From assembly GCF_000166135.1 (NCBI RefSeq), contig NC_014666.1:8570601-8634600 (forward strand): a DNA stretch of 64,000 bases, given 5' to 3'. The notes below the pieces were generated by a model. That model worked only from the letters and a program-made list of their open reading frames with translations. It had not been told where the DNA came from and made no database searches. Below are positions 1 through 64,000 of the stretch, piece after piece; within the stretch, counting starts at the first letter, position 1; every line of letters begins with the position of its first letter. Made by a program: the position numbers and the translations under genes. Source of the DNA: Pseudofrankia inefficax (GTDB lineage Bacteria > Actinomycetota > Actinomycetes > Frankiales > Frankiaceae).

Positions 1-1
1 A

Positions 2-1246
2 CTGCTCGTCTCGGGTGCCCGCGGCCCGCGCCGCACCGCGGCGATGGGCTCGCTGGCGGTCGTCGTCGCCGTGCTGTCCGGGCTGTGGGACCACCGGTTC
101 CTGAACTCCCAGCATCTGGCGGCGATTGGGCTGGTCGCGGCGCAGTCGGCGGTGGCGGTCTGGATCGCGATCCACCGGTCCCGCCGCGAGTCGGAGCTGC
201 GCCACCGGGAGACCGAGCTCGTCCGGGTGCGCGCGGTCGCCGACGTCGCCCAGCGGGCGCTGCTGCCGGAGGTGCCGACGACGATCGACGGTGCCTGCTT
301 CGCCGCCCGCTACCTGTCGGCCGCCGAGGAGGCCACGGTCGGCGGGGACCTCTACGAGGTCGTCGCCACCCGGCACACGATCCGGGTCATCATCGGCGAC
401 GTTCGCGGCAAGGGCCTGCCCGCCGTCAGGCTCGCCTCCGTCGTCCTCGGCGCGTTCCGCGAGGCCGCGGTGACCTGGCTGGAGCCGGAGCAGGTGGCGG
501 CGGCCTGCGCCGGGGCCGTGAACCGGGAGGCGGGCCCGGAGGACTTCGTCACCGCGCTGCTGGTGGACATCCACCCCGACGGCCGGCTCAGCCTCTGCTC
601 GGCCGGTCATCACCCGCCCATGCTGCTGGTCCGGCCGTCCACGAAACCCGCGGACCCGGCCGACGACGACGCCGGCTCCGCCGTCGAACCGGCCGCCGGT
701 CCCGGTCAGGTGCTGCTGAAGTCGCCGAGCCCGCCGCTGGGGCTCGCCGAGCGGTTCACCCCGTCGTCGGCCCGCTGGAGCATCGGCGACCGCCTGCTGC
801 TGTTCACCGACGGGCTGATCGAGGCGCGGTCGCCGGACGGGGTGTTCTTCCCGCTGGAGGACCATCTCGACCTGCTGCTCGAGGGCACTCCCGAGCAGGC
901 GCTCGACCGGCTGACCGAACGGGTCACCGAGCACGCCGGCGGGCACCTGCGTGACGACCTCGCCATGCTGCTCATCGAGCGCCGGCCGCTCGACACCGAG
1001 CCCGAGCCGACGGTCCCGCGCCAGCCGTCCGCGAGCCACGACGCCCAGCCGCGGCCGGTCCGCGTCGAGGAGCCGGCGCCCGACGCCGACCCCTACGACC
1101 TCGAGCCGGACGACGAGCCGGACGACGCCGAGCCGGAGCTGGATCAGCCCGTGGCCGGGCCCGGCGAGGTACCCGCGGTCCGGGTGGCCGGGGCGGCGGG
1201 CTCCGGCTGGCGCCGGCTACGGGTCGGCCGGGCTCACCGGGACTGA
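2..1246 (+). CDS. SpoIIE/PP2C-type serine phosphatase, 5' end outside window
   Basis: Metal-dependent protein phosphatase of the SpoIIE (PPM) family, which dephosphorylates anti-sigma-antagonist-type targets. The frame is open to the window start, so the true start, and probably more N-terminal membrane segments, lie upstream; an ATG at 44 is only an internal candidate. From that Met there is a hydrophobic stretch at about residues 1-45, a short helix rich in R and E, then the phosphatase core: ALLPEVP near 70, GGDLYEV near 100, the metal-site motif DVRGKG near 120, AGHHPPM near 190, LLFTDGLIEAR near 255 and DDLAML near 305. The last 90 residues are acidic and proline-rich without a recognised domain. 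The family call is firm; the target is unknown. Confidence 0.9.
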   Translation: MLVSGARGPRRTAAMGSLAVVVAVLSGLWDHRFLNSQHLAAIGLVAAQSAVAVWIAIHRSRRESELRHRETELVRVRAVADVAQRALLPEVPTTIDGACFAARYLSAAEEATVGGDLYEVVATRHTIRVIIGDVRGKGLPAVRLASVVLGAFREAAVTWLEPEQVAAACAGAVNREAGPEDFVTALLVDIHPDGRLSLCSAGHHPPMLLVRPSTKPADPADDDAGSAVEPAAGPGQVLLKSPSPPLGLAERFTPSSARWSIGDRLLLFTDGLIEARSPDGVFFPLEDHLDLLLEGTPEQALDRLTERVTEHAGGHLRDDLAMLLIERRPLDTEPEPTVPRQPSASHDAQPRPVRVEEPAPDADPYDLEPDDEPDDAEPELDQPVAGPGEVPAVRVAGAAGSGWRRLRVGRAHRD

Positions 1247-1467
1247 CCACGGCGAGCGCCACGACCGCCAGGCCGCACATCGCACGAGCACGAAACTCCC
1301 CGATCCCTCACCGGGGTACGAACCAGGCCACACCGGCGCGGTGGGCCGGCACCGGTCCGACTACGCTCGACGGCTAAAGATCCGTCGTCGCACCGGGCCG
1401 CGCCGGTCGACCGTCAGCCAGGCGACCGCGCCCAGCACGTGGGTCCGCCTGACCGGGAGGGCCGAAG

Positions 1468-3105
1468 ATGCGCAGGCACGCTCGGCTGACGGCCCTGCTG
1501 ACGGGCCTGCTGGTCGCCACCGCGGGGCTCGCCGGCTGCACGTCCGGGGCGGACAGGTCTCCGCGCGGCCAGCCCGCGGCCGTGACCTCACCGGCCGGCT
1601 ACACCGCGAACCCGGATGCGCCGCCGCCGGTGGTCGCCACGGCCGACGGCCGCATCAGCGGGCAGCGCACCGGAAAGATGGACCGCTATCACGGCATCCC
1701 GTTCGCCGCGCCGCCGGTCGGGACGCTGCGCTGGACCGCGCCGCGACAGCCGACGCCGTGGTCGGGCGTCCGGAACGGCGCCGTCGGCGGACCACCGTGC
1801 AAGCAGGACGGCGCCTTCGCCGCGATCTCCAGCGAGGACTGTCTCTACCTCTCGGTGGGCCGGCCGGCGGGGGCGCCGCTGACCGGTCGGCTGCCGGTGA
1901 TCCTCTGGATCCACGGCGGCGCGTTCGTCGGCGGCACCGGGGAGACCTTCGATCCGTCGGCGCTGGTGACCGGCGGCCCGGCGATCGTCGTGACGACGAA
2001 CTACCGGCTCGGGCCGCTTGGGTACCTGGTCCTGCCGTCGTTGGGCGCGGGCGACGCCGGGAACTTCGCCACCGAGGACCTCATCGCGGCGCTGCGCTGG
2101 GTGCGCACCAACGCGGCCGCGTTCGGCGGCGACCCGACCAATGTCACGATCATGGGCGAGTCGGCCGGCTCGGTGAATGTCTGCGCGCTGCTGGCGGCGC
2201 CCGCGGCGACCGGGCTGTTCCAACGGGCGATCATGGAAAGCGGCCCGTGCAGCTGGGAGCTGCCGACCATGGCCCAGGCCGCCCAGACCGGGCTCGCCCT
2301 CGCGGCCAAGCTCGGCTGCCCGGACCCGGTGACCGCGGCGGCCTGCATGCGGACCCGCTCGGCGGACCAGTTGGTGACCGCCGCGGCCGACGACACCGAG
2401 ATCTTCAGCGCGTTCGCGTTCGCGCCGACGACGGGCGGGGCGACGCTGCCGCTGACCCCGTCCCAGGCGCTCTGGGACGGCCGGCTGGCGCGGGTACCGC
2501 TGCTGATGGGCACCATCACCGACGAGGGCCGGCCGTTCACGAACCACTGGGCCGCCGAGGGCCCGATCACCGACTGGGGCGTGGACACCCTGATCCGCAC
2601 CCATTTCCCGGACCGGGCCGACCGGGTGCTGGCCGCCTATCCCGCCGGCCAGGCCCCGCCGCGGGAACGTCTGGCGCGGATCATCACCGACGACATGTTC
2701 ACCTGTCAGACGACCACGTTCGCGCAGCTGGCCACCGGAATCGCCCAGCAGCCGGTCTATCTCTACGAGTTCGACGTTCCCGACGCGCCGGCCAGCTCGC
2801 CCGAGTTCGGCACCGGCGCCACCCATGGCTGGGATCTCGACTATCTGTTCCCCTCGGCGGTGTCGTCCCAGCTGACCACCGCCGGACGGATCGCGCTGTC
2901 CAAGGCGATGGTGGGTTACTGGACCCGGTTCGCAGCCACCGGCGATCCGGGCGGCGGCGCGGCGGCCGCCGGATCGCCGCCGGCCTGGCCCCGGTTCGAC
3001 GTCCGCACCGTCCGCGGCGGCGTAGACCGGATGCTGCTGACCCCGGCCAAGGTCGCGGCGGTGGCCGGCACCTGGTCGGCCCACCACTGCGATGTCTGGA
3101 GCTAG
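1468..3105 (+). CDS. Type-B carboxylesterase, predicted lipoprotein
   Basis: Alpha/beta-hydrolase of the carboxylesterase type B family, expected to cleave carboxylic esters outside the membrane. Residues 1-25 form a signal peptide ending in a lipobox-like LAGC, so the protein is probably lipid-anchored. The nucleophile elbow GESAGS puts the catalytic Ser near residue 232; the oxyanion motif HGGAF precedes it and the catalytic His fits GATHGWD near residue 453. The length of 545 aa is usual for the family. The ATG follows a GGGAGGG Shine-Dalgarno run. The next gene begins 2 bp after the stop, so the two are probably cotranscribed. Substrate cannot be inferred. Confidence 0.92.
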   Translation: MRRHARLTALLTGLLVATAGLAGCTSGADRSPRGQPAAVTSPAGYTANPDAPPPVVATADGRISGQRTGKMDRYHGIPFAAPPVGTLRWTAPRQPTPWSGVRNGAVGGPPCKQDGAFAAISSEDCLYLSVGRPAGAPLTGRLPVILWIHGGAFVGGTGETFDPSALVTGGPAIVVTTNYRLGPLGYLVLPSLGAGDAGNFATEDLIAALRWVRTNAAAFGGDPTNVTIMGESAGSVNVCALLAAPAATGLFQRAIMESGPCSWELPTMAQAAQTGLALAAKLGCPDPVTAAACMRTRSADQLVTAAADDTEIFSAFAFAPTTGGATLPLTPSQALWDGRLARVPLLMGTITDEGRPFTNHWAAEGPITDWGVDTLIRTHFPDRADRVLAAYPAGQAPPRERLARIITDDMFTCQTTTFAQLATGIAQQPVYLYEFDVPDAPASSPEFGTGATHGWDLDYLFPSAVSSQLTTAGRIALSKAMVGYWTRFAATGDPGGGAAAAGSPPAWPRFDVRTVRGGVDRMLLTPAKVAAVAGTWSAHHCDVWS

Positions 3106-3107
3106 GC

Positions 3108-3884
3108 ATGGTCGGCGGCACGGCGGTGGGGGCGAGCGGGTTCCGGCCCAGCACCTCGGCCTTCCAGTTCACGAACGACTTCCCGCACCAGCCGGTCCTC
3201 ACGGTGCGGATACCGGGCCTCGGCAAGGGCATCCCGATCGGCGACGCGAGCCGCGGGCTGTGCGGGGGCATGATCTTCGCGGTTCGTGACCTGTTCGAGG
3301 CGCGCCGCGAGCCCCCGCCCGACACCGTGCCGCCCGGACCGGGCTCTCCCCTCTACCGATACATCGTCCGGCGGCTGTTCGACAGCTGGGACCTGCCGCG
3401 CGGCGCGCTGCGCTACTACCGGCTCCAGGCGACCAGGGACGCAGACGTGACCTGGGCGCTCGGCCGCCGCTCCGGGCTCGGCCGGATCACGGTCGTCGAC
3501 GAGTGGCCGCGGGTCCGCACCGATCTCGACTCCGGCCGGCTGCCGGCCCTCGGCATCATCACGGTGCACTCCGCCGACCCGCTGAAGCTCGGCCTGAACC
3601 ACCAGGTCCTCGCCTACGGCTACGACCTGGTCGGCACGACAGTCACGCTGCGTGTCTACGACCCGAACACCCCGCTCGACGGCGCCGACTACGTCTTCCT
3701 CTCCTTCGACGTCGCGAACCCGGCCGGACCGGTGCCCATCACCCACAATCTCCGCGTGGGGGGCCGGCCGGTCCGCGGCTTCTTCCACTCCACGTACCGC
3801 TGGGCCGACCCGGCGTCGATACCGGCAGCCCCGGATGCCCCAGACACACCGCCGGATGACCCGGCGACGCCAGCCAACCCCTGA
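3108..3884 (+). CDS. Hypothetical protein, papain-like/C39-like Cys-His-Asp arrangement
   Basis: A 258-aa protein without signal peptide. I do not recognise a named family with certainty. The order RGLCGGM (Cys52), then NHQVLAYGYD (His165), then VYDPN (Asp185) is the spacing pattern of papain-fold C39-like cysteine peptidases, in which a Cys is followed by a His in a strand and an Asp/Asn in the next strand. The C-terminus is a proline- and aspartate-rich tail. The ATG at 3108 lies 2 bp after the esterase stop, which argues for a shared transcript and fixes the start despite a longer open frame upstream. Peptidase activity is inference; it could equally be a non-catalytic relative. Confidence 0.6.
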   Translation: MVGGTAVGASGFRPSTSAFQFTNDFPHQPVLTVRIPGLGKGIPIGDASRGLCGGMIFAVRDLFEARREPPPDTVPPGPGSPLYRYIVRRLFDSWDLPRGALRYYRLQATRDADVTWALGRRSGLGRITVVDEWPRVRTDLDSGRLPALGIITVHSADPLKLGLNHQVLAYGYDLVGTTVTLRVYDPNTPLDGADYVFLSFDVANPAGPVPITHNLRVGGRPVRGFFHSTYRWADPASIPAAPDAPDTPPDDPATPANP

Positions 3885-3917
3885 CCCACCGGACGGGCGC
3901 CGGCTTCCGCATTCCCG

Positions 3918-3946
3918 TTGTTTTTGCGTTCCGATGTCCGTAATCT
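3918..3946 (+). promoter_or_regulatory. Candidate promoter of the HTH-Mop gene
   Basis: TTGTTT (3918-3923), a 17-bp spacer, then TAATCT (3941-3946, fits TANNNT). It lies in a locally AT-richer patch about 50 bp before the start codon. Judged by eye only. Confidence 0.3.
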
Positions 3947-3997
3947 CGGGACGGTTCTGGCGATGTTTCCGTAAGTGCGGGGGGGTACTGTTCCGCC

Positions 3998-4414
3998 ATG
4001 CCGAGTTTCCGGATCAGCGAGGCAGCGGGACTGCTCGGGGTCAGCGACGACACCGTCCGCCGTTGGGCGGACATCGGCAGGCTGCCAACGGTCCGTGATG
4101 AGTCGGGCCGTCAGGCGATCGAGGGGTCCGTACTGGCACAGTTCGCCACCGAGCTCGCCGAGGGCGCCGAATCCCCAGCCGGCCGAGCGGTCATCGTCGG
4201 CGAGTCGGCCCGCAACCGCTTCCCCGGGATCGTGACGCGGGTCCAGCGAGACGGCGTGATGGCGCAGGTGGAGATCCAGGCCGGGCCGCACCGGATCGTC
4301 TCGCTGATGAGCCGGGAGGCCGCCGACGAGCTCGGCCTGGAGCCAGGGGTACTGGCGGTCGGCGCGGTCAAGGCGACGAACGTCGTGGTCGAGGTCCCCC
4401 AGCAGCATCGCTGA
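3998..4414 (+). CDS. HTH-Mop (molybdenum-pterin-binding) protein
   Basis: A 138-aa protein with two parts. Residues 4-35 are a MerR/excisionase-type helix-turn-helix (SEAAGLLGVSDDTVRRW). Residues 65-135 are a Mop/TOBE domain of the kind that binds molybdate or molybdopterin; it starts at SARNRFPGIVTRV and ends with the repeat-like AVGAVKATNVVVEV. It stands just upstream of modABC on the same strand. By analogy with ModE-type proteins it may sense molybdate and act on modA, or it may store or traffic the anion; the HTH makes a DNA-binding role plausible. The family assignment is strong, the regulatory role is inferred. Confidence 0.85.
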   Translation: MPSFRISEAAGLLGVSDDTVRRWADIGRLPTVRDESGRQAIEGSVLAQFATELAEGAESPAGRAVIVGESARNRFPGIVTRVQRDGVMAQVEIQAGPHRIVSLMSREAADELGLEPGVLAVGAVKATNVVVEVPQQHR

Positions 4415-4438
4415 ACGCCCTGCCGCCTCAACCCAACC

Positions 4439-4474
4439 GTCGCATCGACCCACGCTGTCGCATCGACCCACGCC
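4439..4474 (+). repeat. Two tandem 18-bp repeats upstream of modA
   Basis: Unit GTCGCATCGACCCACGCY occurs at 4439-4456 and 4457-4474, identical except for the last base. It lies 50 bp before the modA start and 24 bp after the HTH-Mop stop. It could be an operator for that regulator or a simple duplication. Confidence 0.6.
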
Positions 4475-4523
4475 GTCCCACCCGCTGTTTCGAGTCGTCC
4501 CACCTCGCTGCTGGAGGATCCTC

Positions 4524-5330
4524 ATGCGCATACCCCGCCCCGCGGCGGCAGCCGTCGCCGGTGTGGTCACCGTCGTCGTGCTCGCCGGCTGTGGTTCCAG
4601 CTCCGGCGGTTCCACCGGTGCCGCCGGCACCCCGAGTGCGTCGAGCACCCCGGCGCTGTCCGGGACGATCACGGTGCTCGCGGCGTCCTCGCTGACCGGG
4701 ACCTTCACCGATCTGGGCAAGAGCTTCGAGGCCGCGCACCCCGGCGTGACCGTGAAGTTCAGCTTCGGCGCCAGCTCCACCCTCGCCACGCAGATCAACT
4801 CGGGCGCCCCCGCGGACGTGTTCGCCTCCGCGAGCACCAAGAACATGACCCAGGTGACCGACCAGCACAACGCCGCCAACCCGACCACGTTCGCGACGAA
4901 CGAGGCGGAGATCGCGGTCCCGCCGTCGAACCCGCAGCACATCACCACCATCGAGGACCTGGCGAAGCCGGGCGTCAAGGTCGCGCTCTGCCAGGCCGCG
5001 GTGCCCTGCGGCGTCGTCGCCCACAGTGCTTTCGACAAGGCCAAGATCACGGTTAAGCCGGTCACCGAGGGTCCGGACGTGAAGAGCGTGCTCACCACGG
5101 TCGAGCTCGGTGAGGTCGATGCCGGCGTGGTGTACAAGACCGATGTGCTGGCCGCCGGCAGCAAGGTCCTTGGCGTCGAGATCCCAGAGAACGAGAACGC
5201 CTCCACCGCCTACCCGATCGCCACCCTCACCGCGTCGAAGAACAAGGCCGTGGCCGACGCCTTCGTCGCCTACGTGCTGTCCTCGACCGGCCGCACGGTC
5301 CTGACCAAGGCTGGCTTCGCCCAGCCATGA
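4524..5330 (+). CDS. modA: Molybdate ABC transporter substrate-binding lipoprotein
   Basis: Periplasmic-type binding protein that captures molybdate (or tungstate) for the ModBC importer. The signal peptide ends in the lipobox VLAGC near residue 21, followed by a Ser/Gly-rich linker. The mature part begins with ITVLAASSLTGTF, the typical ModA anion-binding Ser motif, followed by FSFGASSTLATQI and GAPADVFASAS, which supply further oxyanion ligands. The length of 268 aa is normal. The ATG is preceded by CTGGAGGATCCTC, a clear ribosome site. The stop overlaps the modB start by 4 bp (ATGA), indicating coupling. Confidence 0.96.
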   Translation: MRIPRPAAAAVAGVVTVVVLAGCGSSSGGSTGAAGTPSASSTPALSGTITVLAASSLTGTFTDLGKSFEAAHPGVTVKFSFGASSTLATQINSGAPADVFASASTKNMTQVTDQHNAANPTTFATNEAEIAVPPSNPQHITTIEDLAKPGVKVALCQAAVPCGVVAHSAFDKAKITVKPVTEGPDVKSVLTTVELGEVDAGVVYKTDVLAAGSKVLGVEIPENENASTAYPIATLTASKNKAVADAFVAYVLSSTGRTVLTKAGFAQP

Positions 5331-6211
5331 CCGCCCCGCCCGTGACCGACCCCGCCCAGCCCCTCGCCTCCAGCGGCGGGCACGGGCGCGGTCGGCCACG
5401 GCGCGCCGGCCAGGGACGCGCACCCTGGCCGCTGGCCCTGCCGGCCGGCCTGGCCGTCGCCTTCCTGGTCCTCCCGCTCGTCGGGCTGCTGGTCCGCGCG
5501 CCGTGGCGGCGGCTGCCGAGCCTGCTCGGGCAGGCGGAGGTCCGCCAGGCCCTGGTCCTGTCGTTGGAGACCGCGACCCTGGCGACCGGCATCTCGATCC
5601 TGGTCGGGGTGCCGCTGGCCTGGGTGCTGGCGCGGACCAGGCTGCCGGGCCGGTCCCTGCTCCAGGCGCTGGTCACGCTGCCGCTGGTGCTGCCCCCGGT
5701 CGTCGGCGGCGTCGCGTTGCTGCTCGCCTTCGGCCGCAACGGCGTCCTCGGCCGTTACCTCGACAGCGTCTTCGGGATCACCCTGCCGTTCACGACCACC
5801 GGCGTGGTGGTCGCCGAAACGTTCGTCGCCATGCCGTTCCTGGTCGTGTCCGTCGAGGGCGCGCTGGCCGCGGCCGACCGACGCTTCGAGGACGCCGCCG
5901 CCACCCTCGGCGCCAACCGCTGGCTGACCTTCCGGCGGGTCACCCTCCCGATGATCGCCCCATCGGTCGGCGCGGGCGCCGTCCTGTGCTGGGCCCGCGC
6001 GCTCGGCGAGTTCGGCGCCACCATCACCTTCGCCGGCAACTTCCCGGGCACCACCCAGACGATGCCGCTGGCCGTCTACCTGGCGCTGGAGAACGACCCG
6101 GACGCCGCGATCGCGCTGTCCCTGCTGCTGCTCGTGGTCTGTGTGACCGTGCTGGTCATCCTGCGGCGCCGTTGGCTGTCCGGCGCCCGGGGCGTGGTCG
6201 CCGCCGCATGA
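5327..6211 (+). CDS. modB: Molybdate ABC transporter permease
   Basis: Inner-membrane permease of the molybdate importer, 294 aa. A Pro/Gly/Arg-rich N-terminal tail of about 35 residues precedes the hydrophobic segments. Several membrane helices follow, with a MetI-type coupling (EAA) loop around residues 185-205: EDAAATLGANRWLTFRRVTLP. The Leu/Pro motif LPLVLPPVVGGVALLLAFG is characteristic of ModB. It overlaps modA upstream and modC downstream by 4 bp each, so the three proteins are translationally coupled. Confidence 0.95.
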   Translation: MTAPPVTDPAQPLASSGGHGRGRPRRAGQGRAPWPLALPAGLAVAFLVLPLVGLLVRAPWRRLPSLLGQAEVRQALVLSLETATLATGISILVGVPLAWVLARTRLPGRSLLQALVTLPLVLPPVVGGVALLLAFGRNGVLGRYLDSVFGITLPFTTTGVVVAETFVAMPFLVVSVEGALAAADRRFEDAAATLGANRWLTFRRVTLPMIAPSVGAGAVLCWARALGEFGATITFAGNFPGTTQTMPLAVYLALENDPDAAIALSLLLLVVCVTVLVILRRRWLSGARGVVAAA

Positions 6212-7356
6212 CCACCCCGGACCAGACCGCCGTGGTCGCCGAGCCCACGCCCGCGACCGGCCCTGTCCCACCGGCCGGGCTGGTCGCGGACATCGTCGTC
6301 GACGTCGGCGCCTTCACGGTCCAGGTGTCACTCACGGTGACCCCCGGCGAGGTCACCTGCGTGCTCGGGCCGAACGGCGCAGGCAAGACCACCCTGCTGC
6401 GTGCCCTGGCCGGGCTCGCCCCGATCACCTCCGGGCGCATCGTCCTGGACGGCGACGTCCTCGACGACCCGGCCGCGGGCGTGTTCAGGCCCGCGCACCA
6501 CCGGCCGGTCGGCGTCGTCTTTCAGGACTACCTGCTGTTTCCCCACCTGTCCGCCCGCGACAACGTCGCCTTCGGCCTACGGGCCCGCGAGCGCACCGGC
6601 CGGCGGCGGGCCCGCCAGCTCGCGGACGGCTGGCTGGACCGGTTCGGCCTCGCCGACCATGCCGACCGGCGGCCCGGCCAGCTGTCCGGCGGCCAGGCGC
6701 AACGCGTCGCCCTCGCCCGCGCGCTGGCGCCAGCGCCCCGGCTCCTGCTGCTCGACGAGCCGCTGGCCGCCCTCGACGTCGCCACCCGCTCCGACGTCCG
6801 GGCCCACCTCGCCCGCACGCTCGCCGCCTCGCCGACGCCGGTGCTGCTCGTCACCCATGACCCACTCGACGCGATGATCCTCGCCGACCGGATCGTCATC
6901 CTCGAGGCCGGCCGCATCGTCCAGGAGGGCCCGGCCGCCGAGGTCGCCCGCCGCCCACGCACGCGCTATGTGGCCCGCCTCGTCGGCCTCAACCTCTACG
7001 CGGGGACCGCGAACGGCGACCTGGTCACCCTCGACGGCGGCGGCCAGCTCCACATTCCCGCCGACAGCCCGCCGCCGGGGCCGGGCACCGCCGTTCTCGT
7101 CGCGATCCGCCCGACCGCGGTCGCCCTCTACCCGGACCAGCCGCCGCAGGGCAGCCCGCGCAACGTGCTGGCCGGCCCGGTCGAGACCCTCGAGCCGTTC
7201 GGTGACCGGGTTCGCGTCAGCATCGCCTCCGAACCACCGATCCATGCCGACATCACGGCCGCCGCGCTCGCCGATCTCCGGCTCGCCCCGGGCACGCCGG
7301 TCTGGGCCACGATCAAAGCGACCGACCTCACCGTCTATCCGGCCCAGGACGCCTGA
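6208..7356 (+). CDS. modC: Molybdate ABC transporter ATP-binding protein
   Basis: ATPase of the molybdate importer, 382 aa. Walker A is GPNGAGKTT near residue 55, the Q-loop is VVFQDYLLFPHLS, the signature is LSGGQAQRVALARAL and Walker B is LLLLDEPLAALD, then the H-loop LLVTHDP. The C-terminal 120 residues form a TOBE/Mop-like regulatory domain, as in ModC/CysA-type ATPases. The start is the ATG inside the ATGA overlap with modB; a longer open frame upstream is only the shadow of modB. The N-terminal 35 residues are an atypical Ala/Pro/Thr-rich extension. Confidence 0.95.
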   Translation: MTTPDQTAVVAEPTPATGPVPPAGLVADIVVDVGAFTVQVSLTVTPGEVTCVLGPNGAGKTTLLRALAGLAPITSGRIVLDGDVLDDPAAGVFRPAHHRPVGVVFQDYLLFPHLSARDNVAFGLRARERTGRRRARQLADGWLDRFGLADHADRRPGQLSGGQAQRVALARALAPAPRLLLLDEPLAALDVATRSDVRAHLARTLAASPTPVLLVTHDPLDAMILADRIVILEAGRIVQEGPAAEVARRPRTRYVARLVGLNLYAGTANGDLVTLDGGGQLHIPADSPPPGPGTAVLVAIRPTAVALYPDQPPQGSPRNVLAGPVETLEPFGDRVRVSIASEPPIHADITAAALADLRLAPGTPVWATIKATDLTVYPAQDA

Positions 7357-7390
7357 CGAGGCAGCGGCCCGGGCGGCCGATTCCGGGACG

Positions 7391-7972
7391 TCACCCCTGG
7401 TCGATCTCTTCGATCAGACGGGTGATGTAGGCATTCACGGACTCAAAGTCGTAGGCGACACCGAGGTCGGCGTCGATCGTCATGATCTGGGTTATCCCGA
7501 TCATTGCGAGCTGGGCGAACAACGGCGGGCACCGTTCCGGCGGGACGCCGCGGTCGGTGAGGGCCACCGTGAAGGCGTCGAGCTGGAGCTGGCGATAGCG
7601 CTGGTAGTACTCGACGAGCGCGGACCGGATCACCTTGCGGTGGTTGGCCAGCGCCATGAACTCGAGGCTGAACCTCGTGGTCGTGAGACCGGTCTCGCGC
7701 AGATCCCACAGCTGCCGCAATGTCGGGCGGGAACTCATGACCTCACGGAGCACCGCCAGGCCGAGGTCGGCCCGCCGCTGGAATACCTGTAGGAAAAGGT
7801 CGTCCATGGTGTGGAAGTAGTAATGCACCAGCTGGGGTGTCAGGCCGGCTCGGGCGCCTACCCGGCGTGAGGTGACGGCGGCGTAGCCTTCCTCCAGCAG
7901 CAGCCACTCGGCGGCGTCGAGCAGTTGCTCGCGCCTCCCCGGCTCCGCCGCCGTCCGATGTTGGCTGACCAT
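7391..7972 (-). CDS. TetR-family transcriptional regulator
   Basis: A 193-aa repressor-type protein. The N-terminal HTH covers about residues 14-60: RREQLLDAAEWLLLEEGY, then VTSRRVGARAGLTPQLVHYYF, the usual TetR recognition-helix sequence. The remaining residues are an all-helical ligand and dimer domain without assignable ligand. The ATG at 7972 is preceded by GAAGGACAG, a good ribosome site, and is preferred over a longer frame reaching 8338. It lies 277 bp downstream of the SDR/P450 pair on the same strand and converges with modC. It plausibly represses the P450-SDR cassette through the 10346-10363 palindrome. Confidence 0.88.
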   Translation of the reverse strand: MVSQHRTAAEPGRREQLLDAAEWLLLEEGYAAVTSRRVGARAGLTPQLVHYYFHTMDDLFLQVFQRRADLGLAVLREVMSSRPTLRQLWDLRETGLTTTRFSLEFMALANHRKVIRSALVEYYQRYRQLQLDAFTVALTDRGVPPERCPPLFAQLAMIGITQIMTIDADLGVAYDFESVNAYITRLIEEIDQG

Positions 7973-8249
7973 CTGTCCTTCATATCGCAGCGCGGCTGTT
8001 CGCACACCGGACCTGCGAGCGGCGTCCCACCCGCGGCCGTCCCACGCCCACTTCGCGGCCGGAAAACGACGCGGAGCACGCGGAGGCCCGCCGTCGAGAG
8101 GCCTCACTGTCACGGCACGTGATTGGTGCGGCGCGAGGGCCGCCGGAGAGCGGGCGGCCGGGCCGGCACGCGGCGGGCGACCCGCCACGGCCCGTCCGGC
8201 CGCCCGAGGCGGCCCTGGTTCTCGCCGCCGACACCGCCCGGTGGGCTGG

Positions 8250-8990
8250 TCAGATATACATGCCGCCGTTGACGCCGATGACCTGACCCGTGACGTAGCT
8301 CCCGCCATCGGAGCACAGGTAGGAACAGGCGGCGGCAATGTCGGCGGCCGTGCCGGCCCGGCCGAGTGGCACCATGGAAGCGATCAGGTCGACCCCCGGA
8401 ATGTCCCCGTTGGCCTCGCCCTGACGCGCCATCGGTGTGTCGACCAGGGTCGGCGGAATGGTGTTGACGGTGATGCCGTGCGGGGCGAGCTCCCGTGCCA
8501 GCGACTTGGTCAGCGCGATGACGCCGCCTTTCGAGGCCGTGTAGTGCGCCATGTTTCCCGCGCCGGACTGCGCGCTGGACGAGGAAATCGTGACGATGCG
8601 GCCCCAGTGACCGGCAATCATGTCCGCCGCGGCGGCCTGGACGCAGGTGAACGTCCCGGTGAGATTGACGGCGAGCACCCTTTCCCAGGTCTCCGGGGTG
8701 ATGTCGAGCAACGGGGTGAACATCTCGATGCCCGCGCTCGTCACCAGAATGCCGACCGGCCCGAGCTCGGCCCGCACGCGGTCGAACGCGGCCTGGACGG
8801 CGGCCCGGTCGGCGACGTCGGTCTCGATGGCCAGGACCTTGCCGGCGGTCGCGAGGTCGGCGGCGGCGGCCTGCGCCGCGGCGCCGTCCCGGTCGAGAAT
8901 GGCGACCTGGTGGCCGTCGGCGAGAAACTGCCGGGCCACACCGAGACCAATCCCCGAGGCACCACCCGTCACCACGGCGACCCTGCTCAT
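8250..8990 (-). CDS. Short-chain dehydrogenase/reductase
   Basis: Classical SDR of 246 aa that oxidises or reduces an alcohol/carbonyl using NAD(P). The cofactor motif TGGASGIG is at residues 8-15. Asp33 after the second strand (ILDRDG) favours NAD over NADP. The active site is Ser near 137 with Tyr150 and Lys154 (YTASK). The PPTLVDTPM segment and the C-terminal VIGVNGGMYI are family-typical. Its start overlaps the P450 stop by 4 bp, so it probably acts on a product or substrate of that P450. Confidence 0.93.
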   Translation of the reverse strand: MSRVAVVTGGASGIGLGVARQFLADGHQVAILDRDGAAAQAAAADLATAGKVLAIETDVADRAAVQAAFDRVRAELGPVGILVTSAGIEMFTPLLDITPETWERVLAVNLTGTFTCVQAAAADMIAGHWGRIVTISSSSAQSGAGNMAHYTASKGGVIALTKSLARELAPHGITVNTIPPTLVDTPMARQGEANGDIPGVDLIASMVPLGRAGTAADIAAACSYLCSDGGSYVTGQVIGVNGGMYI

Positions 8991-10273
8991 CGGGCCACTC
9001 CTTCGACGGCGGTGAACTCCAGGTGAAGCTCGGTCAGGCCACGGAGCACCCAGGTCGGCTCGTAGCGGAAGCGGCGGTCACCGTCCGGTCCGTGGTGTTC
9101 CTCGGAGAGCCGGATGTCGCGGGTGCGGGCGAGGATGCGCTCCAGGCTGATCCGCCCTTCGACGCGGGCGAGCGGACCGCCCGGGCAGGAGTGGACGCCG
9201 CGGCCGAAGGCAATGTGCTGGCGGACGTTCTTGCGGTCGATGTCGACCTTGGCCGGGCACTCGAAATGCCGGGGGTCGCGGTTGGCCGCGCCGTTGAGCA
9301 GCATGACCGGGGTACCCGCCGCGATCTCGACGCCGCCGATGCTCGTGGCCCGCCTGGCGAGCCGGAAGTCGGTCTTCACCGGGCTCTCGACGCGCAGCGT
9401 CTCCTCGATGAGGTCCGGGATGCGGTCCGGGTGTGCCCGCAGGTCGTCCTGGACGTCCGGATTCTGGGCGAGGTACTTCAGCAGCTCACCGAGCAGCCGG
9501 GCGGTGGTTTCCTGCCCGGCGGCGAACAGGAACGTGGCCGCGCGGACGACCGAGACCACCTCCGGAACGCTTCCGTCCGGGTAGGTCGCGGCCGCCATCT
9601 GCGTCAGGACGTCGTTGCGGGGGGCCTTCCGGCGGTCCTCGATATAGCGGATGAACCAGTCGTCGAGCCACCCGAGGGCGTTCAGCTCACCGTCACGCTC
9701 GCCGCCGGCGCCGACCTCGCCGGGGGTCGCGGTCAGCCCGAAACCGCTACGGAACCGCTCGTGATCAGACTCGGGCACCCCGAGGACGTCCGCCACGGTC
9801 AGCATCGCGAAGGGCTGCGCGAACGCGCGGATGAACTCGCACCGCCCGTCCTTGAGAAACTCGTCGAGTTGCTGGTCGGCCAGCCGCCAGATGAACGCCT
9901 CGTTCTCCTGGAGCCGCTTCGGCGTGAGCATCCGCATGACGAGGGCGCGCTCGCGGGTGTGCATCGGCGGGTCCATCGTGACCATGTGCTCGTTCATCGG
10001 GATCTGGTCCCGGTAACGATCGATGATCGCGCCGACGTCGCCCTCGAGCGGCACCGGGAACGTCGCGAACGGGCCGATCACCGAGTTGCACGACGAGAAG
10101 GTGTCCACGTCCCGGTACACCTCGTGCGCCTCGTCGTAGCCCGTCACCGCGACCACCCCGAGATGCGGCAACGGCAGCACCGGGCACTGGGCACGCAGGT
10201 CGTCGAAGTAGGGGTAGGGATCCTCGACGAGCGACGTGTCGTTGAAGAAGTCGATGGTGGTCCAGTCGGTCAC
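8987..10273 (-). CDS. Cytochrome P450
   Basis: Soluble bacterial class-I P450 of 428 aa, inserting oxygen into an unknown substrate with ferredoxin partners encoded elsewhere. The I-helix motif AGQETT lies at 252-257, the K-helix ExxR is Glu291-Arg294 (EETLR) and the heme loop FGRGVHSCPGG at 356-366 supplies the Cys363 thiolate. In the I-helix the acid/Thr pair is present. No ferredoxin gene is adjacent. It is the first gene of a two-gene unit with the SDR. A palindrome and a GTTAG/CTAAC inverted pair lie 73-110 bp upstream of its start. Confidence 0.95.
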   Translation of the reverse strand: MTDWTTIDFFNDTSLVEDPYPYFDDLRAQCPVLPLPHLGVVAVTGYDEAHEVYRDVDTFSSCNSVIGPFATFPVPLEGDVGAIIDRYRDQIPMNEHMVTMDPPMHTRERALVMRMLTPKRLQENEAFIWRLADQQLDEFLKDGRCEFIRAFAQPFAMLTVADVLGVPESDHERFRSGFGLTATPGEVGAGGERDGELNALGWLDDWFIRYIEDRRKAPRNDVLTQMAAATYPDGSVPEVVSVVRAATFLFAAGQETTARLLGELLKYLAQNPDVQDDLRAHPDRIPDLIEETLRVESPVKTDFRLARRATSIGGVEIAAGTPVMLLNGAANRDPRHFECPAKVDIDRKNVRQHIAFGRGVHSCPGGPLARVEGRISLERILARTRDIRLSEEHHGPDGDRRFRYEPTWVLRGLTELHLEFTAVEGVAR

Positions 10274-10623
10274 CCTGCCGCCTTCCAGGCCTCGGACAGG
10301 CCGCGTCCCGGACGACGTTGTCGCGGAGACGCGGTGCCCACGAATATTTGGCGATCGCCAAATTACGTTAGCGACTGTCTAACATGCGCCCGCGCGCACT
10401 CGCAAGAAACGAGGCCCGGGCCCTTCCGACCGCCCGCCGTCCAGCCCTGGCAGGAACTTCCGCTGTCGGCTGGACGACCGCGAACGATTGGCGCAAAACC
10501 GGCCCGGACCGGCGCGCCGCACCCCTACCATGCAGCGGACCCGCCGGGCCGGCCCCGGCTTGGCTGAGGGGATTGCGGGATGCCAGCCCACGCTGAGCGC
10601 GGCGGCCGTGCGGCAGCAGCCTC
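10274..10623. other. Divergent intergenic region between P450 and a membrane-protein gene
   Basis: About 350 bp without a credible gene. It holds the 18-bp palindrome (10346-10363) and an adjacent GTTAG-N7-CTAAC inverted pair (10367-10383), both close to the P450 side. The rightward half, 10384-10623, shows nothing I can assign. Confidence 0.5.
10346..10363. promoter_or_regulatory. Perfect 18-bp palindrome, candidate TetR operator
   Basis: ATTTGGCGATCGCCAAAT is its own reverse complement and AT-rich at both ends, in a GC-rich background. It sits 73 bp before the P450 start. Size and symmetry fit a TetR-family dimer site; the TetR gene at 7391-7972 is the obvious candidate ligand. Confidence 0.6.
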
Positions 10624-12093
10624 GTGACCGCGCCGGAAGGTACCCCGTCGCCCGGCCCCGAAGGCACCATCAATCCGGCAGGATCCGTCAACGGCGAACC
10701 GGTGGCCGTCGCGCTCGGAAACGCCTCGTTGTTCGGCGTCGGCTACCTGATGCTGGGCCGCCGCGGACTCGCGGCGCTGACCGGGCTGGTCACGCTGGTC
10801 CTGCTCATCATCCTTGGCACCGCCGCGCGGACCCTCTGGTTCGAGATCGTCGTCCTGCTGTGGTGGCTCACCCTCGTCGCGCACGGCTGGTACCTGGCCG
10901 GCGGCTGGCCACCGCGGCGCCGGCGGGCCGGGAGCAGAAGTCGCCTCGTCCTCGGCGTGGCCGTCTTCCTGCCGGTTCTGGTCGCCTTCGCACTGCTGCG
11001 CCTCCACGTCGCCTCGATCAACGACCGGGTCGCCGCCGCGGTCCGGTCCGGCGACTGCCGACGCGCCACCGCCGCCCTGGCCGGCCGCTGGGCGGGCGAC
11101 TATCTGGCGGACGCCCCCGGCGCCGTCCGCGGCGCGGGCACCGGGCGGGTCTGCGGCAGCCTCGGGGACACCGCGGGCCGCCTCGACGCGGTCGTCACGA
11201 ACAGCGACCTGAGCTCGCTACCACCGGCGCTGACGAACCTTTCGGCCGTTCTCGCCGCGTGGCCCGACCACGCCCCGATGGTCCTGCGGACCCTCGACGA
11301 CTTCCTCGGCCGGTTGCCGCTGTCGAACCCCTGCGACACCGTCAAGGTCCTCGACACCCTCGGCGCCTACAGCCCGCGGGACGCCGTCCGAGACCAGGCG
11401 GGGGCCGCAGTCCCCCGTCTCACTCCGCCGGCGCTCCTCGGCTGCGGCGACCGCGAGTTCGGTTCGAAGGACTGGAACGGCGCGAAGGCCTCCTACCAGC
11501 GGCTGCTCGACGACTACCCGAAGAGCCCGCTGGTCCCCAAGGCCTTCGGCGGACTCGTCGCGGCCAACCGGGCGATCGAGCTGGATCACGTACGCGCCGC
11601 CCTGGGCGCCGGTCCGGACACGTCCTACTGCTCGAACCCGGTCACCTGGAGCGGCGCGACCCCGTATCGCGGCGCCTCGCCGAACCGGGCTGTGCTCCAC
11701 GGCCAGAACACCTACACGAACCAGCTGCCGGGCGACTGGCTGGTCGACGACGTCGCCAAGGCTCCGCTCGTGATCTGCGTCAGCCCGAAGGAGTACGGGG
11801 ACCTCGTCGAGAGCTGCGACTACGACTCCGACGCGGTGACGAGCGTCTTCGGAACCAGAACCGTCTCGTTCCACAAGGTCGCCGTTCCGATCCGCGTGGT
11901 CGAGGTCCTGACCGGCCACGTCGTGGCCGACCTGCGCGTCCAGGTCACCGGCGCCAGCTGCCCGAGCGTCATCGACTACACGACGTTCGGCTACTTCGAC
12001 ACCGGCCCGTCCCCGGACATGTACGTGGACGTGCCGGACTCCGACGTCAGCGCCGCCGTCCGTGACGCCCTGGCCCCGATCATCAACCCCTGA
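10624..12093 (+). CDS. Membrane protein of unknown function
   Basis: A 489-aa protein I cannot name. Residues 1-30 are Pro/Gly-rich. Hydrophobic segments lie near 33-45, 50-68, 73-92 and 105-125, so the N-terminal third is membrane-embedded. The rest is a soluble domain with a TPR-like stretch around 270-330 (GDREFGSKDWNGAKASYQRLLDDYPKSPLVPKAFGGL), then a beta-rich C-terminus with several Cys. The GTG start lacks a strong ribosome site, so the N-terminus is uncertain. It converges with the TIR-WD40 gene with 50 bp between stops. This suggests a surface or stress sensor, but no function is claimed. Confidence 0.7.
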   Translation: MTAPEGTPSPGPEGTINPAGSVNGEPVAVALGNASLFGVGYLMLGRRGLAALTGLVTLVLLIILGTAARTLWFEIVVLLWWLTLVAHGWYLAGGWPPRRRRAGSRSRLVLGVAVFLPVLVAFALLRLHVASINDRVAAAVRSGDCRRATAALAGRWAGDYLADAPGAVRGAGTGRVCGSLGDTAGRLDAVVTNSDLSSLPPALTNLSAVLAAWPDHAPMVLRTLDDFLGRLPLSNPCDTVKVLDTLGAYSPRDAVRDQAGAAVPRLTPPALLGCGDREFGSKDWNGAKASYQRLLDDYPKSPLVPKAFGGLVAANRAIELDHVRAALGAGPDTSYCSNPVTWSGATPYRGASPNRAVLHGQNTYTNQLPGDWLVDDVAKAPLVICVSPKEYGDLVESCDYDSDAVTSVFGTRTVSFHKVAVPIRVVEVLTGHVVADLRVQVTGASCPSVIDYTTFGYFDTGPSPDMYVDVPDSDVSAAVRDALAPIINP

Positions 12094-12143
12094 CAGCCAA
12101 CACAGCATCCAGCTCCCGGCCGGCCCGTACCAGGTCACGGAGA

Positions 12144-13751
12144 TCAGAGTCGCCACAGTCGCACTGTGTGGTCATTGCCCGCACTGGCCAGGAACTCCCC
12201 GTTCGGGGAGAAGGCGACCGCCCGCACCGCGGCCCCGTGGTCGGCCAGCGGGGGACCGACCGGCAACGGACTGGCGGGCTCCGTAACGTCCCACAGCCAC
12301 ACCGTCCCATCGGCGCCGCCACTGGCGAGAAGCCGCCCGTCCGGCGCGAAGGCCGCCGCCAGCACCGCGCCGGCGTGGCCCTGGATAGGTGGCCCTGCCG
12401 GCCGCGGCCGGGCCGGCGCGCTCACGTCCCACAACCGCACCGCCCCGTCACCGCCGCCGCTGGCGAGAAGTTGCTCCCTGGGCGAGAACACCACCGCCTG
12501 CACCGACGTCCCGTGGTCCGCGAGCGGCTGGCCAGCCGCTCGCGCCCGGCTCGGCTCGGCCACGTCCCACAGCCGCACGGTCCCGTCGCGGCTGCCGCTG
12601 GCGAGGACGTCACCCCGCCCGGAGAAGGCCACCGACCGCACCCAGCCGGCGTGCCCGACGAGAGGAGCACCGCACGGCTTGGGGCTTCGTGGCTCAGCCA
12701 CGTCCCACAGCCGCACGGTCCCGTCGTGGCCGGCGCTGGCCAGAATTCGGCCGTCACCGCTGAACGCGACCGACAGCACCCAGTCCTGGTGACCGTCGAG
12801 CGGCGCACCGCACGGCCGCGGCGGCCCGGGCTCCGCCATGTCCCACAGCCGCACCGTTCCATCAGCTCCGGCGCTGGCCAGCAGCTGACCGCCCAGGGCG
12901 GCCGTCACCGCGAGCACCCAGTCGGTGTGGCCCACCAGGGACTTTTTCCACGGCCCTGGCCGGGGCGGTTCCGTCACGTCCCACAGCCGGATCGTTCCAC
13001 CGTTCTCAGGCCCGGCCCCGCCGCGGCTCGCACCCGCGAGCAGGCGGCCGCCCGCGGCGAAGGCCACCGCGTAGACCAGGTCGTCCGGGCCGGCGAGTCG
13101 CTGCCCGGGGTGTCGCGGGCCGGTCAGCGGCGTCTGACCGGGTCGCGACCGGCCGACAGCGGGCTGGTCGGTCAGCCCCTGCGGCGGGTCGCCGCCAGCG
13201 GAAATCGGGGCCGAGGCCACGCTTCGTGGTGCCGCGTCATTGGCCGTGACCGGGAAGGCCGGTGCGACCGCCCGCGACGACGCTGGGAAGAGCGGAGGCG
13301 TCGCTGGTTTGTCCCGGCCGGCGATCGCCCCGCGAATCGCGCCGAGCAGCCGCGTACGCGCGGCGTCCGGTCCTAGGCCGAAGAGGTCGATCGACACGAT
13401 CGTTCGTAGCAGCCCGGGTCGCGGGCAGTTCTCGACCCGGACGGGCACCAGCCTCCGGTCGAATCCGGTCGGGTCCGCGGCCCGCGCCGCGTGCCATTCG
13501 CCGACACCGAAGACCGAGCCGAGGTAGGCCTCGGAAAGGATCGCGATCGTGCGGTGCGCCGTCCGGATGCCCTCGTCCATCCGGACCGACCAGTTGGAAC
13601 CGGCGACCGAGTCCCACGCCTGGAGCAGGACCCGGTAGTCCGCCGCCTCGAGCTGCCAGGCAACCCATTCGGCCCAGGCCTGGTCACTGGGACCGTACGA
13701 GATGAAGAAGTCCGCCGCCTCCGGGCCGGTTCTGTCCCCCGCGACCGCCAC
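12144..13751 (-). CDS. TIR domain fused to seven WD40 repeats
   Basis: A 535-aa two-part protein. Residues 10-150 form a TIR domain: DFFISYGPSDQAWAEWVAWQL, then SVRMDEGIRTAHRTIAILSEAYL, with a Glu in GVGEW at the place of the NAD-cleaving Glu of TIR NADases. A Pro/Ala-rich linker follows (about 160-210). The rest is seven WD40 repeats ending in variants of VRLWDV, enough for one complete propeller. Six consecutive DNA spacings are exactly 138 bp, meaning the repeats are recent copies. It is the last gene of the SIR2-STAND operon, 123 bp after the STAND stop. The likely role is a recognition propeller controlling a TIR effector. Confidence 0.88.
   Translation of the reverse strand: MAVAGDRTGPEAADFFISYGPSDQAWAEWVAWQLEAADYRVLLQAWDSVAGSNWSVRMDEGIRTAHRTIAILSEAYLGSVFGVGEWHAARAADPTGFDRRLVPVRVENCPRPGLLRTIVSIDLFGLGPDAARTRLLGAIRGAIAGRDKPATPPLFPASSRAVAPAFPVTANDAAPRSVASAPISAGGDPPQGLTDQPAVGRSRPGQTPLTGPRHPGQRLAGPDDLVYAVAFAAGGRLLAGASRGGAGPENGGTIRLWDVTEPPRPGPWKKSLVGHTDWVLAVTAALGGQLLASAGADGTVRLWDMAEPGPPRPCGAPLDGHQDWVLSVAFSGDGRILASAGHDGTVRLWDVAEPRSPKPCGAPLVGHAGWVRSVAFSGRGDVLASGSRDGTVRLWDVAEPSRARAAGQPLADHGTSVQAVVFSPREQLLASGGGDGAVRLWDVSAPARPRPAGPPIQGHAGAVLAAAFAPDGRLLASGGADGTVWLWDVTEPASPLPVGPPLADHGAAVRAVAFSPNGEFLASAGNDHTVRLWRL
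12148..13000 (-). repeat. WD40-encoding tandem repeats with exact 138-bp period
   Basis: On the + strand the conserved block RYGTCCCACARCC (encoding the LWDV part) begins at 12286, 12424, 12562, 12700, 12838 and 12976, each exactly 138 bp (46 codons) apart. The intervening sequence differs mainly at surface-loop positions. Perfect phase over six units implies recent duplication or gene conversion. Confidence 0.85.
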
Positions 13752-13874
13752 AACCCGGATCTTCGCACCTTCTCGCCCGGCCGGCGGCGTACTCGGTTCC
13801 GGTGCGCCTGCGGCGTCGCCAAGCTGACGTCCGAGGTCGCCGGCGCAGCGCCGAGCACAGCGCCCGGCCTGTGA

Positions 13875-15902
13875 TCAGCCGTCAGGATCGATACTGGTCA
13901 GATCCTCCAGCAACCGGCGGGCCTCCGTACGCCGATGCGGCATGAGGGGCGGGTCCGCGCCGCGTAGCGCGCTCGTGAGCAGCGCGACGGCGCGCGTCCT
14001 GTCTCCGGTCAGCGCGGCGACGATCCCGGCCCGCCACTGGACCACCGGGTCGGCGGGCGCCGCCTCGAACGCCGCGTCGGCCTCCGCCTGAGCGTCCGCG
14101 AGGCGATCGAGCCCGGCGAGCGCCCGGGCGCGGGCCGCACGCAGCACCGGCTGGCCCGCGGCCGCCGGCTTCAGCCGGGCAAGGATGTCCAGGTCCTCCA
14201 GCGCGGCGGCGAACTCACCGAGCTCGACGCGCACCTCCCCCCGGCCCGCCAGGGCCTCCACGGCATCGGGGGCGTAGCTCAGCACGCTGGCGTAGACCCC
14301 CTCGGCGCTGCGCAGCTGCCCCGCCTGCCACAACGCGTCCGCCAGCTCCGTTCGCAACGTCCGATCGCCCTGCAGGCGCGCCACGGCACCCTCCAGGTCG
14401 ACGACGGCCTCGTCGTGGCGGCCTTCCCGCAGCAGCACCTGGCCGACGGCGGCGAGCAGCATGCCCACAGCGGTGGAATCCTGCATCAGCTCGTAGAGTT
14501 CGGCGCCGCGCCGGTAGCGCCGCGCGGCCTCCTCGTACTTCTCGGTCTGGAAGGCCAGGTCACCGAGGAACGACTCCCCCTCCGCCTGGGCTCGCAGGTC
14601 GCCCTCGGCGAGGCGGACCGCCTCCAGCGCGTGCTTGCGCGCGAGGTCCAACTCGCCATCGGCGAGCGCGGCCTCCGCGGCGCGCAGATAGTCGACCGAC
14701 CGGCCGTCGGGCAGCTCCGTCTCCGAACGCCGCCAGCCGCCCCGCACCGGTTCGATCAGCCGGTCGTGGGCCAGCTCGAACCACCGGGAGCCCGAGCGCC
14801 ACTCGGCCTTCAGGATGTGCCGGTCGACGAACGCATGGGCGACGGCGTTGGGCATGCCGGCGGTGCGGCTCGCACCCTCGTAGACCGTGTTGCGGGTCCC
14901 CAGCTCGGTGATGAACGTGCGCCCGAGCCAGTCGCGCAGAGCCGACTCGGGGAGCCCGTGGTCCCGTGCGACATACGCGACGGCACGACCGCAGAACTCC
15001 GCGAGAATGCGGTTCAGGTCGCCATAGCTCTGCAGGTGCTCGCCCGTGATCACCATCGTGTCCGGCGGCAGGGCGTCCCACAGCGCCGAGCACACCACCT
15101 GCAGCTGAACCGCCTCGACGCGGTCGGCGCGTACCACCGTCGTCTCCCCGGTCCGGTCCGTGAAGGCGGTGGTCCGCACATCGTCGACCAGCCGTTCGGC
15201 TACGCCGGCGCCGAACGAACGCCCCGTACCTCGCAACGGCCCGGTCGCCGCCTCGATCGCCTCCGGTACCTGGAGAGGACGCAGTTCGAACCGCGTCCGC
15301 GAGTCCCGCGAGAGCCTGGACTCATAGGGCAGCAGGCTGGCCAGGCTGTCCTCACGGACCGAGATCAGCAGCCGCAGCAGTGGCACCGCCGAAATCGCCT
15401 CCGCCAGATCGTCGATGAACTGCTCGCGATACTGCTGACGATGCGGGAAGTCGCGGAAGAGTTCCTCGAACCGGTCGATGACGGCGAGGATGGGCAGCGG
15501 GTCGCCATAGGGGTCCGTCCGGTCTGACCGTTGGCTGAAGAACTCCGCGATAGACAGGCCGGACAGATGATGGGGAGGGTCGGTCGGCGACCAGGAGGAA
15601 AGCAGCGCGAACGTGTATGGATTGTGCCGGGGCAGTGCCGCGGTCGGCACCTGTGAGGCCTGGAAGGCCCGCCCCACTGGCAGCATCTCCGCGGCCTCGT
15701 CGGGGAACTGCGCGCGCATCCCGGCCGCGACCAGCGACGTCTTGCCCACACCCGAGGCTCCGTAGAGCACCACCAGCCGGTGGCTCGACCACAGGGCCGC
15801 GAGCCGGTACGAGTCGTCGCGCCGGCCGAAGAAGAGGTCGGCGTCGTCTGCCTGGTACGAGCGCAGACCGACGTACGGCGCGCGGCGGACGGGCCCGCTC
15901 AT
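13875..15902 (-). CDS. STAND-type NTPase with C-terminal TPR-like repeats
   Basis: A 675-aa signal-transduction ATPase. The N-terminus has the nSTAND1 pattern YVGLRSYQADDADLFFGR, then Walker A GASGVGKTS (48-56) and Walker B ILAVIDRFEELF (138-149), where the usual Gln of IDQFEEL is Arg. A winged-helix-like region follows (about 250-370; FELAHDRLIEPVRGGW is typical of this family). The C-terminal 280 residues are helical TPR-like repeats. Its start overlaps the SIR2 stop by 4 bp. The expected role is a nucleotide-dependent switch that oligomerises on a trigger and licenses the SIR2 and/or TIR effectors. No own effector domain is fused. Confidence 0.88.
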   Translation of the reverse strand: MSGPVRRAPYVGLRSYQADDADLFFGRRDDSYRLAALWSSHRLVVLYGASGVGKTSLVAAGMRAQFPDEAAEMLPVGRAFQASQVPTAALPRHNPYTFALLSSWSPTDPPHHLSGLSIAEFFSQRSDRTDPYGDPLPILAVIDRFEELFRDFPHRQQYREQFIDDLAEAISAVPLLRLLISVREDSLASLLPYESRLSRDSRTRFELRPLQVPEAIEAATGPLRGTGRSFGAGVAERLVDDVRTTAFTDRTGETTVVRADRVEAVQLQVVCSALWDALPPDTMVITGEHLQSYGDLNRILAEFCGRAVAYVARDHGLPESALRDWLGRTFITELGTRNTVYEGASRTAGMPNAVAHAFVDRHILKAEWRSGSRWFELAHDRLIEPVRGGWRRSETELPDGRSVDYLRAAEAALADGELDLARKHALEAVRLAEGDLRAQAEGESFLGDLAFQTEKYEEAARRYRRGAELYELMQDSTAVGMLLAAVGQVLLREGRHDEAVVDLEGAVARLQGDRTLRTELADALWQAGQLRSAEGVYASVLSYAPDAVEALAGRGEVRVELGEFAAALEDLDILARLKPAAAGQPVLRAARARALAGLDRLADAQAEADAAFEAAPADPVVQWRAGIVAALTGDRTRAVALLTSALRGADPPLMPHRRTEARRLLEDLTSIDPDG

Positions 15903-16780
15903 GTCAGAGCCAGCAAGGACATGAGGCGAATGCAGAACTCCGACGTGGACCCCCAGAAGACCGTGACGTGCTTCTCGTCGAAGTACCGCTCGAAGTAGGC
16001 CTTGACCTGCGTCTCCAGGCTTCCGTCCCCGTTCGGGCTAGGGGTGAGCTGCACGCTGACGTGCCGGCGCAGGTGGACGGGAGCCAGGGTACGGAGTACA
16101 CCGTGCAGCAGCATCCGGAATGTCCAGTCCTCGAAGCTGTAGCCGACGAAGAGCAGCGGACGGTTCTTCAGGGCGGCGATCACCGACGTCGGAATCATCC
16201 GGCTGACGGTCGTTCGGTTCTCGGCGAGGGTGGCCATGAAGTCGAGGTGGTCGTCCTCGGTGAGCACCATCGACCGGGCCTCGGCGAGGCTTCCCTGCAG
16301 ATGGAAGACCACAGGCCGGTCGGGGTCGGCCGGGCCGAGCTCGGTGTCGGGCGCGTCCGCGTCTGGCCGCTGGCCGTCCCAGGGGCACACGAGGGCCCGG
16401 GGCTGTCTGCCCTCCTGCCGCAGGGCGGTCACCATGAAGTCGTCGTAGCTGGTCGTGACGTAGACCGCCAGGGGCAGCCGAGCCAGCAGACCGTGCGCCT
16501 GTGTCGCGTCGCCGAGGTTCGGGTAGCCCCTGGCCAGGAGCGCCTCCCTGACCTGCCCCTTGACAAAGATCGGGTCCCGCTCGACGGTCGCCGCGTACTG
16601 CATGACGCGAGGAAGATCCCGGGCCGACTCCGGAAATGGGTAACCATAACGGTCCGCCCATTCGGCCGACAGATCGCCGTCGGCCGGCAGCGCCGGGTAG
16701 CAGGCACCGGTGCCGAGGAATGGGGTGCAGTCACCGTTACGAAGCTGGGTCACGAGCTTGTCCCATGCTCGGTCGTCCAC
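15899..16780 (-). CDS. SIR2-like domain protein
   Basis: A 293-aa protein made almost wholly of a SIR2-type NAD-binding fold. Visible motifs are PFLGTGAC near residue 15 (nucleotide loop), VYVTTSYDDFM near 110, VVFHLQGS near 165 (candidate catalytic His) and LLFVGYSFEDW near 215. The usual Asn of TTNYD is Ser. In defence SIR2 proteins such a domain depletes NAD. I chose the GTG at 16780 because GGGAG lies 9 bp before it and the SIR2 fold begins there; a frame open to 17035 adds only low-complexity residues. First gene of the three-gene operon and divergent from fxsT. Confidence 0.85.
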   Translation of the reverse strand: MDDRAWDKLVTQLRNGDCTPFLGTGACYPALPADGDLSAEWADRYGYPFPESARDLPRVMQYAATVERDPIFVKGQVREALLARGYPNLGDATQAHGLLARLPLAVYVTTSYDDFMVTALRQEGRQPRALVCPWDGQRPDADAPDTELGPADPDRPVVFHLQGSLAEARSMVLTEDDHLDFMATLAENRTTVSRMIPTSVIAALKNRPLLFVGYSFEDWTFRMLLHGVLRTLAPVHLRRHVSVQLTPSPNGDGSLETQVKAYFERYFDEKHVTVFWGSTSEFCIRLMSLLALT

Positions 16781-17675
16781 GCCTGACTCCCGCCGGTCGA
16801 CCCGCGCGCCGCGCGGCGCCCCATAGTCGACGAACTGTAGTAGCGAACGCCGGGCAGCAGACCAGCGGTAGGCGGCTGGGTGTCTGTCATTCTGCCACGT
16901 CGCGCTCGCCACGGCGTGGCGTTCGCGCCATTCCGGCGGTGGTATGGCCGTACTTGTCGCGACGACGGCTCCGGTCTCACGGCGCGCGCCGTCCCACGCG
17001 GACGGCGCCGCGGCGGCCTCACTGTTGGGGCGCAATCGCGGGTGCTCACGCGCATTTTGGGCCTACCGTGCCCTGCACCGGCGAGAAACGTCATCCGCGA
17101 CGATCCGTCTCGCAAATCCAATTCAATCGGGATTGTTGCGCGCTCGTTGATGGGGGACCTGGCCGATTCCCCTACGGATTCGCCTCTCAAGGACGCCACC
17201 CGCGCAACGTCGTCAATCCCGCGATGCGGGCCGCGCGAGGCCGGGCACCGCGCGGGTCGAAACCGCCTGCCGCGTCGGGATTCTCCATCACGTCGGCTCA
17301 GGCGTGCCGCCCGCGCCCTCGTGCCACCGTCCGCACGCGTCGACGCCTCGCGACAGCCGGCCGGCGGGGCGGCGCCGGACGTTTCGACACGCAGGCACGG
17401 CCCCTGACCCTACTAGCACTCGGCGGGCACCGCCGTGCCGCAAGACCTGGACGCCGCCGATTCACCCGCTCCGACCTCTTGACCCGCCGCGACCTCTTGA
17501 CCCGCTGTGACCTGCGCATGCCGGCCAGAACTGCCGGTGCGGTCTGGCCGGCTTGCCGGGCGGGTCGGACACGGAATCCTGGACGCGGTTAGATGACCGA
17601 GCGAAGGTGTACCGGCCGGCAACCGCGACGGCATAACATCGTAGTGTCTTGAACGACGGGGTGAGAGGCGTGGCC
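16781..17675. other. Long divergent intergenic region between the SIR2 operon and fxsT
   Basis: About 890 bp with no supported gene. It has an AT-richer patch at 17090-17150 and, close to fxsT, a 16-bp sequence repeated twice (17472-17505). Regulatory function is likely because both flanking units start from it. I found no convincing -10/-35 pair. Confidence 0.5.
17472..17505 (+). repeat. 16-bp direct repeat upstream of fxsT
   Basis: CGACCTCTTGACCCGC occurs at 17472-17487 and 17490-17505, an 18-bp period, with a weaker third copy start (GTGACCTGCG) just after. Both copies contain TTGACC, which resembles a -35 element. About 170 bp before the fxsT start. Confidence 0.6.
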
Positions 17676-20225
17676 GTGAGCGTCGAATCGGTGGACCGTC
17701 CGGGCGCGCCTGGCCGGGTGCCCGCCGTGTGGGGCCATGTCCCGCAGCGGAACAAAAACTTCACTGGTCGGACGAACCAGCTCTCGGAGCTGCGCGAACG
17801 ATTGATGGCGCGACGGCCGGGGGGAAGCGCCACGGCGGTCGTCCCGCAGGCGGTATATGGCCTTGGCGGTGTCGGTAAGACCCAGCTCGCCATGGAGTAC
17901 GCGTATCAGTACGCGCACGAGTACGACGTCGTCTGGTGGGTCTCAGCGGACCAGCCGGGCCTGATCCGGGCCGGCCTGGCGGCCCTGGCCCCGCGGCTGG
18001 GGCTGACCGTCGCGCTGGACCGCACCGAGGACGCGGTCGCCGCGGTCCTCGACGCGCTGCGCCAGGGCACGCCGTTCAAAAACTGGTTGATCGTGTTCGA
18101 CAACGCGGAGCAGCCCGAGTCGCTGACCGGGCTGCAGCCGCAGGGCCCTGGCCATCTGCTCATCACGTCACGCAGCCACCGCTGGCAGAGCCGGGTGGAC
18201 ACGCTGGAGATCGCGGTGTTCACCCGCGCGGAGAGCGTGGAGTTCCTCGATCGCCGGGTGCCGGGCATCCAGCGCGAGGGTGCCGACCGCCTGGCCGAGG
18301 CGCTCGGCGACCTGCCACTCGCGCTGGAACAGGCCGGCGCGCTGCAGGCCGAGAGCGGCATCGGGGTCGACGACTATCTGGAGCTGTTCGAGGAGAACGC
18401 CAGGCAGGTGCTCAGCGAGAACCTGGTGGCCGACTACCCGCACAGCGTCGTCACCACGTGGAACCTGGCCCGGGACGCGGTCGGGCGCCAGAACCCCAAC
18501 GCGCTCGAGCTGTTGCGGCGGTGCGCGTTCTTCGGGGCGGAGCCGATCGCCCGGGACCTGTTCAGCAACGGCAAGTTCGCGCTCGACGGCGATATCAGGG
18601 ACTTCCTCTCGAACAAGTACGAGCTCGCCCGGGCCACCCGGGAGCTCGGCCGTTACGCACTCGCGCGCATCGACAACAGCGCCAACACGCTGCAGGTCCA
18701 CCGGCTGATGCAGCGGCTCATCCGGGACGACCTCAGCGAGGCGGAGGCCGAGAGGATGGAGCACGACGTGCACCTCATCCTCACCGTCGCCGACCCGAAC
18801 GATCCCGAGAACGTCGACACCTGGCCCGCCTACGCGGATCTCTACGGCCACGTCGTCGCCTCGGGCGTGGTTCACTGCCAGAACCCCGAGTCCCGAGAGC
18901 TTTTCATCAACGTCGTGCGGTACCTCTACCGCTCCGGCGCCTTCTCGGCCGGCCTGGCCGAAGCGGACCATGCGATCGAGCACTGGACCCAGGATGCCGG
19001 TGCGGACGATCCGAACGTGCTCGTCATGTGCGGCATCAAGGCGGACCTGCTGTGGATGACCGGGCGATACGCGGAGGCGTATGAGCTGCGCCGGCCCACC
19101 CTGGAGAGCATGCGCAGGACGCTGGGGCCCGAGCACGAGGCGACGCTGATCGTCCTCAACGGCCGTGGGGCCGACCTACGAATCAGAGGAGAGTTCCGCG
19201 CGGCCCTCGAGCTGGATGAGGAGTCGGTGCCCCTGCATCAGGCGGTGTTCGCCGAGCATCCGTTCACCTTCTACGCGCTGAACAACCTGGCGATCGACTA
19301 CGGCCTGAACAGCCGGTATGAGCGCGCGCTGGAACAGCGCCTCCAGAACTACGAGGCTCTGCGCATCTTCTACGGCGGGGACGACCACGTGCTGGTCGTG
19401 ACCGCAAAGAGCCAGCTGGCCCAGGACCAGCGCCAGGCCGGTCTGTACCTGCAGGGCCGCGAGACGGCGGAGCAGGCTTACAGGCTGTGCAACGAACTGG
19501 TCGCGCGCGGAAGACTTTTCGAGTTGCACCCCTTGACGCTCGCGATCGCGCGCTGCCTGGCGGTGAACCGTCGCAAGGCCGGCGACTTCCCGGGCGGCTT
19601 GGTGCTGGCTCGTGAGGTCTACGACAAGTACACGAGAATTTTCGCGCCGGACCACCCCGATCGGCTGGCCGCCGCCATCATCCTCGGCAACGCGCTGCGC
19701 GCCGAGAATGAGACCGACGACGCGGTCGACCGCATCGAACGCACTGTCAGCCGATACGGCGAGGCACTCGGCGCGGACCATCCTTATACGCATGGCAACC
19801 TGTTGAACCTCGCGCTCGTCCGCCGGCAGGAGAACAATCTCGCCGAGGCGCGCGAGCTCCTCGAGAAGGCCCTGGCCGGCCTCACCCGGAGCCTTGGCCC
19901 CGAGCACCACTACACGTTGACCTGCGTCACGAACCTCGCGACGGCTGTGTCCGAGAGCGGCGACGTCGAGGCCGCCCAGCGAATGGGCGAGAGCACGCTA
20001 ACTCATTTCCGTAGCCTGCTCGGCCCGAACCATCCGCACACTCTCGTGTGCGCCACGAATTATTCCCTCGACCTACGCCAGCTGGGCCGAGCCGCTGAGG
20101 CGGACGATCTGTACGCCGAGACGATCGACCGGTACCAGAAGGTTCTGGGGAAAGAGCATCCGGACGTCCTCGCGGCGATGAATGGCGCGCGCCTCGACTT
20201 CGACTTCGAGCCGCCGGCTCTATAG
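17676..20225 (+). CDS. fxsT: FxSxx-COOH system NTPase/tetratricopeptide protein
   Basis: An 849-aa protein of the FxsT type. After WGHVPQRNKNFTGR come an NB-ARC-like ATPase with Walker A GLGGVGKT (62-69) and Walker B NWLIVFDNAEQ near 135, then ITSRSHRW and the GLPLAL-like motif DLPLALEQAGAL near 220. The second half is a long array of TPRs of the Kinesin-light-chain type (for example LGPEHHYTLTCVTNLATA and LGPNHPHTLVCATNYSLDL). The GTG at 17676 has GAGAGG seven bases upstream and is preferred over TTG 17649. It converges with the fxsA-fxsB-HExxH operon. Its exact job in FxSxx systems is not established. Confidence 0.88.
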   Translation: MSVESVDRPGAPGRVPAVWGHVPQRNKNFTGRTNQLSELRERLMARRPGGSATAVVPQAVYGLGGVGKTQLAMEYAYQYAHEYDVVWWVSADQPGLIRAGLAALAPRLGLTVALDRTEDAVAAVLDALRQGTPFKNWLIVFDNAEQPESLTGLQPQGPGHLLITSRSHRWQSRVDTLEIAVFTRAESVEFLDRRVPGIQREGADRLAEALGDLPLALEQAGALQAESGIGVDDYLELFEENARQVLSENLVADYPHSVVTTWNLARDAVGRQNPNALELLRRCAFFGAEPIARDLFSNGKFALDGDIRDFLSNKYELARATRELGRYALARIDNSANTLQVHRLMQRLIRDDLSEAEAERMEHDVHLILTVADPNDPENVDTWPAYADLYGHVVASGVVHCQNPESRELFINVVRYLYRSGAFSAGLAEADHAIEHWTQDAGADDPNVLVMCGIKADLLWMTGRYAEAYELRRPTLESMRRTLGPEHEATLIVLNGRGADLRIRGEFRAALELDEESVPLHQAVFAEHPFTFYALNNLAIDYGLNSRYERALEQRLQNYEALRIFYGGDDHVLVVTAKSQLAQDQRQAGLYLQGRETAEQAYRLCNELVARGRLFELHPLTLAIARCLAVNRRKAGDFPGGLVLAREVYDKYTRIFAPDHPDRLAAAIILGNALRAENETDDAVDRIERTVSRYGEALGADHPYTHGNLLNLALVRRQENNLAEARELLEKALAGLTRSLGPEHHYTLTCVTNLATAVSESGDVEAAQRMGESTLTHFRSLLGPNHPHTLVCATNYSLDLRQLGRAAEADDLYAETIDRYQKVLGKEHPDVLAAMNGARLDFDFEPPAL

Positions 20226-20228
20226 AAC

Positions 20229-20269
20229 GCCTGGCTGGCCGCTTCTGTTCAGCCCGAGACCAGCCAGGC
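20229..20269. terminator. Hairpin between convergent fxsT and HExxH genes
   Basis: GCCTGGCTGG (20229-20238) pairs with CCAGCCAGGC (20260-20269), a perfect 10-bp stem with a 21-nt loop. It covers the end of the HExxH gene and the downstream edge of fxsT. No T-run. Confidence 0.45.
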
Positions 20270-22126
20270 AGCCACCGCCTCAGGATCGGCTTTCTCCCCG
20301 CCGAGCGCGCCGATCCGCTGGCAGACCGCCCTAATGACCTCCGGACGTGAGACCAGGGTTCGCTGATCAGCGGTGCCGAGACGCGCGTGGCTGATCGCGA
20401 GGCCGGTCCATGCGTCAGGCCGCTCGCGGCCGGCCGCGATTTCGGCGTGGTAGGCCCGCGCGGCCTCGGCGTAGTCGCCCGACATCAGTAACAGGTCGGC
20501 GAGCGCCGCGTTCGGGACCGTAGCGCCGAGACGGTTCGGCTCTTCGCGCAGCCGTGCGAACCGCCCGGGGTCTACGAGTCGAAGCCGGGCGAGCTCAAGG
20601 TGCGGTTCCGGCAGCTGACCGCGCGGTGAAGCCACGATGGCCGCCGAGATCGTGCGTGCATCCGCGTTGGGCTGCCCCGCTAGCCACGACCGCGCCGCCG
20701 CCGTGACAGAGGTCGGGTCGGGTCGCAGGTTTCGCAGGCGCCAGGCCGTCGCGTGCGCGGCACCGATATCCAGCGCCAGCTCACGCACGACCGCTGGTAC
20801 AGGATCCTCGGACCAAGCACCGGCGCTCGAGGCCATTCCCGCGAGGAACGCCGTTCCGAGCTCCGTCAGCATTCCGGACGAGCCCAGCACGCCAAGCGTC
20901 TGGGACACCGCCTCACGCCAGCGGGCGAACTCGAAATCGGCCACCTGACGGCTCGTGCCCCGAGCGACCAGCCGATGGTCTCGCCAGAAGGACGTCACTC
21001 CCAGATAGGCGTACGCGCCCTGCAGGAGCCCGCCGATCGGCCGTGGGTCCGCACGCCAGGGAGCGTAGTAAAGCGTCTCGCCTTCCCGGCACAGATCGAC
21101 CATGTCGAGGAGCGCGAGGAGCTTGGCGTGCTGGGACTCGTGCACCAACGTCGCAGCGAATACGAGCCCGTTTCCCGGGGGCGTGAGGCCGACGGCACCC
21201 ACCGCATCGCCGGACGACGCGCTGACCGCCCACTGTCCACGGCCTGGGTCGAGGGGCACCAGGCAGCGCAGGCCGGACGCGATCGCCGCGGCACGATTCT
21301 CACCTGGTCTGACGAGTATTTTCCAGGCCTCGTCGAGGCAGCGTTGCCACGCCGCCACGTCCGCCGCCGAAAGCCGGTCCGCCGCGTCCAGACCTTCGAG
21401 GTGCCGAAACGGGTCGAGATCATCGACGGCGAGCTCGATCGCGTGGTCGTCCGCGACGCTGCGCAGGCGCCGCAGCGCGAGCCACGATGCGTCAGCCCGC
21501 GGTTCGGCCGACGCCTTCCACCAGACAGACGCCCCGCCACCCGAGTCCTTTCCATGACCCAAGTCGAGGACAGGAATCACGACGCTTCCCGCGTCCTCCC
21601 TCACCACGACGATCTCCACCCGGCCGGTGCCAGCAGGTCCTCGCAGACGCGCCCAGCCGTCGGGAGCGGCAACGCGAACGAGACCGGCCGTCGGAAGCAT
21701 CACCGCCCTGTCGCGCACCCTGACCGACGTCTCGAACGACTGGCCGGCCCGCAGCGCGGCGACAGCGGCGATGGCCCCAAGATGCCCAAGGTCCGCCTCG
21801 CTCCGCGTCGCATCCGGCTCGGGTCCGACCAACTGCCGGAGAGTCCGCACCGCCCAGGCCCCGACGTGCGGATAGAGCAGTACCTCGGCGACCGCGTCCG
21901 GACTGGCTCTACGGGCCGCGGCAAGGGTCTCAAGGGCCTCGTCCAGTCCGGCCGCGACATAGGCGTGAGGGGCTTGCGCTCTCGCCACCTCAGCCACCGA
22001 ATACACCATCAGAATGCGCTTGCTCAGCTGCGTGGAACGCAGTACCGCGACGACTTCAACGCTCCCGGCACCGGCCGCCAGCTCGTCGAAATGTGCTTTG
22101 GCGAGTCGATGCGTGATCGGTTGCAC
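20249..22126 (-). CDS. HExxH-motif protein, putative alpha-ketoglutarate-dependent peptide beta-hydroxylase
   Basis: A 625-aa protein carrying HESQH at residues 329-333, inside AATLVHESQHAKLLALLDM. This matches the HExxH domain family encoded beside FxSxx peptides and now named as peptide beta-hydroxylases; the two His and the Glu would bind the metal. The N-terminal 300 residues are helical with no named domain. Residues from about 470 look like a TPR-type tail (ALADLLLMSGDYAEAARAYHAEIAAG). The GTG start is 8 bp after the fxsB stop, without a strong ribosome site, so translation is probably coupled. Likely substrate: FxsA. Confidence 0.85.
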   Translation of the reverse strand: MQPITHRLAKAHFDELAAGAGSVEVVAVLRSTQLSKRILMVYSVAEVARAQAPHAYVAAGLDEALETLAAARRASPDAVAEVLLYPHVGAWAVRTLRQLVGPEPDATRSEADLGHLGAIAAVAALRAGQSFETSVRVRDRAVMLPTAGLVRVAAPDGWARLRGPAGTGRVEIVVVREDAGSVVIPVLDLGHGKDSGGGASVWWKASAEPRADASWLALRRLRSVADDHAIELAVDDLDPFRHLEGLDAADRLSAADVAAWQRCLDEAWKILVRPGENRAAAIASGLRCLVPLDPGRGQWAVSASSGDAVGAVGLTPPGNGLVFAATLVHESQHAKLLALLDMVDLCREGETLYYAPWRADPRPIGGLLQGAYAYLGVTSFWRDHRLVARGTSRQVADFEFARWREAVSQTLGVLGSSGMLTELGTAFLAGMASSAGAWSEDPVPAVVRELALDIGAAHATAWRLRNLRPDPTSVTAAARSWLAGQPNADARTISAAIVASPRGQLPEPHLELARLRLVDPGRFARLREEPNRLGATVPNAALADLLLMSGDYAEAARAYHAEIAAGRERPDAWTGLAISHARLGTADQRTLVSRPEVIRAVCQRIGALGGEKADPEAVAAWLVSG

Positions 22127-22134
22127 CGGCTCGT

Positions 22135-23385
22135 TCAGCGCCGCCGCCGCGGTAGGAGAGCGACCTCGCCGGCAATACTGTCGCGAATATGGCGGATGAG
22201 TGTGAGCAGATCAAGGCAGTAGACGGAGGGGTTGTCAAAGCCCGTGTCGGCCCGATAGCGATGCGGGTAGAAGCCCCCACCGCAGACGTCGCGTACCTCG
22301 CAGGCGCGGCATTCGGCTGCTATACCCTCGATGCCGGCCTGGCGAGCCAGGATTGCCGGATGTCGCAAGGCCAGATCCAACGGCCCGGTCATCACCGACA
22401 GGCCCGTCACCGCCGCGCCGTCGTAGGCGACTTTCAGAGCATCAGCTTGCTCCAATGTCCCGTCGCTCTCCACCACGAGCACACTCACCGGCGTCAGCCC
22501 TACCGCTTCCGTCGCGCTGTGGCCACCGAACAGCAGATGAATGATCTCCGAGAACAGCCGGACGTTCGGACGACGGGCCGCTCGGTACCAACGGTCGAAG
22601 ACGGCGATCAGCCAATCCGCGTAGGGGGTGGCCGGATCGTCCGGCAGCCGGCCGGGTGGCGGGGCAGCCCAGGTGCCGTGGGGAAGCAGAAAGTCAATCT
22701 GGGGCGGCGAGTACCTGAGCAGTTCCTCGTAGACGGAGACCGGCTCGTTGACCAGGTCGACGACACACAGCAGGCCGGCGAAGAGCTCGCGGTGAGGCGG
22801 CGCGGTCAGCCGTTCGAGAGCGGCCGCCACGCGAGCATGACTCGCGCGGCCGGCGCCGGTGACGCGATGCCGGTCGTGAGCGGCGGCGGGGCCGTCGAGG
22901 CTGACCCCCACCTGGACGCGGTGCTCCCGCAGCACCGTCAGCATCCGCTCATCCAGGAGCAGGCCGTTGGTCTGTACGACGAACTGCGGCGTGACCCCAG
23001 CGGGGATCTCGGCACGCAACGTCGTCAGCGCCTCGCCCAGCCAGGCTGCCCCAGCCAACAATGGCTCGCCGCCATGAAGGATCACCCGGACCGACGACAG
23101 CTGATGGGTTCGGGCGTGCTCGCCGATGCGACGCGCGGTCTGCGCGAGGATGTCGACCGGCATCACGGCGGGCTGGCGCCGCCAGCTTTGGTCGGCCATC
23201 TCGTAGACATAGCAGTAGTCGCAGGCAAGGTTGCAGCGACTCGCCACTTTGAGCACGAACTGGCTGAACGGTACGGGGGCAACGCGGCCAGCTTTACCCG
23301 GGGGCAGGCCACCTGACGGATCTCGGCGTTCAGCGGGCCGGGCCGCCCCGCCGTTGAAAAGTGTCACTGGCGCCACCTCGGCCAA
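22135..23385 (-). CDS. fxsB: Radical SAM/SPASM peptide maturase
   Basis: A 416-aa radical SAM enzyme. The cluster motif is CNLACDYC (Cys51, 55, 58). LHGGEPLL near 110 and VGVSLDGPAAAHD near 165 are typical of SPASM peptide maturases. C-terminal Cys residues in ECRACEVRDVCGGGFYPHRY and SVYCLDL fit an auxiliary cluster. FxsB proteins crosslink residues in the C-terminal motif of FxsA to give cyclophane-type rings. The start is uncertain: TTG 23385 is 24 bp after the fxsA stop, and GTG 23376 is an alternative. Middle gene of fxsA-fxsB-HExxH. Confidence 0.9.
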   Translation of the reverse strand: MAEVAPVTLFNGGAARPAERRDPSGGLPPGKAGRVAPVPFSQFVLKVASRCNLACDYCYVYEMADQSWRRQPAVMPVDILAQTARRIGEHARTHQLSSVRVILHGGEPLLAGAAWLGEALTTLRAEIPAGVTPQFVVQTNGLLLDERMLTVLREHRVQVGVSLDGPAAAHDRHRVTGAGRASHARVAAALERLTAPPHRELFAGLLCVVDLVNEPVSVYEELLRYSPPQIDFLLPHGTWAAPPPGRLPDDPATPYADWLIAVFDRWYRAARRPNVRLFSEIIHLLFGGHSATEAVGLTPVSVLVVESDGTLEQADALKVAYDGAAVTGLSVMTGPLDLALRHPAILARQAGIEGIAAECRACEVRDVCGGGFYPHRYRADTGFDNPSVYCLDLLTLIRHIRDSIAGEVALLPRRRR

Positions 23386-23409
23386 CGCCCGGCTGAACTC
23401 GCGGCCACA

Positions 23410-23664
23410 TCAGATGGACGACTGGAAGCCGGCGACCGGATCGCGCAGCTCGCGCGCTTCCTGAACGTACCGGTTCAGAAAAGGGCGCAGGGGCGCATTC
23501 GATGGGACTTCTTTTCGGTTCAGCCGGCTCCAAAAACGCCGGAAGAAGGATTTCCACCCCGGTTTTTCATTCGGCGCGGCCCGGAGCAGCGACGGCACTC
23601 GCGCCCAGTCGACATTTGAAAGATCGAAGACGAAGGTCTCGATATCGGACGGAGACTCGCTCAC
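23410..23664 (-). CDS. fxsA: FxSxx-COOH precursor peptide
   Basis: An 84-aa peptide ending exactly in F-Q-S-S-I-COOH, the defining FxSxx rule of this RiPP class. The N-terminal half has ETFVFDLSNVDWARVPSLL, a probable leader recognition segment. The middle is basic (KSFFRRFWSRLNRK). The tail is ARELRDPVAGFQSSI, giving the core. It is longer than the FxsA peptides I know. I chose GTG 23664 because GGAAGGA lies 6-7 bases before it; an ATG at 23679 lacks a ribosome site. Directly followed by fxsB, its predicted modifier. Confidence 0.88.
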   Translation of the reverse strand: MSESPSDIETFVFDLSNVDWARVPSLLRAAPNEKPGWKSFFRRFWSRLNRKEVPSNAPLRPFLNRYVQEARELRDPVAGFQSSI

Positions 23665-24182
23665 CGGCAATCCTTCCATCGCCTGCCGGCTGGGGCCGGC
23701 CAGCCCGCCAGCGCGAGGCCTCCGGCCAGGCTGTGGATCGTCACAACGAGCGCTCCATCCCACTCTACTTCGCTGGGATTTGCAGTGTCAGATCTTTCCG
23801 GCCACGGCGCAACCATCGCGAGCGCCAGGCGCCAAACGGGCCGGTCACGGTCGCGGCCGCCGTCGAGCCTGCCCCGCCCTGCCGGATCGGCACACATCCC
23901 CGACCGTGGCGGCCAGCGGGGCGGGGCGGGCCGGGCGCTGGCACTCGGACGCGGCACGGGAACTCCGGTCCCGACCGCGCTTGGTGCCGCAGCTAGGCTT
24001 TACACGCGCCGTGTTGCTGCTCAACGCCGCATTGGCCCACACATCCTCCGCGAGATCGCGGCCTATTCAGCGATCGACGTTTCGATGGAGCGCCACGCGC
24101 CGCCCCGCCGAAGGACGAGCAGCCGGCATCACGGCCTGTGGGGAGACGACACGAAGGGCCGTTGAAGATGTAGATCTAGCGT
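23665..24182. other. Intergenic region upstream of fxsA
   Basis: About 520 bp with no supported gene. It should contain the fxsA promoter on the minus strand. I see no clear promoter or repeat in it. Confidence 0.4.
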
Positions 24183-24226
24183 GTGGGCAGGGGCGGAGTC
24201 GAACCGCCGAACTTCTGCTTTTCAGG
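24183..24226 (-). pseudogene. Partial tRNA-Phe copy (3' half), candidate attachment repeat
   Basis: Forty-four bases match the 3' half of the intact tRNA-Phe at 27274-27317 with three mismatches and in the same orientation. The match runs from the 3' end through the T arm into the anticodon loop and stops abruptly. The 5' half is missing, so it cannot be a functional tRNA. Confidence 0.85.
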
Positions 24227-24269
24227 GAAATCTTCTCGAAGCTGGTCGAGTCCGCTTCGGGCCCGGCGC

Positions 24270-24386
24270 CGGGGTGTCCTGGTCCGCAATCGCCGGGGCC
24301 CCCACGCTGACATCCTCGCGTTCTCCGAGGCTGAGTGGATCGCGTTCCTCGACGACGCCGAGTCGTTCCGGGGTGAACACCTCTGA
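24270..24386 (+). pseudogene. C-terminal remnant of a DUF397 protein
   Basis: About 38 codons reading VLVRNRRGPHADILAFSEAEW then IAFLDDAESFRGEHL before a stop. This is the C-terminal half of DUF397, a small actinobacterial family usually encoded next to an XRE-type regulator. The N-terminal half is missing; the frame runs into the tRNA-Phe fragment. No XRE gene is beside it. Confidence 0.65.
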
Positions 24387-24495
24387 TCGGCACCTGACGC
24401 CGAGACCCGTCCCGCCCAGCGCCGATACTCCGATTCGGCCGCACCCCGGCGCGGTAACTGGGGCGGGTGAGGTAAAGGCCGCGACACGCCACCCG

Positions 24496-25509
24496 TTACC
24501 CGCAGCACTCCACCGCGGCGGCGACCGGGGGTGTGGCGGCCGGCGGGAGCCGTGCCAGGAACTCCTCGGTGGTCAGTTGTCCCGGCGGGAGGCCGTCCCG
24601 CGCGATCTCATCGGTGATCAGCTGTAGTAGCTCGTTGACCGGCGTCGGAACACCGTGCAGCCGCCCGAGAAGGACGATCTCTCCGTTGAGGTAGGCGGTT
24701 TCGACGCTGCCGGTTCTCCGGGTCAGGCTCTGCCAGGTGGACGCCCCCGGCCGCGGGACCGACCCGATGGGACGTGGCTTGATCAGCGCCAGCCGGGGCG
24801 AAGCGGGATCCTCCAGCCGATAGTCGATACCGGCCGCGGCCAGCACGTCGCGGGCCTCCTGACGTGCGAGGCCGTCGATCGGCCCGTGCCGGGCCGGAGG
24901 CCCGCACACGGCCTCGATCGCGTTGCTCAGATTTGACAGCAGCTTGCCGTGCTTCCAGCGGCTGATGTCCGGCCGCACCTCGGAAGCGAACCCGGCGGCC
25001 CGGAAGGCGGCCGCGATCGTCTCCGCGCGCGGGTCGGGCGACGACTCGGCAGGATACCGGCCGATGTCCAGCAACCCGGGGACCGGCGCCGAGTAGGCAC
25101 AGACGACGCCCGGTTCCAGGAAGGCGGTCGGGCAGGCTACCGAAACGCCGTAGACCTGCGGAAACAGGCGTAGCGCCTGCCGTTCGTTGTCGACCCCGTT
25201 CTGCAGGCAACAGACTGGCACGTCCCGCGGGAACGCGGCGGCCAGGTCGCGGAGCGCGGCGCACGTGTCCTGGCTCTTCATCGTCAGCAGGACGACGTCG
25301 TCAGCGTCGGGGATCACCTCGCCGGGATGGCCGACGACCGGGATATCCACCGTGCTGGGGCCGTCCGGGCTCTCCACCCGCAGGCCGGCGGCCCTGATCC
25401 GCTCCCGATGGGAGCCCCGGGCCACGAGCACCACCGAACAGCCCGCCTGGGCCAGCCTCGCGCCCACCACCGCTCCGATGGCCCCGGCGCCATACACGAT
25501 GAACCGCAT
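24496..25509 (-). CDS. Ketopantoate reductase-family oxidoreductase
   Basis: A 337-aa PanE/ApbA-type NADPH-dependent reductase. The dinucleotide motif is GAGAIGAVVG at 8-17, VLLTMKSQDT near 95 carries the family Lys-Ser pair, and CLQNGVDNE near 123 follows. The C-terminal domain includes the substrate-binding Lys in SRWKHGKLLSNLSNAIEAV. True pantothenate PanE proteins are usually nearer 300 aa, and no pan genes are here, so the substrate may be another 2-keto acid. It lies inside the tRNA-Phe-flanked segment. Confidence 0.88.
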   Translation of the reverse strand: MRFIVYGAGAIGAVVGARLAQAGCSVVLVARGSHRERIRAAGLRVESPDGPSTVDIPVVGHPGEVIPDADDVVLLTMKSQDTCAALRDLAAAFPRDVPVCCLQNGVDNERQALRLFPQVYGVSVACPTAFLEPGVVCAYSAPVPGLLDIGRYPAESSPDPRAETIAAAFRAAGFASEVRPDISRWKHGKLLSNLSNAIEAVCGPPARHGPIDGLARQEARDVLAAAGIDYRLEDPASPRLALIKPRPIGSVPRPGASTWQSLTRRTGSVETAYLNGEIVLLGRLHGVPTPVNELLQLITDEIARDGLPPGQLTTEEFLARLPPAATPPVAAAVECCG

Positions 25510-26127
25510 CGGTCAGACCTCCATGGCCTGTGCCAGCTACATGGTTCGGCCGCTGCCTGCGGACAGAGTCCAGCATTCAACGAAGATTCACCAGCATTCA
25601 GGGCCTTTAGGCCGTCGTCTGTCCTGAGCCGTGCTGCCCGGGCTCGTCGTGCTGCCCGGCCGTCCAACGAACCGACCTGACCTGACCTGGGGGAACGCGG
25701 ACCCGTGACGGGTAACACCCCGCCGCGTCGCAGCCCAGATCCAGCGGCCACGTGCGGAGCCAGACGGGCCGTTACCCATTACTCGCCCGGCGCCGCACGG
25801 CCCGGACCGACCGTAACGTGACAATCGACCGGCCAGCACCCGGCGCTCGGCACCGACGACGCGCCGGCCGGTCACTCGATAGTCACGGCCCCGCGCCAGC
25901 GCCCGGCCGCCGAGTCGAGAGAGCGCCAGAGCCTCACCACGTGTCAGGCGAAGTTTTGAACTGGCCTGCTGGTGCGCCATGAGCCGGGCGGCCATCCTTT
26001 TGCCGAAACCGTGCCGGGCGGCCGTCATTGGATCTGGCCTGGAGCGTCGCTGGCTGGAGCGGCGGCGGGCCGCACACGCCCATGCCGCCTTGGCGGCGCC
26101 GGCCGGGCAGGTTCAGCGGTCTGCAGG
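25510..26127. other. Intergenic region within the tRNA-Phe element
   Basis: About 620 bp in which no frame shows recognisable protein sequence. It probably represents eroded element DNA. Confidence 0.4.
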
Positions 26128-26439
26128 TTAGGCCGAGCCGACTACGAAGGTGCCGATGACGGTCACGCCGTCCAGCTCGTAGACCGGGACCAGGGTTCGC
26201 TCTCCGGCCGCCGCCCGCGCCGCGGCTTTCTTCCTCCATTCGGCGAACTCAGCGGGCGGCAGACCGGTGCCCTGCGCAGCGTCAAGTTCGGTCCGCCTGA
26301 CGTAGCCGCGCTGCCCGTCCCTGAGCCCAGCCGAGATCAGGTCCGGCCATTCGCTTCGAGGCACGGCGTGCAATCCCCCTCCGTAGGTCTCTCCGGCAGA
26401 GTTCGTCGGCCAGACTGGTCCTGACTCACCATCGGACAT
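26128..26439 (-). CDS. Small hypothetical protein
   Basis: A 103-aa soluble protein I do not recognise by name. It has a Gly/Ser-rich start, RGYVRRTELDAAQG in the middle, an Arg/Ala-rich helix (EFAEWRKKAAARAAAG) and an ending LVPVYELDGVTVIGTFVVG that looks like a conserved beta-hairpin. The layout resembles short actinobacterial hypotheticals, and sequence quality suggests a real gene. It starts next to the eroded 3' end of the recombinase, inside the element. Confidence 0.6.
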   Translation of the reverse strand: MSDGESGPVWPTNSAGETYGGGLHAVPRSEWPDLISAGLRDGQRGYVRRTELDAAQGTGLPPAEFAEWRKKAAARAAAGERTLVPVYELDGVTVIGTFVVGSA

Positions 26440-26449
26440 AGCGCCATTG

Positions 26450-27202
26450 TCTACACCCCATCCCGCTGTGCACGGTCTCCTCGCCGACGCGGTGCGCCGC
26501 CCCAGCGCCAGGCACCGGGTCGCCGTGATCAGTTGGATCGGGCACCTGACGGCGGATGCAGCGGTCGATTGCGCGCTCGGCCGGGCGGCCGAACCGAACG
26601 ATCCGCTGTTTGCGGCCCTTGCCTGTCACGAGCAGTTCCCGCGAGACCAGATCCATGTCGGTGTTCGCGGGGTCCTCTTCGTTGTAGCGGATGCCCGCCA
26701 TCTCCGACGCCGGATACCGGTGGCCTTGAAGAGTTCGATAATCGCCGCGTCGCGGCGATCTACGAATGTCGTCCCCTTGCACGTCTTCGCCAGCATCGTC
26801 AATTCTTCGGCGGTGACGACCAGGACGGCCTTCTCCCCAACCTTCGGCAGAGACATCCGCGCCATCGGGCTCGTGACTTCTTCGTCGTCCGCGAGCCACT
26901 TGAAGAACTGCTGGAGCGCGCGGTACTGGTTGTTGGCGTAGCTGTCGCTGTAGTGGTCGAGCAGCCAGGCCATCCAGGTGCGGACGTCGTCAGCCGAGAC
27001 GTCCAACCAGTCGTCACGGCTCTGTATTCGCCAGCAGGTGGCCACCCGCGAACCACGGGGCCGCTTCGACGTAGGTCCGCACGGTCTTCGGGGAGTTGCC
27101 CTCGGCAGCCAGGTGCAGCCAAACGGAAGTGGTCATGGACTGGAACGGGCCAGCGATCAAGATTTTGGCTGCCGTGGCCGAGGCACAACCATGAGAGTTC
27201 AC
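26450..27202 (-). pseudogene. Tyrosine recombinase (phage-type integrase), frameshifted and truncated
   Basis: Three frames together read as one tyrosine recombinase. Part 1 (from 27202) has AAEGNSPKTVRTYVEAAPWFAG, the SAM-like N-terminal domain. Part 2, after a shift near 27030, has VSADDVRTWMAWLLDHYSDS then YANNQYRALQQFFKWLADDE and, near the catalytic Arg, IIELFKATGIR. Part 3, after a shift near 26710, has ASEMAGIRYNEEDPANTDMD and ELLVTGKGRKQRIVRFG. The C-terminal HxxR and Tyr motifs are absent. Inactive, and located beside the tRNA-Phe 3' end. Confidence 0.85.
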
Positions 27203-27273
27203 CTCTGCGCGGACGTCGTGCTACGGGTCCGGCATACCGGCCTAAGCACGTATCCGTAGGTCAGAGGTTATGA

Positions 27274-27317
27274 GTGGGCAGGGGCGGGGTCGAACCGCCG
27301 ACCTTCCGCTTTTCAGG
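27274..27317 (-). repeat. Second copy of the 44-bp tRNA-Phe direct repeat
   Basis: The 3' half of the intact tRNA-Phe, matching 24183-24226 at 41 of 44 positions. This is the expected attachment-site core of the neighbouring element. Confidence 0.85.
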
Positions 27318-27348
27318 CGGACGCTCGTACCGACTGAGCTACCTGCCC
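27275..27348 (-). tRNA. tRNA-Phe (anticodon GAA)
   Basis: Complete cloverleaf on the minus strand. Acceptor GGGCAGG pairs with CCTGCCC; D arm GCTC/GAGC; anticodon stem TCCGC/GCGGA with loop CTGAAAA (GAA at 34-36); T arm GGCGG/CCGCC with TTCGACC loop; discriminator A. CCA is not encoded. Confidence 0.96.
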
Positions 27349-27358
27349 CAGACGACAC

Positions 27359-27390
27359 ATCCGGGCGGCCAGCGAGCTGGCCGCCCGGAT
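27359..27390. terminator. Perfect 15-bp hairpin between two tRNA genes
   Basis: ATCCGGGCGGCCAGC (27359-27373), GA, then its exact complement (27376-27390). It lies between tRNA-Asp and tRNA-Phe. No T-run, so it could be a terminator or a processing signal. Confidence 0.6.
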
Positions 27391-27398
27391 GATGTGCG

Positions 27399-27473
27399 CG
27401 GTCCCGACGGGATTCGAACCCGCGACCTCCGCCTTGACAGGGCGGCGTGAACTCCAGGCTTCACCACGGGACC
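27399..27473 (-). tRNA. tRNA-Asp (anticodon GTC)
   Basis: Complete cloverleaf. Acceptor GGTCCCG pairs with CGGGACC; anticodon loop CTGTCAA gives GTC; T loop TTCGAAT; discriminator G; no encoded CCA. Encoded just upstream of tRNA-Phe on the same strand. Confidence 0.96.
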
Positions 27474-27912
27474 ATGTGTGTTCAGTTTGCGGTCTTACTG
27501 TACTACTTGTCGGTCTACCTGCGGCTGGGACCGCTCGGAGCTCCGACTGGAGCCCTCGACCGACGAGCAGAAGCATACAGGACCCGGGGAGGGTCTAGGA
27601 GACCGCGGTTGCCCACCCTTCGAACCACACCTGGCCGACGTTCGCCGGACGCGTCCCGTTCGCTCAGATCTGACGCTCCGGCCATCCGGTCGAGACACCG
27701 CGGCGACCCGGGGTCGTCGGTCGAGCAGCCCGGTCTGCGAGCACGCCCGGCCTGACGCAGACCTGCCACCAGAGACCTCTCGTCCCAAGACCTGCAAGAT
27801 CGCTGTTTTCGCCCTCGCGTGGCTGTAACTGCGGCGGTTTTGCGACCATGCGAGGGCTAGAACGGCGATCAAGGCGGCGGGCCGACGCGCCGGACCCCCC
27901 TTGACCCCGGCC
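27474..27912. other. Intergenic region between tRNA-Asp and xylA
   Basis: About 440 bp without a gene. It contains the tRNA promoter region, which I could not resolve, and the long imperfect inverted repeat at 27798-27870. Confidence 0.45.
27798..27870. repeat. Imperfect inverted repeat near the xylA 3' end
   Basis: The 21-nt arms 27798-27818 and 27850-27870 match at 18 of 21 positions when one is reverse-complemented, both including CCCTCGC and GATCGC; the loop is 31 nt. This resembles dispersed palindromic elements of Frankia-like genomes, and could also end xylA transcription. Confidence 0.6.
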
Positions 27913-29148
27913 TCAGGCGACGCCGAGGAGGTGCTCCAGGGCCAGCTGGTCGAGGGCCTCGATGTTGACTGCGCGGGTACCCGCGGCGTCGGCGTCGAAG
28001 TTCTCGTAAGCGGCAGGGTCGGCCAGCAGGTCGGCGAGGGTCTCGCCGGGGGCCAGGGTCGGGGTCGAGAGCTCGCCGACGCCGGCCGCTGCCTGGGCCG
28101 CGACGACGCGCGGGTCCGAGCGGAAGGCGGCGGCCTTCTCCTTGAGGATCAGGTAGGTCCGCATGCAGGCTGCCGCCGACACCCAGACGCCGTCGATGTT
28201 CTCCGCTCGCGGGGGCTTGAAGTCGAAGTGGCGGGGACCGTCGTAGCCGGCGCTCTCCAGCAGGTCGACGAGGAAGAACGCGCTCTTGACGTCGGCCGTG
28301 CCGAAGCGCAGGTCCTGGTCGTACTTGAGCCCGTGCTGGCCGTTGAGGTCGATGTGGAAGAGCTTGTCGGCCCACAACGCCTGGGCGTAGCCGTGGACCA
28401 CGTTCAGCCCGGCCATCGTCTCGTGGCCGACCTCCGGGTTCAGTCCGACCATCTCGGGATACTCGAGCTGGTTGATGAACGCCAGGGCGTGGCCGATCGT
28501 GGGCAGCAGGATGTCGCCGCGTGGTTCGTTGGGCTTCGGCTCGAGCGCGAACCTGATGTCGTAGCCCCGGTCGCGGACGTACTGGCAGAGCGTGTCGACG
28601 GCCTCCTTCAGGCGGTCGAGGGCCGCGCGCGGATCCTTGGCCGCATCGCTCTCCGCGCCCTCACGGCCACCCCACGCGACGTAGAGCTTCGCGCCGAACT
28701 CGGCGGCGAGGTCGATGTTGCGCATCGTCTTGCGCAGCGCGAACCGGCGGACGCCGCGATCGTTCGCGGTGAAGGCGCCTTCCTTGAACACCGGGTGGGT
28801 GAACAGGTTCGTGGTCATCATCGGGACGACCAGGCCGGTCTCGTCCAGAGCTGACCGGAACCGCTTGATGCAGCGCTCCCGTTCGGCGTTGTCCGCCGCG
28901 AACGGGATCAGGTCGTCGTCGTGGAAGGTCACGCCGTAGGCGCCGAGCTCGGCGAGCCGGTGCACGCTCTCGACCGGGTCGAGCGGCGGCCGGGTCGCGT
29001 CGCCGAAGGGATCGCGTCCCTGCCAGCCGACGGTCCACAGGCCGAAGCTGAACCGGTCCGCCCGCGTGGGCACCAGATCACCGGACTTCGGCGCACTGGC
29101 TGCCAGATCGCTGGCTGTCAGCGCACCGGTCGTCAGATCACTGGTCAT
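27913..29148 (-). CDS. xylA: Xylose isomerase
   Basis: Converts D-xylose to D-xylulose with two divalent metals. The class-I-like protein has 411 aa. Metal and proton-shuttle residues are visible: FHDDDLIPF (His76), [12 protein letters not shown] (Glu203, Lys205), [13 protein letters not shown] (Glu239, His242) and [17 protein letters not shown]. Residues 1-25 are an unusual Ser/Asp/Leu/Thr/Ala extension made of imperfect repeats not seen in typical xylose isomerases, which start close to [11 protein letters not shown]. The ATG has GAGGTGA five bases upstream. It is divergent from xylB over 367 bp. Confidence 0.97.
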
Positions 29149-29515
29149 GGCGTCACCTCGCGGCTAGTTTGGTCTCGCGGCTATTTTGGTGGTGTCTACA
29201 ACAAATAAGCCGGACGGGAGCCACCACGCAACCCCCTGACCGGAGTCGCGGAACCCTCGACGAGAGGGCTATTTGTCGTTCGCCAGGTATAATGCCGACA
29301 CTCTGCGGAACCGCGCCTCGATCGCCCAGGCAGCGTCGCGTAGACATCCCACCGCGCGACCAACGGGCACAGCGCCATCCGCGCGGCCTACCGTCACCGG
29401 TGGTCACGAGAGCCGCCGCGTACGAGGACCACCGTCCGCCAGCGGGTCGTCAGGAGTCGGCGTTCCATACCTCGCCGGCGCGCCTGCCGCGTCGGTCACG
29501 CATCGGGAGCAGGCC
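29149..29515. promoter_or_regulatory. xylA-xylB divergent control region
   Basis: Holds the tandem 17-bp repeat (29157-29190) and a pair of inverted ACAAATA/TATTTGT blocks (29201-29211 and 29267-29276) in an AT-richer section. Both genes must start here, and the ROK protein at 31021-32295 is the likely controller. The ribosome site of xylB (GGGAGCAGGCC) precedes ATG 29516. Confidence 0.55.
29157..29190. repeat. Tandem 17-bp repeat in the xylA leader
   Basis: CTCGCGGCTAKTTTGGT is present twice head-to-tail (29157-29173 and 29174-29190) with one mismatch. It borders the xylA ribosome site. A regulator site or a slipped duplication. Confidence 0.65.
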
Positions 29516-30958
29516 ATGACGCTGGTCGCGGGTATCGACTCATCGACGCAGTCAACGAAGATCGTGATCTGTGATGTGGCCGACGGCTCCATCGTCCGAA
29601 CCGCCGCCGCGTCCCATCCGGACGGCACCGCCGTCGACCCGGAGGCCTGGTGGGGCGCGCTGTGCACGGCCGCCGGCGACGGGCTGCTCGACGGCGTCAC
29701 GGCGATCTCGGTCGCCGGCCAGCAGCACGGCATGGTCGCGCTCGACGACGCGGGCCGGCCGGTCCGCCCGGCGCTGCTCTGGAACGACGTGCGCTCGGCC
29801 GACGACGCCGATGATCTGGTCGCCGAGCTCGGGCCGAACGCGTGGGCAGCGGCCACCGGCAGCGTGCCGACGGCGAGCTTCACCGTCACCAAGCTGCGCT
29901 GGCTCGCCCGCCACGAGCCGGCGAACGCCGCGCGGACGAGGTCCGTGCTGCTCCCGCACGACTGGCTGACCTGGCGGCTGGCCGGCGGCGGACCCGCGCC
30001 GGACGGCCGTCCCGACCTCGCGGCCACGACGGACCGCGGCGATGCCTCCGGCACCGGGTACTGGTCACCGGCGGCTGGCGGGTACCGGCCCGACCTCGTC
30101 GAGCGCGCACTCGGGCATCCGCTGGAGCTCCCCCGCGTCGCCGCCCCCAGCGAGGTCGTCGGGGAGGCGGCCCGGCTGGCCCCGCCAGGGGCGTTGCTGG
30201 CCCCAGGCACGGGCGACAACATGGCCGCCGCGCTCGGCCTCGCGCCGGAGCCCGGCGACGTGGTCGTCTCGCTGGGCACCAGCGGGACGATCTTCGCGAC
30301 CTCCGAGGCGGCGACGCACGACGAGGCCGGGCTGGTCGCCGGCTTCGCCGACGCGACCGGACGGTTCCTCCCGCTGGTCTGCACGCTGAACGCGGCCCGG
30401 GTCCTCGCGACCGTCGCCGACCTGCTCGGGGTCAGCCCGGACGGTTTCGACGCGCTCGCGCTGGCCGCGCGCCCCGGCGCCGGCGGGCTCACGCTGCTGC
30501 CGTTCCTCGACGGGGAACGCACGCCGAACCTTCCCCGGTCGCGCGGGCTGCTGGCGGGGCTCTCGCGGGGCAACTTCTCCCGGGAGAACCTGGCCAGGGC
30601 CGCCGTGGAGGGGGTGCTGTGCGGGCTGGCCGTCGGGGTCGACGCGCTGCGCGAGCACGGCGTCGAGGCCCGCCGTGCGCTGCTGGTGGGCGGGGGCGCC
30701 CGCTCGCGGGCGGTCCGCGAGATCGCCCCAGCGGTGCTCGGGCTACCGGTCGCGCTGCCGGACCCTGGCCGCGAGTGGGTCGCGATCGGCGCGGCCCGGC
30801 AGGCCGCGTGGGCGCTGTCCGGCGCCGCGGCACCGCCGGACTGGCCGGTCGCCGCCGGCCTGGTGGCCGCCGAGCCGGACCCGGCGACCCGGGCCGCGTT
30901 CGCCGACGTCCTGGCCGGCGTCCTGCCGCTGCTGCGGCGCGAGCACGCGGTGGGCTAG
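29516..30958 (+). CDS. xylB: Xylulokinase
   Basis: FGGY-family kinase of 480 aa that phosphorylates D-xylulose to xylulose-5-phosphate. The N-terminus [15 protein letters not shown] holds the phosphate-binding loop; [10 protein letters not shown] carries the substrate motif; LLWNDVRS is typical; [13 protein letters not shown] and [14 protein letters not shown] form the ATP site; [14 protein letters not shown] is the C-terminal ATP-binding element. The longer open frame from 29273 is not used because GGGAGCAGGCC precedes ATG 29516. Converges with the ROK gene. Confidence 0.95.
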
Positions 30959-30985
30959 GCCGTTCCGTCGTCGTTCGGGCCGGTG

Positions 30986-31014
30986 CTCGCGGCCACCCGC
31001 TGGGCGGCCGCGAG
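30986..31014. terminator. Hairpin between convergent xylB and ROK genes
   Basis: CTCGCGGCC (30986-30994) pairs with GGCCGCGAG (31006-31014), a 9-bp stem with an 11-nt loop in the 62-bp gap between two stops. Suits a bidirectional terminator. Confidence 0.55.
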
Positions 31015-31020
31015 GGGGGC

Positions 31021-32295
31021 TCAGACCTCGACCGTGGTCGCGAGCGTCGCCGCGACCCCGAGTGGGTCGTCCAGCAGGTGGGCGAAGGCCAGCTCGGCGG
31101 CGCCGAACAGGCTGGAGTCGCCGCCGAGCGCGCTCGGGACCAGCGCGACGTGCTCGCGCGAGACGGTCAGCCCGCCCGCGCCCATCCGGCCGACGACGTC
31201 GTGCTCGACCACCTCGAGCAGGTCGCGCAGCTCCCCGCCGAAGATCACCAGCTCGGGGTTGAACAGGTTGACGAGGTTGCCGACGCCGACGGCGAGCCAG
31301 CGGCTGACCTCGTAGAGGGCCAGGCGGGCCCGGGCATCGCCGGCTGACGCCTCGGCGACGACCGCTCGCACGGAACCGCCGTCGCCCGGCTCGTGCCCGG
31401 CCGCGCGCAGGATGGCGTCGGTGCCGATCTCCGTCTCCCAGCAGCCGCGCGCGCCGCAGCGGCAGCGCTGGCCGGTCGGGTTGACGATCATGTGGCCGGC
31501 CTCGCCCGCGTAGCCGCCGTGGCCACGCAGCGGGCGCCCGTTGCAGATGATCCCGGCGCCGAGTCCGACCTGGCCGGACAGGTAGACGATGTCGTCGTGG
31601 CCGCGGGCCACGCCGCGCGCGTGTTCGGCGAGCGCGCCGAGGTCCGCGTCGTTGGCGACCTGCACGGCTGGGCTGCCGACCGGGCCGCCGATCGCCCGGT
31701 CGGGCAGCGCGTCGACGAGGGCGGCGCGCAGCGCGGCGCCGAGCGGCTGCTGCTCCCAGCCGAGGTTGGGCGCGAACCGGACGAAGCCGTCGGCGCTGCG
31801 GACCACCGCGGGGACGGCGACCCCAATTCCGGCACAGTGCGTGAGCGGACCTAGCGCCTCCGCGAGTCTGCGGGCCGTCGCCGCCGTGAGGTCTACCACC
31901 GCTGTGAAGCCGCGCTCACCCGGTGGCAGCGGAACGACCTCCCGTGAAAGCAGTGCGCCACCCAGACCGACCCTCGCGGCGATGATCCGATCGACGCCCA
32001 GGTCGAAGGCGAGAACCTGGTAGCGCTCGGTCTCCGGGACGACCACCAGCGACGGCCTGCCGGCGCCGGAATGGGTGTCCGGCGACTCCTCCCGGACCAG
32101 ACCGGCCGTACTCGCGAGGTCTGCGGCCAGAGCACCGATAGTGCTGCGGTTCAAGCCAGTCTGCGCGGTCAACGTAGCTCGCTGTGTCGGTCCGGCGAGG
32201 TGCACGTAACGCAGCAGCAGGCTCAGGTTGTGCCGACGTAGCTCCTCCTGCTTGATCCCGGCCGGCGATGGGTGCGGTCGGGGAAGACGCATCAC
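31021..32295 (-). CDS. ROK-family transcriptional regulator (XylR-like)
   Basis: A 424-aa repressor-type ROK protein. The N-terminal winged HTH covers about residues 15-75 (GIKQEELRRHNLSLLLRYVHL, then RATLTAQTGLNRSTIGALAADL). The ROK fold follows, with IGVAVPAVV, QVANDADLGALAEH and the zinc motif RCRCGARGCWETEIG, in which Cys-x-Cys-Gly and Gly-Cys ligands are intact. The gene lies between xylAB and xylFGH and is transcribed away from xylF, from a shared 178-bp region. It probably binds xylose and controls both operons; this is inference from position. Confidence 0.9.
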   Translation of the reverse strand: MMRLPRPHPSPAGIKQEELRRHNLSLLLRYVHLAGPTQRATLTAQTGLNRSTIGALAADLASTAGLVREESPDTHSGAGRPSLVVVPETERYQVLAFDLGVDRIIAARVGLGGALLSREVVPLPPGERGFTAVVDLTAATARRLAEALGPLTHCAGIGVAVPAVVRSADGFVRFAPNLGWEQQPLGAALRAALVDALPDRAIGGPVGSPAVQVANDADLGALAEHARGVARGHDDIVYLSGQVGLGAGIICNGRPLRGHGGYAGEAGHMIVNPTGQRCRCGARGCWETEIGTDAILRAAGHEPGDGGSVRAVVAEASAGDARARLALYEVSRWLAVGVGNLVNLFNPELVIFGGELRDLLEVVEHDVVGRMGAGGLTVSREHVALVPSALGGDSSLFGAAELAFAHLLDDPLGVAATLATTVEV

Positions 32296-32365
32296 GTGTC
32301 CAGTCTCCCGGAGCCGACCGCCGCCGGTAAGTCGCGGGCTATGTGCATAGAGTCACCAATTCCTC

Positions 32366-32378
32366 TTGCCTTCGGCAA
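32366..32378. promoter_or_regulatory. Small inverted repeat in the ROK-xylF divergent region
   Basis: TTGCC-TTC-GGCAA in the AT-richer 178-bp gap between the ROK start and xylF, with a TGAATATG tract about 30 bp further. A candidate operator or core-promoter area; evidence is visual only. Confidence 0.35.
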
Positions 32379-32473
32379 TCCCCTTGCGTGACACTGATCA
32401 CATGAATATGTTCTGGCAAACAACTTAGCATCCGCATCCTGGGCTACACCGCCCAAGGGAAGGGGCCACGCAG

Positions 32474-33577
32474 ATGCGCGGGAAGGTTTTACGGTTCGCG
32501 ACGGCGGGAGCATGTGTCGCGCTGACAGTTGCGGCCTGTGGCAGCAGCAGCGGCGGCGGAGGCAGCAGCAACGCCTCCGGCGGCTCGTCGGTGAAGGGCA
32601 AGATCGGCGTCATCCTGCCGGACACCAAGTCCTCGGCTCGGTGGGCGACGGCGGACCAGCCGCTGCTGGAGAAGGCATTCAAGGCCGCGGGCGTTCAGTA
32701 CGACATCCAGAACGCCCAGGGTGACGCCACCCAGATGCAGACGATCGCCGACCAGATGATCACGAACGGTGTCACCGTCCTGATGATCACCAACCTGGAC
32801 TCCGGTTCCGGTAAGGCGATCGAGGACAAGGCCAAGGCGCAGGGCGTCGCGACGATCGACTACGACCGGCTGACGCTGGGCGGTTCCGCTCAGTACTACG
32901 TCAGCTTCGACAACGTCGCGGTCGGCAAGCTGCAGGGCCAGGGCCTGGTTGACTGCCTCAAGGCCTCGGGCGCGCAGAAGCCGATCGTCGCCGAGCTGAA
33001 CGGCTCGCCGACCGACAACAACGCCACGCTGTTCAAGCAGGGCTACGACTCGGTGCTCGACCCGCTGTACAAGGACGGCACCCTGGTCAAGGGTCCGGAT
33101 CAGTCCGTGCCTGACTGGGACAACCAGCAGGGCGGCACGATCTTCGAGCAGATGCTCACCCAGCAGCCGAAGATCGGCGGCGTGCTGACCGCCAACGACG
33201 GTCTCGGTGGCGCGGCGCTCGCGATCCTGGCGAAGAACGGGCTCAACGGGAAGGTCCCGGTCACCGGCCAGGACGCCACCACCCCGGCCCTGCAGAACAT
33301 CCTCGATGGCGACCAGTGCATGACCGTGTACAAGGCCGTCAAGAAGGAGGCCGACGCCGCGTCGGCGCTCGCGATCAGCCTGGTCAAGGGCCAGAAGGGC
33401 GACGCCCCTCAGACGATCCACGACCCGACCGGTAACCGGGACGTGCCGTCGGTGCTGCTGCAGCCGGTCGCCATCACCAAGTCGAACGTGAAGTTCGTGG
33501 TCGACGACGGCTACGTGACCAAGGCTGAGCTCTGCACCGGCAAGTTCGCGGCGCTCTGCACCACCGCCGGCATCTAG
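32474..33577 (+). CDS. xylF: D-xylose ABC transporter substrate-binding lipoprotein
   Basis: A 367-aa ribose/xylose-type periplasmic binding protein. The signal peptide ends in the lipobox VAACGSSSGG near residue 23, followed by a Gly/Ser linker. The body shows GKIGVILPDTKSSARWATAD and TVLMITNLDSGSGKAIEDKA, then IDYDRLTLGG and VLTANDGLGGAALAILAKNGL, the sugar-binding pattern of XylF. It is the first gene of xylFGH; a 27-bp hairpin separates it from xylG, which often favours excess binding protein. Confidence 0.95.
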   Translation: MRGKVLRFATAGACVALTVAACGSSSGGGGSSNASGGSSVKGKIGVILPDTKSSARWATADQPLLEKAFKAAGVQYDIQNAQGDATQMQTIADQMITNGVTVLMITNLDSGSGKAIEDKAKAQGVATIDYDRLTLGGSAQYYVSFDNVAVGKLQGQGLVDCLKASGAQKPIVAELNGSPTDNNATLFKQGYDSVLDPLYKDGTLVKGPDQSVPDWDNQQGGTIFEQMLTQQPKIGGVLTANDGLGGAALAILAKNGLNGKVPVTGQDATTPALQNILDGDQCMTVYKAVKKEADAASALAISLVKGQKGDAPQTIHDPTGNRDVPSVLLQPVAITKSNVKFVVDDGYVTKAELCTGKFAALCTTAGI

Positions 33578-33583
33578 CTCCGG

Positions 33584-33610
33584 GCGATCACGGACACCAT
33601 TCGTGATCGC
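33584..33610 (+). terminator. Hairpin after xylF, probable partial terminator
   Basis: GCGATCACG (33584-33592), nine bases, then CGTGATCGC (33602-33610), a perfect 9-bp stem six bases after the xylF stop. No T-run; probably attenuates or protects xylF mRNA. Confidence 0.55.
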
Positions 33611-33824
33611 ATGGGAACCGTCCGTGGGTGGTAGTTTCGACGCCACCCGCGGGCGGATTCCCACGTCCGGACGGATACGCCAGCCCCTGTTCAGGGGCCG
33701 CCGGTACGCCCATACTGCTGGCGCTACCTGTTGCCTGGATCACATCTATCTATTCGCCTGAGGCGCCATCCATCGCTGACGCGCGCCGACGACCGGCCGT
33801 GCCTTCGTCCGGGCGAGGAGTGAC

Positions 33825-34667
33825 ATGACTGACAATCCACCGCCGGCGGGGACGCCCGTCCTCGAGCTACGCGGCGTGAACAAGAGTTTCGGCCCCGTGC
33901 ACGTCCTGAACGACGTCGACTTCGCGGCCAACGCCGGCGAGGTCACCGCGCTCGTCGGCGACAACGGTGCCGGCAAGTCGACGCTGGTCAAATGCATCGG
34001 CGGTATCCACCCGATCGACTCCGGCACCTATTCCTTCCTTGGGAAGCAGGTCTCGGTCAACCAGCCGAAGGACGCCGGGGCGCTTGGTGTCGAGATCGTC
34101 TACCAGGACCTGGCCCTGTGCGACAACCTCGACATCGTCCAGAACATGTTCCTCGGCCGGGAGCGGCGCGGCCGCTTCCTCGGTCTCGACGAGGCCGCGA
34201 TGGAGAAGCAGGCCGGCGAGACACTCGCCGGGCTGTCGGTCCGGACGGTCACGTCGCTGCGCCAGCGCGTCTCCAGCCTCTCCGGTGGCCAGCGCCAGAC
34301 GGTCGCGATCGCCAAGGCCGTGCTGTGGAACAGCTCCGTGGTCATCCTCGACGAGCCGACCGCCGCCCTGGGCGTCGCGCAGACCGAGCAGGTGCTGCAA
34401 CTGGTCCGCCGGCTCGCCGACAAGGGCCTGGCCGTCGTCCTGATCTCGCACAACATGCGGGACGTGATGGACGTGTCGGACCGGATCTGCGCGCTCTACC
34501 TGGGCCGGGTCGCGGCCGACGTCCGGTCGAAGGACGTCACCGTGGCGGACGTCGTACAGACGATCACGACGGGCAACGCGCCGGGTGCCTCCGCCGCGAA
34601 GACCCTTTCCACGAACGAGGCCCTGGCGGACGCCTCGGCCGGCGCCACCGCGGGAGGAGCGGCATGA
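33825..34667 (+). CDS. xylG: Xylose ABC transporter ATP-binding protein (single-domain)
   Basis: A 280-aa sugar-import ATPase with one nucleotide-binding domain. Motifs: Walker A GDNGAGKSTL near 46, Q-loop VYQDLALCDNL, signature SLSGGQRQTVAIAKAV, Walker B VVILDEPTAALG, H-loop VLISHN. Enterobacterial XylG has two such domains in about 510 residues; this is a half-size form common in actinobacteria. The C-terminal tail is Ala/Ser/Thr-rich. The start has AGGAG upstream, and the stop overlaps the xylH start by 4 bp. Confidence 0.93.
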   Translation: MTDNPPPAGTPVLELRGVNKSFGPVHVLNDVDFAANAGEVTALVGDNGAGKSTLVKCIGGIHPIDSGTYSFLGKQVSVNQPKDAGALGVEIVYQDLALCDNLDIVQNMFLGRERRGRFLGLDEAAMEKQAGETLAGLSVRTVTSLRQRVSSLSGGQRQTVAIAKAVLWNSSVVILDEPTAALGVAQTEQVLQLVRRLADKGLAVVLISHNMRDVMDVSDRICALYLGRVAADVRSKDVTVADVVQTITTGNAPGASAAKTLSTNEALADASAGATAGGAA

Positions 34668-35956
34668 GCACCACCGAGGTCGCTACCCCCGTCAACCCGG
34701 AGCCCGCCGCCCCGCTGGCCAAGGGGACCGCCCCCGTACCGGCCACGGACCCCGGCCTGCTCGACTACGGGCGCAACTACGTCAGCCGGGTTCGCGGCGG
34801 CGACATGGGCGCGCTGCCGGCCATCCTCGGGCTCCTGGTGCTGTGCGTCGCGTTCGCGATCCTGCGCTCGCGCTTCGTGTCGGCCATCAACTTCGCCAAC
34901 CTCTTCACCCAGGGCGCGGCGGTCACCGTGATCGCGATAGGCCTGATCTTCGTCCTGCTCCTGGGCGAGATCGACCTGTCGGCCGGCTTCGCGTCGGGCG
35001 TCTGCGCCGCGGTGATGGCGACCCTGACCGCCCAGCACGGCCAGTCGTGGATCGTGTCGATCCTCGCCGGGATCGGCACCGGGGTCGTGATCGGTCTCGT
35101 GCTCGGGTTCCTGGTCGCAAGGGTCGGTATCCCCTCCTTCGTGGTGACCCTGGCCGCGTTCCTCGCCTTCCAGGGCACGGTCCTGCTGATCATCGGGAAC
35201 GGCGGGAACATCTCGATCAGGGACAAGACCCTGGTCGCGATCGCGAACAAGAACCTTCCCGTCTACGGCGGCTGGATCCTGTTCGCGGTGGTCGTGCTCG
35301 GCTTCGGCGCCACCCAGCTGCTCCGGGCCCTCGGGCGGCGGCGCGGCGGCCTGTCGGCCGACCCGATCTCGGTGATCGCGCTGCGCACGGGTTCGCTGGC
35401 CGTGCTCTTCGGAGTCGCGGTCTACGTGCTCAACCGGGAGCGCTCGCGCACGGCGATCGTCTCGCTCAAGGGCGTCCCCATCGTGGTCCCGGTGATCCTG
35501 GTGCTGGTGGTCGTGGGCACGTACGTGCTCAACCGCACCTCCTACGGCCGGCACATCTACGCGGTCGGCGGCAACGCCGAGGCCGCGCGGCGCGCCGGCA
35601 TCAACGTGGTCGCGATACGGATCTCCTGCTTCGTCATCTGCTCGTCGATGGCCGCGGTCGGCGGCATCATCGCCGCGTCCCGGGCCACCTCGGTCGACCC
35701 GAACGCCGGCGGCAGCAACACCCTGCTGTACGCGGTCGGCGCGGCCGTCATCGGTGGCACCAGCCTCTTCGGCGGCAAGGGCCGGATCATCGACGCCGTC
35801 CTCGGTGGCGCGGTGGTCGCGGTGATCGACAACGGCATGGGCCTGATGGGGTACAGCGCCGGTGTCAAGTTCGTCGTCACCGGCTGCGTCCTCGCCGTCG
35901 CCGCCAGCGTCGACGCGCTGAGCCGCAAACGGGCCGCGTCCACCGGTCGCCTCTGA
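34664..35956 (+). CDS. xylH: Xylose ABC transporter permease
   Basis: A 430-aa integral membrane permease of the ribose/xylose type with roughly ten helices. Family sequences include IGLIFVLLLGEIDLSAGF (the LSVG-like motif), GIPSFVVTLAAFLAFQGT, YAVGGNAEAARRAGINV and GTSLFGGKGRIIDAVLGG. The ATG at 34664 overlaps the xylG stop and has GGAGGAGC upstream; the longer upstream frame is a shadow. Residues 1-45 are Pro/Ala-rich and cytoplasmic. A strong hairpin follows 16 bp after the stop. Confidence 0.95.
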   Translation: MSTTEVATPVNPEPAAPLAKGTAPVPATDPGLLDYGRNYVSRVRGGDMGALPAILGLLVLCVAFAILRSRFVSAINFANLFTQGAAVTVIAIGLIFVLLLGEIDLSAGFASGVCAAVMATLTAQHGQSWIVSILAGIGTGVVIGLVLGFLVARVGIPSFVVTLAAFLAFQGTVLLIIGNGGNISIRDKTLVAIANKNLPVYGGWILFAVVVLGFGATQLLRALGRRRGGLSADPISVIALRTGSLAVLFGVAVYVLNRERSRTAIVSLKGVPIVVPVILVLVVVGTYVLNRTSYGRHIYAVGGNAEAARRAGINVVAIRISCFVICSSMAAVGGIIAASRATSVDPNAGGSNTLLYAVGAAVIGGTSLFGGKGRIIDAVLGGAVVAVIDNGMGLMGYSAGVKFVVTGCVLAVAASVDALSRKRAASTGRL

Positions 35957-35972
35957 CCCGTCGCTTCACCCT

Positions 35973-36013
35973 CCGAGACCCCGGCGCCAGCAGTCACGGC
36001 GCCGGGGTCTCGG
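35973..36013 (+). terminator. Strong 16-bp hairpin ending xylFGH
   Basis: CCGAGACCCCGGCGCC (35973-35988) pairs perfectly with 35998-36013 around a 9-nt loop, beginning 16 bp after the xylH stop. No U-tract, as is usual in GC-rich actinobacteria. Confidence 0.8.
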
Positions 36014-36060
36014 CGTCGGGCCCGCGGACGATCCGGACGAGCCCGGCGGCCGGGACACGT

Positions 36061-36090
36061 TTGGCGAGGGGCCTCACCGTCCCCTATGCT
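36061..36090 (+). promoter_or_regulatory. Candidate tRNA-Glu promoter
   Basis: TTGGCG (36061-36066), 18-bp spacer, TATGCT (36085-36090), 55 bp before the mature 5' end of tRNA-Glu. Confidence 0.45.
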
Positions 36091-36144
36091 TGCCCCGGCC
36101 TCACGGCTGGTTTGGCAACCTGCCGTGACGGTTCGGAACTCCCG

Positions 36145-36217
36145 GCCCCCATCGTCTAGTGGCCCAGGACGCCGCCCTTTCAAGGCGGTAGCACGGGTTC
36201 GAATCCCGTTGGGGGTA
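36145..36217 (+). tRNA. tRNA-Glu (anticodon TTC)
   Basis: Complete cloverleaf. Acceptor GCCCCCA pairs with TGGGGGT (one G-U pair); anticodon stem CCGCC/GGCGG around CTTTCAA; T loop TTCGAAT; discriminator A; no encoded CCA. Confidence 0.96.
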
Positions 36218-36236
36218 CACGCAAAGCAGTTGCATC

Positions 36237-36262
36237 ACCACTAATTGCTATAAGTTAGTGGT
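36237..36262. repeat. 8-bp inverted repeat after tRNA-Glu
   Basis: ACCACTAA (36237-36244) pairs with TTAGTGGT (36255-36262) around a 10-nt AT-rich loop, 20 bp after tRNA-Glu. Could end the tRNA transcript. Confidence 0.5.
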
Positions 36263-36527
36263 CGGATGCCGGCGCCAATCTCCCGGCACACCAATCCGAC
36301 TACCTACGGCTCCCGGCTCCACGGACGGTGACCCAGGCCCCGCGCCTTGCACTGGTTCGTCGGCCGGCAGGGGAACGTCCGCGTCGAACAGCCCAGGCTG
36401 ATCGGGCCGCCTCGGGTCCACCTTGCCCCGGGCCACCGGCACCGCTGTGCCCCGCATTGGTCGGCGGCTCGCTCAGGCGGGCCGTGGGCTCGTCCCCGAG
36501 CCGCGTCATGGGCTTCTCCTCATCTCG

Positions 36528-36896
36528 TCAGCTGGTGGCGACCAGCGGGGTGGACGGCCGTGTGGCCCGCAGGACCGGGGCGATGGGCACCAGGGCGCCG
36601 AGCCGCCTCATCCAGCGCTCGTCCTCCGCGGTGAGCGCGCTGGCCTGATCGGGCCGGGTGGCGATCGCGATTGTGTGCCGAGCGAGCAGGCGTATCGCTT
36701 CGTGGCTCAGGTAGCGGTGGGACGTCGGCAGGTGCCGCGGCGACCGCCTTTGACGTGGAACCGCGCGCAATCCGGTCCTGACCGTCGCCCCTGTCGCGAC
36801 CAACGCGCCGCCGACGGATTCCGGCGCCGTCCGTGCCCGGGAGACGGCCGGTGAGACGCCGGCGAGACGTTCGGAGGGCGGACGGCCGATAGACAT
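36528..36896 (-). CDS. Doubtful reading frame, possibly a gene remnant
   Basis: A 122-codon frame. Its C-terminal half, from SHEAIRLLARHTIAIATRP to PIAPVLRATRPS, has mostly G/C-ending codons as in real genes here. The N-terminal half is Arg/Ser-rich and not convincing. I recognise no family. It could be the eroded end of an older gene. Confidence 0.25.
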   Translation of the reverse strand: MSIGRPPSERLAGVSPAVSRARTAPESVGGALVATGATVRTGLRAVPRQRRSPRHLPTSHRYLSHEAIRLLARHTIAIATRPDQASALTAEDERWMRRLGALVPIAPVLRATRPSTPLVATS

Positions 36897-36939
36897 CCGC
36901 TGTGCGGGCGCCAGCCGGCCCGGGCGGAGGGGGGAGCGG

Positions 36940-37614
36940 GTGTTTCACGACCTGGACACGAGTCTCGCCGCACTCGTGCGGGCGGAACTGGCGCTACCCG
37001 GCGTGGACATCAGTTTCGACGGGCCGGACGACCAGTTCCCGCCCTCCCAGGTCCACCTGCCCGCGCTGTCGTTCTTCCTGTACGACATCCGCGAGGACGT
37101 CGAACTGCGGCCGTCGGACTGGGACGTCGACCAGGACGCGACTGGCGCCTACATCCGGCGCCGGCCGCCGAAACGGGTCGCCTGCTCGTATCTCATCACG
37201 GCCTGGCCGAGCGACCACACGCCGCATCCCTCCCAGGACGAGCACCAGATGCTCGGCGAGGTGCTCAAGGTGCTGTTGCGCCACCCCACCATCCCCGCTG
37301 AATACCTGGCGAACGAACTCGCCGGCCAGCAGCCACCCGTCCCGACCCGGATCATCGCCGAGAACCGGCTGCAGAGCCTGGGCGAGTTCTGGCAGGCGAT
37401 GGGCGGCAAGCCGAAGGCCGCGCTGCATTTCGGCGTCACCCTGAGTTTCGACGTATTCGCCCCGAGCGAGCCGACACCCGAGGTCAAGCGCCTTGACGTC
37501 GTGGTCGGAAACCAGGTGCCGCCGCCAAAGACACCAACAGCGCCACCGGCAACACCGCCAACAGAAACGCCGACGGAAACACCGGCCGAAACCGCGACAC
37601 CGCCAGCGACCTGA
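36940..37614 (+). CDS. DUF4255 protein (eCIS Pvc16-like cap component)
   Basis: A 224-aa protein of the DUF4255 family, which in contractile injection systems corresponds to the Afp16/Pvc16-type tube-terminating or cap protein. Family features: the opening FHDLDTSLAALVRAEL, LSFFLYDIREDVELRPSDWD and the central CSYLITAW. The last 40 residues are a Pro/Thr-rich tail with alternating TP repeats. The start is a GTG with GGGGAG upstream. First gene of the eCIS cluster; the sheath gene starts 33 bp after its stop with its own GAGGGGGACG ribosome site. Confidence 0.85.
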   Translation: MFHDLDTSLAALVRAELALPGVDISFDGPDDQFPPSQVHLPALSFFLYDIREDVELRPSDWDVDQDATGAYIRRRPPKRVACSYLITAWPSDHTPHPSQDEHQMLGEVLKVLLRHPTIPAEYLANELAGQQPPVPTRIIAENRLQSLGEFWQAMGGKPKAALHFGVTLSFDVFAPSEPTPEVKRLDVVVGNQVPPPKTPTAPPATPPTETPTETPAETATPPAT

Positions 37615-37647
37615 CGCAGGCTTCCCGAAAGAGGGGGACGACGAGGA

Positions 37648-39069
37648 ATGCCCGAGTACCTCACGCCCGGCGTGTACGTCGAGGAGGTGCCGGCGGCGAT
37701 CAAACCGATCGCCGCGGTCGGCACCAGCACCGCCGGCTTCATCGGTCTCGTCGCCGACGACGTCGAGACACCCCTGCGTCCCGGCCACATCGGCTTCAAA
37801 ACGGTCGTCGGCGCTGACAACAAGCCGAAGCAGGAGCGCGTCGACACCGACTTCTATCCCGTCGCCGACGCCGGCACGACTGTGCTCGTCGACAGCTGGG
37901 ACAGCTTCCGCACCCACTTCGGGGACGTCCAGCCCGGCAACACCGTGCTGGCCAACGCGGTCTACGGCTTCTTCAACAACGGTGGCTCCCGCGCCTGGGT
38001 CATCCGTGTCGCCGGGCCGGCCACCGATGCCGGCACCGGTACGCCGGCGGCGCCGGCCACCGAAACGGACGGGAGCACGAAAACGGACGGGAGCACGGAC
38101 ACCACCGTCGGTGACCCGCCCGCCGAGGGCACGGACACCACGGCCACCGACACCACGGCCACCGACGGAACGGGCACCGAGGCCGGCGAGGACGTCGAGC
38201 CCGTCGGCGTCGACACGGACCCCGCGGTCCAGGCCGCGCTGATCAGCGCGCTGGACGCCTTCCTCGACGTTGACGAGATCTCCATCGTCGCGATTCCCGG
38301 GGCGATCAGCGACGACGTCCAGAAGGCGATCGTCGACCACTGCGAGAACGAGAACACCCAGGACCGTTTCGCCGTCCTCGACGGGCGGCGGGGGGTCACG
38401 GAACTGACCAAGACCGACATCGCCGGCAACGTGCGGGACAGCAGCTACGCCGCCGTCTACTTCCCGTGGATCGCGATCGGCACCGACGCGGTTGGCAAGC
38501 CGATCTACCAGCCGCCGAGCGGCCACGTGGCCGGCGTCTACGCCCGCGTCGACACCAGCCGCGGCGTCCACAAGGCGCCAGCGAACGAGGTCATTCGCGG
38601 CGCGAACGGGGTCGAGACGACGGTCGGCAAGGCCGCGCAGGCCGGGCTGAACCCGGACGGCGTCAACGTGATCCGCATGTTCGGCCCGAACGTCACGATC
38701 TGGGGCGCCCGCACGACCGCCGCCGTCAGCCAGCCGGAGTGGAAGTACGTCAGCTCCCGGCGGCTGTACATCTTCGTCCGCGAGTCCATCCAGGACGGCC
38801 TGCGCTGGGCCGTCTTCGAGCCGAACGGCCCGGACCTGTGGTCCCGGGTGCGCCGCAACGTCACCGCGTTCCTCACCACCGTGTGGGCCGACGGCGCGCT
38901 GCTCGGCACGACCGCTGAGCAGGCTTTCTACGTGCGGTGCGACGAGGACACGAACCGCGTCGACGTGCGGAACGCCGGGCAGCTCGCTACCGAGGTCGGC
39001 ATCGCCCTGCTGAACCCGGCAGAGTTCGTCGTCTTCCGGATCAGCCAGTGGGCCGGCCCCGCGGCATGA
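37648..39069 (+). CDS. Contractile tail sheath protein 1
   Basis: A 473-aa phage-type tail sheath subunit that wraps the tube and contracts on firing. The N-terminus PEYLTPGVYVEEVP is classical; the C-terminal domain has VNVIRMFGPNVTIWGARTT, YIFVRESIQDGLRWAVFEPNG and AFYVRCDEDTN, typical of sheath. Between about residues 125 and 195 sits a Thr/Asp/Gly-rich insertion with short repeats (TDGSTKTDGST and TTATDTTATDG), absent from the second sheath and probably surface-exposed. Its stop overlaps the next sheath start by 4 bp. Confidence 0.95.
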   Translation: MPEYLTPGVYVEEVPAAIKPIAAVGTSTAGFIGLVADDVETPLRPGHIGFKTVVGADNKPKQERVDTDFYPVADAGTTVLVDSWDSFRTHFGDVQPGNTVLANAVYGFFNNGGSRAWVIRVAGPATDAGTGTPAAPATETDGSTKTDGSTDTTVGDPPAEGTDTTATDTTATDGTGTEAGEDVEPVGVDTDPAVQAALISALDAFLDVDEISIVAIPGAISDDVQKAIVDHCENENTQDRFAVLDGRRGVTELTKTDIAGNVRDSSYAAVYFPWIAIGTDAVGKPIYQPPSGHVAGVYARVDTSRGVHKAPANEVIRGANGVETTVGKAAQAGLNPDGVNVIRMFGPNVTIWGARTTAAVSQPEWKYVSSRRLYIFVRESIQDGLRWAVFEPNGPDLWSRVRRNVTAFLTTVWADGALLGTTAEQAFYVRCDEDTNRVDVRNAGQLATEVGIALLNPAEFVVFRISQWAGPAA

Positions 39070-40268
39070 TTCCGGGGTTGCGGCGGGAGGACGTGCGCCC
39101 GTCGGAGCCCCGGAGCTTCGTCACCGGCGTCCCGCTGTTCCTCGGCTTCGACGCCGCCGCCGGGCCGCCCGGCACGGTCGTCGGGCCCGAGCGGCTCGGC
39201 ACGGTGGGTGACCTGACCGCGGCCAGCCTGGCCGGGGTGGCCAACCCGGCCAGGCCAGGCGCCGCGGGAGTCGCGGCCAGCCTGGCCGCCGCCGCGGCGC
39301 GGGCCGAGGGCGCGCTCGGCGACGCCGTCCGCGGCTTCTTCGCGAACGGCGGCCGGGCCTGCCACGTCGCCTGGACCGCGCCGGGCCCTGACGCGGCAGC
39401 CGCGGTGCGCCTGGCCCTGACCACGCTGGACGACCGGGCCGAGCTGACCGACGTCGATCTGGTCTGCCTGCCCGACCTGGGCGCGTGGCCGCGGCCGGCG
39501 GAGATCGCCGCCGCCCAGCGGGCCGTGCTGGAGCACTGCGCGGCCCGCGGCGACCGCTTCGCCGTACTGGACGCGGTGCCGGGAGCGGACCTCGACGCCG
39601 CGGTGAAGCAGGCCCAGAACCTGGCCGGGCCGGCCGCCGCGTTCGGCGCGCTGTACTTCCCGTGGGCGCGGGTGCCGGCGGACGGCGCCGCCCGGTACGT
39701 GCCGCCGTGCGGGCACATCGCCGGCACCTACGCGGCGCTCGACCGGGCGGGCGGCGTCCACCGGGCGCCGGCGAACCGCGAGATCGCCGGCGTGCTGGAC
39801 GTGTTCGTCGACCTCACCGAGGCGGACATGGCCCGGCTGTGCGAGGCCGGGGTGAACCCGATCCGCGCGCTGCCCGGCCGGGGCATCCGGGCCTGGGGCG
39901 CCTGGACGCTGAGCGACGACGAACGCTGGGCGAGCATTCCCGTCCGCCGGCTGGTGTCGACGATCGGGCGCTGGGCGCGGCGGTTCCTGGAGACGGCGGC
40001 GTTCGAGCCGAACGACGTGCGGCTGTGGACACGCGTCATGCGCGAGCTCACCGCGGCGCTGGACGTGCTGCACGCGGCCGGGGCCTTCGCCGGACGGGTC
40101 GCCGAGGAGTCCTTCTACGTCAAGTGTGACCACGAGACGAACCCGCCGGAGTCGGTCGCGGCCGGCCTGGTCGTCACCGAGATCGGGGTGGCGCCCGCCG
40201 TCCCCGCGCAGTTCATCGTCGTCCGCCTGATCTCCAGCGCGTACGACGCCACGGTCGACGCGGCCTGA
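39066..40268 (+). CDS. Contractile tail sheath protein 2
   Basis: A 400-aa paralogue of sheath 1. Shared landmarks are FFANGGRACHVAW, GALYFPWARVPADG, HIAGTYAALDRAGGVHRAPAN, VNPIRALPGRGIRAWGAWT and FYVKCDHETNPPESVAAG. It lacks both the Thr/Asp-rich insertion and the N-terminal PGVYVEE strand; its N-terminus MIPGLRREDVRPSEPR differs. Two sheath genes are usual for many eCIS; the second may form the baseplate-proximal or distal ring. The start ATG overlaps the sheath-1 stop. Confidence 0.93.
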   Translation: MIPGLRREDVRPSEPRSFVTGVPLFLGFDAAAGPPGTVVGPERLGTVGDLTAASLAGVANPARPGAAGVAASLAAAAARAEGALGDAVRGFFANGGRACHVAWTAPGPDAAAAVRLALTTLDDRAELTDVDLVCLPDLGAWPRPAEIAAAQRAVLEHCAARGDRFAVLDAVPGADLDAAVKQAQNLAGPAAAFGALYFPWARVPADGAARYVPPCGHIAGTYAALDRAGGVHRAPANREIAGVLDVFVDLTEADMARLCEAGVNPIRALPGRGIRAWGAWTLSDDERWASIPVRRLVSTIGRWARRFLETAAFEPNDVRLWTRVMRELTAALDVLHAAGAFAGRVAEESFYVKCDHETNPPESVAAGLVVTEIGVAPAVPAQFIVVRLISSAYDATVDAA

Positions 40269-40292
40269 CCCGGTCGCGAGAGGAGTGTCACG

Positions 40293-40733
40293 ATGGCGAC
40301 CCGTATCGACCCGTACAACGGGTTCACGTTCTCGGTCGAGCTCGACGGGATCACCCGGGCCGGGTTCCGGGAGTGCTCTGGCCTGCAGAACAGCCAGAAC
40401 GTCAGCACCTACCGGGAGGGCACCGACCGGTACCTGAGCCCCCGGAAGATCCCAGGCATGGTCACCTACGGTGACATCACCCTGAGCCGCGGCATCACCA
40501 GCGACACGAAGCTGTGGGAGTGGCGGCTCAAGACGGTGCGCGGCGACGTGCAGCGGCACAACATCTCCGTCAGCGTGCTCGACGACGCAGGCACGGCCAA
40601 GATCACCTGGAACCTGTTCGACGCGTGGCCGACGAGCTGGACCGGGCCGTCGTTCAACGCGACGTCGGACGAGTTCGCGATCGAGCAGATCACCATCGCC
40701 TACGAGCGCCTCGAGGTCGGCCAGTGGTCCTGA
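40293..40733 (+). CDS. Tail tube protein 1
   Basis: A 146-aa T4 gp19-like tube protein that stacks to form the inner tube. Key sequence: DPYNGFTFSVELDGITRAGFRECSGLQNSQNV, the strand-turn region of the family, and SVLDDAGTAKITWNLFDAWPTSWTGPSFNATS. AGAGGAGTGTC before the ATG is a good ribosome site. It lies directly after the sheaths. A second tube gene is at 41586. Confidence 0.93.
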   Translation: MATRIDPYNGFTFSVELDGITRAGFRECSGLQNSQNVSTYREGTDRYLSPRKIPGMVTYGDITLSRGITSDTKLWEWRLKTVRGDVQRHNISVSVLDDAGTAKITWNLFDAWPTSWTGPSFNATSDEFAIEQITIAYERLEVGQWS

Positions 40734-41191
40734 CGGGCGCCGCCGCGGCGGGCCTCTTCGCCGGCCCGGACAGCCCCGACGGCGGCTCGGGCGCGGCGGC
40801 GGGCCTCGGCCCGGACGGCGGCCCGGGTGAGTTCCCGACCGAGTTCCCGTTCGAGCTGCCGCGCGGCCTGCTCGGGCCGGACGGCGCCGTCCACCGGACC
40901 GGGACGATGCGGCTGGCCACGGCGTACGACGAGATCGAGCCGCTCAAGGACCCGCGGGTGCGAGCCAACCCCGGCTACCTCGTCGTCATCCTGCTGGCCC
41001 GGGTGATCATCCGGCTGGGGACACTCGAGCACGTCAACACGGCCGCGATCGAGCATCTGTACGCCGCCGACCTGGCCTATCTCCAGGACCTGTACCAGCG
41101 GATCAACCTGACCGGCAGCACCCGCCTGGCGGTCGCCTGCCCCCACTGCGCCGGCGATTTCGAAGTGGAGACGTCCGGCCTGGGGGGATGA
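40724..41191 (+). CDS. Phage tail assembly-type protein
   Basis: A 155-aa protein found between tube genes in phage-like clusters. The core is EFPFELPRGLLGPDGAVHRTGTM, then MRLATAYDEIEPLKDPRVRANP and IEHLYAADLAYLQDLYQRIN. The C-terminus has a CPHC pair (Cys-Pro-His-Cys), which could bind a metal, as in zinc ribbon-like tail-assembly proteins. The first 40 residues are Gly/Ala-rich. GTG 40724 overlaps the tube gene by 10 bp. Role inferred from synteny: tail assembly chaperone-like. Confidence 0.75.
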   Translation: MVLTGAAAAGLFAGPDSPDGGSGAAAGLGPDGGPGEFPTEFPFELPRGLLGPDGAVHRTGTMRLATAYDEIEPLKDPRVRANPGYLVVILLARVIIRLGTLEHVNTAAIEHLYAADLAYLQDLYQRINLTGSTRLAVACPHCAGDFEVETSGLGG

Positions 41192-41355
41192 CCCGCTACC
41201 CCTTGGACCGGCTGCACGAGGAGGTGGCGTACGTGGCATTCCACTTTCACTGGCGACGCGAGGACATCCTGCGGCTCGAGCACCGCGAGCGGCAGCGCTG
41301 GGTGAGCGAGATCGCCCGGCTCAACGAACGACTCCAAGCGGGCGGGCGAGGTTGA
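41188..41355 (+). CDS. DUF6760-type small eCIS protein
   Basis: A 55-aa protein (MTRYPLDRLHEEVAYVAFHF to the C-terminus ARLNERLQAGGRG) of the DUF6760 type that accompanies tail assembly genes in actinobacterial eCIS. It is mostly helical with basic residues and no membrane segment. The ATG overlaps the preceding stop by 4 bp. Its stop codon lies exactly at the border of the palindrome-ended insertion that follows, so the natural C-terminus may have been altered. Confidence 0.8.
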   Translation: MTRYPLDRLHEEVAYVAFHFHWRREDILRLEHRERQRWVSEIARLNERLQAGGRG

Positions 41356-41575
41356 CATCCTCCCCGCGTGAATGCGGGGGTACTCCAACTTCGGCAACCC
41401 GACGCCTCCCCACACAAACCGCGCATGCTCACAATGCGCCTACATTCCCGCCACCTGTTCGGGTATTGGGTAGAGCCGGTAACGAAACTTGACCCTATTT
41501 TGGTAGAGAAAGGCGACAGAATGCCTTACCGCGGGCACCGTTTCCTTCCCGGCCTGAAGGCCGGAGCATCCACGG
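41356..41575. mobile_element. ~220-bp palindrome-ended insertion (IS200/IS605-like remnant or MITE)
   Basis: The left side begins GACATCCTCCCCGC and folds as CCCCGC-GTGAAT-GCGGGG (41362-41379). The right side folds as CCGGCC-TGAA-GGCCGG (41549-41564) and ends in GAGCATCCACGGCG. CCTCCCCGC and CCTGAAGG subterminal hairpins are typical of TnpB/IS605-family ends. The interior is AT-richer than its surroundings and has no gene. It separates two eCIS genes that would otherwise be adjacent. Confidence 0.7.
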
Positions 41576-41585
41576 CGCCGCTCCG

Positions 41586-42119
41586 GTGACGATCGGACTG
41601 CGCTGGCAGCCGGCCGCGATCGGCAACTGGCCGGCGGCGGCGCGCCCGCTCGAGCCGTTCACCGGCTTCAACTTCGCGGTCGAGATCGAGGGCCTGATCG
41701 TCGGCGGCTTCACCAGCGTCGAGGGCCTGGAGAGCGACCTGCGGACGATCGAGTTCCGGGAGGGCGGCGTCAACGGCTACGTGCACCGGCTGCCCGACGG
41801 GGCGAACGCGTCCACGATCGTCCTGCGGCACGGCCTGACAGCCAACATCTCGCTGTGGACCTGGTACGACAACACCGTCCGGGGCGTCGTCCAGCGGCGG
41901 AACGGGACGATCGCGCTGCTCGACCGCCAGGGCGTCCCGCTGGTGTGGTGGAACTTCCGGCGCGCCCTGCCGGTGCGCTGGAGCGGTCCGGCGCTGGCGG
42001 CGGACAGCGACGCGATCGCGGTCGAGTCGATCGAGCTCGCGCACGAGGGCCTGAGCATGCCGCTGGCCGGGCAGGCGCTCGCCGCCGCCCAGGCGATCAC
42101 GGGGATGGGGCGGTCATGA
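41586..42119 (+). CDS. Tail tube protein 2
   Basis: A 177-aa second T4 gp19-like tube protein with LEPFTGFNFAVEIEGLIVGG, then FTSVEGLESDLRTIEFREGG and the C-terminal VRWSGPALAADSDAIAVESI. It has an N-terminal extension of about 20 residues versus tube 1. GTG 41586 lies 10 bp beyond the insertion end, so its original upstream signals may have been displaced. The stop overlaps the next start by 4 bp. Confidence 0.9.
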   Translation: MTIGLRWQPAAIGNWPAAARPLEPFTGFNFAVEIEGLIVGGFTSVEGLESDLRTIEFREGGVNGYVHRLPDGANASTIVLRHGLTANISLWTWYDNTVRGVVQRRNGTIALLDRQGVPLVWWNFRRALPVRWSGPALAADSDAIAVESIELAHEGLSMPLAGQALAAAQAITGMGRS

Positions 42120-43411
42120 CGGCGCCGCTGACCGGGGGAAGCGGCGGGCGCGCGGGCGGCCCCGAGTCCGGGCCGACGGCACCGGGGCTGGCCGTCGACG
42201 CGCGGTTTCTCGCACGCCTGCGCGGCCGGAGCCGGCAGGCCGGCCTTCTCGACCTGACGCCCGGCCGTGCGCTGGCCACGCGACACGAACGGATGATCGG
42301 CGGCGCTCCGCTCGCCGCGGCCGTTCTGGCTCGTTCCGACGCGCGGCCCCGGTCGGAGGAGGCCCGTGAGCTGCCGGTCGTGGCGGCGCGCGCGCCGGAA
42401 CCGCTGTCGGTGGACGTCGCCGGGGCCGGCCGGGCCACGCGCCCGTCGGCCCGGCCGGGGACACCGGTGGTGAGCGCGGCGCCGCCGCCGCGCGAGTCAT
42501 CCCCGTCCGAGCCGCCGAGCGCGGTCCGGCCGCCCCTCGCGGTCCGGCCGGCGAGCACCGTCCAGCCTGTGAGCACCGTCCAGCCTGTGAGCACGGTCCA
42601 GCCGGTGCCCGCGGTCCAGCCGGCCCCCGCGGCGACGCCGGTGGCTCGGGTCACCCCGCCGACCAGCGCGCCGCCGAGGGCCGCGGGGGCGCCGGTCATC
42701 CGCCGGCTCGTGCGCGGCGGCCAGCGGGGCGCCTCCCCCTCGTCACCGGTCCCGCCGTCAGCACCGTTACCGGCCTCGCCGCCGGACCCCGATCAGGCAG
42801 CCGCTTCGGCGCCCCCACGCTCGCGCCTCGCGGGGCCGGCCCTGCCGCCGGATCGTCCTTTCGTCGTCGCCGCGCCCGCGCCGGAGCGGCCGGTGGCCCC
42901 GCTCCTCCAGCTCGCCCCCGCGGCGGCCGGGTCTCCGGTGGTCGTGCCCGCTGGCGTCGAGGCGCCGGCGATGCCGGTGGTGCTCCCGGCGCGGGACGAG
43001 CGCCCGCTGCCCGTCGTCCGCCCGGCTCCCGCCCGAACGACGGCGCCACTCGGCGCGACCCCCCTGTTCGGGCCAGCCCTGTTCGCGCCAACACCGTCGG
43101 GACTCGCGCCGTCCGGGGCCGCGCCGTTCGGACCGGCGGTGCCCGGGCTCGCCGCGCTGCCGCTGGCCACGCCGCCCACCGCGGCTTTCGCCCACGCCGC
43201 GGCCCCCCAGCCGACGGCGGCCGCTCCGGCCGGTTGGCCCGCACCGGTTCGGGACGCGCGCGCGAGCCAGCGGCCGGAGCCGGCCCGCCCGGCACCAGCA
43301 ATGCCGGCCCCGGCGGCGCCGCTGGACCTCGACCGGCTCGCGGACGCGGTCGGGCGCCGGATCGTGCGCCGCTTCGGCGTCGAGGCGGAACGGCGAGGGA
43401 TGCCGCGATGA
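42116..43411 (+). CDS. Proline/alanine-rich eCIS protein of unknown role
   Basis: A 431-aa protein I cannot name. About 100 N-terminal residues look structured (VDARFLARLRGRSRQAGLLD then GRALATRHERMIGG). The middle is Pro/Ala/Val-rich and disordered and contains six hexapeptide copies ending in Val-x-Pro. The C-terminus ends with LDRLADAVGRRIVRRFGVEAER, a helix typical of short phage-tail partner proteins. Overlaps by 4 bp with both neighbours (tube 2 and LysM). By position it could be a length-determining or baseplate-linker protein, but no tape-measure signature is visible. Confidence 0.7.
   Translation: MTAPLTGGSGGRAGGPESGPTAPGLAVDARFLARLRGRSRQAGLLDLTPGRALATRHERMIGGAPLAAAVLARSDARPRSEEARELPVVAARAPEPLSVDVAGAGRATRPSARPGTPVVSAAPPPRESSPSEPPSAVRPPLAVRPASTVQPVSTVQPVSTVQPVPAVQPAPAATPVARVTPPTSAPPRAAGAPVIRRLVRGGQRGASPSSPVPPSAPLPASPPDPDQAAASAPPRSRLAGPALPPDRPFVVAAPAPERPVAPLLQLAPAAAGSPVVVPAGVEAPAMPVVLPARDERPLPVVRPAPARTTAPLGATPLFGPALFAPTPSGLAPSGAAPFGPAVPGLAALPLATPPTAAFAHAAAPQPTAAAPAGWPAPVRDARASQRPEPARPAPAMPAPAAPLDLDRLADAVGRRIVRRFGVEAERRGMPR
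42515..42622 (+). repeat. Six 18-bp units encoding a Val-x-Pro hexapeptide
   Basis: Consecutive codon sets read PSAVRP, PLAVRP, ASTVQP, VSTVQP, VSTVQP and VPAVQP. Units 3-5 are nearly identical in DNA. A local slippage repeat. Confidence 0.8.
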
Positions 43412-44172
43412 CCCTCATCAACCCGCCCGCGGGCGGCCCGCGTGGCGACAGCCTGGAGAAGCTGACGATCTTCTACCGGAAGGACGGCGTGGAACCGACC
43501 TTCGTCGAGGCGCTGTTCAACCCGGCCGAGATCAGCCGGTCCCGGACGATCGAGTGGGAGAAGCCGGTCGCCGGCCTGATCGCCAAGGTCCCGTACCAGC
43601 CGCGGCGCGATTTCGTCGCCGTGCGGCCGGAGACGCTCTCGGTGTCGCTGTTCTTCGACACCTGCGAGTCGCGGGCCGACGCCGACAGCCGCGTCGCCGG
43701 CCTGCTGACGAACCTGGCCGCCCCCGGCAGCCCGTTCGACAGCGGCACGGCCAGCGACGTCACGCGCCTGACCCGCCGGGTGGTGGAGCTCGCCCAGGTC
43801 GACCGCGAGACGCACGAGCCCCCGGTGTGCCAGCTCAGCTGGGGCCGCTACGCGCACATCTTCACCGGGGTGCTCACCCAGCTCGACCAGCGCTTCACGA
43901 TGTTCCTGCCGGACGGGACGCCGGTGCGGGCGACGCTGGACTGCACGTTCGCCGAGTCCCCCACCCTGGCGGCGGCGCGGGCCGGCGAGCTGCACTCGGC
44001 CGACGTCGTCAAGTCACGGGTGGTGCGCCGCGGCGACACGCTGCACAGCATCGCCGCGCGCGAGTACGGCGACCCCGCGCTCTGGAAGGAGATCGCGCGG
44101 GCCAACGGCATCACCAACCCGCTGCGGGTCTCCCCCGGCACGGTGCTCACCATCCCCCGGCTGGACGGGTAG
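43408..44172 (+). CDS. LysM-domain baseplate protein (Pvc7-like)
   Basis: A 254-aa protein. The N-terminal part IFYRKDGVEPTFVEALFNPAEISRS is the signature of eCIS Afp7/Pvc7-type hub or tail-tube initiator proteins. The C-terminal 45 residues are a LysM domain: VVRRGDTLHSIAAREYGDP then WKEIARANGITNPLRVSPGTVLTI. The LysM domain usually holds peptidoglycan; in tail machines it is found in hub proteins. Overlaps the Pro-rich gene by 4 bp; GAGGGATGCCGCG precedes the ATG. Confidence 0.9.
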   Translation: MTLINPPAGGPRGDSLEKLTIFYRKDGVEPTFVEALFNPAEISRSRTIEWEKPVAGLIAKVPYQPRRDFVAVRPETLSVSLFFDTCESRADADSRVAGLLTNLAAPGSPFDSGTASDVTRLTRRVVELAQVDRETHEPPVCQLSWGRYAHIFTGVLTQLDQRFTMFLPDGTPVRATLDCTFAESPTLAAARAGELHSADVVKSRVVRRGDTLHSIAAREYGDPALWKEIARANGITNPLRVSPGTVLTIPRLDG

Positions 44173-44181
44173 GGCCGGTCG

Positions 44182-45249
44182 ATGCCCAGCGCAACGAGCG
44201 GGATCCCGGCGCTCCCGACGCCGACCGTGCGCCTCGACGGCGCCCAGCTGCCGCCGGAGGTCCAGCGCGACCTCATCGCGATCCGGATCGAGCAGGACCT
44301 CGGCGCCATCGGCATGCTCACCCTCGAACTGCGCAACTGGGACGCCGCCACGCAGCGCCACACCTGGTCGGACTCGTCGCTGCTGGCCGTCGGCACCGGC
44401 ATCGAGGTCTGGCTGGGCGGCCCGGGCGCCCCGTCGGCCTTCCTGGGCGAGGTCACCGGCATCGAGCCCGTCTGGGCGCCGGATCGCTCACCGACCGTGA
44501 CGGTGCGGGCCTACGACTACCTGCACCGGCTGACCCGCGGGAGCGTGACCCGCACCTTCGTCGACGCCAGCGACAGCGACATCGCCAGCCGGCTCGCCCG
44601 CGAGGCGGGCCTGCGCGCGCGGGTGACGGCGACCGGCACCCGTCACCGGCACGTGCTCCAGTCCAACCAGACCGATCTGGAGTTCCTCCGCTCCCGCGCC
44701 CGCCGCCACGGCTTCGAGGTGTTCGTGCGCGACCGGGAGCTCCACTTCCGGGAGCCGGCGCTCGGGGCGCCCGTGACCAGTGTGCTGCGGGTCGGGGACG
44801 AGATCGAGCATTTCGTGGCCTGGCTGAGCGCGGCCGGCCGGGCCGGGCGGGAGACCGTGCGGGCCTGGGACCCGCGGGCGAAGGAGGCCGTCGTCGGGTC
44901 CGGGGAGAGCCAGGTCCTGCCCGCCATGGGCGGCGCGGGCGTGGGGCAGCGCCAAACCGACACGATCTTCGGCCGGGCCACCGTCACCACCGCGGACGTT
45001 CCCGTGCGGACCCGGCGGGAGGCCGAGGAGCTCGCCCTGGGCCGGCTGCGGACGTCCGCCCTGACCTACGTCGAGGCCGAGGCGGAGGGCGGCGACGCGC
45101 TCGCGCCCGTGCGCGCGGGCACGACGGTCGGCGTCCAGGGCGCGGGGACCCGGTTCAGCGGCACCTACTACGTGGCCCAGGTCGTGCACACCTTCGCCTA
45201 CGACAACCGCTTTCGCTCCTCGTGCCAGCTGCGCCGGACGTCGGCATGA
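44182..45249 (+). CDS. Phage late control D / VgrG N-terminal-like hub protein
   Basis: A 355-aa tail hub protein of the gpD family (Pvc8-type). Recognisable parts: QRDLIAIRIEQDLGAIGMLTLELRNWD early, VTVRAYDYLHRLTRGSVTRTF and HVLQSNQTDLEFLRSRARRHGFEVFV, the gp27-like core that caps the tube and carries the spike. It lies before the gpV-like spike gene with a 4-bp ATGA overlap. Confidence 0.92.
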   Translation: MPSATSGIPALPTPTVRLDGAQLPPEVQRDLIAIRIEQDLGAIGMLTLELRNWDAATQRHTWSDSSLLAVGTGIEVWLGGPGAPSAFLGEVTGIEPVWAPDRSPTVTVRAYDYLHRLTRGSVTRTFVDASDSDIASRLAREAGLRARVTATGTRHRHVLQSNQTDLEFLRSRARRHGFEVFVRDRELHFREPALGAPVTSVLRVGDEIEHFVAWLSAAGRAGRETVRAWDPRAKEAVVGSGESQVLPAMGGAGVGQRQTDTIFGRATVTTADVPVRTRREAEELALGRLRTSALTYVEAEAEGGDALAPVRAGTTVGVQGAGTRFSGTYYVAQVVHTFAYDNRFRSSCQLRRTSA

Positions 45250-45890
45250 GCGGCGGGATCTACGAGCGGCTGCTCGGCGCCGGCACCGGCGACGTCTTCG
45301 CCGGGGTGGCCGTGGGCATCGTCACCAACGTCAAGGACCCCGACAGCCTCGGCCGGGTCCGGCTGCGGCTGCCCTGGCTCGCGGACGACGTCGAGAGCGA
45401 CTGGGCGCGGGTGGCGACGCCGATGGCCGGCAACGGGACGGGTGCGCAGTTCCAGCCCCGGGTCGACGACGAGGCGCTGGTCGCCTTCGAGCACGGCGAC
45501 CCGGGCACGCCCTACGTCATCGGCTGGCTGTGGAACGGCCGCGACGCCCCGCCGCAGCCGGACACCAGCGGCCGGGGCGACGTCCAGGTGCTGCGCTCGC
45601 GGTCCGGCCACGTCGTCCGCCTGGACGACACGAAGGACGGCGAGCGGGTCGAGATCATCGCGAAGGGCGCCCGGAGCAGCATCGTGATCGACGTCGTCGG
45701 GCGGACCGTGACAGTCACCGGGGAGTCCGACGTCGTGATCGAGGCCGCCGCCGGGCGGCTCACGCTTCACGGCAAGGCCGGGGTCGAGATCACCTCGGAC
45801 AGCACGGTGAAGGTCGACGGGAAGGCCGGCACGGAGGTCACGGGCGGGCCGCGGCTGACCCTCAAGGGCGCCGTCGTCAACATCAACTAG
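45246..45890 (+). CDS. Baseplate assembly protein V / spike (gp5-like)
   Basis: A 214-aa protein with an OB-fold (VAVGIVTNVKDPDSLGRVRLRL, then DWARVATPMAG and GDPGTPYVIGWLWNG) followed by a beta-helix region with repeated T-x-x-G-x-x-x-V units ending RLTLKGAVVNIN. This is the central spike on which PAAR sits. Overlaps gpD by 4 bp; the longer upstream frame is a shadow. PAAR follows after a 30-bp gap. Confidence 0.92.
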   Translation: MSGGIYERLLGAGTGDVFAGVAVGIVTNVKDPDSLGRVRLRLPWLADDVESDWARVATPMAGNGTGAQFQPRVDDEALVAFEHGDPGTPYVIGWLWNGRDAPPQPDTSGRGDVQVLRSRSGHVVRLDDTKDGERVEIIAKGARSSIVIDVVGRTVTVTGESDVVIEAAAGRLTLHGKAGVEITSDSTVKVDGKAGTEVTGGPRLTLKGAVVNIN

Positions 45891-45920
45891 CGCGATCGCC
45901 TGTCGAGGAGGGGGACGGAC

Positions 45921-46307
45921 GTGGGACTACCCGCGGCCAAGGAGGGGGACCGGGTCATGGCGACCGACATGCACGTCGTCGTGCCGCCCGCGCCCGCGAC
46001 GCCGGTGCTGACGCCGTTGCCGTTCGTCGGCGCGCTCACCGGCGGCCTCAGCCCGAACGTCAACATCATGGGACGGCCGGCGGCGACGGTCGGGAGCACC
46101 GCCGACAACGTCCCGGGGCACGTGCCACCGGGCGGGGTGTTTCAGCGCCCGCCGTCGAACCGGGGGACGGTCCTTCTCGGCAGCGCGACCGTGATGATCA
46201 ATGGTCGGCGGGCGGCCCGGTCCGGCGACCCGGTCGAGACCTGCAACGACCCGACCGACCTGCCGGCGGGCACCATCGTCGCCGCCGGCTCCGTGCTGAT
46301 CGGCTGA
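45921..46307 (+). CDS. PAAR-domain spike tip protein
   Basis: A 128-aa PAAR protein that sharpens the spike. It opens with GLPAAKEGDRVMATDMHVV (PAAR His/Asp ligands), continues with NVNIMGRPAATVGSTADN and ends with SATVMINGRRAARSGDPVETCND, where Cys and Asp complete the metal site. The GTG start has GGAGGGGG just upstream. Pvc10-like by position. Confidence 0.93.
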   Translation: MGLPAAKEGDRVMATDMHVVVPPAPATPVLTPLPFVGALTGGLSPNVNIMGRPAATVGSTADNVPGHVPPGGVFQRPPSNRGTVLLGSATVMINGRRAARSGDPVETCNDPTDLPAGTIVAAGSVLIG

Positions 46308-46315
46308 GGCGCGCC

Positions 46316-46729
46316 GTGGACATGAGCGTGGGCGGCGGCGTGAGCTCCGGGTTCGGTGGATCCGGCTGGGCCTTCCCCGTCACCGTCACGGCCGACGGGA
46401 CGATCCGGTCGGTCGCGGACGAGGACGAGATCATCCGGGCCGCGATCTGGATGATCCTCAGCACCTCGCCCGGCGAGCGGGTGATGCGGCCGGACTACGG
46501 CTGCGGCCTGTCCGAGCACGTCTTCGGCGTCCTCGGCCCGGCGACGACGGCCGGGATCGAGCGGGACGTCACCGACGCGCTGCGCCGCTGCGAGCCACGC
46601 ATCGACGTGCTCGAGGTCCAGGCTCGCCCGGACGCCGACGACCACGACGTCCTGCTGGTCGAGATCACCTACCGGGTGCGAGCCACCAACAGCCGGCTCA
46701 ATCTCGTCTACCCCTTCTACCTGGACTGA
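46316..46729 (+). CDS. gp25-like baseplate wedge protein
   Basis: A 137-aa member of the GPW/gp25 family, a wedge subunit. Core: AIWMILSTSPGERVMRPDYG followed by LSEHVFGVL, then RCEPRIDVLEVQARPD and a C-terminal beta strand. GTG 46316 has GAGG six bases upstream; ATG 46322 is an alternative. Precedes the large gpJ gene with a 77-bp gap that shows AT-richer sequence and no gene. Confidence 0.92.
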   Translation: MDMSVGGGVSSGFGGSGWAFPVTVTADGTIRSVADEDEIIRAAIWMILSTSPGERVMRPDYGCGLSEHVFGVLGPATTAGIERDVTDALRRCEPRIDVLEVQARPDADDHDVLLVEITYRVRATNSRLNLVYPFYLD

Positions 46730-46806
46730 CGGATTACCTTGACTGACGGAGCGGACGTGTTGAGGAAACCGGAAAGCGCCCAGGCCGGGGCCACCGGGAG
46801 GCGGCC

Positions 46807-49800
46807 GTGACGCCTCAACCGCCGTCGCAGCCGCCGCCGTTCGAGCCGCGCGATCGCGGCGAACTGGCCGCGTGGACGACAGAGCTGGCCCAGCGCTACA
46901 GCACGTGGCGGCCGGCCGCCGACGGCTCGCCCGACCTCGGCTCGGCGCTCATCGCGATCGCCGCGCACTTCGCCGGGCACGTCGGCGAGCGGCTCAACCG
47001 GGCCGGCGACCTGGCCTACCTGGCGTTTCTCGACCTGGTCGGCGAGCACCCGGCGCCGGCCCGGCCCGCCCGGGTGCCGCTGACCTTCACCGCCGCGCCG
47101 GGTGTCCCGGCCGGCGTGACGGTGCCGGCCGGGACGCCCGTGGCCGCCCCGCCGGACGCGGGCGACCCGGGTTCGGGTGACCCGAGCGCGGGTGACCCGG
47201 CCGAGACCGTGACGTACGAGACCGACGAACCGCTGGTCATCTCGCCGGCCCGGCTGCGGCATCTCGTCGTCACCGACCCCGCGCACGACACGTGGACCCG
47301 CGTCGAGGTGCCGGCCGACGGCGGGCTCACCGACGGACTGAACGCGTTCACCGGCACCGAGCCGGTCGGGCACGAGCTGTTCGTCGCGCACCCGCTGCTG
47401 GCGTCGGACGCGCCGCGGGCACTGACGGTCAGCACGACCTCGCCCGGCCTGGAACCGTGGAGCGCCACGCCGGCCACCTGGTCGCGCTGGGACGGCTCGG
47501 CCTGGACGGACCTGGTCGCCGAGTCCGGGACGGCCACCATGTCGCTCGGCGGACCGATGACGATCAACATGCGGTACGCGCCCGCGCTCGGCTCCCAGCC
47601 GCGCGAGGTTGCCGGCGTGACGGGCCACTGGCTGCGGGGCGAACTCACCGTTCCGCTGGTCACCGGCGCGGCCGCGCTGCCGCCGACCGCGGTCGCCGTC
47701 GGCCGCCGCCCACCTGAGGCCCCCGCGCCCGGGCTGGCGCCGTTCGGCGTCGAGGGCCAGGTCAGATGGTTCTACCTGAGCGTGCCGCCGCCCCCGGCCG
47801 GCGCGGCCGGCACCAGCATCCGGATCAGCGTCACCGCCGCCCGCTGGGGCCAGGCGAGCGCGGCCCGGCCGGTCGTCCTGGACTGGACCTACCGGGTCGG
47901 CGACAGCTGGAAGCCGCTGGGTCGGGCCCGCAGCGACGGCGCCGCCGAACCGTCCGGCTCAGTGCCGCCCGGCTCAGTGCCGCCCCGGCGTTTCATCGAC
48001 GCGACCCGAGCGTTCACCGGGCCCGCCGGCGACGAGGGCGACGGCGGGGACGACGGGGACGGGGACTGGGTCGCCGTCGGCCTGCCGGACGACCTCGCCC
48101 CATCCGTGCTGAACGGGGTGGAGGGACGCTGGCTGCGCGTCGAGCTGGTGCAGACGGAAGGCGCCTACGACGTACCGCCGATCGTCGACGCGATCGAGGT
48201 CGCCTACGAACGGCCGACGGCCCGGCTGCTCGACCTCACCCTCACCCGGGACGCGGCCGAGACGGCGCCGGTGCCGGTGCCGGCGGCGTTCGCCGACGGC
48301 GTCGAGCTCGACCTCAGCCGGTCCGTCCGGCCGTTCGGCGCGCAGCCGGCCTACGACGACACGCTCTACCTGGAGTGCCCCGAGGCGCTGGCCGCCGCGG
48401 CGACGCTCACCCTCGTCGTCACCGTCACGAACGCGACGGGGAAGGCCGCGGCGGCGCCACCGCTGCCGACCGTGACGCTCACGCCGCCGATCGGGTGGGA
48501 GACCTACGACGGCGCCCGTTGGCTCCCGGTCCGCTCGGTGAGCCGGGCCGACGCCTTCACCGTCGGAGGGGACGTCACCCTGGCGCCGGCCGCCCCGTCC
48601 CAGCCGACCGAGGTCGGCGGCCGTGCCGCGCACTGGGTGCGGGCCCGGCTGCTCGGCGACTACGGCGCGCCGGCCGGCTACCGGTCGGTCCAGGACAGCA
48701 AAGGCGCCTGGACGGTCGAGTACTCGCCCGCCACCCTGGCCCCGCCGGTCCTGGCTGACCTCGGCTGGCGGCCGCTGACAGTCACCAGCGGGCTGCCGGA
48801 GGTCCTGGTCACCCGCAACGCCGGGTTGGAGACCGTCCACCGGCTCGCGCCGGGCCAGTGGCTGACGACGATCCGGAGCGAGGGCGGCGACGGTCTGGTC
48901 CCGTTCGTCGGCTCCGACGAGTCCGACCCGGCGCTGCACCTGGGCTTCGAGGGCGACTTCGGCCAGGAGCCGGTCACGCTGTTCTTCCCGGTCAGCCCGC
49001 CGCGGCCCCAGGACGTCGCCGGCGACGGCGGCGCGGCCGGCCCGGAGGGCGGGACGGGTGTCTCCGCCCTGTCGCTGGTCTGGGAGTACTCGGGCCCGCG
49101 GGGCTGGCAGCCGCTGGCCGTCGTCGACGCCACCGGCGGGCTCGCCGACCCGGGCACCGTACGGTTCGTCGGCCCGCCCGACCAGGCGCCGCGCACGGTC
49201 GCGGGCCGCGACGGCTACTGGGTGCGGGTCCGGGCGGCCGGCGGCGAGCCGCCGTTCGCGCCGATGCTGCGGGGCGTGCTGCCGGACACGGTCTGGGCGA
49301 CCGAGGGGTCGACAGTCGGCGAGGAGATCCTCGGCAACGGCACCGGGACGCCCGGTCTGACAGTGAGCACGGCGCACACCCCGGTGCTGCCCGGCGAGCG
49401 CCTGGTCGTGCGCGAGGCCACCGATCCCACCACTGGCGAGGACGTCTGGGTGAGCTGGACGGCGGTCGGCGATCTGCGCGCGTCCGGCCCGGCCGACCGG
49501 CACTTCGCGCTCGACCGGTTCACCGGCGTGATCCGTTTCGGGGACGGGCTGGCCGGGCGGATGCCGCCGCCGGGCGAGGGCAACATCAGGATCGGCTACC
49601 GGTACGGCGGCACCGAGGCCGGCAACCGGCCCGCGGGCACGATCACCCAGCTCGCCGTCGCGGTCCCGGGCCTCGACGCCGTGGTCAACCACCTGCCGGC
49701 CGAGGGCGGGGCCGACCGTGAGTCGCTGGCCGACATCCGCGACCGCGGCGCGCGCACGCTGCGGCACCGGGACCGCGCGGTCGCCCCCAGCGACCTGGAG

Positions 49801-50490
49801 GATCTGGCCCTGGCGGCGACGGGCGAGGTGACCCGGGCCCTGGCGGTGGCGCCGAGCGGCTACGACCCGTTCGACCTGTGGTTCGGCGCGGACGAACCGA
49901 CGCCGGCCGACGCCTGGGCGGCGGCCGGCCCCGGCCAGGCCGGGGTGGTGATCGTCCCGCGCGCCGGGGGCGACCGGCCGGCGCCGAGCCCGGGGCTGAT
50001 CGGCGAGGTCCGCGCGTACCTGCTGGAGCGGGCGCCCGCGACGGCGCGGGTGTGGGTGGTCGGCCCGGAGTGGATCGAGGTCACCGTCGTCGCGACCGTC
50101 GTGCCGGAGCCGGACGCCGAGCCGGGCGCGCTGCGGCAGGCGATCCGCGACCGGCTGCGGGCCTTCCTGCACCCGCTCACCGGCGGGGACGGCGCGGTCG
50201 GGAACAGCGGGGGCAGCGGCCCCGGCTGGGACTTCGGTCACGAGCCGCGCCGCTCGGACCTGTTCGCGTTGCTGCACCGGGTGCCCGGCGTCAGCCACGT
50301 GCGCCAGCTCGACGTCCGCTCGACGCCGGCGGTGGACTCGGAGGCCTTCGCGGACCGGATCACCGCTGTCCTGGACCGACCGCTCGACGCCGGAGTGGAC
50401 GCGGCGACCGACGCCGAGGCGCGGCGCTGGCTGGAGCGGGCGCTCGTCTTCTCCGGCGACCACCAGATCACCCTGACCGAGACAGGCTGA
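46807..50490 (+). CDS. Large baseplate protein J-like (Pvc11-type)
   Basis: A 1227-aa baseplate wedge protein, the largest in the cluster. The N-terminal part FEPRDRGELAAWTTELAQRY and VGERLNRAGDLAYLAFLDLVG is the fixed opening of eCIS Afp11-type proteins. Then come several immunoglobulin-like segments with repeated W-x-R/V-x-L motifs (GHWLRGELTVPL, GRWLRVELVQ, AHWVRARLLGD). The gpJ core is at about residues 900-1080 (GDGLAGRMPPPGEGNIRIGY, then ESLADIRDRGARTLRHRDRA). GTG start. The next gene begins after 9 bp. Confidence 0.9.
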   Translation: MTPQPPSQPPPFEPRDRGELAAWTTELAQRYSTWRPAADGSPDLGSALIAIAAHFAGHVGERLNRAGDLAYLAFLDLVGEHPAPARPARVPLTFTAAPGVPAGVTVPAGTPVAAPPDAGDPGSGDPSAGDPAETVTYETDEPLVISPARLRHLVVTDPAHDTWTRVEVPADGGLTDGLNAFTGTEPVGHELFVAHPLLASDAPRALTVSTTSPGLEPWSATPATWSRWDGSAWTDLVAESGTATMSLGGPMTINMRYAPALGSQPREVAGVTGHWLRGELTVPLVTGAAALPPTAVAVGRRPPEAPAPGLAPFGVEGQVRWFYLSVPPPPAGAAGTSIRISVTAARWGQASAARPVVLDWTYRVGDSWKPLGRARSDGAAEPSGSVPPGSVPPRRFIDATRAFTGPAGDEGDGGDDGDGDWVAVGLPDDLAPSVLNGVEGRWLRVELVQTEGAYDVPPIVDAIEVAYERPTARLLDLTLTRDAAETAPVPVPAAFADGVELDLSRSVRPFGAQPAYDDTLYLECPEALAAAATLTLVVTVTNATGKAAAAPPLPTVTLTPPIGWETYDGARWLPVRSVSRADAFTVGGDVTLAPAAPSQPTEVGGRAAHWVRARLLGDYGAPAGYRSVQDSKGAWTVEYSPATLAPPVLADLGWRPLTVTSGLPEVLVTRNAGLETVHRLAPGQWLTTIRSEGGDGLVPFVGSDESDPALHLGFEGDFGQEPVTLFFPVSPPRPQDVAGDGGAAGPEGGTGVSALSLVWEYSGPRGWQPLAVVDATGGLADPGTVRFVGPPDQAPRTVAGRDGYWVRVRAAGGEPPFAPMLRGVLPDTVWATEGSTVGEEILGNGTGTPGLTVSTAHTPVLPGERLVVREATDPTTGEDVWVSWTAVGDLRASGPADRHFALDRFTGVIRFGDGLAGRMPPPGEGNIRIGYRYGGTEAGNRPAGTITQLAVAVPGLDAVVNHLPAEGGADRESLADIRDRGARTLRHRDRAVAPSDLEDLALAATGEVTRALAVAPSGYDPFDLWFGADEPTPADAWAAAGPGQAGVVIVPRAGGDRPAPSPGLIGEVRAYLLERAPATARVWVVGPEWIEVTVVATVVPEPDAEPGALRQAIRDRLRAFLHPLTGGDGAVGNSGGSGPGWDFGHEPRRSDLFALLHRVPGVSHVRQLDVRSTPAVDSEAFADRITAVLDRPLDAGVDAATDAEARRWLERALVFSGDHQITLTETG

Positions 50491-50499
50491 GGAGCGGCC

Positions 50500-51615
50500 A
50501 TGCTGACCAGCGCGACCGGGCTCGACCGGTCCCCCGATGCCGCCCTCGCCCTCGGCGGGATCGCGGGAGACGTGCTCGCGGGCGGCACCGTCACCTACGA
50601 CGCGCTCGTCGCCGAGGCGCGGACCCTCATTCCGGCGCTGCACCCGGGCTGGACCGATCACAACCCGAGCGATCCCGGCATCGCGCTCGTCGAGCTGTTC
50701 GCCTGGCTCACCGACATCCTCGCCTTCCAGGTCGAGCAGATACCCGACTGCCACACGTGGTCCTACCTCACGCTGCTGAACGGCCCCGACTGGCAGCGGC
50801 CGGCGGACGAGGCGAGCGCGGACGTCGGCGCGGCGGTCGCCGCCGCGCTGAGGGAGCTGGAACGGCGCCACCGGGCGGTCACCGTCGCCGACTACACCGA
50901 CCTGCTGCGCACCGAGTGGCCGGCCAGCCCGGAGGCGACCGCGCTGGCCACGGCCGGCCACGACATCCGGCTGGCCCGGGTGCACGGCGCGGCCCGGCGC
51001 GATCTGGCCCGGCCGGCCGAGACGGTGGACGACGAGGCGCCGGCCTACGTCAGCATCGTCGTCGTCCCGCCCCCGCCCCCGCCGGCCGGCGACCCGGGCG
51101 GCAGCGAACCGCGGCCGACGCCGTCGGACGAACTGCTCGCCGCGGTGGCCGCCTTCCTGGAGCCGCTCCGGCTCGTCACCACCCGGCTGCGGGTGGTCGG
51201 GCCCGCGTACGCCGACGTCGGGATCGCCGCCAGCCTCGGGCTGCGCGCGGACGCGCCGCCGGAGCGGGCGCTGGCCGACGCCGTCGCCGCGCTGCGGGCC
51301 GCCTGTGACCCGTTCACCGGCGGTCCGGGCGGCACCGGCCGGGCCTTCGGCGCGCCGGTCTACCTCTCGGAGGTGTACGCCGTGCTCGACGACCTCCCGC
51401 TGGTCGACTTCGCCACCGACGTGACGCTGACCGGGGCCCGGCCGGTGACGGCCGAGGACGACTCCGTCACCGCGATCGACGTCGGGCCGCACGAGCTCGC
51501 CGTCGTCAGCCGGGTCGACCTCGTCGCCTACGACCGGTACGGACGCCCGTACTCGCTGACCTGGCCGCCGCCGGGCCCGGCAGTGTCCGGGTCGGACAGT
51601 GGAGCATTGGGATGA
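50500..51615 (+). CDS. Second baseplate J-like wedge protein (Pvc12-type)
   Basis: A 371-aa protein. Its start contains TYDALVAEARTLIPALHPGW and TDHNPSDPGIALVELFAWLTDILAFQ, the hallmark of Afp12-type wedges. The centre has AVTVADYTDLLRTEWP (the same element as gpJ), then VYLSEVYAVLDDLPLVDFAT. Shorter than typical Afp12, so some C-terminal domains are lacking. Overlaps the tail protein I gene by 4 bp. Confidence 0.87.
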   Translation: MLTSATGLDRSPDAALALGGIAGDVLAGGTVTYDALVAEARTLIPALHPGWTDHNPSDPGIALVELFAWLTDILAFQVEQIPDCHTWSYLTLLNGPDWQRPADEASADVGAAVAAALRELERRHRAVTVADYTDLLRTEWPASPEATALATAGHDIRLARVHGAARRDLARPAETVDDEAPAYVSIVVVPPPPPPAGDPGGSEPRPTPSDELLAAVAAFLEPLRLVTTRLRVVGPAYADVGIAASLGLRADAPPERALADAVAALRAACDPFTGGPGGTGRAFGAPVYLSEVYAVLDDLPLVDFATDVTLTGARPVTAEDDSVTAIDVGPHELAVVSRVDLVAYDRYGRPYSLTWPPPGPAVSGSDSGALG

Positions 51616-52238
51616 GCAGTACGTATCTCGACCATCTGCCGGCGGCGTTCCGGGCTGATCCGTTCGCCGGCGACTTCCTGTGCGCCTTCGAGGCGCTGTT
51701 CACCGGCCGGGTCGACGCCGGCGGGCCCGGCCTCCAGCAGCGGATCGACGACATCCCGCTCCATCTCGACCCCCTCACCGCGCCGGCCGACTTCCTGCCC
51801 TGGCTAGCCGGCTGGGTGGCCCTGGCCATCCCGGCGGACTGGGACACCGACACCATCCGCGGCTTCGTCCGCGAGATCGTCCCGCTGTACGCGCGGCGGG
51901 GCACGATCGGGGCGCTGACCCGGCTCCTGCAGATCTTCCTGCGGCCGCTGGGCGGGGGCGTCGACTGGAACGACGTCACCGTGGCCGACGCCTTCGACGA
52001 CCTGCCGCACTACTTCCAGGTCCGGCTGCGGCTGCCGGACAACGACCCGAACCGGATCCGGGCGGCCCGCGAGACGGCCCGGGCGATCATCGACCGCGAG
52101 AAGCCCGCGCACACCGTCTACGGACTGAAGATCGTCTTCCCGACGATGCGGATCGTCTCCGAGGACCTCATCCGGGCCGAGGGACGCGGGGAAATGCTCA
52201 CAGTCGGCGGCAACACCTGGCTCGGCACGGCCGAGTAG
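51612..52238 (+). CDS. Tail protein I-like baseplate protein
   Basis: A 208-aa protein of the P2 gpI type (TIGR02242-like). The opening YLDHLPAAFRADPFAGDFLC, then FLPWLAGWVALAIPADWDTD and LYARRGTIGALTRLLQIF are diagnostic. It links baseplate wedges with fibres. ATG within the preceding ATGA; the fibre gene starts 18 bp later after GAGAGGGCGAGAGAAGG. Confidence 0.9.
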   Translation: MSSTYLDHLPAAFRADPFAGDFLCAFEALFTGRVDAGGPGLQQRIDDIPLHLDPLTAPADFLPWLAGWVALAIPADWDTDTIRGFVREIVPLYARRGTIGALTRLLQIFLRPLGGGVDWNDVTVADAFDDLPHYFQVRLRLPDNDPNRIRAARETARAIIDREKPAHTVYGLKIVFPTMRIVSEDLIRAEGRGEMLTVGGNTWLGTAE

Positions 52239-52256
52239 AGAGGGCGAGAGAAGGCA

Positions 52257-54728
52257 ATGGCGGACTACACCCAGCCGGCCGACGTGCTCAAACGGGTCCG
52301 GTTCTTCGACGGCCAGTACCTGATCGACCAGGACTTCATCGACGAGCAGCGCTACCACCTCGACCGCGAGCACCGCGCCGCCCGGTCGATCGGGCTGGTC
52401 GGCGTGGTCGACGGCCTGGCCGTCACAGTGGACGCCGCCCACCCCTACCAGGTGACCGTTTCGCCTGGCGCCGCCGTCGACGAGGTGGGCCGGCATCTGC
52501 TGCTGACCACTCCGGTCACCCTGGCGCTGCCCACCGACCGGTTCTCCGGCGCCGCCGCCGAGCTGCGGCTGTTCTACCGGGAGAACCCGACCGACGTGGC
52601 GCCGACCGGCGGCGCCAGCCAGCGCCGCTTCGACGAGACGCCGGTCGTCGCGGCGATCGCGGGTGGCGCCGTCGCCGTCGCCCCGCCCGACGCGCCGCCC
52701 CACTGGGACTCCGACGGGGTGCTGCTCGGGCGGATCTCGGTGAGCGCGCGGGGCGACGTCGTCATCGACCCCGCCGCGCCCGCGCCTCGCGCAGGCCTCG
52801 ACCCGCCTGGCCCGTTCCGCGGCTCGGTCGGCGTGCTGGGCGACCTCACGGTCGGGACGCCCGCGCCCGCCGACGCCGCCGACACCGCGGACGCCGCCGC
52901 CGGGTGGGAACGCACGATCACCGCCCGGGGCGAGCACAGCGCCCGGCTGCGGGTGCGCGGCGGCCTGGTCAGCGGCTTCGCGGGCGCGTATCCCGGCTAC
53001 GCCGGCGCGCTGGAGGGACTCGTGGTCGGGACGGGCAGCGACCACGCGCTTACCCTGGTCACGGGCGGCCAGCCGCGCCTGACCGTCACCGGCGACCCCG
53101 GCAAGTCCCCGGACAACAAGGTGGGCCGGGTCGGCATCGGCACGCCGGCGCCGACAGCACCGCTGCACGTCGTGGGAGGTGGCACCGGCCCCGACCTGAT
53201 CGTCGGCGGCCAGCTGAAGGCCCAGGCCACCGACGGTGCGCTGCTGATCGGGGACGACCGCGCGATCGGCGGCCTGGACACCGACAAGCTGGGGCTGCGG
53301 ACCGGCGGGAACTGGCGGCTGACGGTCACCGCGGCCGGCGACGTCGGCATCGGCACCGTCACGCCGACGGTGAACCAGTACTGGTCCCGGGCCCTCGACG
53401 TCACCGGCGCGAACGCCGCCCGGCTCGTCGTCAACGGCGGGAAGATCCTCGGGGTCGTCGGCTCCCACCCGAACGGCTACGGCGCCAAGGCGGGCCTCGT
53501 CGTCGGCACCGAGAGCGCGCACGCCGCGTCGATCCTGACGACCGGCGCGGTCCGGCTCACCGTCACCTCCGACGGCGACGTCGGCATCGGCACCACCGCG
53601 CCCACGGTGAACCAGTCCTGGTCCCGGGCGCTCGACGTCACCGGCTCGAGCGGGTCCCGGCTCGTCCTGAACACCACGGAGAACGGGCGGAACGTCCTCG
53701 GGGTCGCCGGCGTGCACCCGGGCGGCTACGGCGCCAAGGCCGGGGTCGTCGTCGGCACCGAGACACCGCACGCCGCGTCGATCGTGACGAACAACGCGGT
53801 GCGGCTCACCGTCGCCCCCGACGGCAGCGTCGGCATCGGCACCACCGAACCGCTGCTGGGCGGATGGGACCGGGTCGTCGACGTCTTCGGGAAGTGGAAC
53901 GCGCGGCTCATCCTGCGCGCGAACTCCGCCGACGATCCCGTCAAGGAGGTCCGGTCCATCGTCGCCACACACCCGGCCACGCCGTATGCGACGCCGACCA
54001 CGACGGCCGGCATGCGCAGTCCGGCCGGCATGGTGGTGGGAACCGAGACCGCACACGATGTCAGCCTGATGACGGGCGGCGCGCTGCGCCTGACCGTCGA
54101 CCGGGGCGGCGACACCTTCTGCCACGGCCGGATGTGGATCAAGCCGGAGTCATTCTCGGGGTGGGGCTTCGACGGCAAGTTCGGGCCCGACAACCGGCGC
54201 TTCTGGTTCCAGGTCGGCCTGTTCGGCTGGAACGTCAACGACCCGCAGGGCGGCCAGCAGGGCGGCCAGGCCTACATCAAGGGCGGGGAGGTCTACACGG
54301 TGTCCGACCTCCGGCTCAAGGAGGACCTGCGCGAGCTGGACGACGCGGGCGCCATCGTGCGCGCGCTGCGCGGCGTCACGTACCGCTGGAACGAGGCCGG
54401 CCTGCGGTTCCAGACCCGGCCGTTGGAGGAGCGGGTCGGCGCGGGGCCGACCGCGAGCGAGGACGAGCACGCCGCCGTCCGGGCCGAGGTGCGCGAGTCC
54501 CTGCTCTCGGGCCTGCGCGGGCGCCGGGAGGTGGGCCTCATCGCGCAGGAGGTCGAGGCGGTCATGCCCGAGCTCGTCGGCGTCGGCGCGGACGGTGTGC
54601 GCGGCATCGACTACGGCAAGCTGACCGCCGTCCTGGTCCAGGCGATCAAGGAACAGCAGTCGACGATCACAGCCCTCTCGGGCCGCGTGCGCGCGCTGGA
54701 GAACCGAGGAGAGGACGACCATGCGTGA
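52257..54728 (+). CDS. Tail fibre protein with C-terminal peptidase S74 chaperone
   Basis: An 823-aa fibre. The N-terminal 200 residues (VRFFDGQYLIDQDFIDEQRY and the rest) form the attachment part seen in eCIS Afp13-type fibres. The middle has long repeated beta-strand units with DVGIGTTAPTVNQSWSRALD and similar copies (79-83 residue spacing). The C-terminus holds the intramolecular chaperone domain: SDLRLKEDLRELDDAGAIVR, then YRWNEAG and VGLIAQEVEAVMPELV; the Ser/Asp of SDLRLKED can self-cleave. This part likely sets the target range. Confidence 0.9.
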   Translation: MADYTQPADVLKRVRFFDGQYLIDQDFIDEQRYHLDREHRAARSIGLVGVVDGLAVTVDAAHPYQVTVSPGAAVDEVGRHLLLTTPVTLALPTDRFSGAAAELRLFYRENPTDVAPTGGASQRRFDETPVVAAIAGGAVAVAPPDAPPHWDSDGVLLGRISVSARGDVVIDPAAPAPRAGLDPPGPFRGSVGVLGDLTVGTPAPADAADTADAAAGWERTITARGEHSARLRVRGGLVSGFAGAYPGYAGALEGLVVGTGSDHALTLVTGGQPRLTVTGDPGKSPDNKVGRVGIGTPAPTAPLHVVGGGTGPDLIVGGQLKAQATDGALLIGDDRAIGGLDTDKLGLRTGGNWRLTVTAAGDVGIGTVTPTVNQYWSRALDVTGANAARLVVNGGKILGVVGSHPNGYGAKAGLVVGTESAHAASILTTGAVRLTVTSDGDVGIGTTAPTVNQSWSRALDVTGSSGSRLVLNTTENGRNVLGVAGVHPGGYGAKAGVVVGTETPHAASIVTNNAVRLTVAPDGSVGIGTTEPLLGGWDRVVDVFGKWNARLILRANSADDPVKEVRSIVATHPATPYATPTTTAGMRSPAGMVVGTETAHDVSLMTGGALRLTVDRGGDTFCHGRMWIKPESFSGWGFDGKFGPDNRRFWFQVGLFGWNVNDPQGGQQGGQAYIKGGEVYTVSDLRLKEDLRELDDAGAIVRALRGVTYRWNEAGLRFQTRPLEERVGAGPTASEDEHAAVRAEVRESLLSGLRGRREVGLIAQEVEAVMPELVGVGADGVRGIDYGKLTAVLVQAIKEQQSTITALSGRVRALENRGEDDHA

Positions 54729-54969
54729 GCAGAACCTGCGTGAGCAGATGGACGGGCGCCGTGAGGGACTCGCCGACGAGCTGCGGCGGGGCCAGGAGAT
54801 GCTCGCCAGCCTGGATGCCCAGCGCACCGAGCTCCAGCAGACACTGCTACGGATCAGCGGCGCGCTCCAGGTGCTGGAGGAGCTGCTCGCGCCCGACGGT
54901 CCCGCGACCGGGGCCGTTCCCGGGGCCGGGCCCGGCCGTCCGGTCGCCGTCGCCGAAGCCGCTTCCTGA
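54721..54969 (+). CDS. Small coiled-coil protein downstream of the fibre
   Basis: An 82-aa protein, helical with a heptad-like pattern from residue 5 to 60 (LREQMDGRREGLADELRRGQ then LQQTLLRISGALQVLEEL), followed by a Gly/Pro/Ala tail. No named family. The start overlaps the fibre stop by 8 bp, which argues for a real, coupled gene, perhaps a fibre assembly partner. Confidence 0.7.
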   Translation: MREQNLREQMDGRREGLADELRRGQEMLASLDAQRTELQQTLLRISGALQVLEELLAPDGPATGAVPGAGPGRPVAVAEAAS

Positions 54970-54980
54970 GGCGCGGCGTG

Positions 54981-55628
54981 CTAGCCCGCCAGGAAGCGGA
55001 CGGCGGCCAGGACCCGGCGGTGGTGGTCCGGGTCCGGCGGGAGGCCGAGCGCGTCGTAGATCCGCGACACGTGCTGCACCACCGCCTTCGCCGACACGCC
55101 GAGCTTGGCGGCGATGGCGCCGTTGCTGCGGCCCTGCGCGATGAGCGCGAGCACCTCCCGCTGCCGGGCGGTCAGCGCGCCCAGCGGGGAGCGCGGCGCC
55201 TCGGCCCGCCCCACCATGAGCTCCACGACCTCCGGGTCGAGGGCTATGCCGCCGTCGGCCACCCGCCGCACGTCGGCGCAGAGCCGGTCGACGTCGGTGA
55301 TCTGCTGCTTGAGCAGGTAGCCGACGCCGGCCGGCCGGTCGCCGACGAGCGCCGTCGCGTAGCGGGGCAGCAGCTGGCGCGAGAGGACGACGACGCCCAC
55401 GGCGGGGTGGCGGGCGCGGATCGCCAGCGCGGCCCGCAGGCCGTCGTCGGTGTGCCCGGGTGGCATCGGGATGTCGGTGACGACGACGTCCGGGAGCGCC
55501 TCGGCGACCACCTCGAGCAGGCGGGACGCGTCGGCGGCGGTGCCGACCACCTCGAGACCGGACGCGGTGAACAGCCGAGCGAGAAGTTCGCGCAGCAGCG
55601 CCTCACCCTCGGCGATCACCACCCGCAT
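54981..55628 (-). CDS. LuxR-type response regulator (NarL/FixJ family)
   Basis: A 215-aa regulator. The receiver domain (1-120) has the phosphate-site Asp in VVVTDIPMP near residue 50 and Lys in YLLKQQ near 105. The C-terminal HTH is LTARQREVLALIAQGRSNGA then GVSAKAVVQHVSRIYDALGL. No histidine kinase is adjacent, so it is an orphan here. It is embedded in the eCIS cluster and reads against it. The start ATG 55628 fits the receiver fold although no clear ribosome site precedes it; a longer frame upstream is less likely. Confidence 0.9.
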   Translation of the reverse strand: MRVVIAEGEALLRELLARLFTASGLEVVGTAADASRLLEVVAEALPDVVVTDIPMPPGHTDDGLRAALAIRARHPAVGVVVLSRQLLPRYATALVGDRPAGVGYLLKQQITDVDRLCADVRRVADGGIALDPEVVELMVGRAEAPRSPLGALTARQREVLALIAQGRSNGAIAAKLGVSAKAVVQHVSRIYDALGLPPDPDHHRRVLAAVRFLAG

Positions 55629-55867
55629 GGAGGGCCCGCCGCCTGGTTCCCCAGACGGGGTCCGACTGGGTTTAGGTCCACACGAGACCTGGGCCGGGGT
55701 CCATTGTGCGTCGTACCAGGCGATCCTAGGTTTGACTGCGCGTCGGGCACGGGCTGCCATCTCGGTGGCGGGGACACGAGCAACATCGTCGCCGGACACG
55801 CGTCACCCCGTGAACGGTTCTCAGGTTTTGTTGCGTTGGGATCGCACGACGGGAGCGTTGTCACGGA

Positions 55868-56839
55868 ATGTCCGGTCTGGACGTGAGTCTTCTTGGCGAA
55901 GTCACTATCCGTCACAACGATGTCGCCCTACCGTGCCCGTCCACGAAGGCGCTCGAGCTGCTCGGCTTCCTGATCACCCGCCGCGACCACCCGCTGGCCC
56001 GGGACTCGGTGGCGGACGCGCTGTGGCCGGACGAGCGGCCCGAGGCCACCCGGCGCCAGCTGCGCCAGGCGCTGTGGCGCCTGCGCGGCGCGCTGGCCGG
56101 AGCGCCGTTCCTGCGCACCGCGCGCGGCGGGCGTCTCGAGGTGGACGTCACCGCGTTCGCGTCGGTCGACCTCGTCCTGCTCGAGGAGGCCCACGCCGAG
56201 ACGGCGGACGTGGCGGGCACCCAGCTGAGCGACCGGCAGGCCGAGCGGCTGGAGATCGCGGTCGCGGGCTACGGCGGCGACTTCCTCGCCGGCTGCCACC
56301 AGGACTGGTGCATGCCGGAGCGGACCCGCGCCCGGGAGATCCACATGTCCCTGCGCGACCAGCTGATCGGGTACTGCGAGCCGCGCCGGCTGGTCGCGCG
56401 GGCGCTCGCGCACGGGCGCGCGGTGCTCGAGCGCGAGCCCGCGCGGGAGACCACGCACCGGCTGCTCATGCGGCTGCACCACCGGAGCGGGGACCGCGCG
56501 GCGGCGCTACGCCAGTACGGGCAGTGCGTGGAGGCGCTCGCGGCCGAGTACGACGTCGGCCCGTCGGCGCTCACCACCCAGCTGCACCGGCGGATCCGGG
56601 AGGACGACGGAGCGCGCGACGGCGCGGAGCGCCCGAGCGCGGGCGACGACCGCGAGGATTGCGACGAGCGCGGGGACGGCGGCGGCCGCGGGAGCCGTCC
56701 GGAGATCGCGGCGCTGCACGAGCGGCTGGGCGAGATCCAGGCGAGCCTCGACATCCTGCTGCTCGCCATCGGGCACGGGGCCGGCGCTGGGGCAGGGGCC
56801 GGGCGCGGCGCGGGCTCGCCGGTCGGGCGGCCCGAATGA
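55868..56839 (+). CDS. SARP-type activator with BTAD domain
   Basis: A 323-aa regulator. The N-terminal OmpR-like winged HTH has LLGEVTIRHNDVALPCPSTKA, then LWPDERPEATRRQLRQALWRL. The bacterial transcriptional activator domain follows to about residue 250 (RTRAREIHMSLRDQLIGYCE, then RETTHRLLMRLHHRSGDRAAALRQY). The tail is Arg/Asp/Gly-rich. SARPs switch on clustered genes; by position it controls the ATPase/cargo end of the eCIS. Overlaps the AAA+ gene by 4 bp. Confidence 0.9.
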   Translation: MSGLDVSLLGEVTIRHNDVALPCPSTKALELLGFLITRRDHPLARDSVADALWPDERPEATRRQLRQALWRLRGALAGAPFLRTARGGRLEVDVTAFASVDLVLLEEAHAETADVAGTQLSDRQAERLEIAVAGYGGDFLAGCHQDWCMPERTRAREIHMSLRDQLIGYCEPRRLVARALAHGRAVLEREPARETTHRLLMRLHHRSGDRAAALRQYGQCVEALAAEYDVGPSALTTQLHRRIREDDGARDGAERPSAGDDREDCDERGDGGGRGSRPEIAALHERLGEIQASLDILLLAIGHGAGAGAGAGRGAGSPVGRPE

Positions 56840-58986
56840 CCGGCGGCCCGGCGGCGGCGCCTCCGTTGGCCCGGGTGGACGGCCGGCTGCGCGAACAGCT
56901 CGCGCGGGTGCGGGCACCGGCCGCCGCCACTTCCGCCTCCGCCGACGGGCCCGACCCGCTCGCCGGCTACTACATCAGCGAGGCCGAGATCGAACAGATC
57001 CTGGCCGGCCCCGGGTTCGACCTTCCCGAGCTCGACCGGGGCCGGCTGTCCCGGCTCGCGGACGCGTTCGAGCTCACCCCGTTCGACACCGACGTCGTCC
57101 TGACCTGCCTCGCGCCGGAGATCGACCGGCGGTTCGGGCGGCTCTACGCCTACCTGCACGACGACGTCACGCGCCGCGCGCCCAGCGTCGACCTCGTTCT
57201 CACGCTGTGGTGCACGGACGGCGCCGCCCGCCTGGCGGCGCGGGCCCGCCTCGCGCCGGGCGCGCCGCTGCGGCGGCACGGTCTGGTCAGGCTGGACGAG
57301 ACCGGCGAGCCGCGCCCGGCGTCCATGCTGGAGTGCGCGCTGCGGCTGGATCCCCGGCTGGCCCGCCATCTGCTCGGCGACGACGACCCGGACGACCGCC
57401 TCGCCGCCGTCCTCGTCCGGGCCGAACCGGACGCGCCGGTCGACACGCCGCCGCCGGTGGACGCGACGGGCGGGCTCCCGCCCGACCACGTCGAGGAGCT
57501 GCTGGCCCTGTTCCACCGGGCCGGGCCGGAGATCGTGGTGTACCTCGACGGGCCGGCCGGCTCGGGGCGGGCCGCGCTGGCCCGCGCGTTCGCCCGCGCG
57601 CTCGCCCGGCCGCTGCTCGTCGCGCGCTGCGACGGGCTGGCCGGCGAGCCTCCCGCGCGGGTCGCTGAGCTGGTCCGGCTGGTCGGACGTGAGGCGCGGC
57701 TGCGCGGCGCCGTGACCTGCTGGCGCGACGCGGATCGGCTCGGCGCCGACGACCGCCGGGCGGCGTTCGCCGAGGCGCTCGCGGACGGGCCCGGCCCGGT
57801 GCTCGTGGGCGGCCTGGAGCCGTGGGACGGCCCGGAGCCGGCCCGGCGCCCGTTTGCGCGGCTGCGCTTCGACCGTCCCGACGCCGAGGCCCGGCACCGC
57901 CTGTGGTCCGCCGCGCTCGACGGGGCGGCGCTCGACAAGGCGACGCTCGACGAGACGGACCCGCCGGACGCCGCGGCGCTCGCGGCGGCGTTCCGGTTCA
58001 CCGCCGGCCAGATCCGCGAGGCCGTCGCGGCCGGGGTCATGCTCGCGCTCACGCGTGACCCCGCCGCGCCCCGCCTCCGGCAGGCTGACCTGGCGACCGC
58101 GTGCCGGACGCGCTCCGGCCGCGAGCTCGCGCACCTGGCCCGGCACGTGGTCACGTCCTACGGCTGGGATGATCTCGTCCTGCCGCCCGAGCGGATGGCC
58201 CAGCTGCGCGAGCTCGCCGACCAGGTCCGCCACCGCGGCCTCGTGCACGACACGTGGGCCTTCGGCCGCGCGGTGGCGCCCGCCGGCGGGATCATCGCGC
58301 TGTTCGCCGGCCCTCCGGGCACCGGCAAGACGATGGCGGCGTCGGTGCTGGCGAACGCGCTCGGCGTCGACCTCTACGCGATCGACCTCGCCACCACGGT
58401 GAGCAAGTACATCGGCGAGACGGAGAAGAACCTGGGCCGGGTGTTCGAGGCGGCCGCCGACAGCAACGCGGTCCTGTTCTTCGACGAGGCCGACGCCCTG
58501 TTCGGCCGGCGCACGCAGGTGCGTGACGCGCACGACCGCTACGCCAACATCGAGACCAGCTATCTGCTCCAGCGCATCGAGACGCACCCCGGCGTCGTCA
58601 TCCTGGCGACGAACCTGCGCAAGAACATGGACGAGGCGTTCGTGCGCCGCTTCCGCGCCACCCTGGAGTTCCCGCCGCCCGGCGAGGCGGAACGGCTGCG
58701 CATCTGGGAGCGGATCTGGCCGTCGGCCGCCCCCCGCGCCGCCGACGTCGACCTGGGCGCGCTGGCCCGCGCGATCGACCTGCCGGGCGGCCACATCCGC
58801 AACATCGTGCTCGGCGGCGCGTTCCTCGCGGCGGCGGACGGCGGGATCATCACGATGGCGCACCTGCTGCGAGCCACCCGCGGCGAGTACGAGAAGCTCG
58901 GAAAGATCATTTCGCCCGGCGAGCTCACGGGCGTGGCGCCTCGGCACGACGAGGGACGGGGTGCACGTGCGCACATCAGCAACTGA
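56836..58986 (+). CDS. eCIS AAA+ ATPase with degenerate first ATPase domain
   Basis: A 716-aa protein with two ATPase-like halves. The first has a degenerate P-loop, GPAGSGRAALARAFARAL (near residue 239), lacking the Lys-Thr. The second is intact: Walker A GPPGTGKT (near 492), Walker B FFDEADALF near 550, sensor-like ILATNLRKNMDEAF and the Arg-finger region RRFRATLEFPPP. The N-terminal 150 residues contain YYISEAEIEQILAGPGFD, typical of Afp15/Pvc15 ATPases. Likely sheath recycling or cargo handling. Its end overlaps the DUF4157 start by 26 bp. Confidence 0.92.
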   Translation: MTGGPAAAPPLARVDGRLREQLARVRAPAAATSASADGPDPLAGYYISEAEIEQILAGPGFDLPELDRGRLSRLADAFELTPFDTDVVLTCLAPEIDRRFGRLYAYLHDDVTRRAPSVDLVLTLWCTDGAARLAARARLAPGAPLRRHGLVRLDETGEPRPASMLECALRLDPRLARHLLGDDDPDDRLAAVLVRAEPDAPVDTPPPVDATGGLPPDHVEELLALFHRAGPEIVVYLDGPAGSGRAALARAFARALARPLLVARCDGLAGEPPARVAELVRLVGREARLRGAVTCWRDADRLGADDRRAAFAEALADGPGPVLVGGLEPWDGPEPARRPFARLRFDRPDAEARHRLWSAALDGAALDKATLDETDPPDAAALAAAFRFTAGQIREAVAAGVMLALTRDPAAPRLRQADLATACRTRSGRELAHLARHVVTSYGWDDLVLPPERMAQLRELADQVRHRGLVHDTWAFGRAVAPAGGIIALFAGPPGTGKTMAASVLANALGVDLYAIDLATTVSKYIGETEKNLGRVFEAAADSNAVLFFDEADALFGRRTQVRDAHDRYANIETSYLLQRIETHPGVVILATNLRKNMDEAFVRRFRATLEFPPPGEAERLRIWERIWPSAAPRAADVDLGALARAIDLPGGHIRNIVLGGAFLAAADGGIITMAHLLRATRGEYEKLGKIISPGELTGVAPRHDEGRGARAHISN

Positions 58987-61507
58987 CCCGAAGCAGGCCG
59001 CCACCAGTGCGCCCGGCCGGACCGCCCACGGCGTCGAGCACGAGGCCGCCCACGGGAGCGCGCCCCCGGCGCGCGCCGGGGCCACGCCGGCGCTGCTGCG
59101 CATGCAGCGCTCGCACGGCAACCGGCACGTCCAGCGGGTGGTCGCCTCCGCGCGCGCGTCCGGCGCGTCCTCCGCGCGCGCGTCCGCCGCCCCGGGCCCG
59201 GTCCCCACGTCCGCTGGCGCGGGCCTGCTGGTCGGCCCGTCCCACGGCCCGGCCGAGTGGGCGGCCGACGACGTCGCCCAGGCCGTCGCCGGCGTCGCGG
59301 TCCCCGCCGGCGGCCCGGCGCCCGCGCCGCTCGCCGCGCCCGAGGTCGGCGACGCCGGCGGCGCGCTGTCGCCCTCGACGTCGGCCGCGGTCCTCGCGGC
59401 CCGCTCGGGCGGCCACCGCGTCCCGTCGTCGCTGCTCGCCCGGACCGAGGCCGCGGTGGGCGCCGACCTGGGTGGCGTGCGCCTGCATGTGGGCCGGGAT
59501 GTCGACGCACTGAGCGACGCGATGTCCGCCCGCGCCTTCACCATCGGTCAGGACGTGTTCGTCCACCGGGCCGACTACCGCCCGGGCACCCCGGGCGGCG
59601 ACGCGCTGATCGCGCACGAGCTCGCCCACGCGGCGAGCCCGGGGCCGGGGCCGGCCCGGGTGCGGCGCAAGGGCCGCAAGCTCGGGGCGGCGAAGGCGGC
59701 GCTGAACAACATCGGCATCAGCTTCGCCAAGACCGCCGGCGGCCCGCTCTACGACCTCTTCCACTGGCTCTGGTATTTCAAGCGGTCGAAGAAGTCGGGC
59801 GTCAGCTACGAGAACCGGGTCGACCTGCATCCCTTCAAGGACCTGCTCAAGTACGCCGGCAATCCGAAGAAGGAGGGCGGGAAGGCAAAGCTGGCCGCCG
59901 AGGACTCCGTCAAGCGGTACGGCCTGCCTGGCATCGGGCATGTCCTGCATTTCCTGCGAATGATGGGCAGCAGCCTGCTGAAGCGGGTCGCGTCCTACAC
60001 GAGCTGGCTCGCACTTCTGTGCACCCTCATCGGCTTCGCTCCGGGCGCGCAGGTCGCGCTCCCCGTCGCGGCCGCGCTCGGGACCGTCGCCCTCGTGCTC
60101 AACGCGGTCAAGACCGGCATCGACTTCGTCACGAACTCCTGGACGCTCGTCCTGGCCTGGATTCGCTACATCTGCCTGGACGACCCCACCTACGTGGACT
60201 CTCCTGACGTCGCCCTGTATATCGAGTCGTACAAGGAGTACCGCAAGACTCGCGGTGAGCTGTTCGACGACGCTCTCAAGCTGGGCCTGGGCGGCCTTCT
60301 GTCCGGCGTCGGTTCGGCAGCCCAGTCGGCCACCCCGAACGAGGCGTTCGTCTCCGGCGCGGACAAGTACTTCACACAGTTCGCGAGCCCGAGCGCCTCG
60401 GTCGGGACGGCGATCAAGAACGAGGCGACCTTCGACGCGCACAACGCGGGCGAGAAGTTCGCGGCGGAGAAGATCCCTGGCGCGTTCACCGGAGAGGCCA
60501 CCGGTAACTACACGAGCTGGATGACCAAAGGCCGCCTGGAGGAGAACCGGAACGCCAAGCTCCAGACGGTGGGGACGGACACGCTGCGGGACAGCCCGAA
60601 CGTCCAGATGCTGCTCAGCGCCAACACGATCGGGAAGGTCAACGAGCAGGCGACCACCCGCGAGGCGGGCGTTGACACAAAGAAACCCATTGCCCGGTCG
60701 AAGCTGCCCGGGCCGCCAGGTACGACCCTCAAGGGCATGGCCGGGCTGCTCGTGAACCCGCTGGGCGCGATCGCCACCATCCTCATGATGGCCGCGGACA
60801 TGTGCGTGTTGTTCAGCGGCAAGAGGGGGTCGCAGGCCGCGCCCACCCACGATCCCGGTCCCCCCGCGCCCACCTACGATCCCGGTCCTCCCGCGCCCAT
60901 CCCGATTCCCGACCCGCCGTCCGCCGCCGCCCTCGCGCAACAGGCCGGGCCGCCGAAGAAGCCGAAGAAGGGCAAGAACCGTCGCGGGAGACGCAAGAAG
61001 GGCGCCAAGACGATCGTCGTCCGATCGAGCGAGCCGACCGTCAAGTCAGGCGAAGACGAGAGCGTGGGCGGAGTTCACGTCACTCCGTCGGCCCAGGTCC
61101 GGGTGCAGGACCCGGCGGACGGGGTGCCGAGCCTCGACCCGGACGCTCACGCGGCGCGGTCCGGCGAGACGGAGTCCGACGACAATCTGATCCGCGTGCC
61201 GGCAGACCTCGCCGTCCAGTCGCCAACGTTTCCCGATACGGCGGCTCGGGTCGCCGAGGAGCAGATGACGTACGGGTCGGTCCAGGGCGCGCTGCCGTCG
61301 CTGTCGGAGCGGCCGAGAGCCAACCCGGCTGAGATATCGCGGGTGGGCGTGGAGAACTTCGTCGTACGGGAGCTCAACCGGATCCGCCAGACAATCGCCG
61401 ACGAAGGCGTCCGCACCCGCGAGATGGCCGGGATGTTCAGCGCCAGCCGGGACGCGGTGGAATCGCTCGGCGAGAGCTCGCGGGAACTTTCGAAGAACTC
61501 GAACTAA
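58961..61507 (+). CDS. DUF4157 protein, candidate eCIS cargo
   Basis: An 848-aa protein. Residues 45-60 contain the LRMQRSHGNRHVQRV motif common at the front of eCIS-associated DUF4157 proteins. The DUF4157 metallopeptidase-like domain spans about 145-225 with HELAH at 219-223. A long hydrophobic segment lies at 348-384 and another at 592-618, then Pro-rich repeats and a Lys/Arg-rich stretch near 665-690. The C-terminus is acidic and helical. Start GTG 58961 has GAGGG five bases before it. It is last in the cluster after the ATPase, the usual place for payload genes. Toxic activity is inference. Confidence 0.85.
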   Translation: MHVRTSATDPKQAATSAPGRTAHGVEHEAAHGSAPPARAGATPALLRMQRSHGNRHVQRVVASARASGASSARASAAPGPVPTSAGAGLLVGPSHGPAEWAADDVAQAVAGVAVPAGGPAPAPLAAPEVGDAGGALSPSTSAAVLAARSGGHRVPSSLLARTEAAVGADLGGVRLHVGRDVDALSDAMSARAFTIGQDVFVHRADYRPGTPGGDALIAHELAHAASPGPGPARVRRKGRKLGAAKAALNNIGISFAKTAGGPLYDLFHWLWYFKRSKKSGVSYENRVDLHPFKDLLKYAGNPKKEGGKAKLAAEDSVKRYGLPGIGHVLHFLRMMGSSLLKRVASYTSWLALLCTLIGFAPGAQVALPVAAALGTVALVLNAVKTGIDFVTNSWTLVLAWIRYICLDDPTYVDSPDVALYIESYKEYRKTRGELFDDALKLGLGGLLSGVGSAAQSATPNEAFVSGADKYFTQFASPSASVGTAIKNEATFDAHNAGEKFAAEKIPGAFTGEATGNYTSWMTKGRLEENRNAKLQTVGTDTLRDSPNVQMLLSANTIGKVNEQATTREAGVDTKKPIARSKLPGPPGTTLKGMAGLLVNPLGAIATILMMAADMCVLFSGKRGSQAAPTHDPGPPAPTYDPGPPAPIPIPDPPSAAALAQQAGPPKKPKKGKNRRGRRKKGAKTIVVRSSEPTVKSGEDESVGGVHVTPSAQVRVQDPADGVPSLDPDAHAARSGETESDDNLIRVPADLAVQSPTFPDTAARVAEEQMTYGSVQGALPSLSERPRANPAEISRVGVENFVVRELNRIRQTIADEGVRTREMAGMFSASRDAVESLGESSRELSKNSN

Positions 61508-61511
61508 CCGG

Positions 61512-61551
61512 CGGCGGCGGTAGGGCGGCGGATCCCGCCCTACCGCCGCCG
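61512..61551. terminator. 17-bp perfect hairpin closing the eCIS cluster
   Basis: 61512-61528 and 61535-61551 are exact complements around a 6-nt loop, five bases after the DUF4157 stop. It also overlaps the 3' end of the leftward membrane gene, so it may stop both. Confidence 0.75.
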
Positions 61552-62010
61552 GGCCAGCACCGCGGCGACGCCGGCTCCGGTGAAAAGGACGACGGCGATG
61601 ACGGGCAGCGACCAGCCCCAGCCGATCTCGGCGCGCAGCGCGTGGCTGTAATCGATCGCGGGCAGCCGGCGGAGCGCCGGCCCGAGGAACGACGACACGG
61701 CGACGCACAGCACGACCGCGACGGGCGCCCCCACCGCCGCCGTGACCAGCGCGGCCGCGGCCTCCCGCCCCGGGCTCGGGCCAATGCCCGCCTCCCGCTG
61801 CTCCCGCTCGGAGTCCGTGTCGACGAGCAGCAGCAGCACCGCCGCCGGCAGGAGCACGAACAGCAGGCGGAAGGCGACGCCCACGAACGAGGCGAGCCCG
61901 GGCACGTCATGGCGGAACACCGCCCCGAGCAGCGTCCCCGCCGCGCCGACCATCACACCGATCACCGCGAGCGCGCTGGCCCCGCGCAGACCCGCGCGCA
62001 CGACGTCCAC
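61540..62010 (-). CDS. Small four-helix membrane protein
   Basis: A 156-aa protein I do not recognise. Hydrophobic segments lie at about 10-30, 42-65, 88-112 and 134-152, with an acidic loop EREQREAGIGPSPGREAA between the second and third. The end is Arg-rich. It converges with the DUF4157 gene over 32 bp. No family assigned. Confidence 0.7.
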   Translation of the reverse strand: MDVVRAGLRGASALAVIGVMVGAAGTLLGAVFRHDVPGLASFVGVAFRLLFVLLPAAVLLLLVDTDSEREQREAGIGPSPGREAAAALVTAAVGAPVAVVLCVAVSSFLGPALRRLPAIDYSHALRAEIGWGWSLPVIAVVLFTGAGVAAVLARRR

Positions 62011-62143
62011 GCGAGAACCCTATGGTCAACCGCCGCCTCCGTCCGCCAGACCGAAGACCCGACCCGACCCGACGCGACGACGGTGAACGGGCTCGCGACC
62101 TCCGGGTCGGCCCAGCCGGGACAGCCACCGGGTTCGGGCGCGG

Positions 62144-62962
62144 TCAGGCGAGCTGAGTTCCGCCGTCTACGGAGAGAATCTGGCCGGTGATGAACGCGGC
62201 GGCGTCGCAGGCGAGGTAGACGGCGGCGGCGCCGATCTCGGCGGGATAGGCGGTCTGGCGCTGGAGCAGGGTGCGACGGCCGATCGAGTGGAGCTGTTCG
62301 GCCCGGGTGGCGGCGAGCCGCGCGAAGACCCCGTTGGGGTGCCACCGACTTCCTGAGCTGGCGGCCTGTTCGGCGTCCTGCGGGAGGGTGCCGTAGGGCG
62401 CGATGGCGTTCACGGTGATGCCGTGCTGACCGACCTCCTTGGCCAGGACCTTGGTGAACGCGTGCACCGCGCCCTTCATCGCCGAGTACACCGCGAGCAA
62501 CGGGTCGCCGACGATTCCCGAGGTCGACCCGATGTTGATGATCCGCCCGCTCCCGCGCCCGATCATCCCGGGGAGCACCGCGTGGGTGCAGTTCAACGTG
62601 CTCAGGAAGTTCAGCGCGATGTCTCGTTCCCAGGTCGCGGGATCCGAGTCGACGAACGCGTCCATGTCGACATTGCCACCGACGTTGTTGACCAGCACGT
62701 CGATCCCGCCGAACCGTTCACCGACTGCGGCGACGACGGCCGCCACCTGGGCGCGGTCGGTGACGTCGGCGGCCTGCCACAGCACGTCCTTGGCGCCCTG
62801 TTCCAGCAACTGCTCGCAGACCCGCCGGCCCTGCGCCTCGTCGCGGCCGACGATGACGACGCCGGCAGCCTCCTCGGCGAACGCGAGCGCGATCGCCCGG
62901 CCGATATTGGCATTGCCGCCGGTGACCACCACCGTGCGGCCGGCTAACCCGGTCTTCACCAT
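62144..62962 (-). CDS. Short-chain dehydrogenase/reductase
   Basis: A 272-aa SDR. The cofactor loop TGGNANIG lies at 14-21, with Asn in place of the usual Ala/Ser. The second-strand end VGRDEA favours NADP through Arg40. The active site is Ser146 or Ser148 with Tyr159 and Lys163 (YSAMK). The substrate part has QAASSGSRWHPNGVFARLAATR, unlike the first SDR of the window. It starts 10 bp after the dehydrogenase gene, and the two probably form one operon. Confidence 0.9.
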   Translation of the reverse strand: MVKTGLAGRTVVVTGGNANIGRAIALAFAEEAAGVVIVGRDEAQGRRVCEQLLEQGAKDVLWQAADVTDRAQVAAVVAAVGERFGGIDVLVNNVGGNVDMDAFVDSDPATWERDIALNFLSTLNCTHAVLPGMIGRGSGRIINIGSTSGIVGDPLLAVYSAMKGAVHAFTKVLAKEVGQHGITVNAIAPYGTLPQDAEQAASSGSRWHPNGVFARLAATRAEQLHSIGRRTLLQRQTAYPAEIGAAAVYLACDAAAFITGQILSVDGGTQLA

Positions 62963-62972
62963 GCTCTCCTTC

Positions 62973-64000
62973 TCAGCCGGTCGGGAGGTCTACGAGGATC
63001 TTCAGGCGACGGCCGGCCCGCAGGTCGTCGAAGACCTCGCGCAGCTCGTCGAGACCGACCTGCTCGACCCAGCCCTTTGTCGGAAAGGCACCGCCGGCCA
63101 TGAGGTCGATCACCCGGGCGAAGACACCGGGGGCATATCCCAGTGAACCGGTGAGCTCGATCTCCGAACGGGTCAGCACCCACGGGGTGAAGGAGACCGC
63201 CTGTCCGGAAAAGGCGATGCCGACATACCGCCCGCGGGCCCGGAGAACGGCAGGAGCCGCCGCGAAGGTGGCCGCGGCGCCGGCACAGTCCACCGCGACG
63301 TCGACGCCCCGACCCGCCGTGCGGCGGCGCACCTCGTCCGCCACGTCCGTGGCTTCCGGATCGAGGACGTCCGCGACACCGAGCGCGGCGACCGCCGCTC
63401 GCCGAGCGGGCGCGGGCTCGACCAGAAGAATGTCCTCGACCCCGACGGCCCGCAGGCCGAACATGACGCCGATCCCGATCGGCCCGGCGCCGAACACCAC
63501 CGCGGACTGGCCCGGTTCGACGCCGGAACGAAGAACCCCGTTGAACGCCACCGACATGGGCTCCACGAGGGCGCCTTCGGCCAGCGACATCGACGCCGGA
63601 AGTCGATGCACCATCGTCGCCGGCACCACCGTGAATCCGGCCAGCCCACCGCCGTGCGAGCAGATCCCGTGCGTCATCACTTGCCGGCACAGCTGCGGCA
63701 GCCCGGCGTGGCAGCGGTCGCAATCACCACAGGAGTAAAGGGGCTCGACGCAGACCTGGTCTCCGACCGCGACGTCGGCGACGCCCGCGCCGACCGCGGC
63801 CACGACGCCGGCGAACTCGTGACCCATGACCTGAGGAAGGACGCCGCCGGTCAGCGGGTGTGGCACGGTCGTGCAGGCCCGCGGACCCGCGAAGAACTCG
63901 GCCAGGTCGGTACCGCACAGGCCGTTGTGCGCCACGGCCAGCTTCACCTCGCCCGCTCCCGGTTCCGGTTCGGGTATGTCCTCGATCCGGATGTCCTGCG
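62973..64000 (-). CDS. Zinc-dependent alcohol dehydrogenase, 5' end outside window
   Basis: Medium-chain dehydrogenase. The frame continues to the window edge, where it reads QDIRIEDIPEPEPGAGEVKL, a normal N-terminus, so only a short piece is missing; GTG 63947 is not the true start. Catalytic zinc residues: CGTDLAEFF and GHEFAGVV (His-Glu). The structural zinc loop has four Cys in CGDCDRCHAGLPQLC. The NAD fold is AVVFGAGPIGIGVMFGLRAVG. Resembles butanediol/sorbitol-type dehydrogenases; substrate unknown. Followed by the SDR. Confidence 0.93.
   Translation of the reverse strand, partial: QDIRIEDIPEPEPGAGEVKLAVAHNGLCGTDLAEFFAGPRACTTVPHPLTGGVLPQVMGHEFAGVVAAVGAGVADVAVGDQVCVEPLYSCGDCDRCHAGLPQLCRQVMTHGICSHGGGLAGFTVVPATMVHRLPASMSLAEGALVEPMSVAFNGVLRSGVEPGQSAVVFGAGPIGIGVMFGLRAVGVEDILLVEPAPARRAAVAALGVADVLDPEATDVADEVRRRTAGRGVDVAVDCAGAAATFAAAPAVLRARGRYVGIAFSGQAVSFTPWVLTRSEIELTGSLGYAPGVFARVIDLMAGGAFPTKGWVEQVGLDELREVFDDLRAGRRLKILVDLPTG

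Follow-up and report, generated by a model that had tools for sequence, protein, structure and literature searches.

Gene content of the locus

Do the SIR2, STAND and TIR-WD40 genes of Pseudofrankia inefficax form one system with the FxSxx peptide genes beside them, as a first-pass annotation had inferred, or are these two unrelated sets of neighbours? We addressed this question in the window, the whole 64,000-nucleotide stretch that was analysed (G000:C1:8570601-8634600 of an 8,815,781-bp contig), and in related loci of other genomes.

Open reading frames and domain searches agree on all seven genes that the annotation had named and on their positions. The left arm lies on the minus strand. 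It encodes a protein with an N-terminal TIR_2 domain (9.1e-33) and a WD40 propeller (12144-13751), which is a putative NADase or sensor and a lineage-specific addition, an nSTAND1 NTPase with C-terminal TPRs (13875-15902; PF20703, E 1.9e-35), and a ThsA-like SIR2_2 protein with the motifs TTSYD and FHLQGS (15899-16780; PF13289, E 5.3e-27), which is probably a pseudo-enzyme. An alternative TTG start at 17035 would give a longer form of the SIR2 protein. In the right arm, fxsT on the plus strand (17649/17676-20225) encodes an NB-ARC/DUF7779 NTPase with TPRs that scores 907 bits against NF040586 (cut-off 300). It faces three genes on the minus strand: a stand-alone aKG-HExxH peptide beta-hydroxylase with an intact HESQH motif (20249-22126; TIGR04267, 171 bits, 2.2e-50), the radical SAM/SPASM cyclophane-forming maturase FxsB (22135-23385; TIGR04269, 498 bits, cut-off 370), and the precursor peptide FxsA (23410-23664). 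The nSTAND1 gene and these four Fxs genes are counted here as core.

The SIR2 and nSTAND1 genes overlap by 4 bp and a gap of 123 bp (13752-13874) precedes the TIR-WD40 gene, both as annotated. The putative control region between the divergent SIR2 and fxsT genes had been given as 890 bp and measures 895 bp (16781-17675). In a comparison of this region with the corresponding gap of the nearest relative, the sole match with E < 0.001 was the 120 bp adjoining SIR2. At their other end fxsT and the hydroxylase gene converge, with 23 bp between them. The P450, TPR-membrane, PanE and XylA-like neighbours found no match above 35 bits in the 16 regions compared, which extend only some kilobases past the module, and for that reason we rejected the flanking genes as part of the system. 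Sequence comparison thus indicates that they do not travel with the module.

Linkage across genomes

DNA was fetched around 59 SIR2 loci, of which 10 belong to family f1, 48 to f17 and one to f19; 25 of the 73 f17 SIR2 loci are known by coordinates only. The nSTAND1-TPR gene lies within 2 kb of SIR2 in 54/59 loci, fxsT within 3 kb in 54/59, the HExxH hydroxylase gene within 9 kb in 47/59 and fxsB within 9.5 kb in 40/59, and since the set takes in every f17 locus without a listed FxsB nearby, these counts are biased against linkage and some of the misses are contig ends. The loci without nSTAND1 at this distance are L146 (contig end), L153, L164, L165 and the second SIR2 of L172; those without FxsT are L109, L153, L154, L164 and L165, and at L153 both genes are present at a greater distance. 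Across f17 as a whole, FxsB lies within 15 kb of 58/73 SIR2 loci, 44 by coordinates and 14 of the 29 others by sequence, the coordinates being those among the matches listed together with five positions from the class-sample search.

At every one of the 10 Frankia-family loci, SIR2 has nSTAND1 no more than 2 kb away and FxsT no more than 3 kb away. Nine of these regions also contain the HExxH hydroxylase and FxsB; the exception, L057, begins at a contig end, and its genome carries FxsB and HExxH on another contig. Within the order, SIR2 occurs in 8 of 35 genomes at 10 loci, two of them, the window's own and L053, in the P. inefficax genome, both of whose SIR2_2 matches sit in such loci. A scan of named genomes returned two SIR2 relatives, one in Parafrankia colletiae (L003, counted once, as L059) and one on a Chloroflexota contig (L004). 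L003 holds SIR2, nSTAND1, FxsT, HExxH, FxsB, FxsA and TIR-WD40 within 11 kb, in another gene order.

Clustering of the genes in 52 regions (without L098, which overlaps L097, and without L109) recovered FxsT in 46, SIR2 in 43, nSTAND in 42, HExxH in 37 and FxsB in 35, and the sixth family reaches only 14. The usual plan has SIR2-nSTAND1 divergent from fxsT, and fxsT convergent on HExxH-fxsB; SIR2, nSTAND1 and fxsT are all co-directional in L055 and L059. In a set of 29 of the 59 loci (L109 left out), the distance correlations among the five proteins are 0.73-0.89, values expected of physically linked genes and in themselves no proof of shared function. The Walker A motifs of nSTAND1 and FxsT, the HExxH motif, and the CxxxCxxC motif and four C-terminal cysteines of FxsB are intact in all 29 of these loci, the window included.

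Co-occurrence at the genome level points the same way. The class sample of 393 genomes contains 19 with SIR2, 78 with FxsB and 18 with both, that is, FxsB in 18/19 against 78/393 (Fisher p 7e-13, a value that ignores relatedness). Among the 200 genomes of family f17, possibly Streptosporangiaceae, all 41 with SIR2 have FxsB, against at least 122/200 overall. The dependence is one-sided, as 60 of the 78 FxsB genomes in the class sample have no such SIR2. In a phylum sample of 296 genomes, the SIR2 profile at E 1e-25 matched only the P. inefficax genome, which marks the system as patchy. Independent occurrence in most genomes was not seen for SIR2-nSTAND, and the proposal that SIR2, nSTAND1 and the Fxs genes are one unit is borne out. 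It is close to certain that fxsA, fxsB, the HExxH hydroxylase gene, fxsT, nSTAND1 and SIR2 belong to a single module that is conserved in two actinobacterial families; since it recurs in further genera as well as in the second family, the arrangement is not due to chance. The window holds a derived copy of this module with an extra TIR-WD40 gene.

SIR2 is an optional part. Among 34 SIR2-less FxsB regions, hand-picked from the class-sample FxsB list and not random, 10 retain both nSTAND1 and FxsT, and the same pair is present in L062. From this, SIR2 appears to have been added to a wider fxsA-nSTAND1/fxsT module. A SIR2-like gene and nSTAND also occur without Fxs genes, in L004 (on a 10.9-kb contig) and L109.

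Precursor peptide

The window FxsA ends in AGFQSSI-COOH, and its FQSSI tail has the sequence pattern F-x-S-x-x-COOH. The TIGR04268 match covers the last 22 residues and scores 18.5 bits, short of the cut-off of 28. When four FxsA-like homologues from related loci were run against the model, the result was divided: L053 and L104 passed (48 and 52 bits), and L054 and L099 failed (16.9 and 15.5 bits). Since two of the four tested homologues are also under the cut-off, the FxsA call leans more on the tail motif, the position before fxsB and the homologues than on the model.

The gene is placed in two ways. In the Frankia-family loci in which fxsA was found, the gene precedes fxsB or, in L060 and L061, separates fxsB from HExxH. 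Many f17 loci have fxsA between SIR2 and fxsT, immediately upstream of SIR2 and co-directional with it. With a strict FxSxx motif, an ORF so placed was found in 13/59 loci; this filter missed the FxsA of the window, L054, L055 and L059, which a separate search shows. A relaxed scan of 40 f17 gaps let 15 pass a loose motif, among them L171, L172 and the first of L174, which carry a short extension beyond the tail. Reading the gaps by eye added 11 variant tails (AGFSAEI, AAFDASI and similar), and with L097 an fxsA-like ORF stands upstream of SIR2 in about 27 of the 40. Unlike many f17 loci, the window shows no fxsA-like ORF in its 895-bp gap.

Proposed function

The position of fxsA directly upstream of SIR2 and two fusions of SIR2 to FxsT-type NTPases led us to propose that a modified peptide controls NAD-directed immunity. 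In L108, an 897-aa protein joins NB-ARC and DUF7779, both also found in FxsT, to SIR2_2. In L172, an FxsT-NTPase match is followed on the same strand, 154 bp further on, by a SIR2 match, in an 856-aa open frame. The SIR2 domains of both fusions are without catalytic residues.

As the protein families suggest, FxsB would form a cyclophane by cross-linking Phe of the FxSxx tail in FxsA, and the HExxH enzyme would hydroxylate this tail. The mature C-terminal peptide would then bind as the ligand to the TPR arms of both FxsT and nSTAND1. The TPRs of FxsT match the kinesin light chain (KLC) TPR (1.3e-13), and kinesin light chain is a receptor of short linear peptides, as PDB molecule names also indicate. 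Bound peptide would set the two STAND NTPases in an 'off' or 'armed' state; a trigger, e.g. phage infection, would disturb this state, and the NTPases would then oligomerise and switch on an NAD+-cleaving effector, with growth arrest or cell death as the outcome. At most loci this effector would be an intact SIR2. We give peptide-gated NAD depletion via STAND NTPases as the function of the module about an even chance (0.5), and the linkage of its genes suggests one self-contained immune or self-destruct system in soil bacteria.

A fuller form of this reading is more tentative. It takes the module as a RiPP-gated immune switch, in which an intracellular cross-linked and hydroxylated peptide is read by two TPR-STAND NTPases and gates SIR2 or a recruited TIR protein; we consider this possible and would put it below even odds. 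If this is true, we know of no earlier immune system that places NAD depletion under the control of a peptide made by a radical-SAM enzyme.

The peptide might instead leave the cell. As a bacteriocin or kin signal, FxsA would be exported by an MFS protein, FxsT and nSTAND1 would act as regulators or receptors, and SIR2 would be an immunity or response protein. An MFS-type family stands beside nSTAND in 14 of the 52 clustered SIR2 loci, with Pfam MFS_1/MFS_3 confirmed on L096 and L099, the two of the 14 that were run, and this suits a peptide that leaves the cell better than one that acts inside it as a ligand. MFS proteins also occur in the SIR2-less L110, L115 and L118 (a VMAP-C protein was seen in L110 as well), and an ABC-transporter ATPase lies 3.6 kb from fxsA in L054. 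PMC7159879 (eLife 2020, section 24), which describes a coupling of peptide-processing genes with AP-ATPases, proposes that the processed peptide is a toxin or a signal. Against export, no transporter family is conserved in most of the 52 regions, none matched among the window proteins scanned, and no export signal is obvious to the eye in the FxsA sequence. We regard a secreted peptide as unlikely, with some weight left to it, and continue with peptide-gated NAD depletion.

Catalytic residues of SIR2

The SIR2 protein has 293 aa and ends after the SIR2 domain, and its PADLOC match to ThsA spans positions 12-219 of 478. The profile matched nine solved structures, of which three are ThsA and two KomC (called NADase), three were deposited only as NAD-dependent protein deacetylase, and the best match, 7uxt, is named only 'USG protein'. 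The catalytic positions TTN and HG were placed by alignment with ThsA; a KomC entry there is named H146N. Both the N and the H are kept in 51 of the 59 SIR2 homologues, and together with the ThsA and KomC matches this was counted in favour of an NADase effector.

The three deacetylase entries, and the co-direction of SIR2 with fxsA in f17, would also suit a SIR2 that works as a deacylase or ADP-ribosyl processing enzyme, modifying the peptide or switching FxsT/nSTAND rather than cleaving NAD. This we hold to be improbable, as ThsA and KomC make up 5/9 of the structure matches, the neighbours of SIR2 are STAND NTPases, and four loci have lost SIR2 residues yet keep the FxsB and HExxH motifs intact.

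These four loci are the window, L054, L055 and L059. The window SIR2 reads TTSYD and LQG where TTNYD and LHG are expected, so that both NADase residues are replaced, by Ser and Gln. At the two positions Thr and His are found in L054, and Asn and Tyr in L055 and L059. For Avs5, the relevant passages of PMC12931631 report that N110A, or Ala or Gln at the HG position, abolishes immunity, whereas Asn works there. By analogy with these inactive mutants, the window SIR2 is very probably inactive as an NADase; whether the Tyr variants of L055 and L059 are active is uncertain. The annotation had counted two NAD-directed effectors, which is unlikely here because SIR2 lacks both catalytic residues.

The same four loci are those that carry TIR-WD40 (type A), and they make up exactly one SIR2 clade with 100/100 support. 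Within this clade catalytic loss came about by different substitutions, in at least two separate losses. The type-A SIR2 proteins have dN/dS of 0.15-0.32 and so are still under purifying selection, although these ratios are approximate because dS is high (0.75-1.4). In the peptide-gated reading, the window SIR2, kept by selection, would probably be a scaffold or an NAD/ADPR-binding subunit. At the other four of the eight losses (L057, L108, L109 and the second SIR2 of L172) no neighbouring TIR-WD40 was seen, so that the decay is not tied to TIR alone.

Place of the TIR-WD40 protein

TIR-WD40 is present at 4 of the 10 Frankia-family loci, the window included, with L057 truncated by its contig end. 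It adjoins nSTAND1 in the window and L054 and lies beyond fxsA in L055 and L059. In the fetched f17 regions, about 10 kb on each side, the window TIR is unmatched among the matches listed. Domains like this TIR are present in 32 of 34 genomes of the order, with 18 in the P. inefficax genome; among 14 of those 18 matches listed, only the window TIR lies within 15 kb of one of the three FxsB matches of that genome. In two genomes, G005 and G024, a TIR other than the locus copy gives the best match. We therefore rejected TIR-WD40 as a core component, the part given to it by the earlier annotation. The abundance of such proteins means that its place at the window locus could be incidental, and chance juxtaposition, largely refuted for SIR2-nSTAND by the linkage in 54/59 loci, may apply to TIR-WD40. 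The single-system inference thus holds for SIR2, nSTAND1 and the Fxs genes, and fails for TIR-WD40 as a core part and for a pair of NAD effectors.

The EW position, which we take to hold the catalytic Glu before the Trp in helix C, is kept in all four TIR-WD40 loci. Sequence comparison suggests recruitment of TIR-WD40, perhaps in two separate events, at loci where SIR2 was already inactive or on its way to inactivity. In the window the TIR-WD40 protein may have taken over catalysis, and it would be the most likely source of NAD+ cleavage there. With a TIR joining a clade whose SIR2 is decaying, one effector may be replacing another within a single module.

Other WD40 proteins occur at related loci. 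In the type-B loci of the Frankia family, a DUF4062-NB-ARC-APAF1_C-WD40 protein stands in place of TIR-WD40 (domains tested on L060), and its cluster has a member in five of the 52-region set. L062 has no SIR2 match and carries a 2036-aa WD40 protein with an N-terminus that is TIR-like by eye; its first 300 residues have matches in the FxsC regions of L135 and L136.

That an FxSxx cluster and a SIR2-STAND-TIR defence operon are unrelated neighbours in a tRNA-associated island, as the tRNA-Phe/Asp genes and a broken tyrosine-recombinase-like ORF 3-4 kb from the module and the non-core status of TIR-WD40 would allow, is highly improbable, given that FxsT accompanies SIR2 at nearly all loci without the window's flanking genes in the tested regions and that fxsA is often just upstream of SIR2 in f17.

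Relation to known systems

Thoeris consists of ThsA, a SIR2-SLOG protein, and ThsB, a TIR protein that produces a cyclic ADPR signal for the SIR2. It has a ThsA-type SIR2 in common with the window, which also has a TIR protein nearby; the window SIR2 matches only the SIR2 part of ThsA, and STAND and RiPP genes are added. Apaf-1-like proteins provide the WD40 partner of the second Frankia-family type (L060) and have an NB-ARC domain, which the window TIR-WD40 protein lacks. VMAP, vWA and MoxR, the proteins of the VMAP ternary system, are absent among the window proteins scanned, and at E 0.01 PADLOC matched neither FxsT nor nSTAND.

The anti-jumbo-phage system Avs5 likewise places a SIR2 effector under a STAND NTPase. 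In Avs5 the SIR2 and the ATPase are one protein, whereas in the window they are separate, overlapping ORFs and the NTPase is of the nSTAND1/AP-ATPase type. The passages of PMC12931631 on Avs5 do not mention a modified peptide; the window has the FxsA pathway.

In the open literature, outside which most subscription journals lie, we found no description of the SIR2/nSTAND1/Fxs combination, no study testing the role of an FxSxx peptide, and nothing on FxsB with a cyclophane. The main text of PMC7159879 does not mention SIR2, and the relevant part of PMC8195603 uses the name nSTAND1, its single mention of SIR2 concerning a different system.

The closest likeness is to the FxSxx-COOH/AP-ATPase systems (TIGR04268, TIGR04269, NF040586; PMC7159879), which share with the window FxsA, FxsB, an HExxH-family protein and the AP-ATPase-TPR protein FxsT. 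In the canonical locus L136, FxsB is fused to an inactivated hydroxylase and is accompanied by FxsC and by a ParA-TIR-NB-ARC-TPR FxsT. In the window the hydroxylase and FxsB are separate, FxsT is without the ParA-like and TIR N-terminal domains of this Streptomyces-type protein, and a scan of 8 window proteins found no FxsC, which scores 234/232 bits in L136. Judged by these comparisons, the window module is a variant of the known FxSxx peptide/AP-ATPase systems to which nSTAND1 and SIR2 have been added.

Module variants and neighboring genes

The genome from which the window was taken carries a second copy of the module on the same contig (L053, G000:C1:8107000-8126900), which includes a DUF4062-type WD40 protein of 1397 aa and a SIR2 protein whose catalytic residues are intact. 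FxsT-type NTPases fused to a SIR2 domain are found at L108:7690-10383 and L172:9520-11637, and both SIR2 domains lack the catalytic residues. SIR2 residues are also replaced in a non-actinobacterial Oscillochloris MAG, in which SIR2-like, nSTAND and WD40 matches are grouped (L004:6305-10801) on a 10.9-kb contig without Fxs matches.

An MFS-type family neighbors nSTAND in 14 of the 52 loci (L096:12296-14017 and 13 others; Pfam was run on two), and its members are candidate peptide exporters. Broken tyrosine-recombinase-like ORFs at window 26426-27473, recognized by a weak match to Phage_int_SAM_4 (0.0023), are likely the leftover of an integrating element. tRNA-Phe and tRNA-Asp adjoin these ORFs, 3-4 kb from fxsA. 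Converging on TIR-WD40, a 489-aa protein (window 10624-12093) gave a single weak TPR match and was assigned to no family.

Adjoining the module in the Frankia family locus L060, a DUF4062-NB-ARC-APAF1_C-WD40 protein (L060:12862-16980) resembles Apaf-1 in build. An EAD2-VMAP-M0-VMAP-C protein (L110:17852-19345) close to an FxsB/FxsT locus connects that locus to the VMAP ternary systems.
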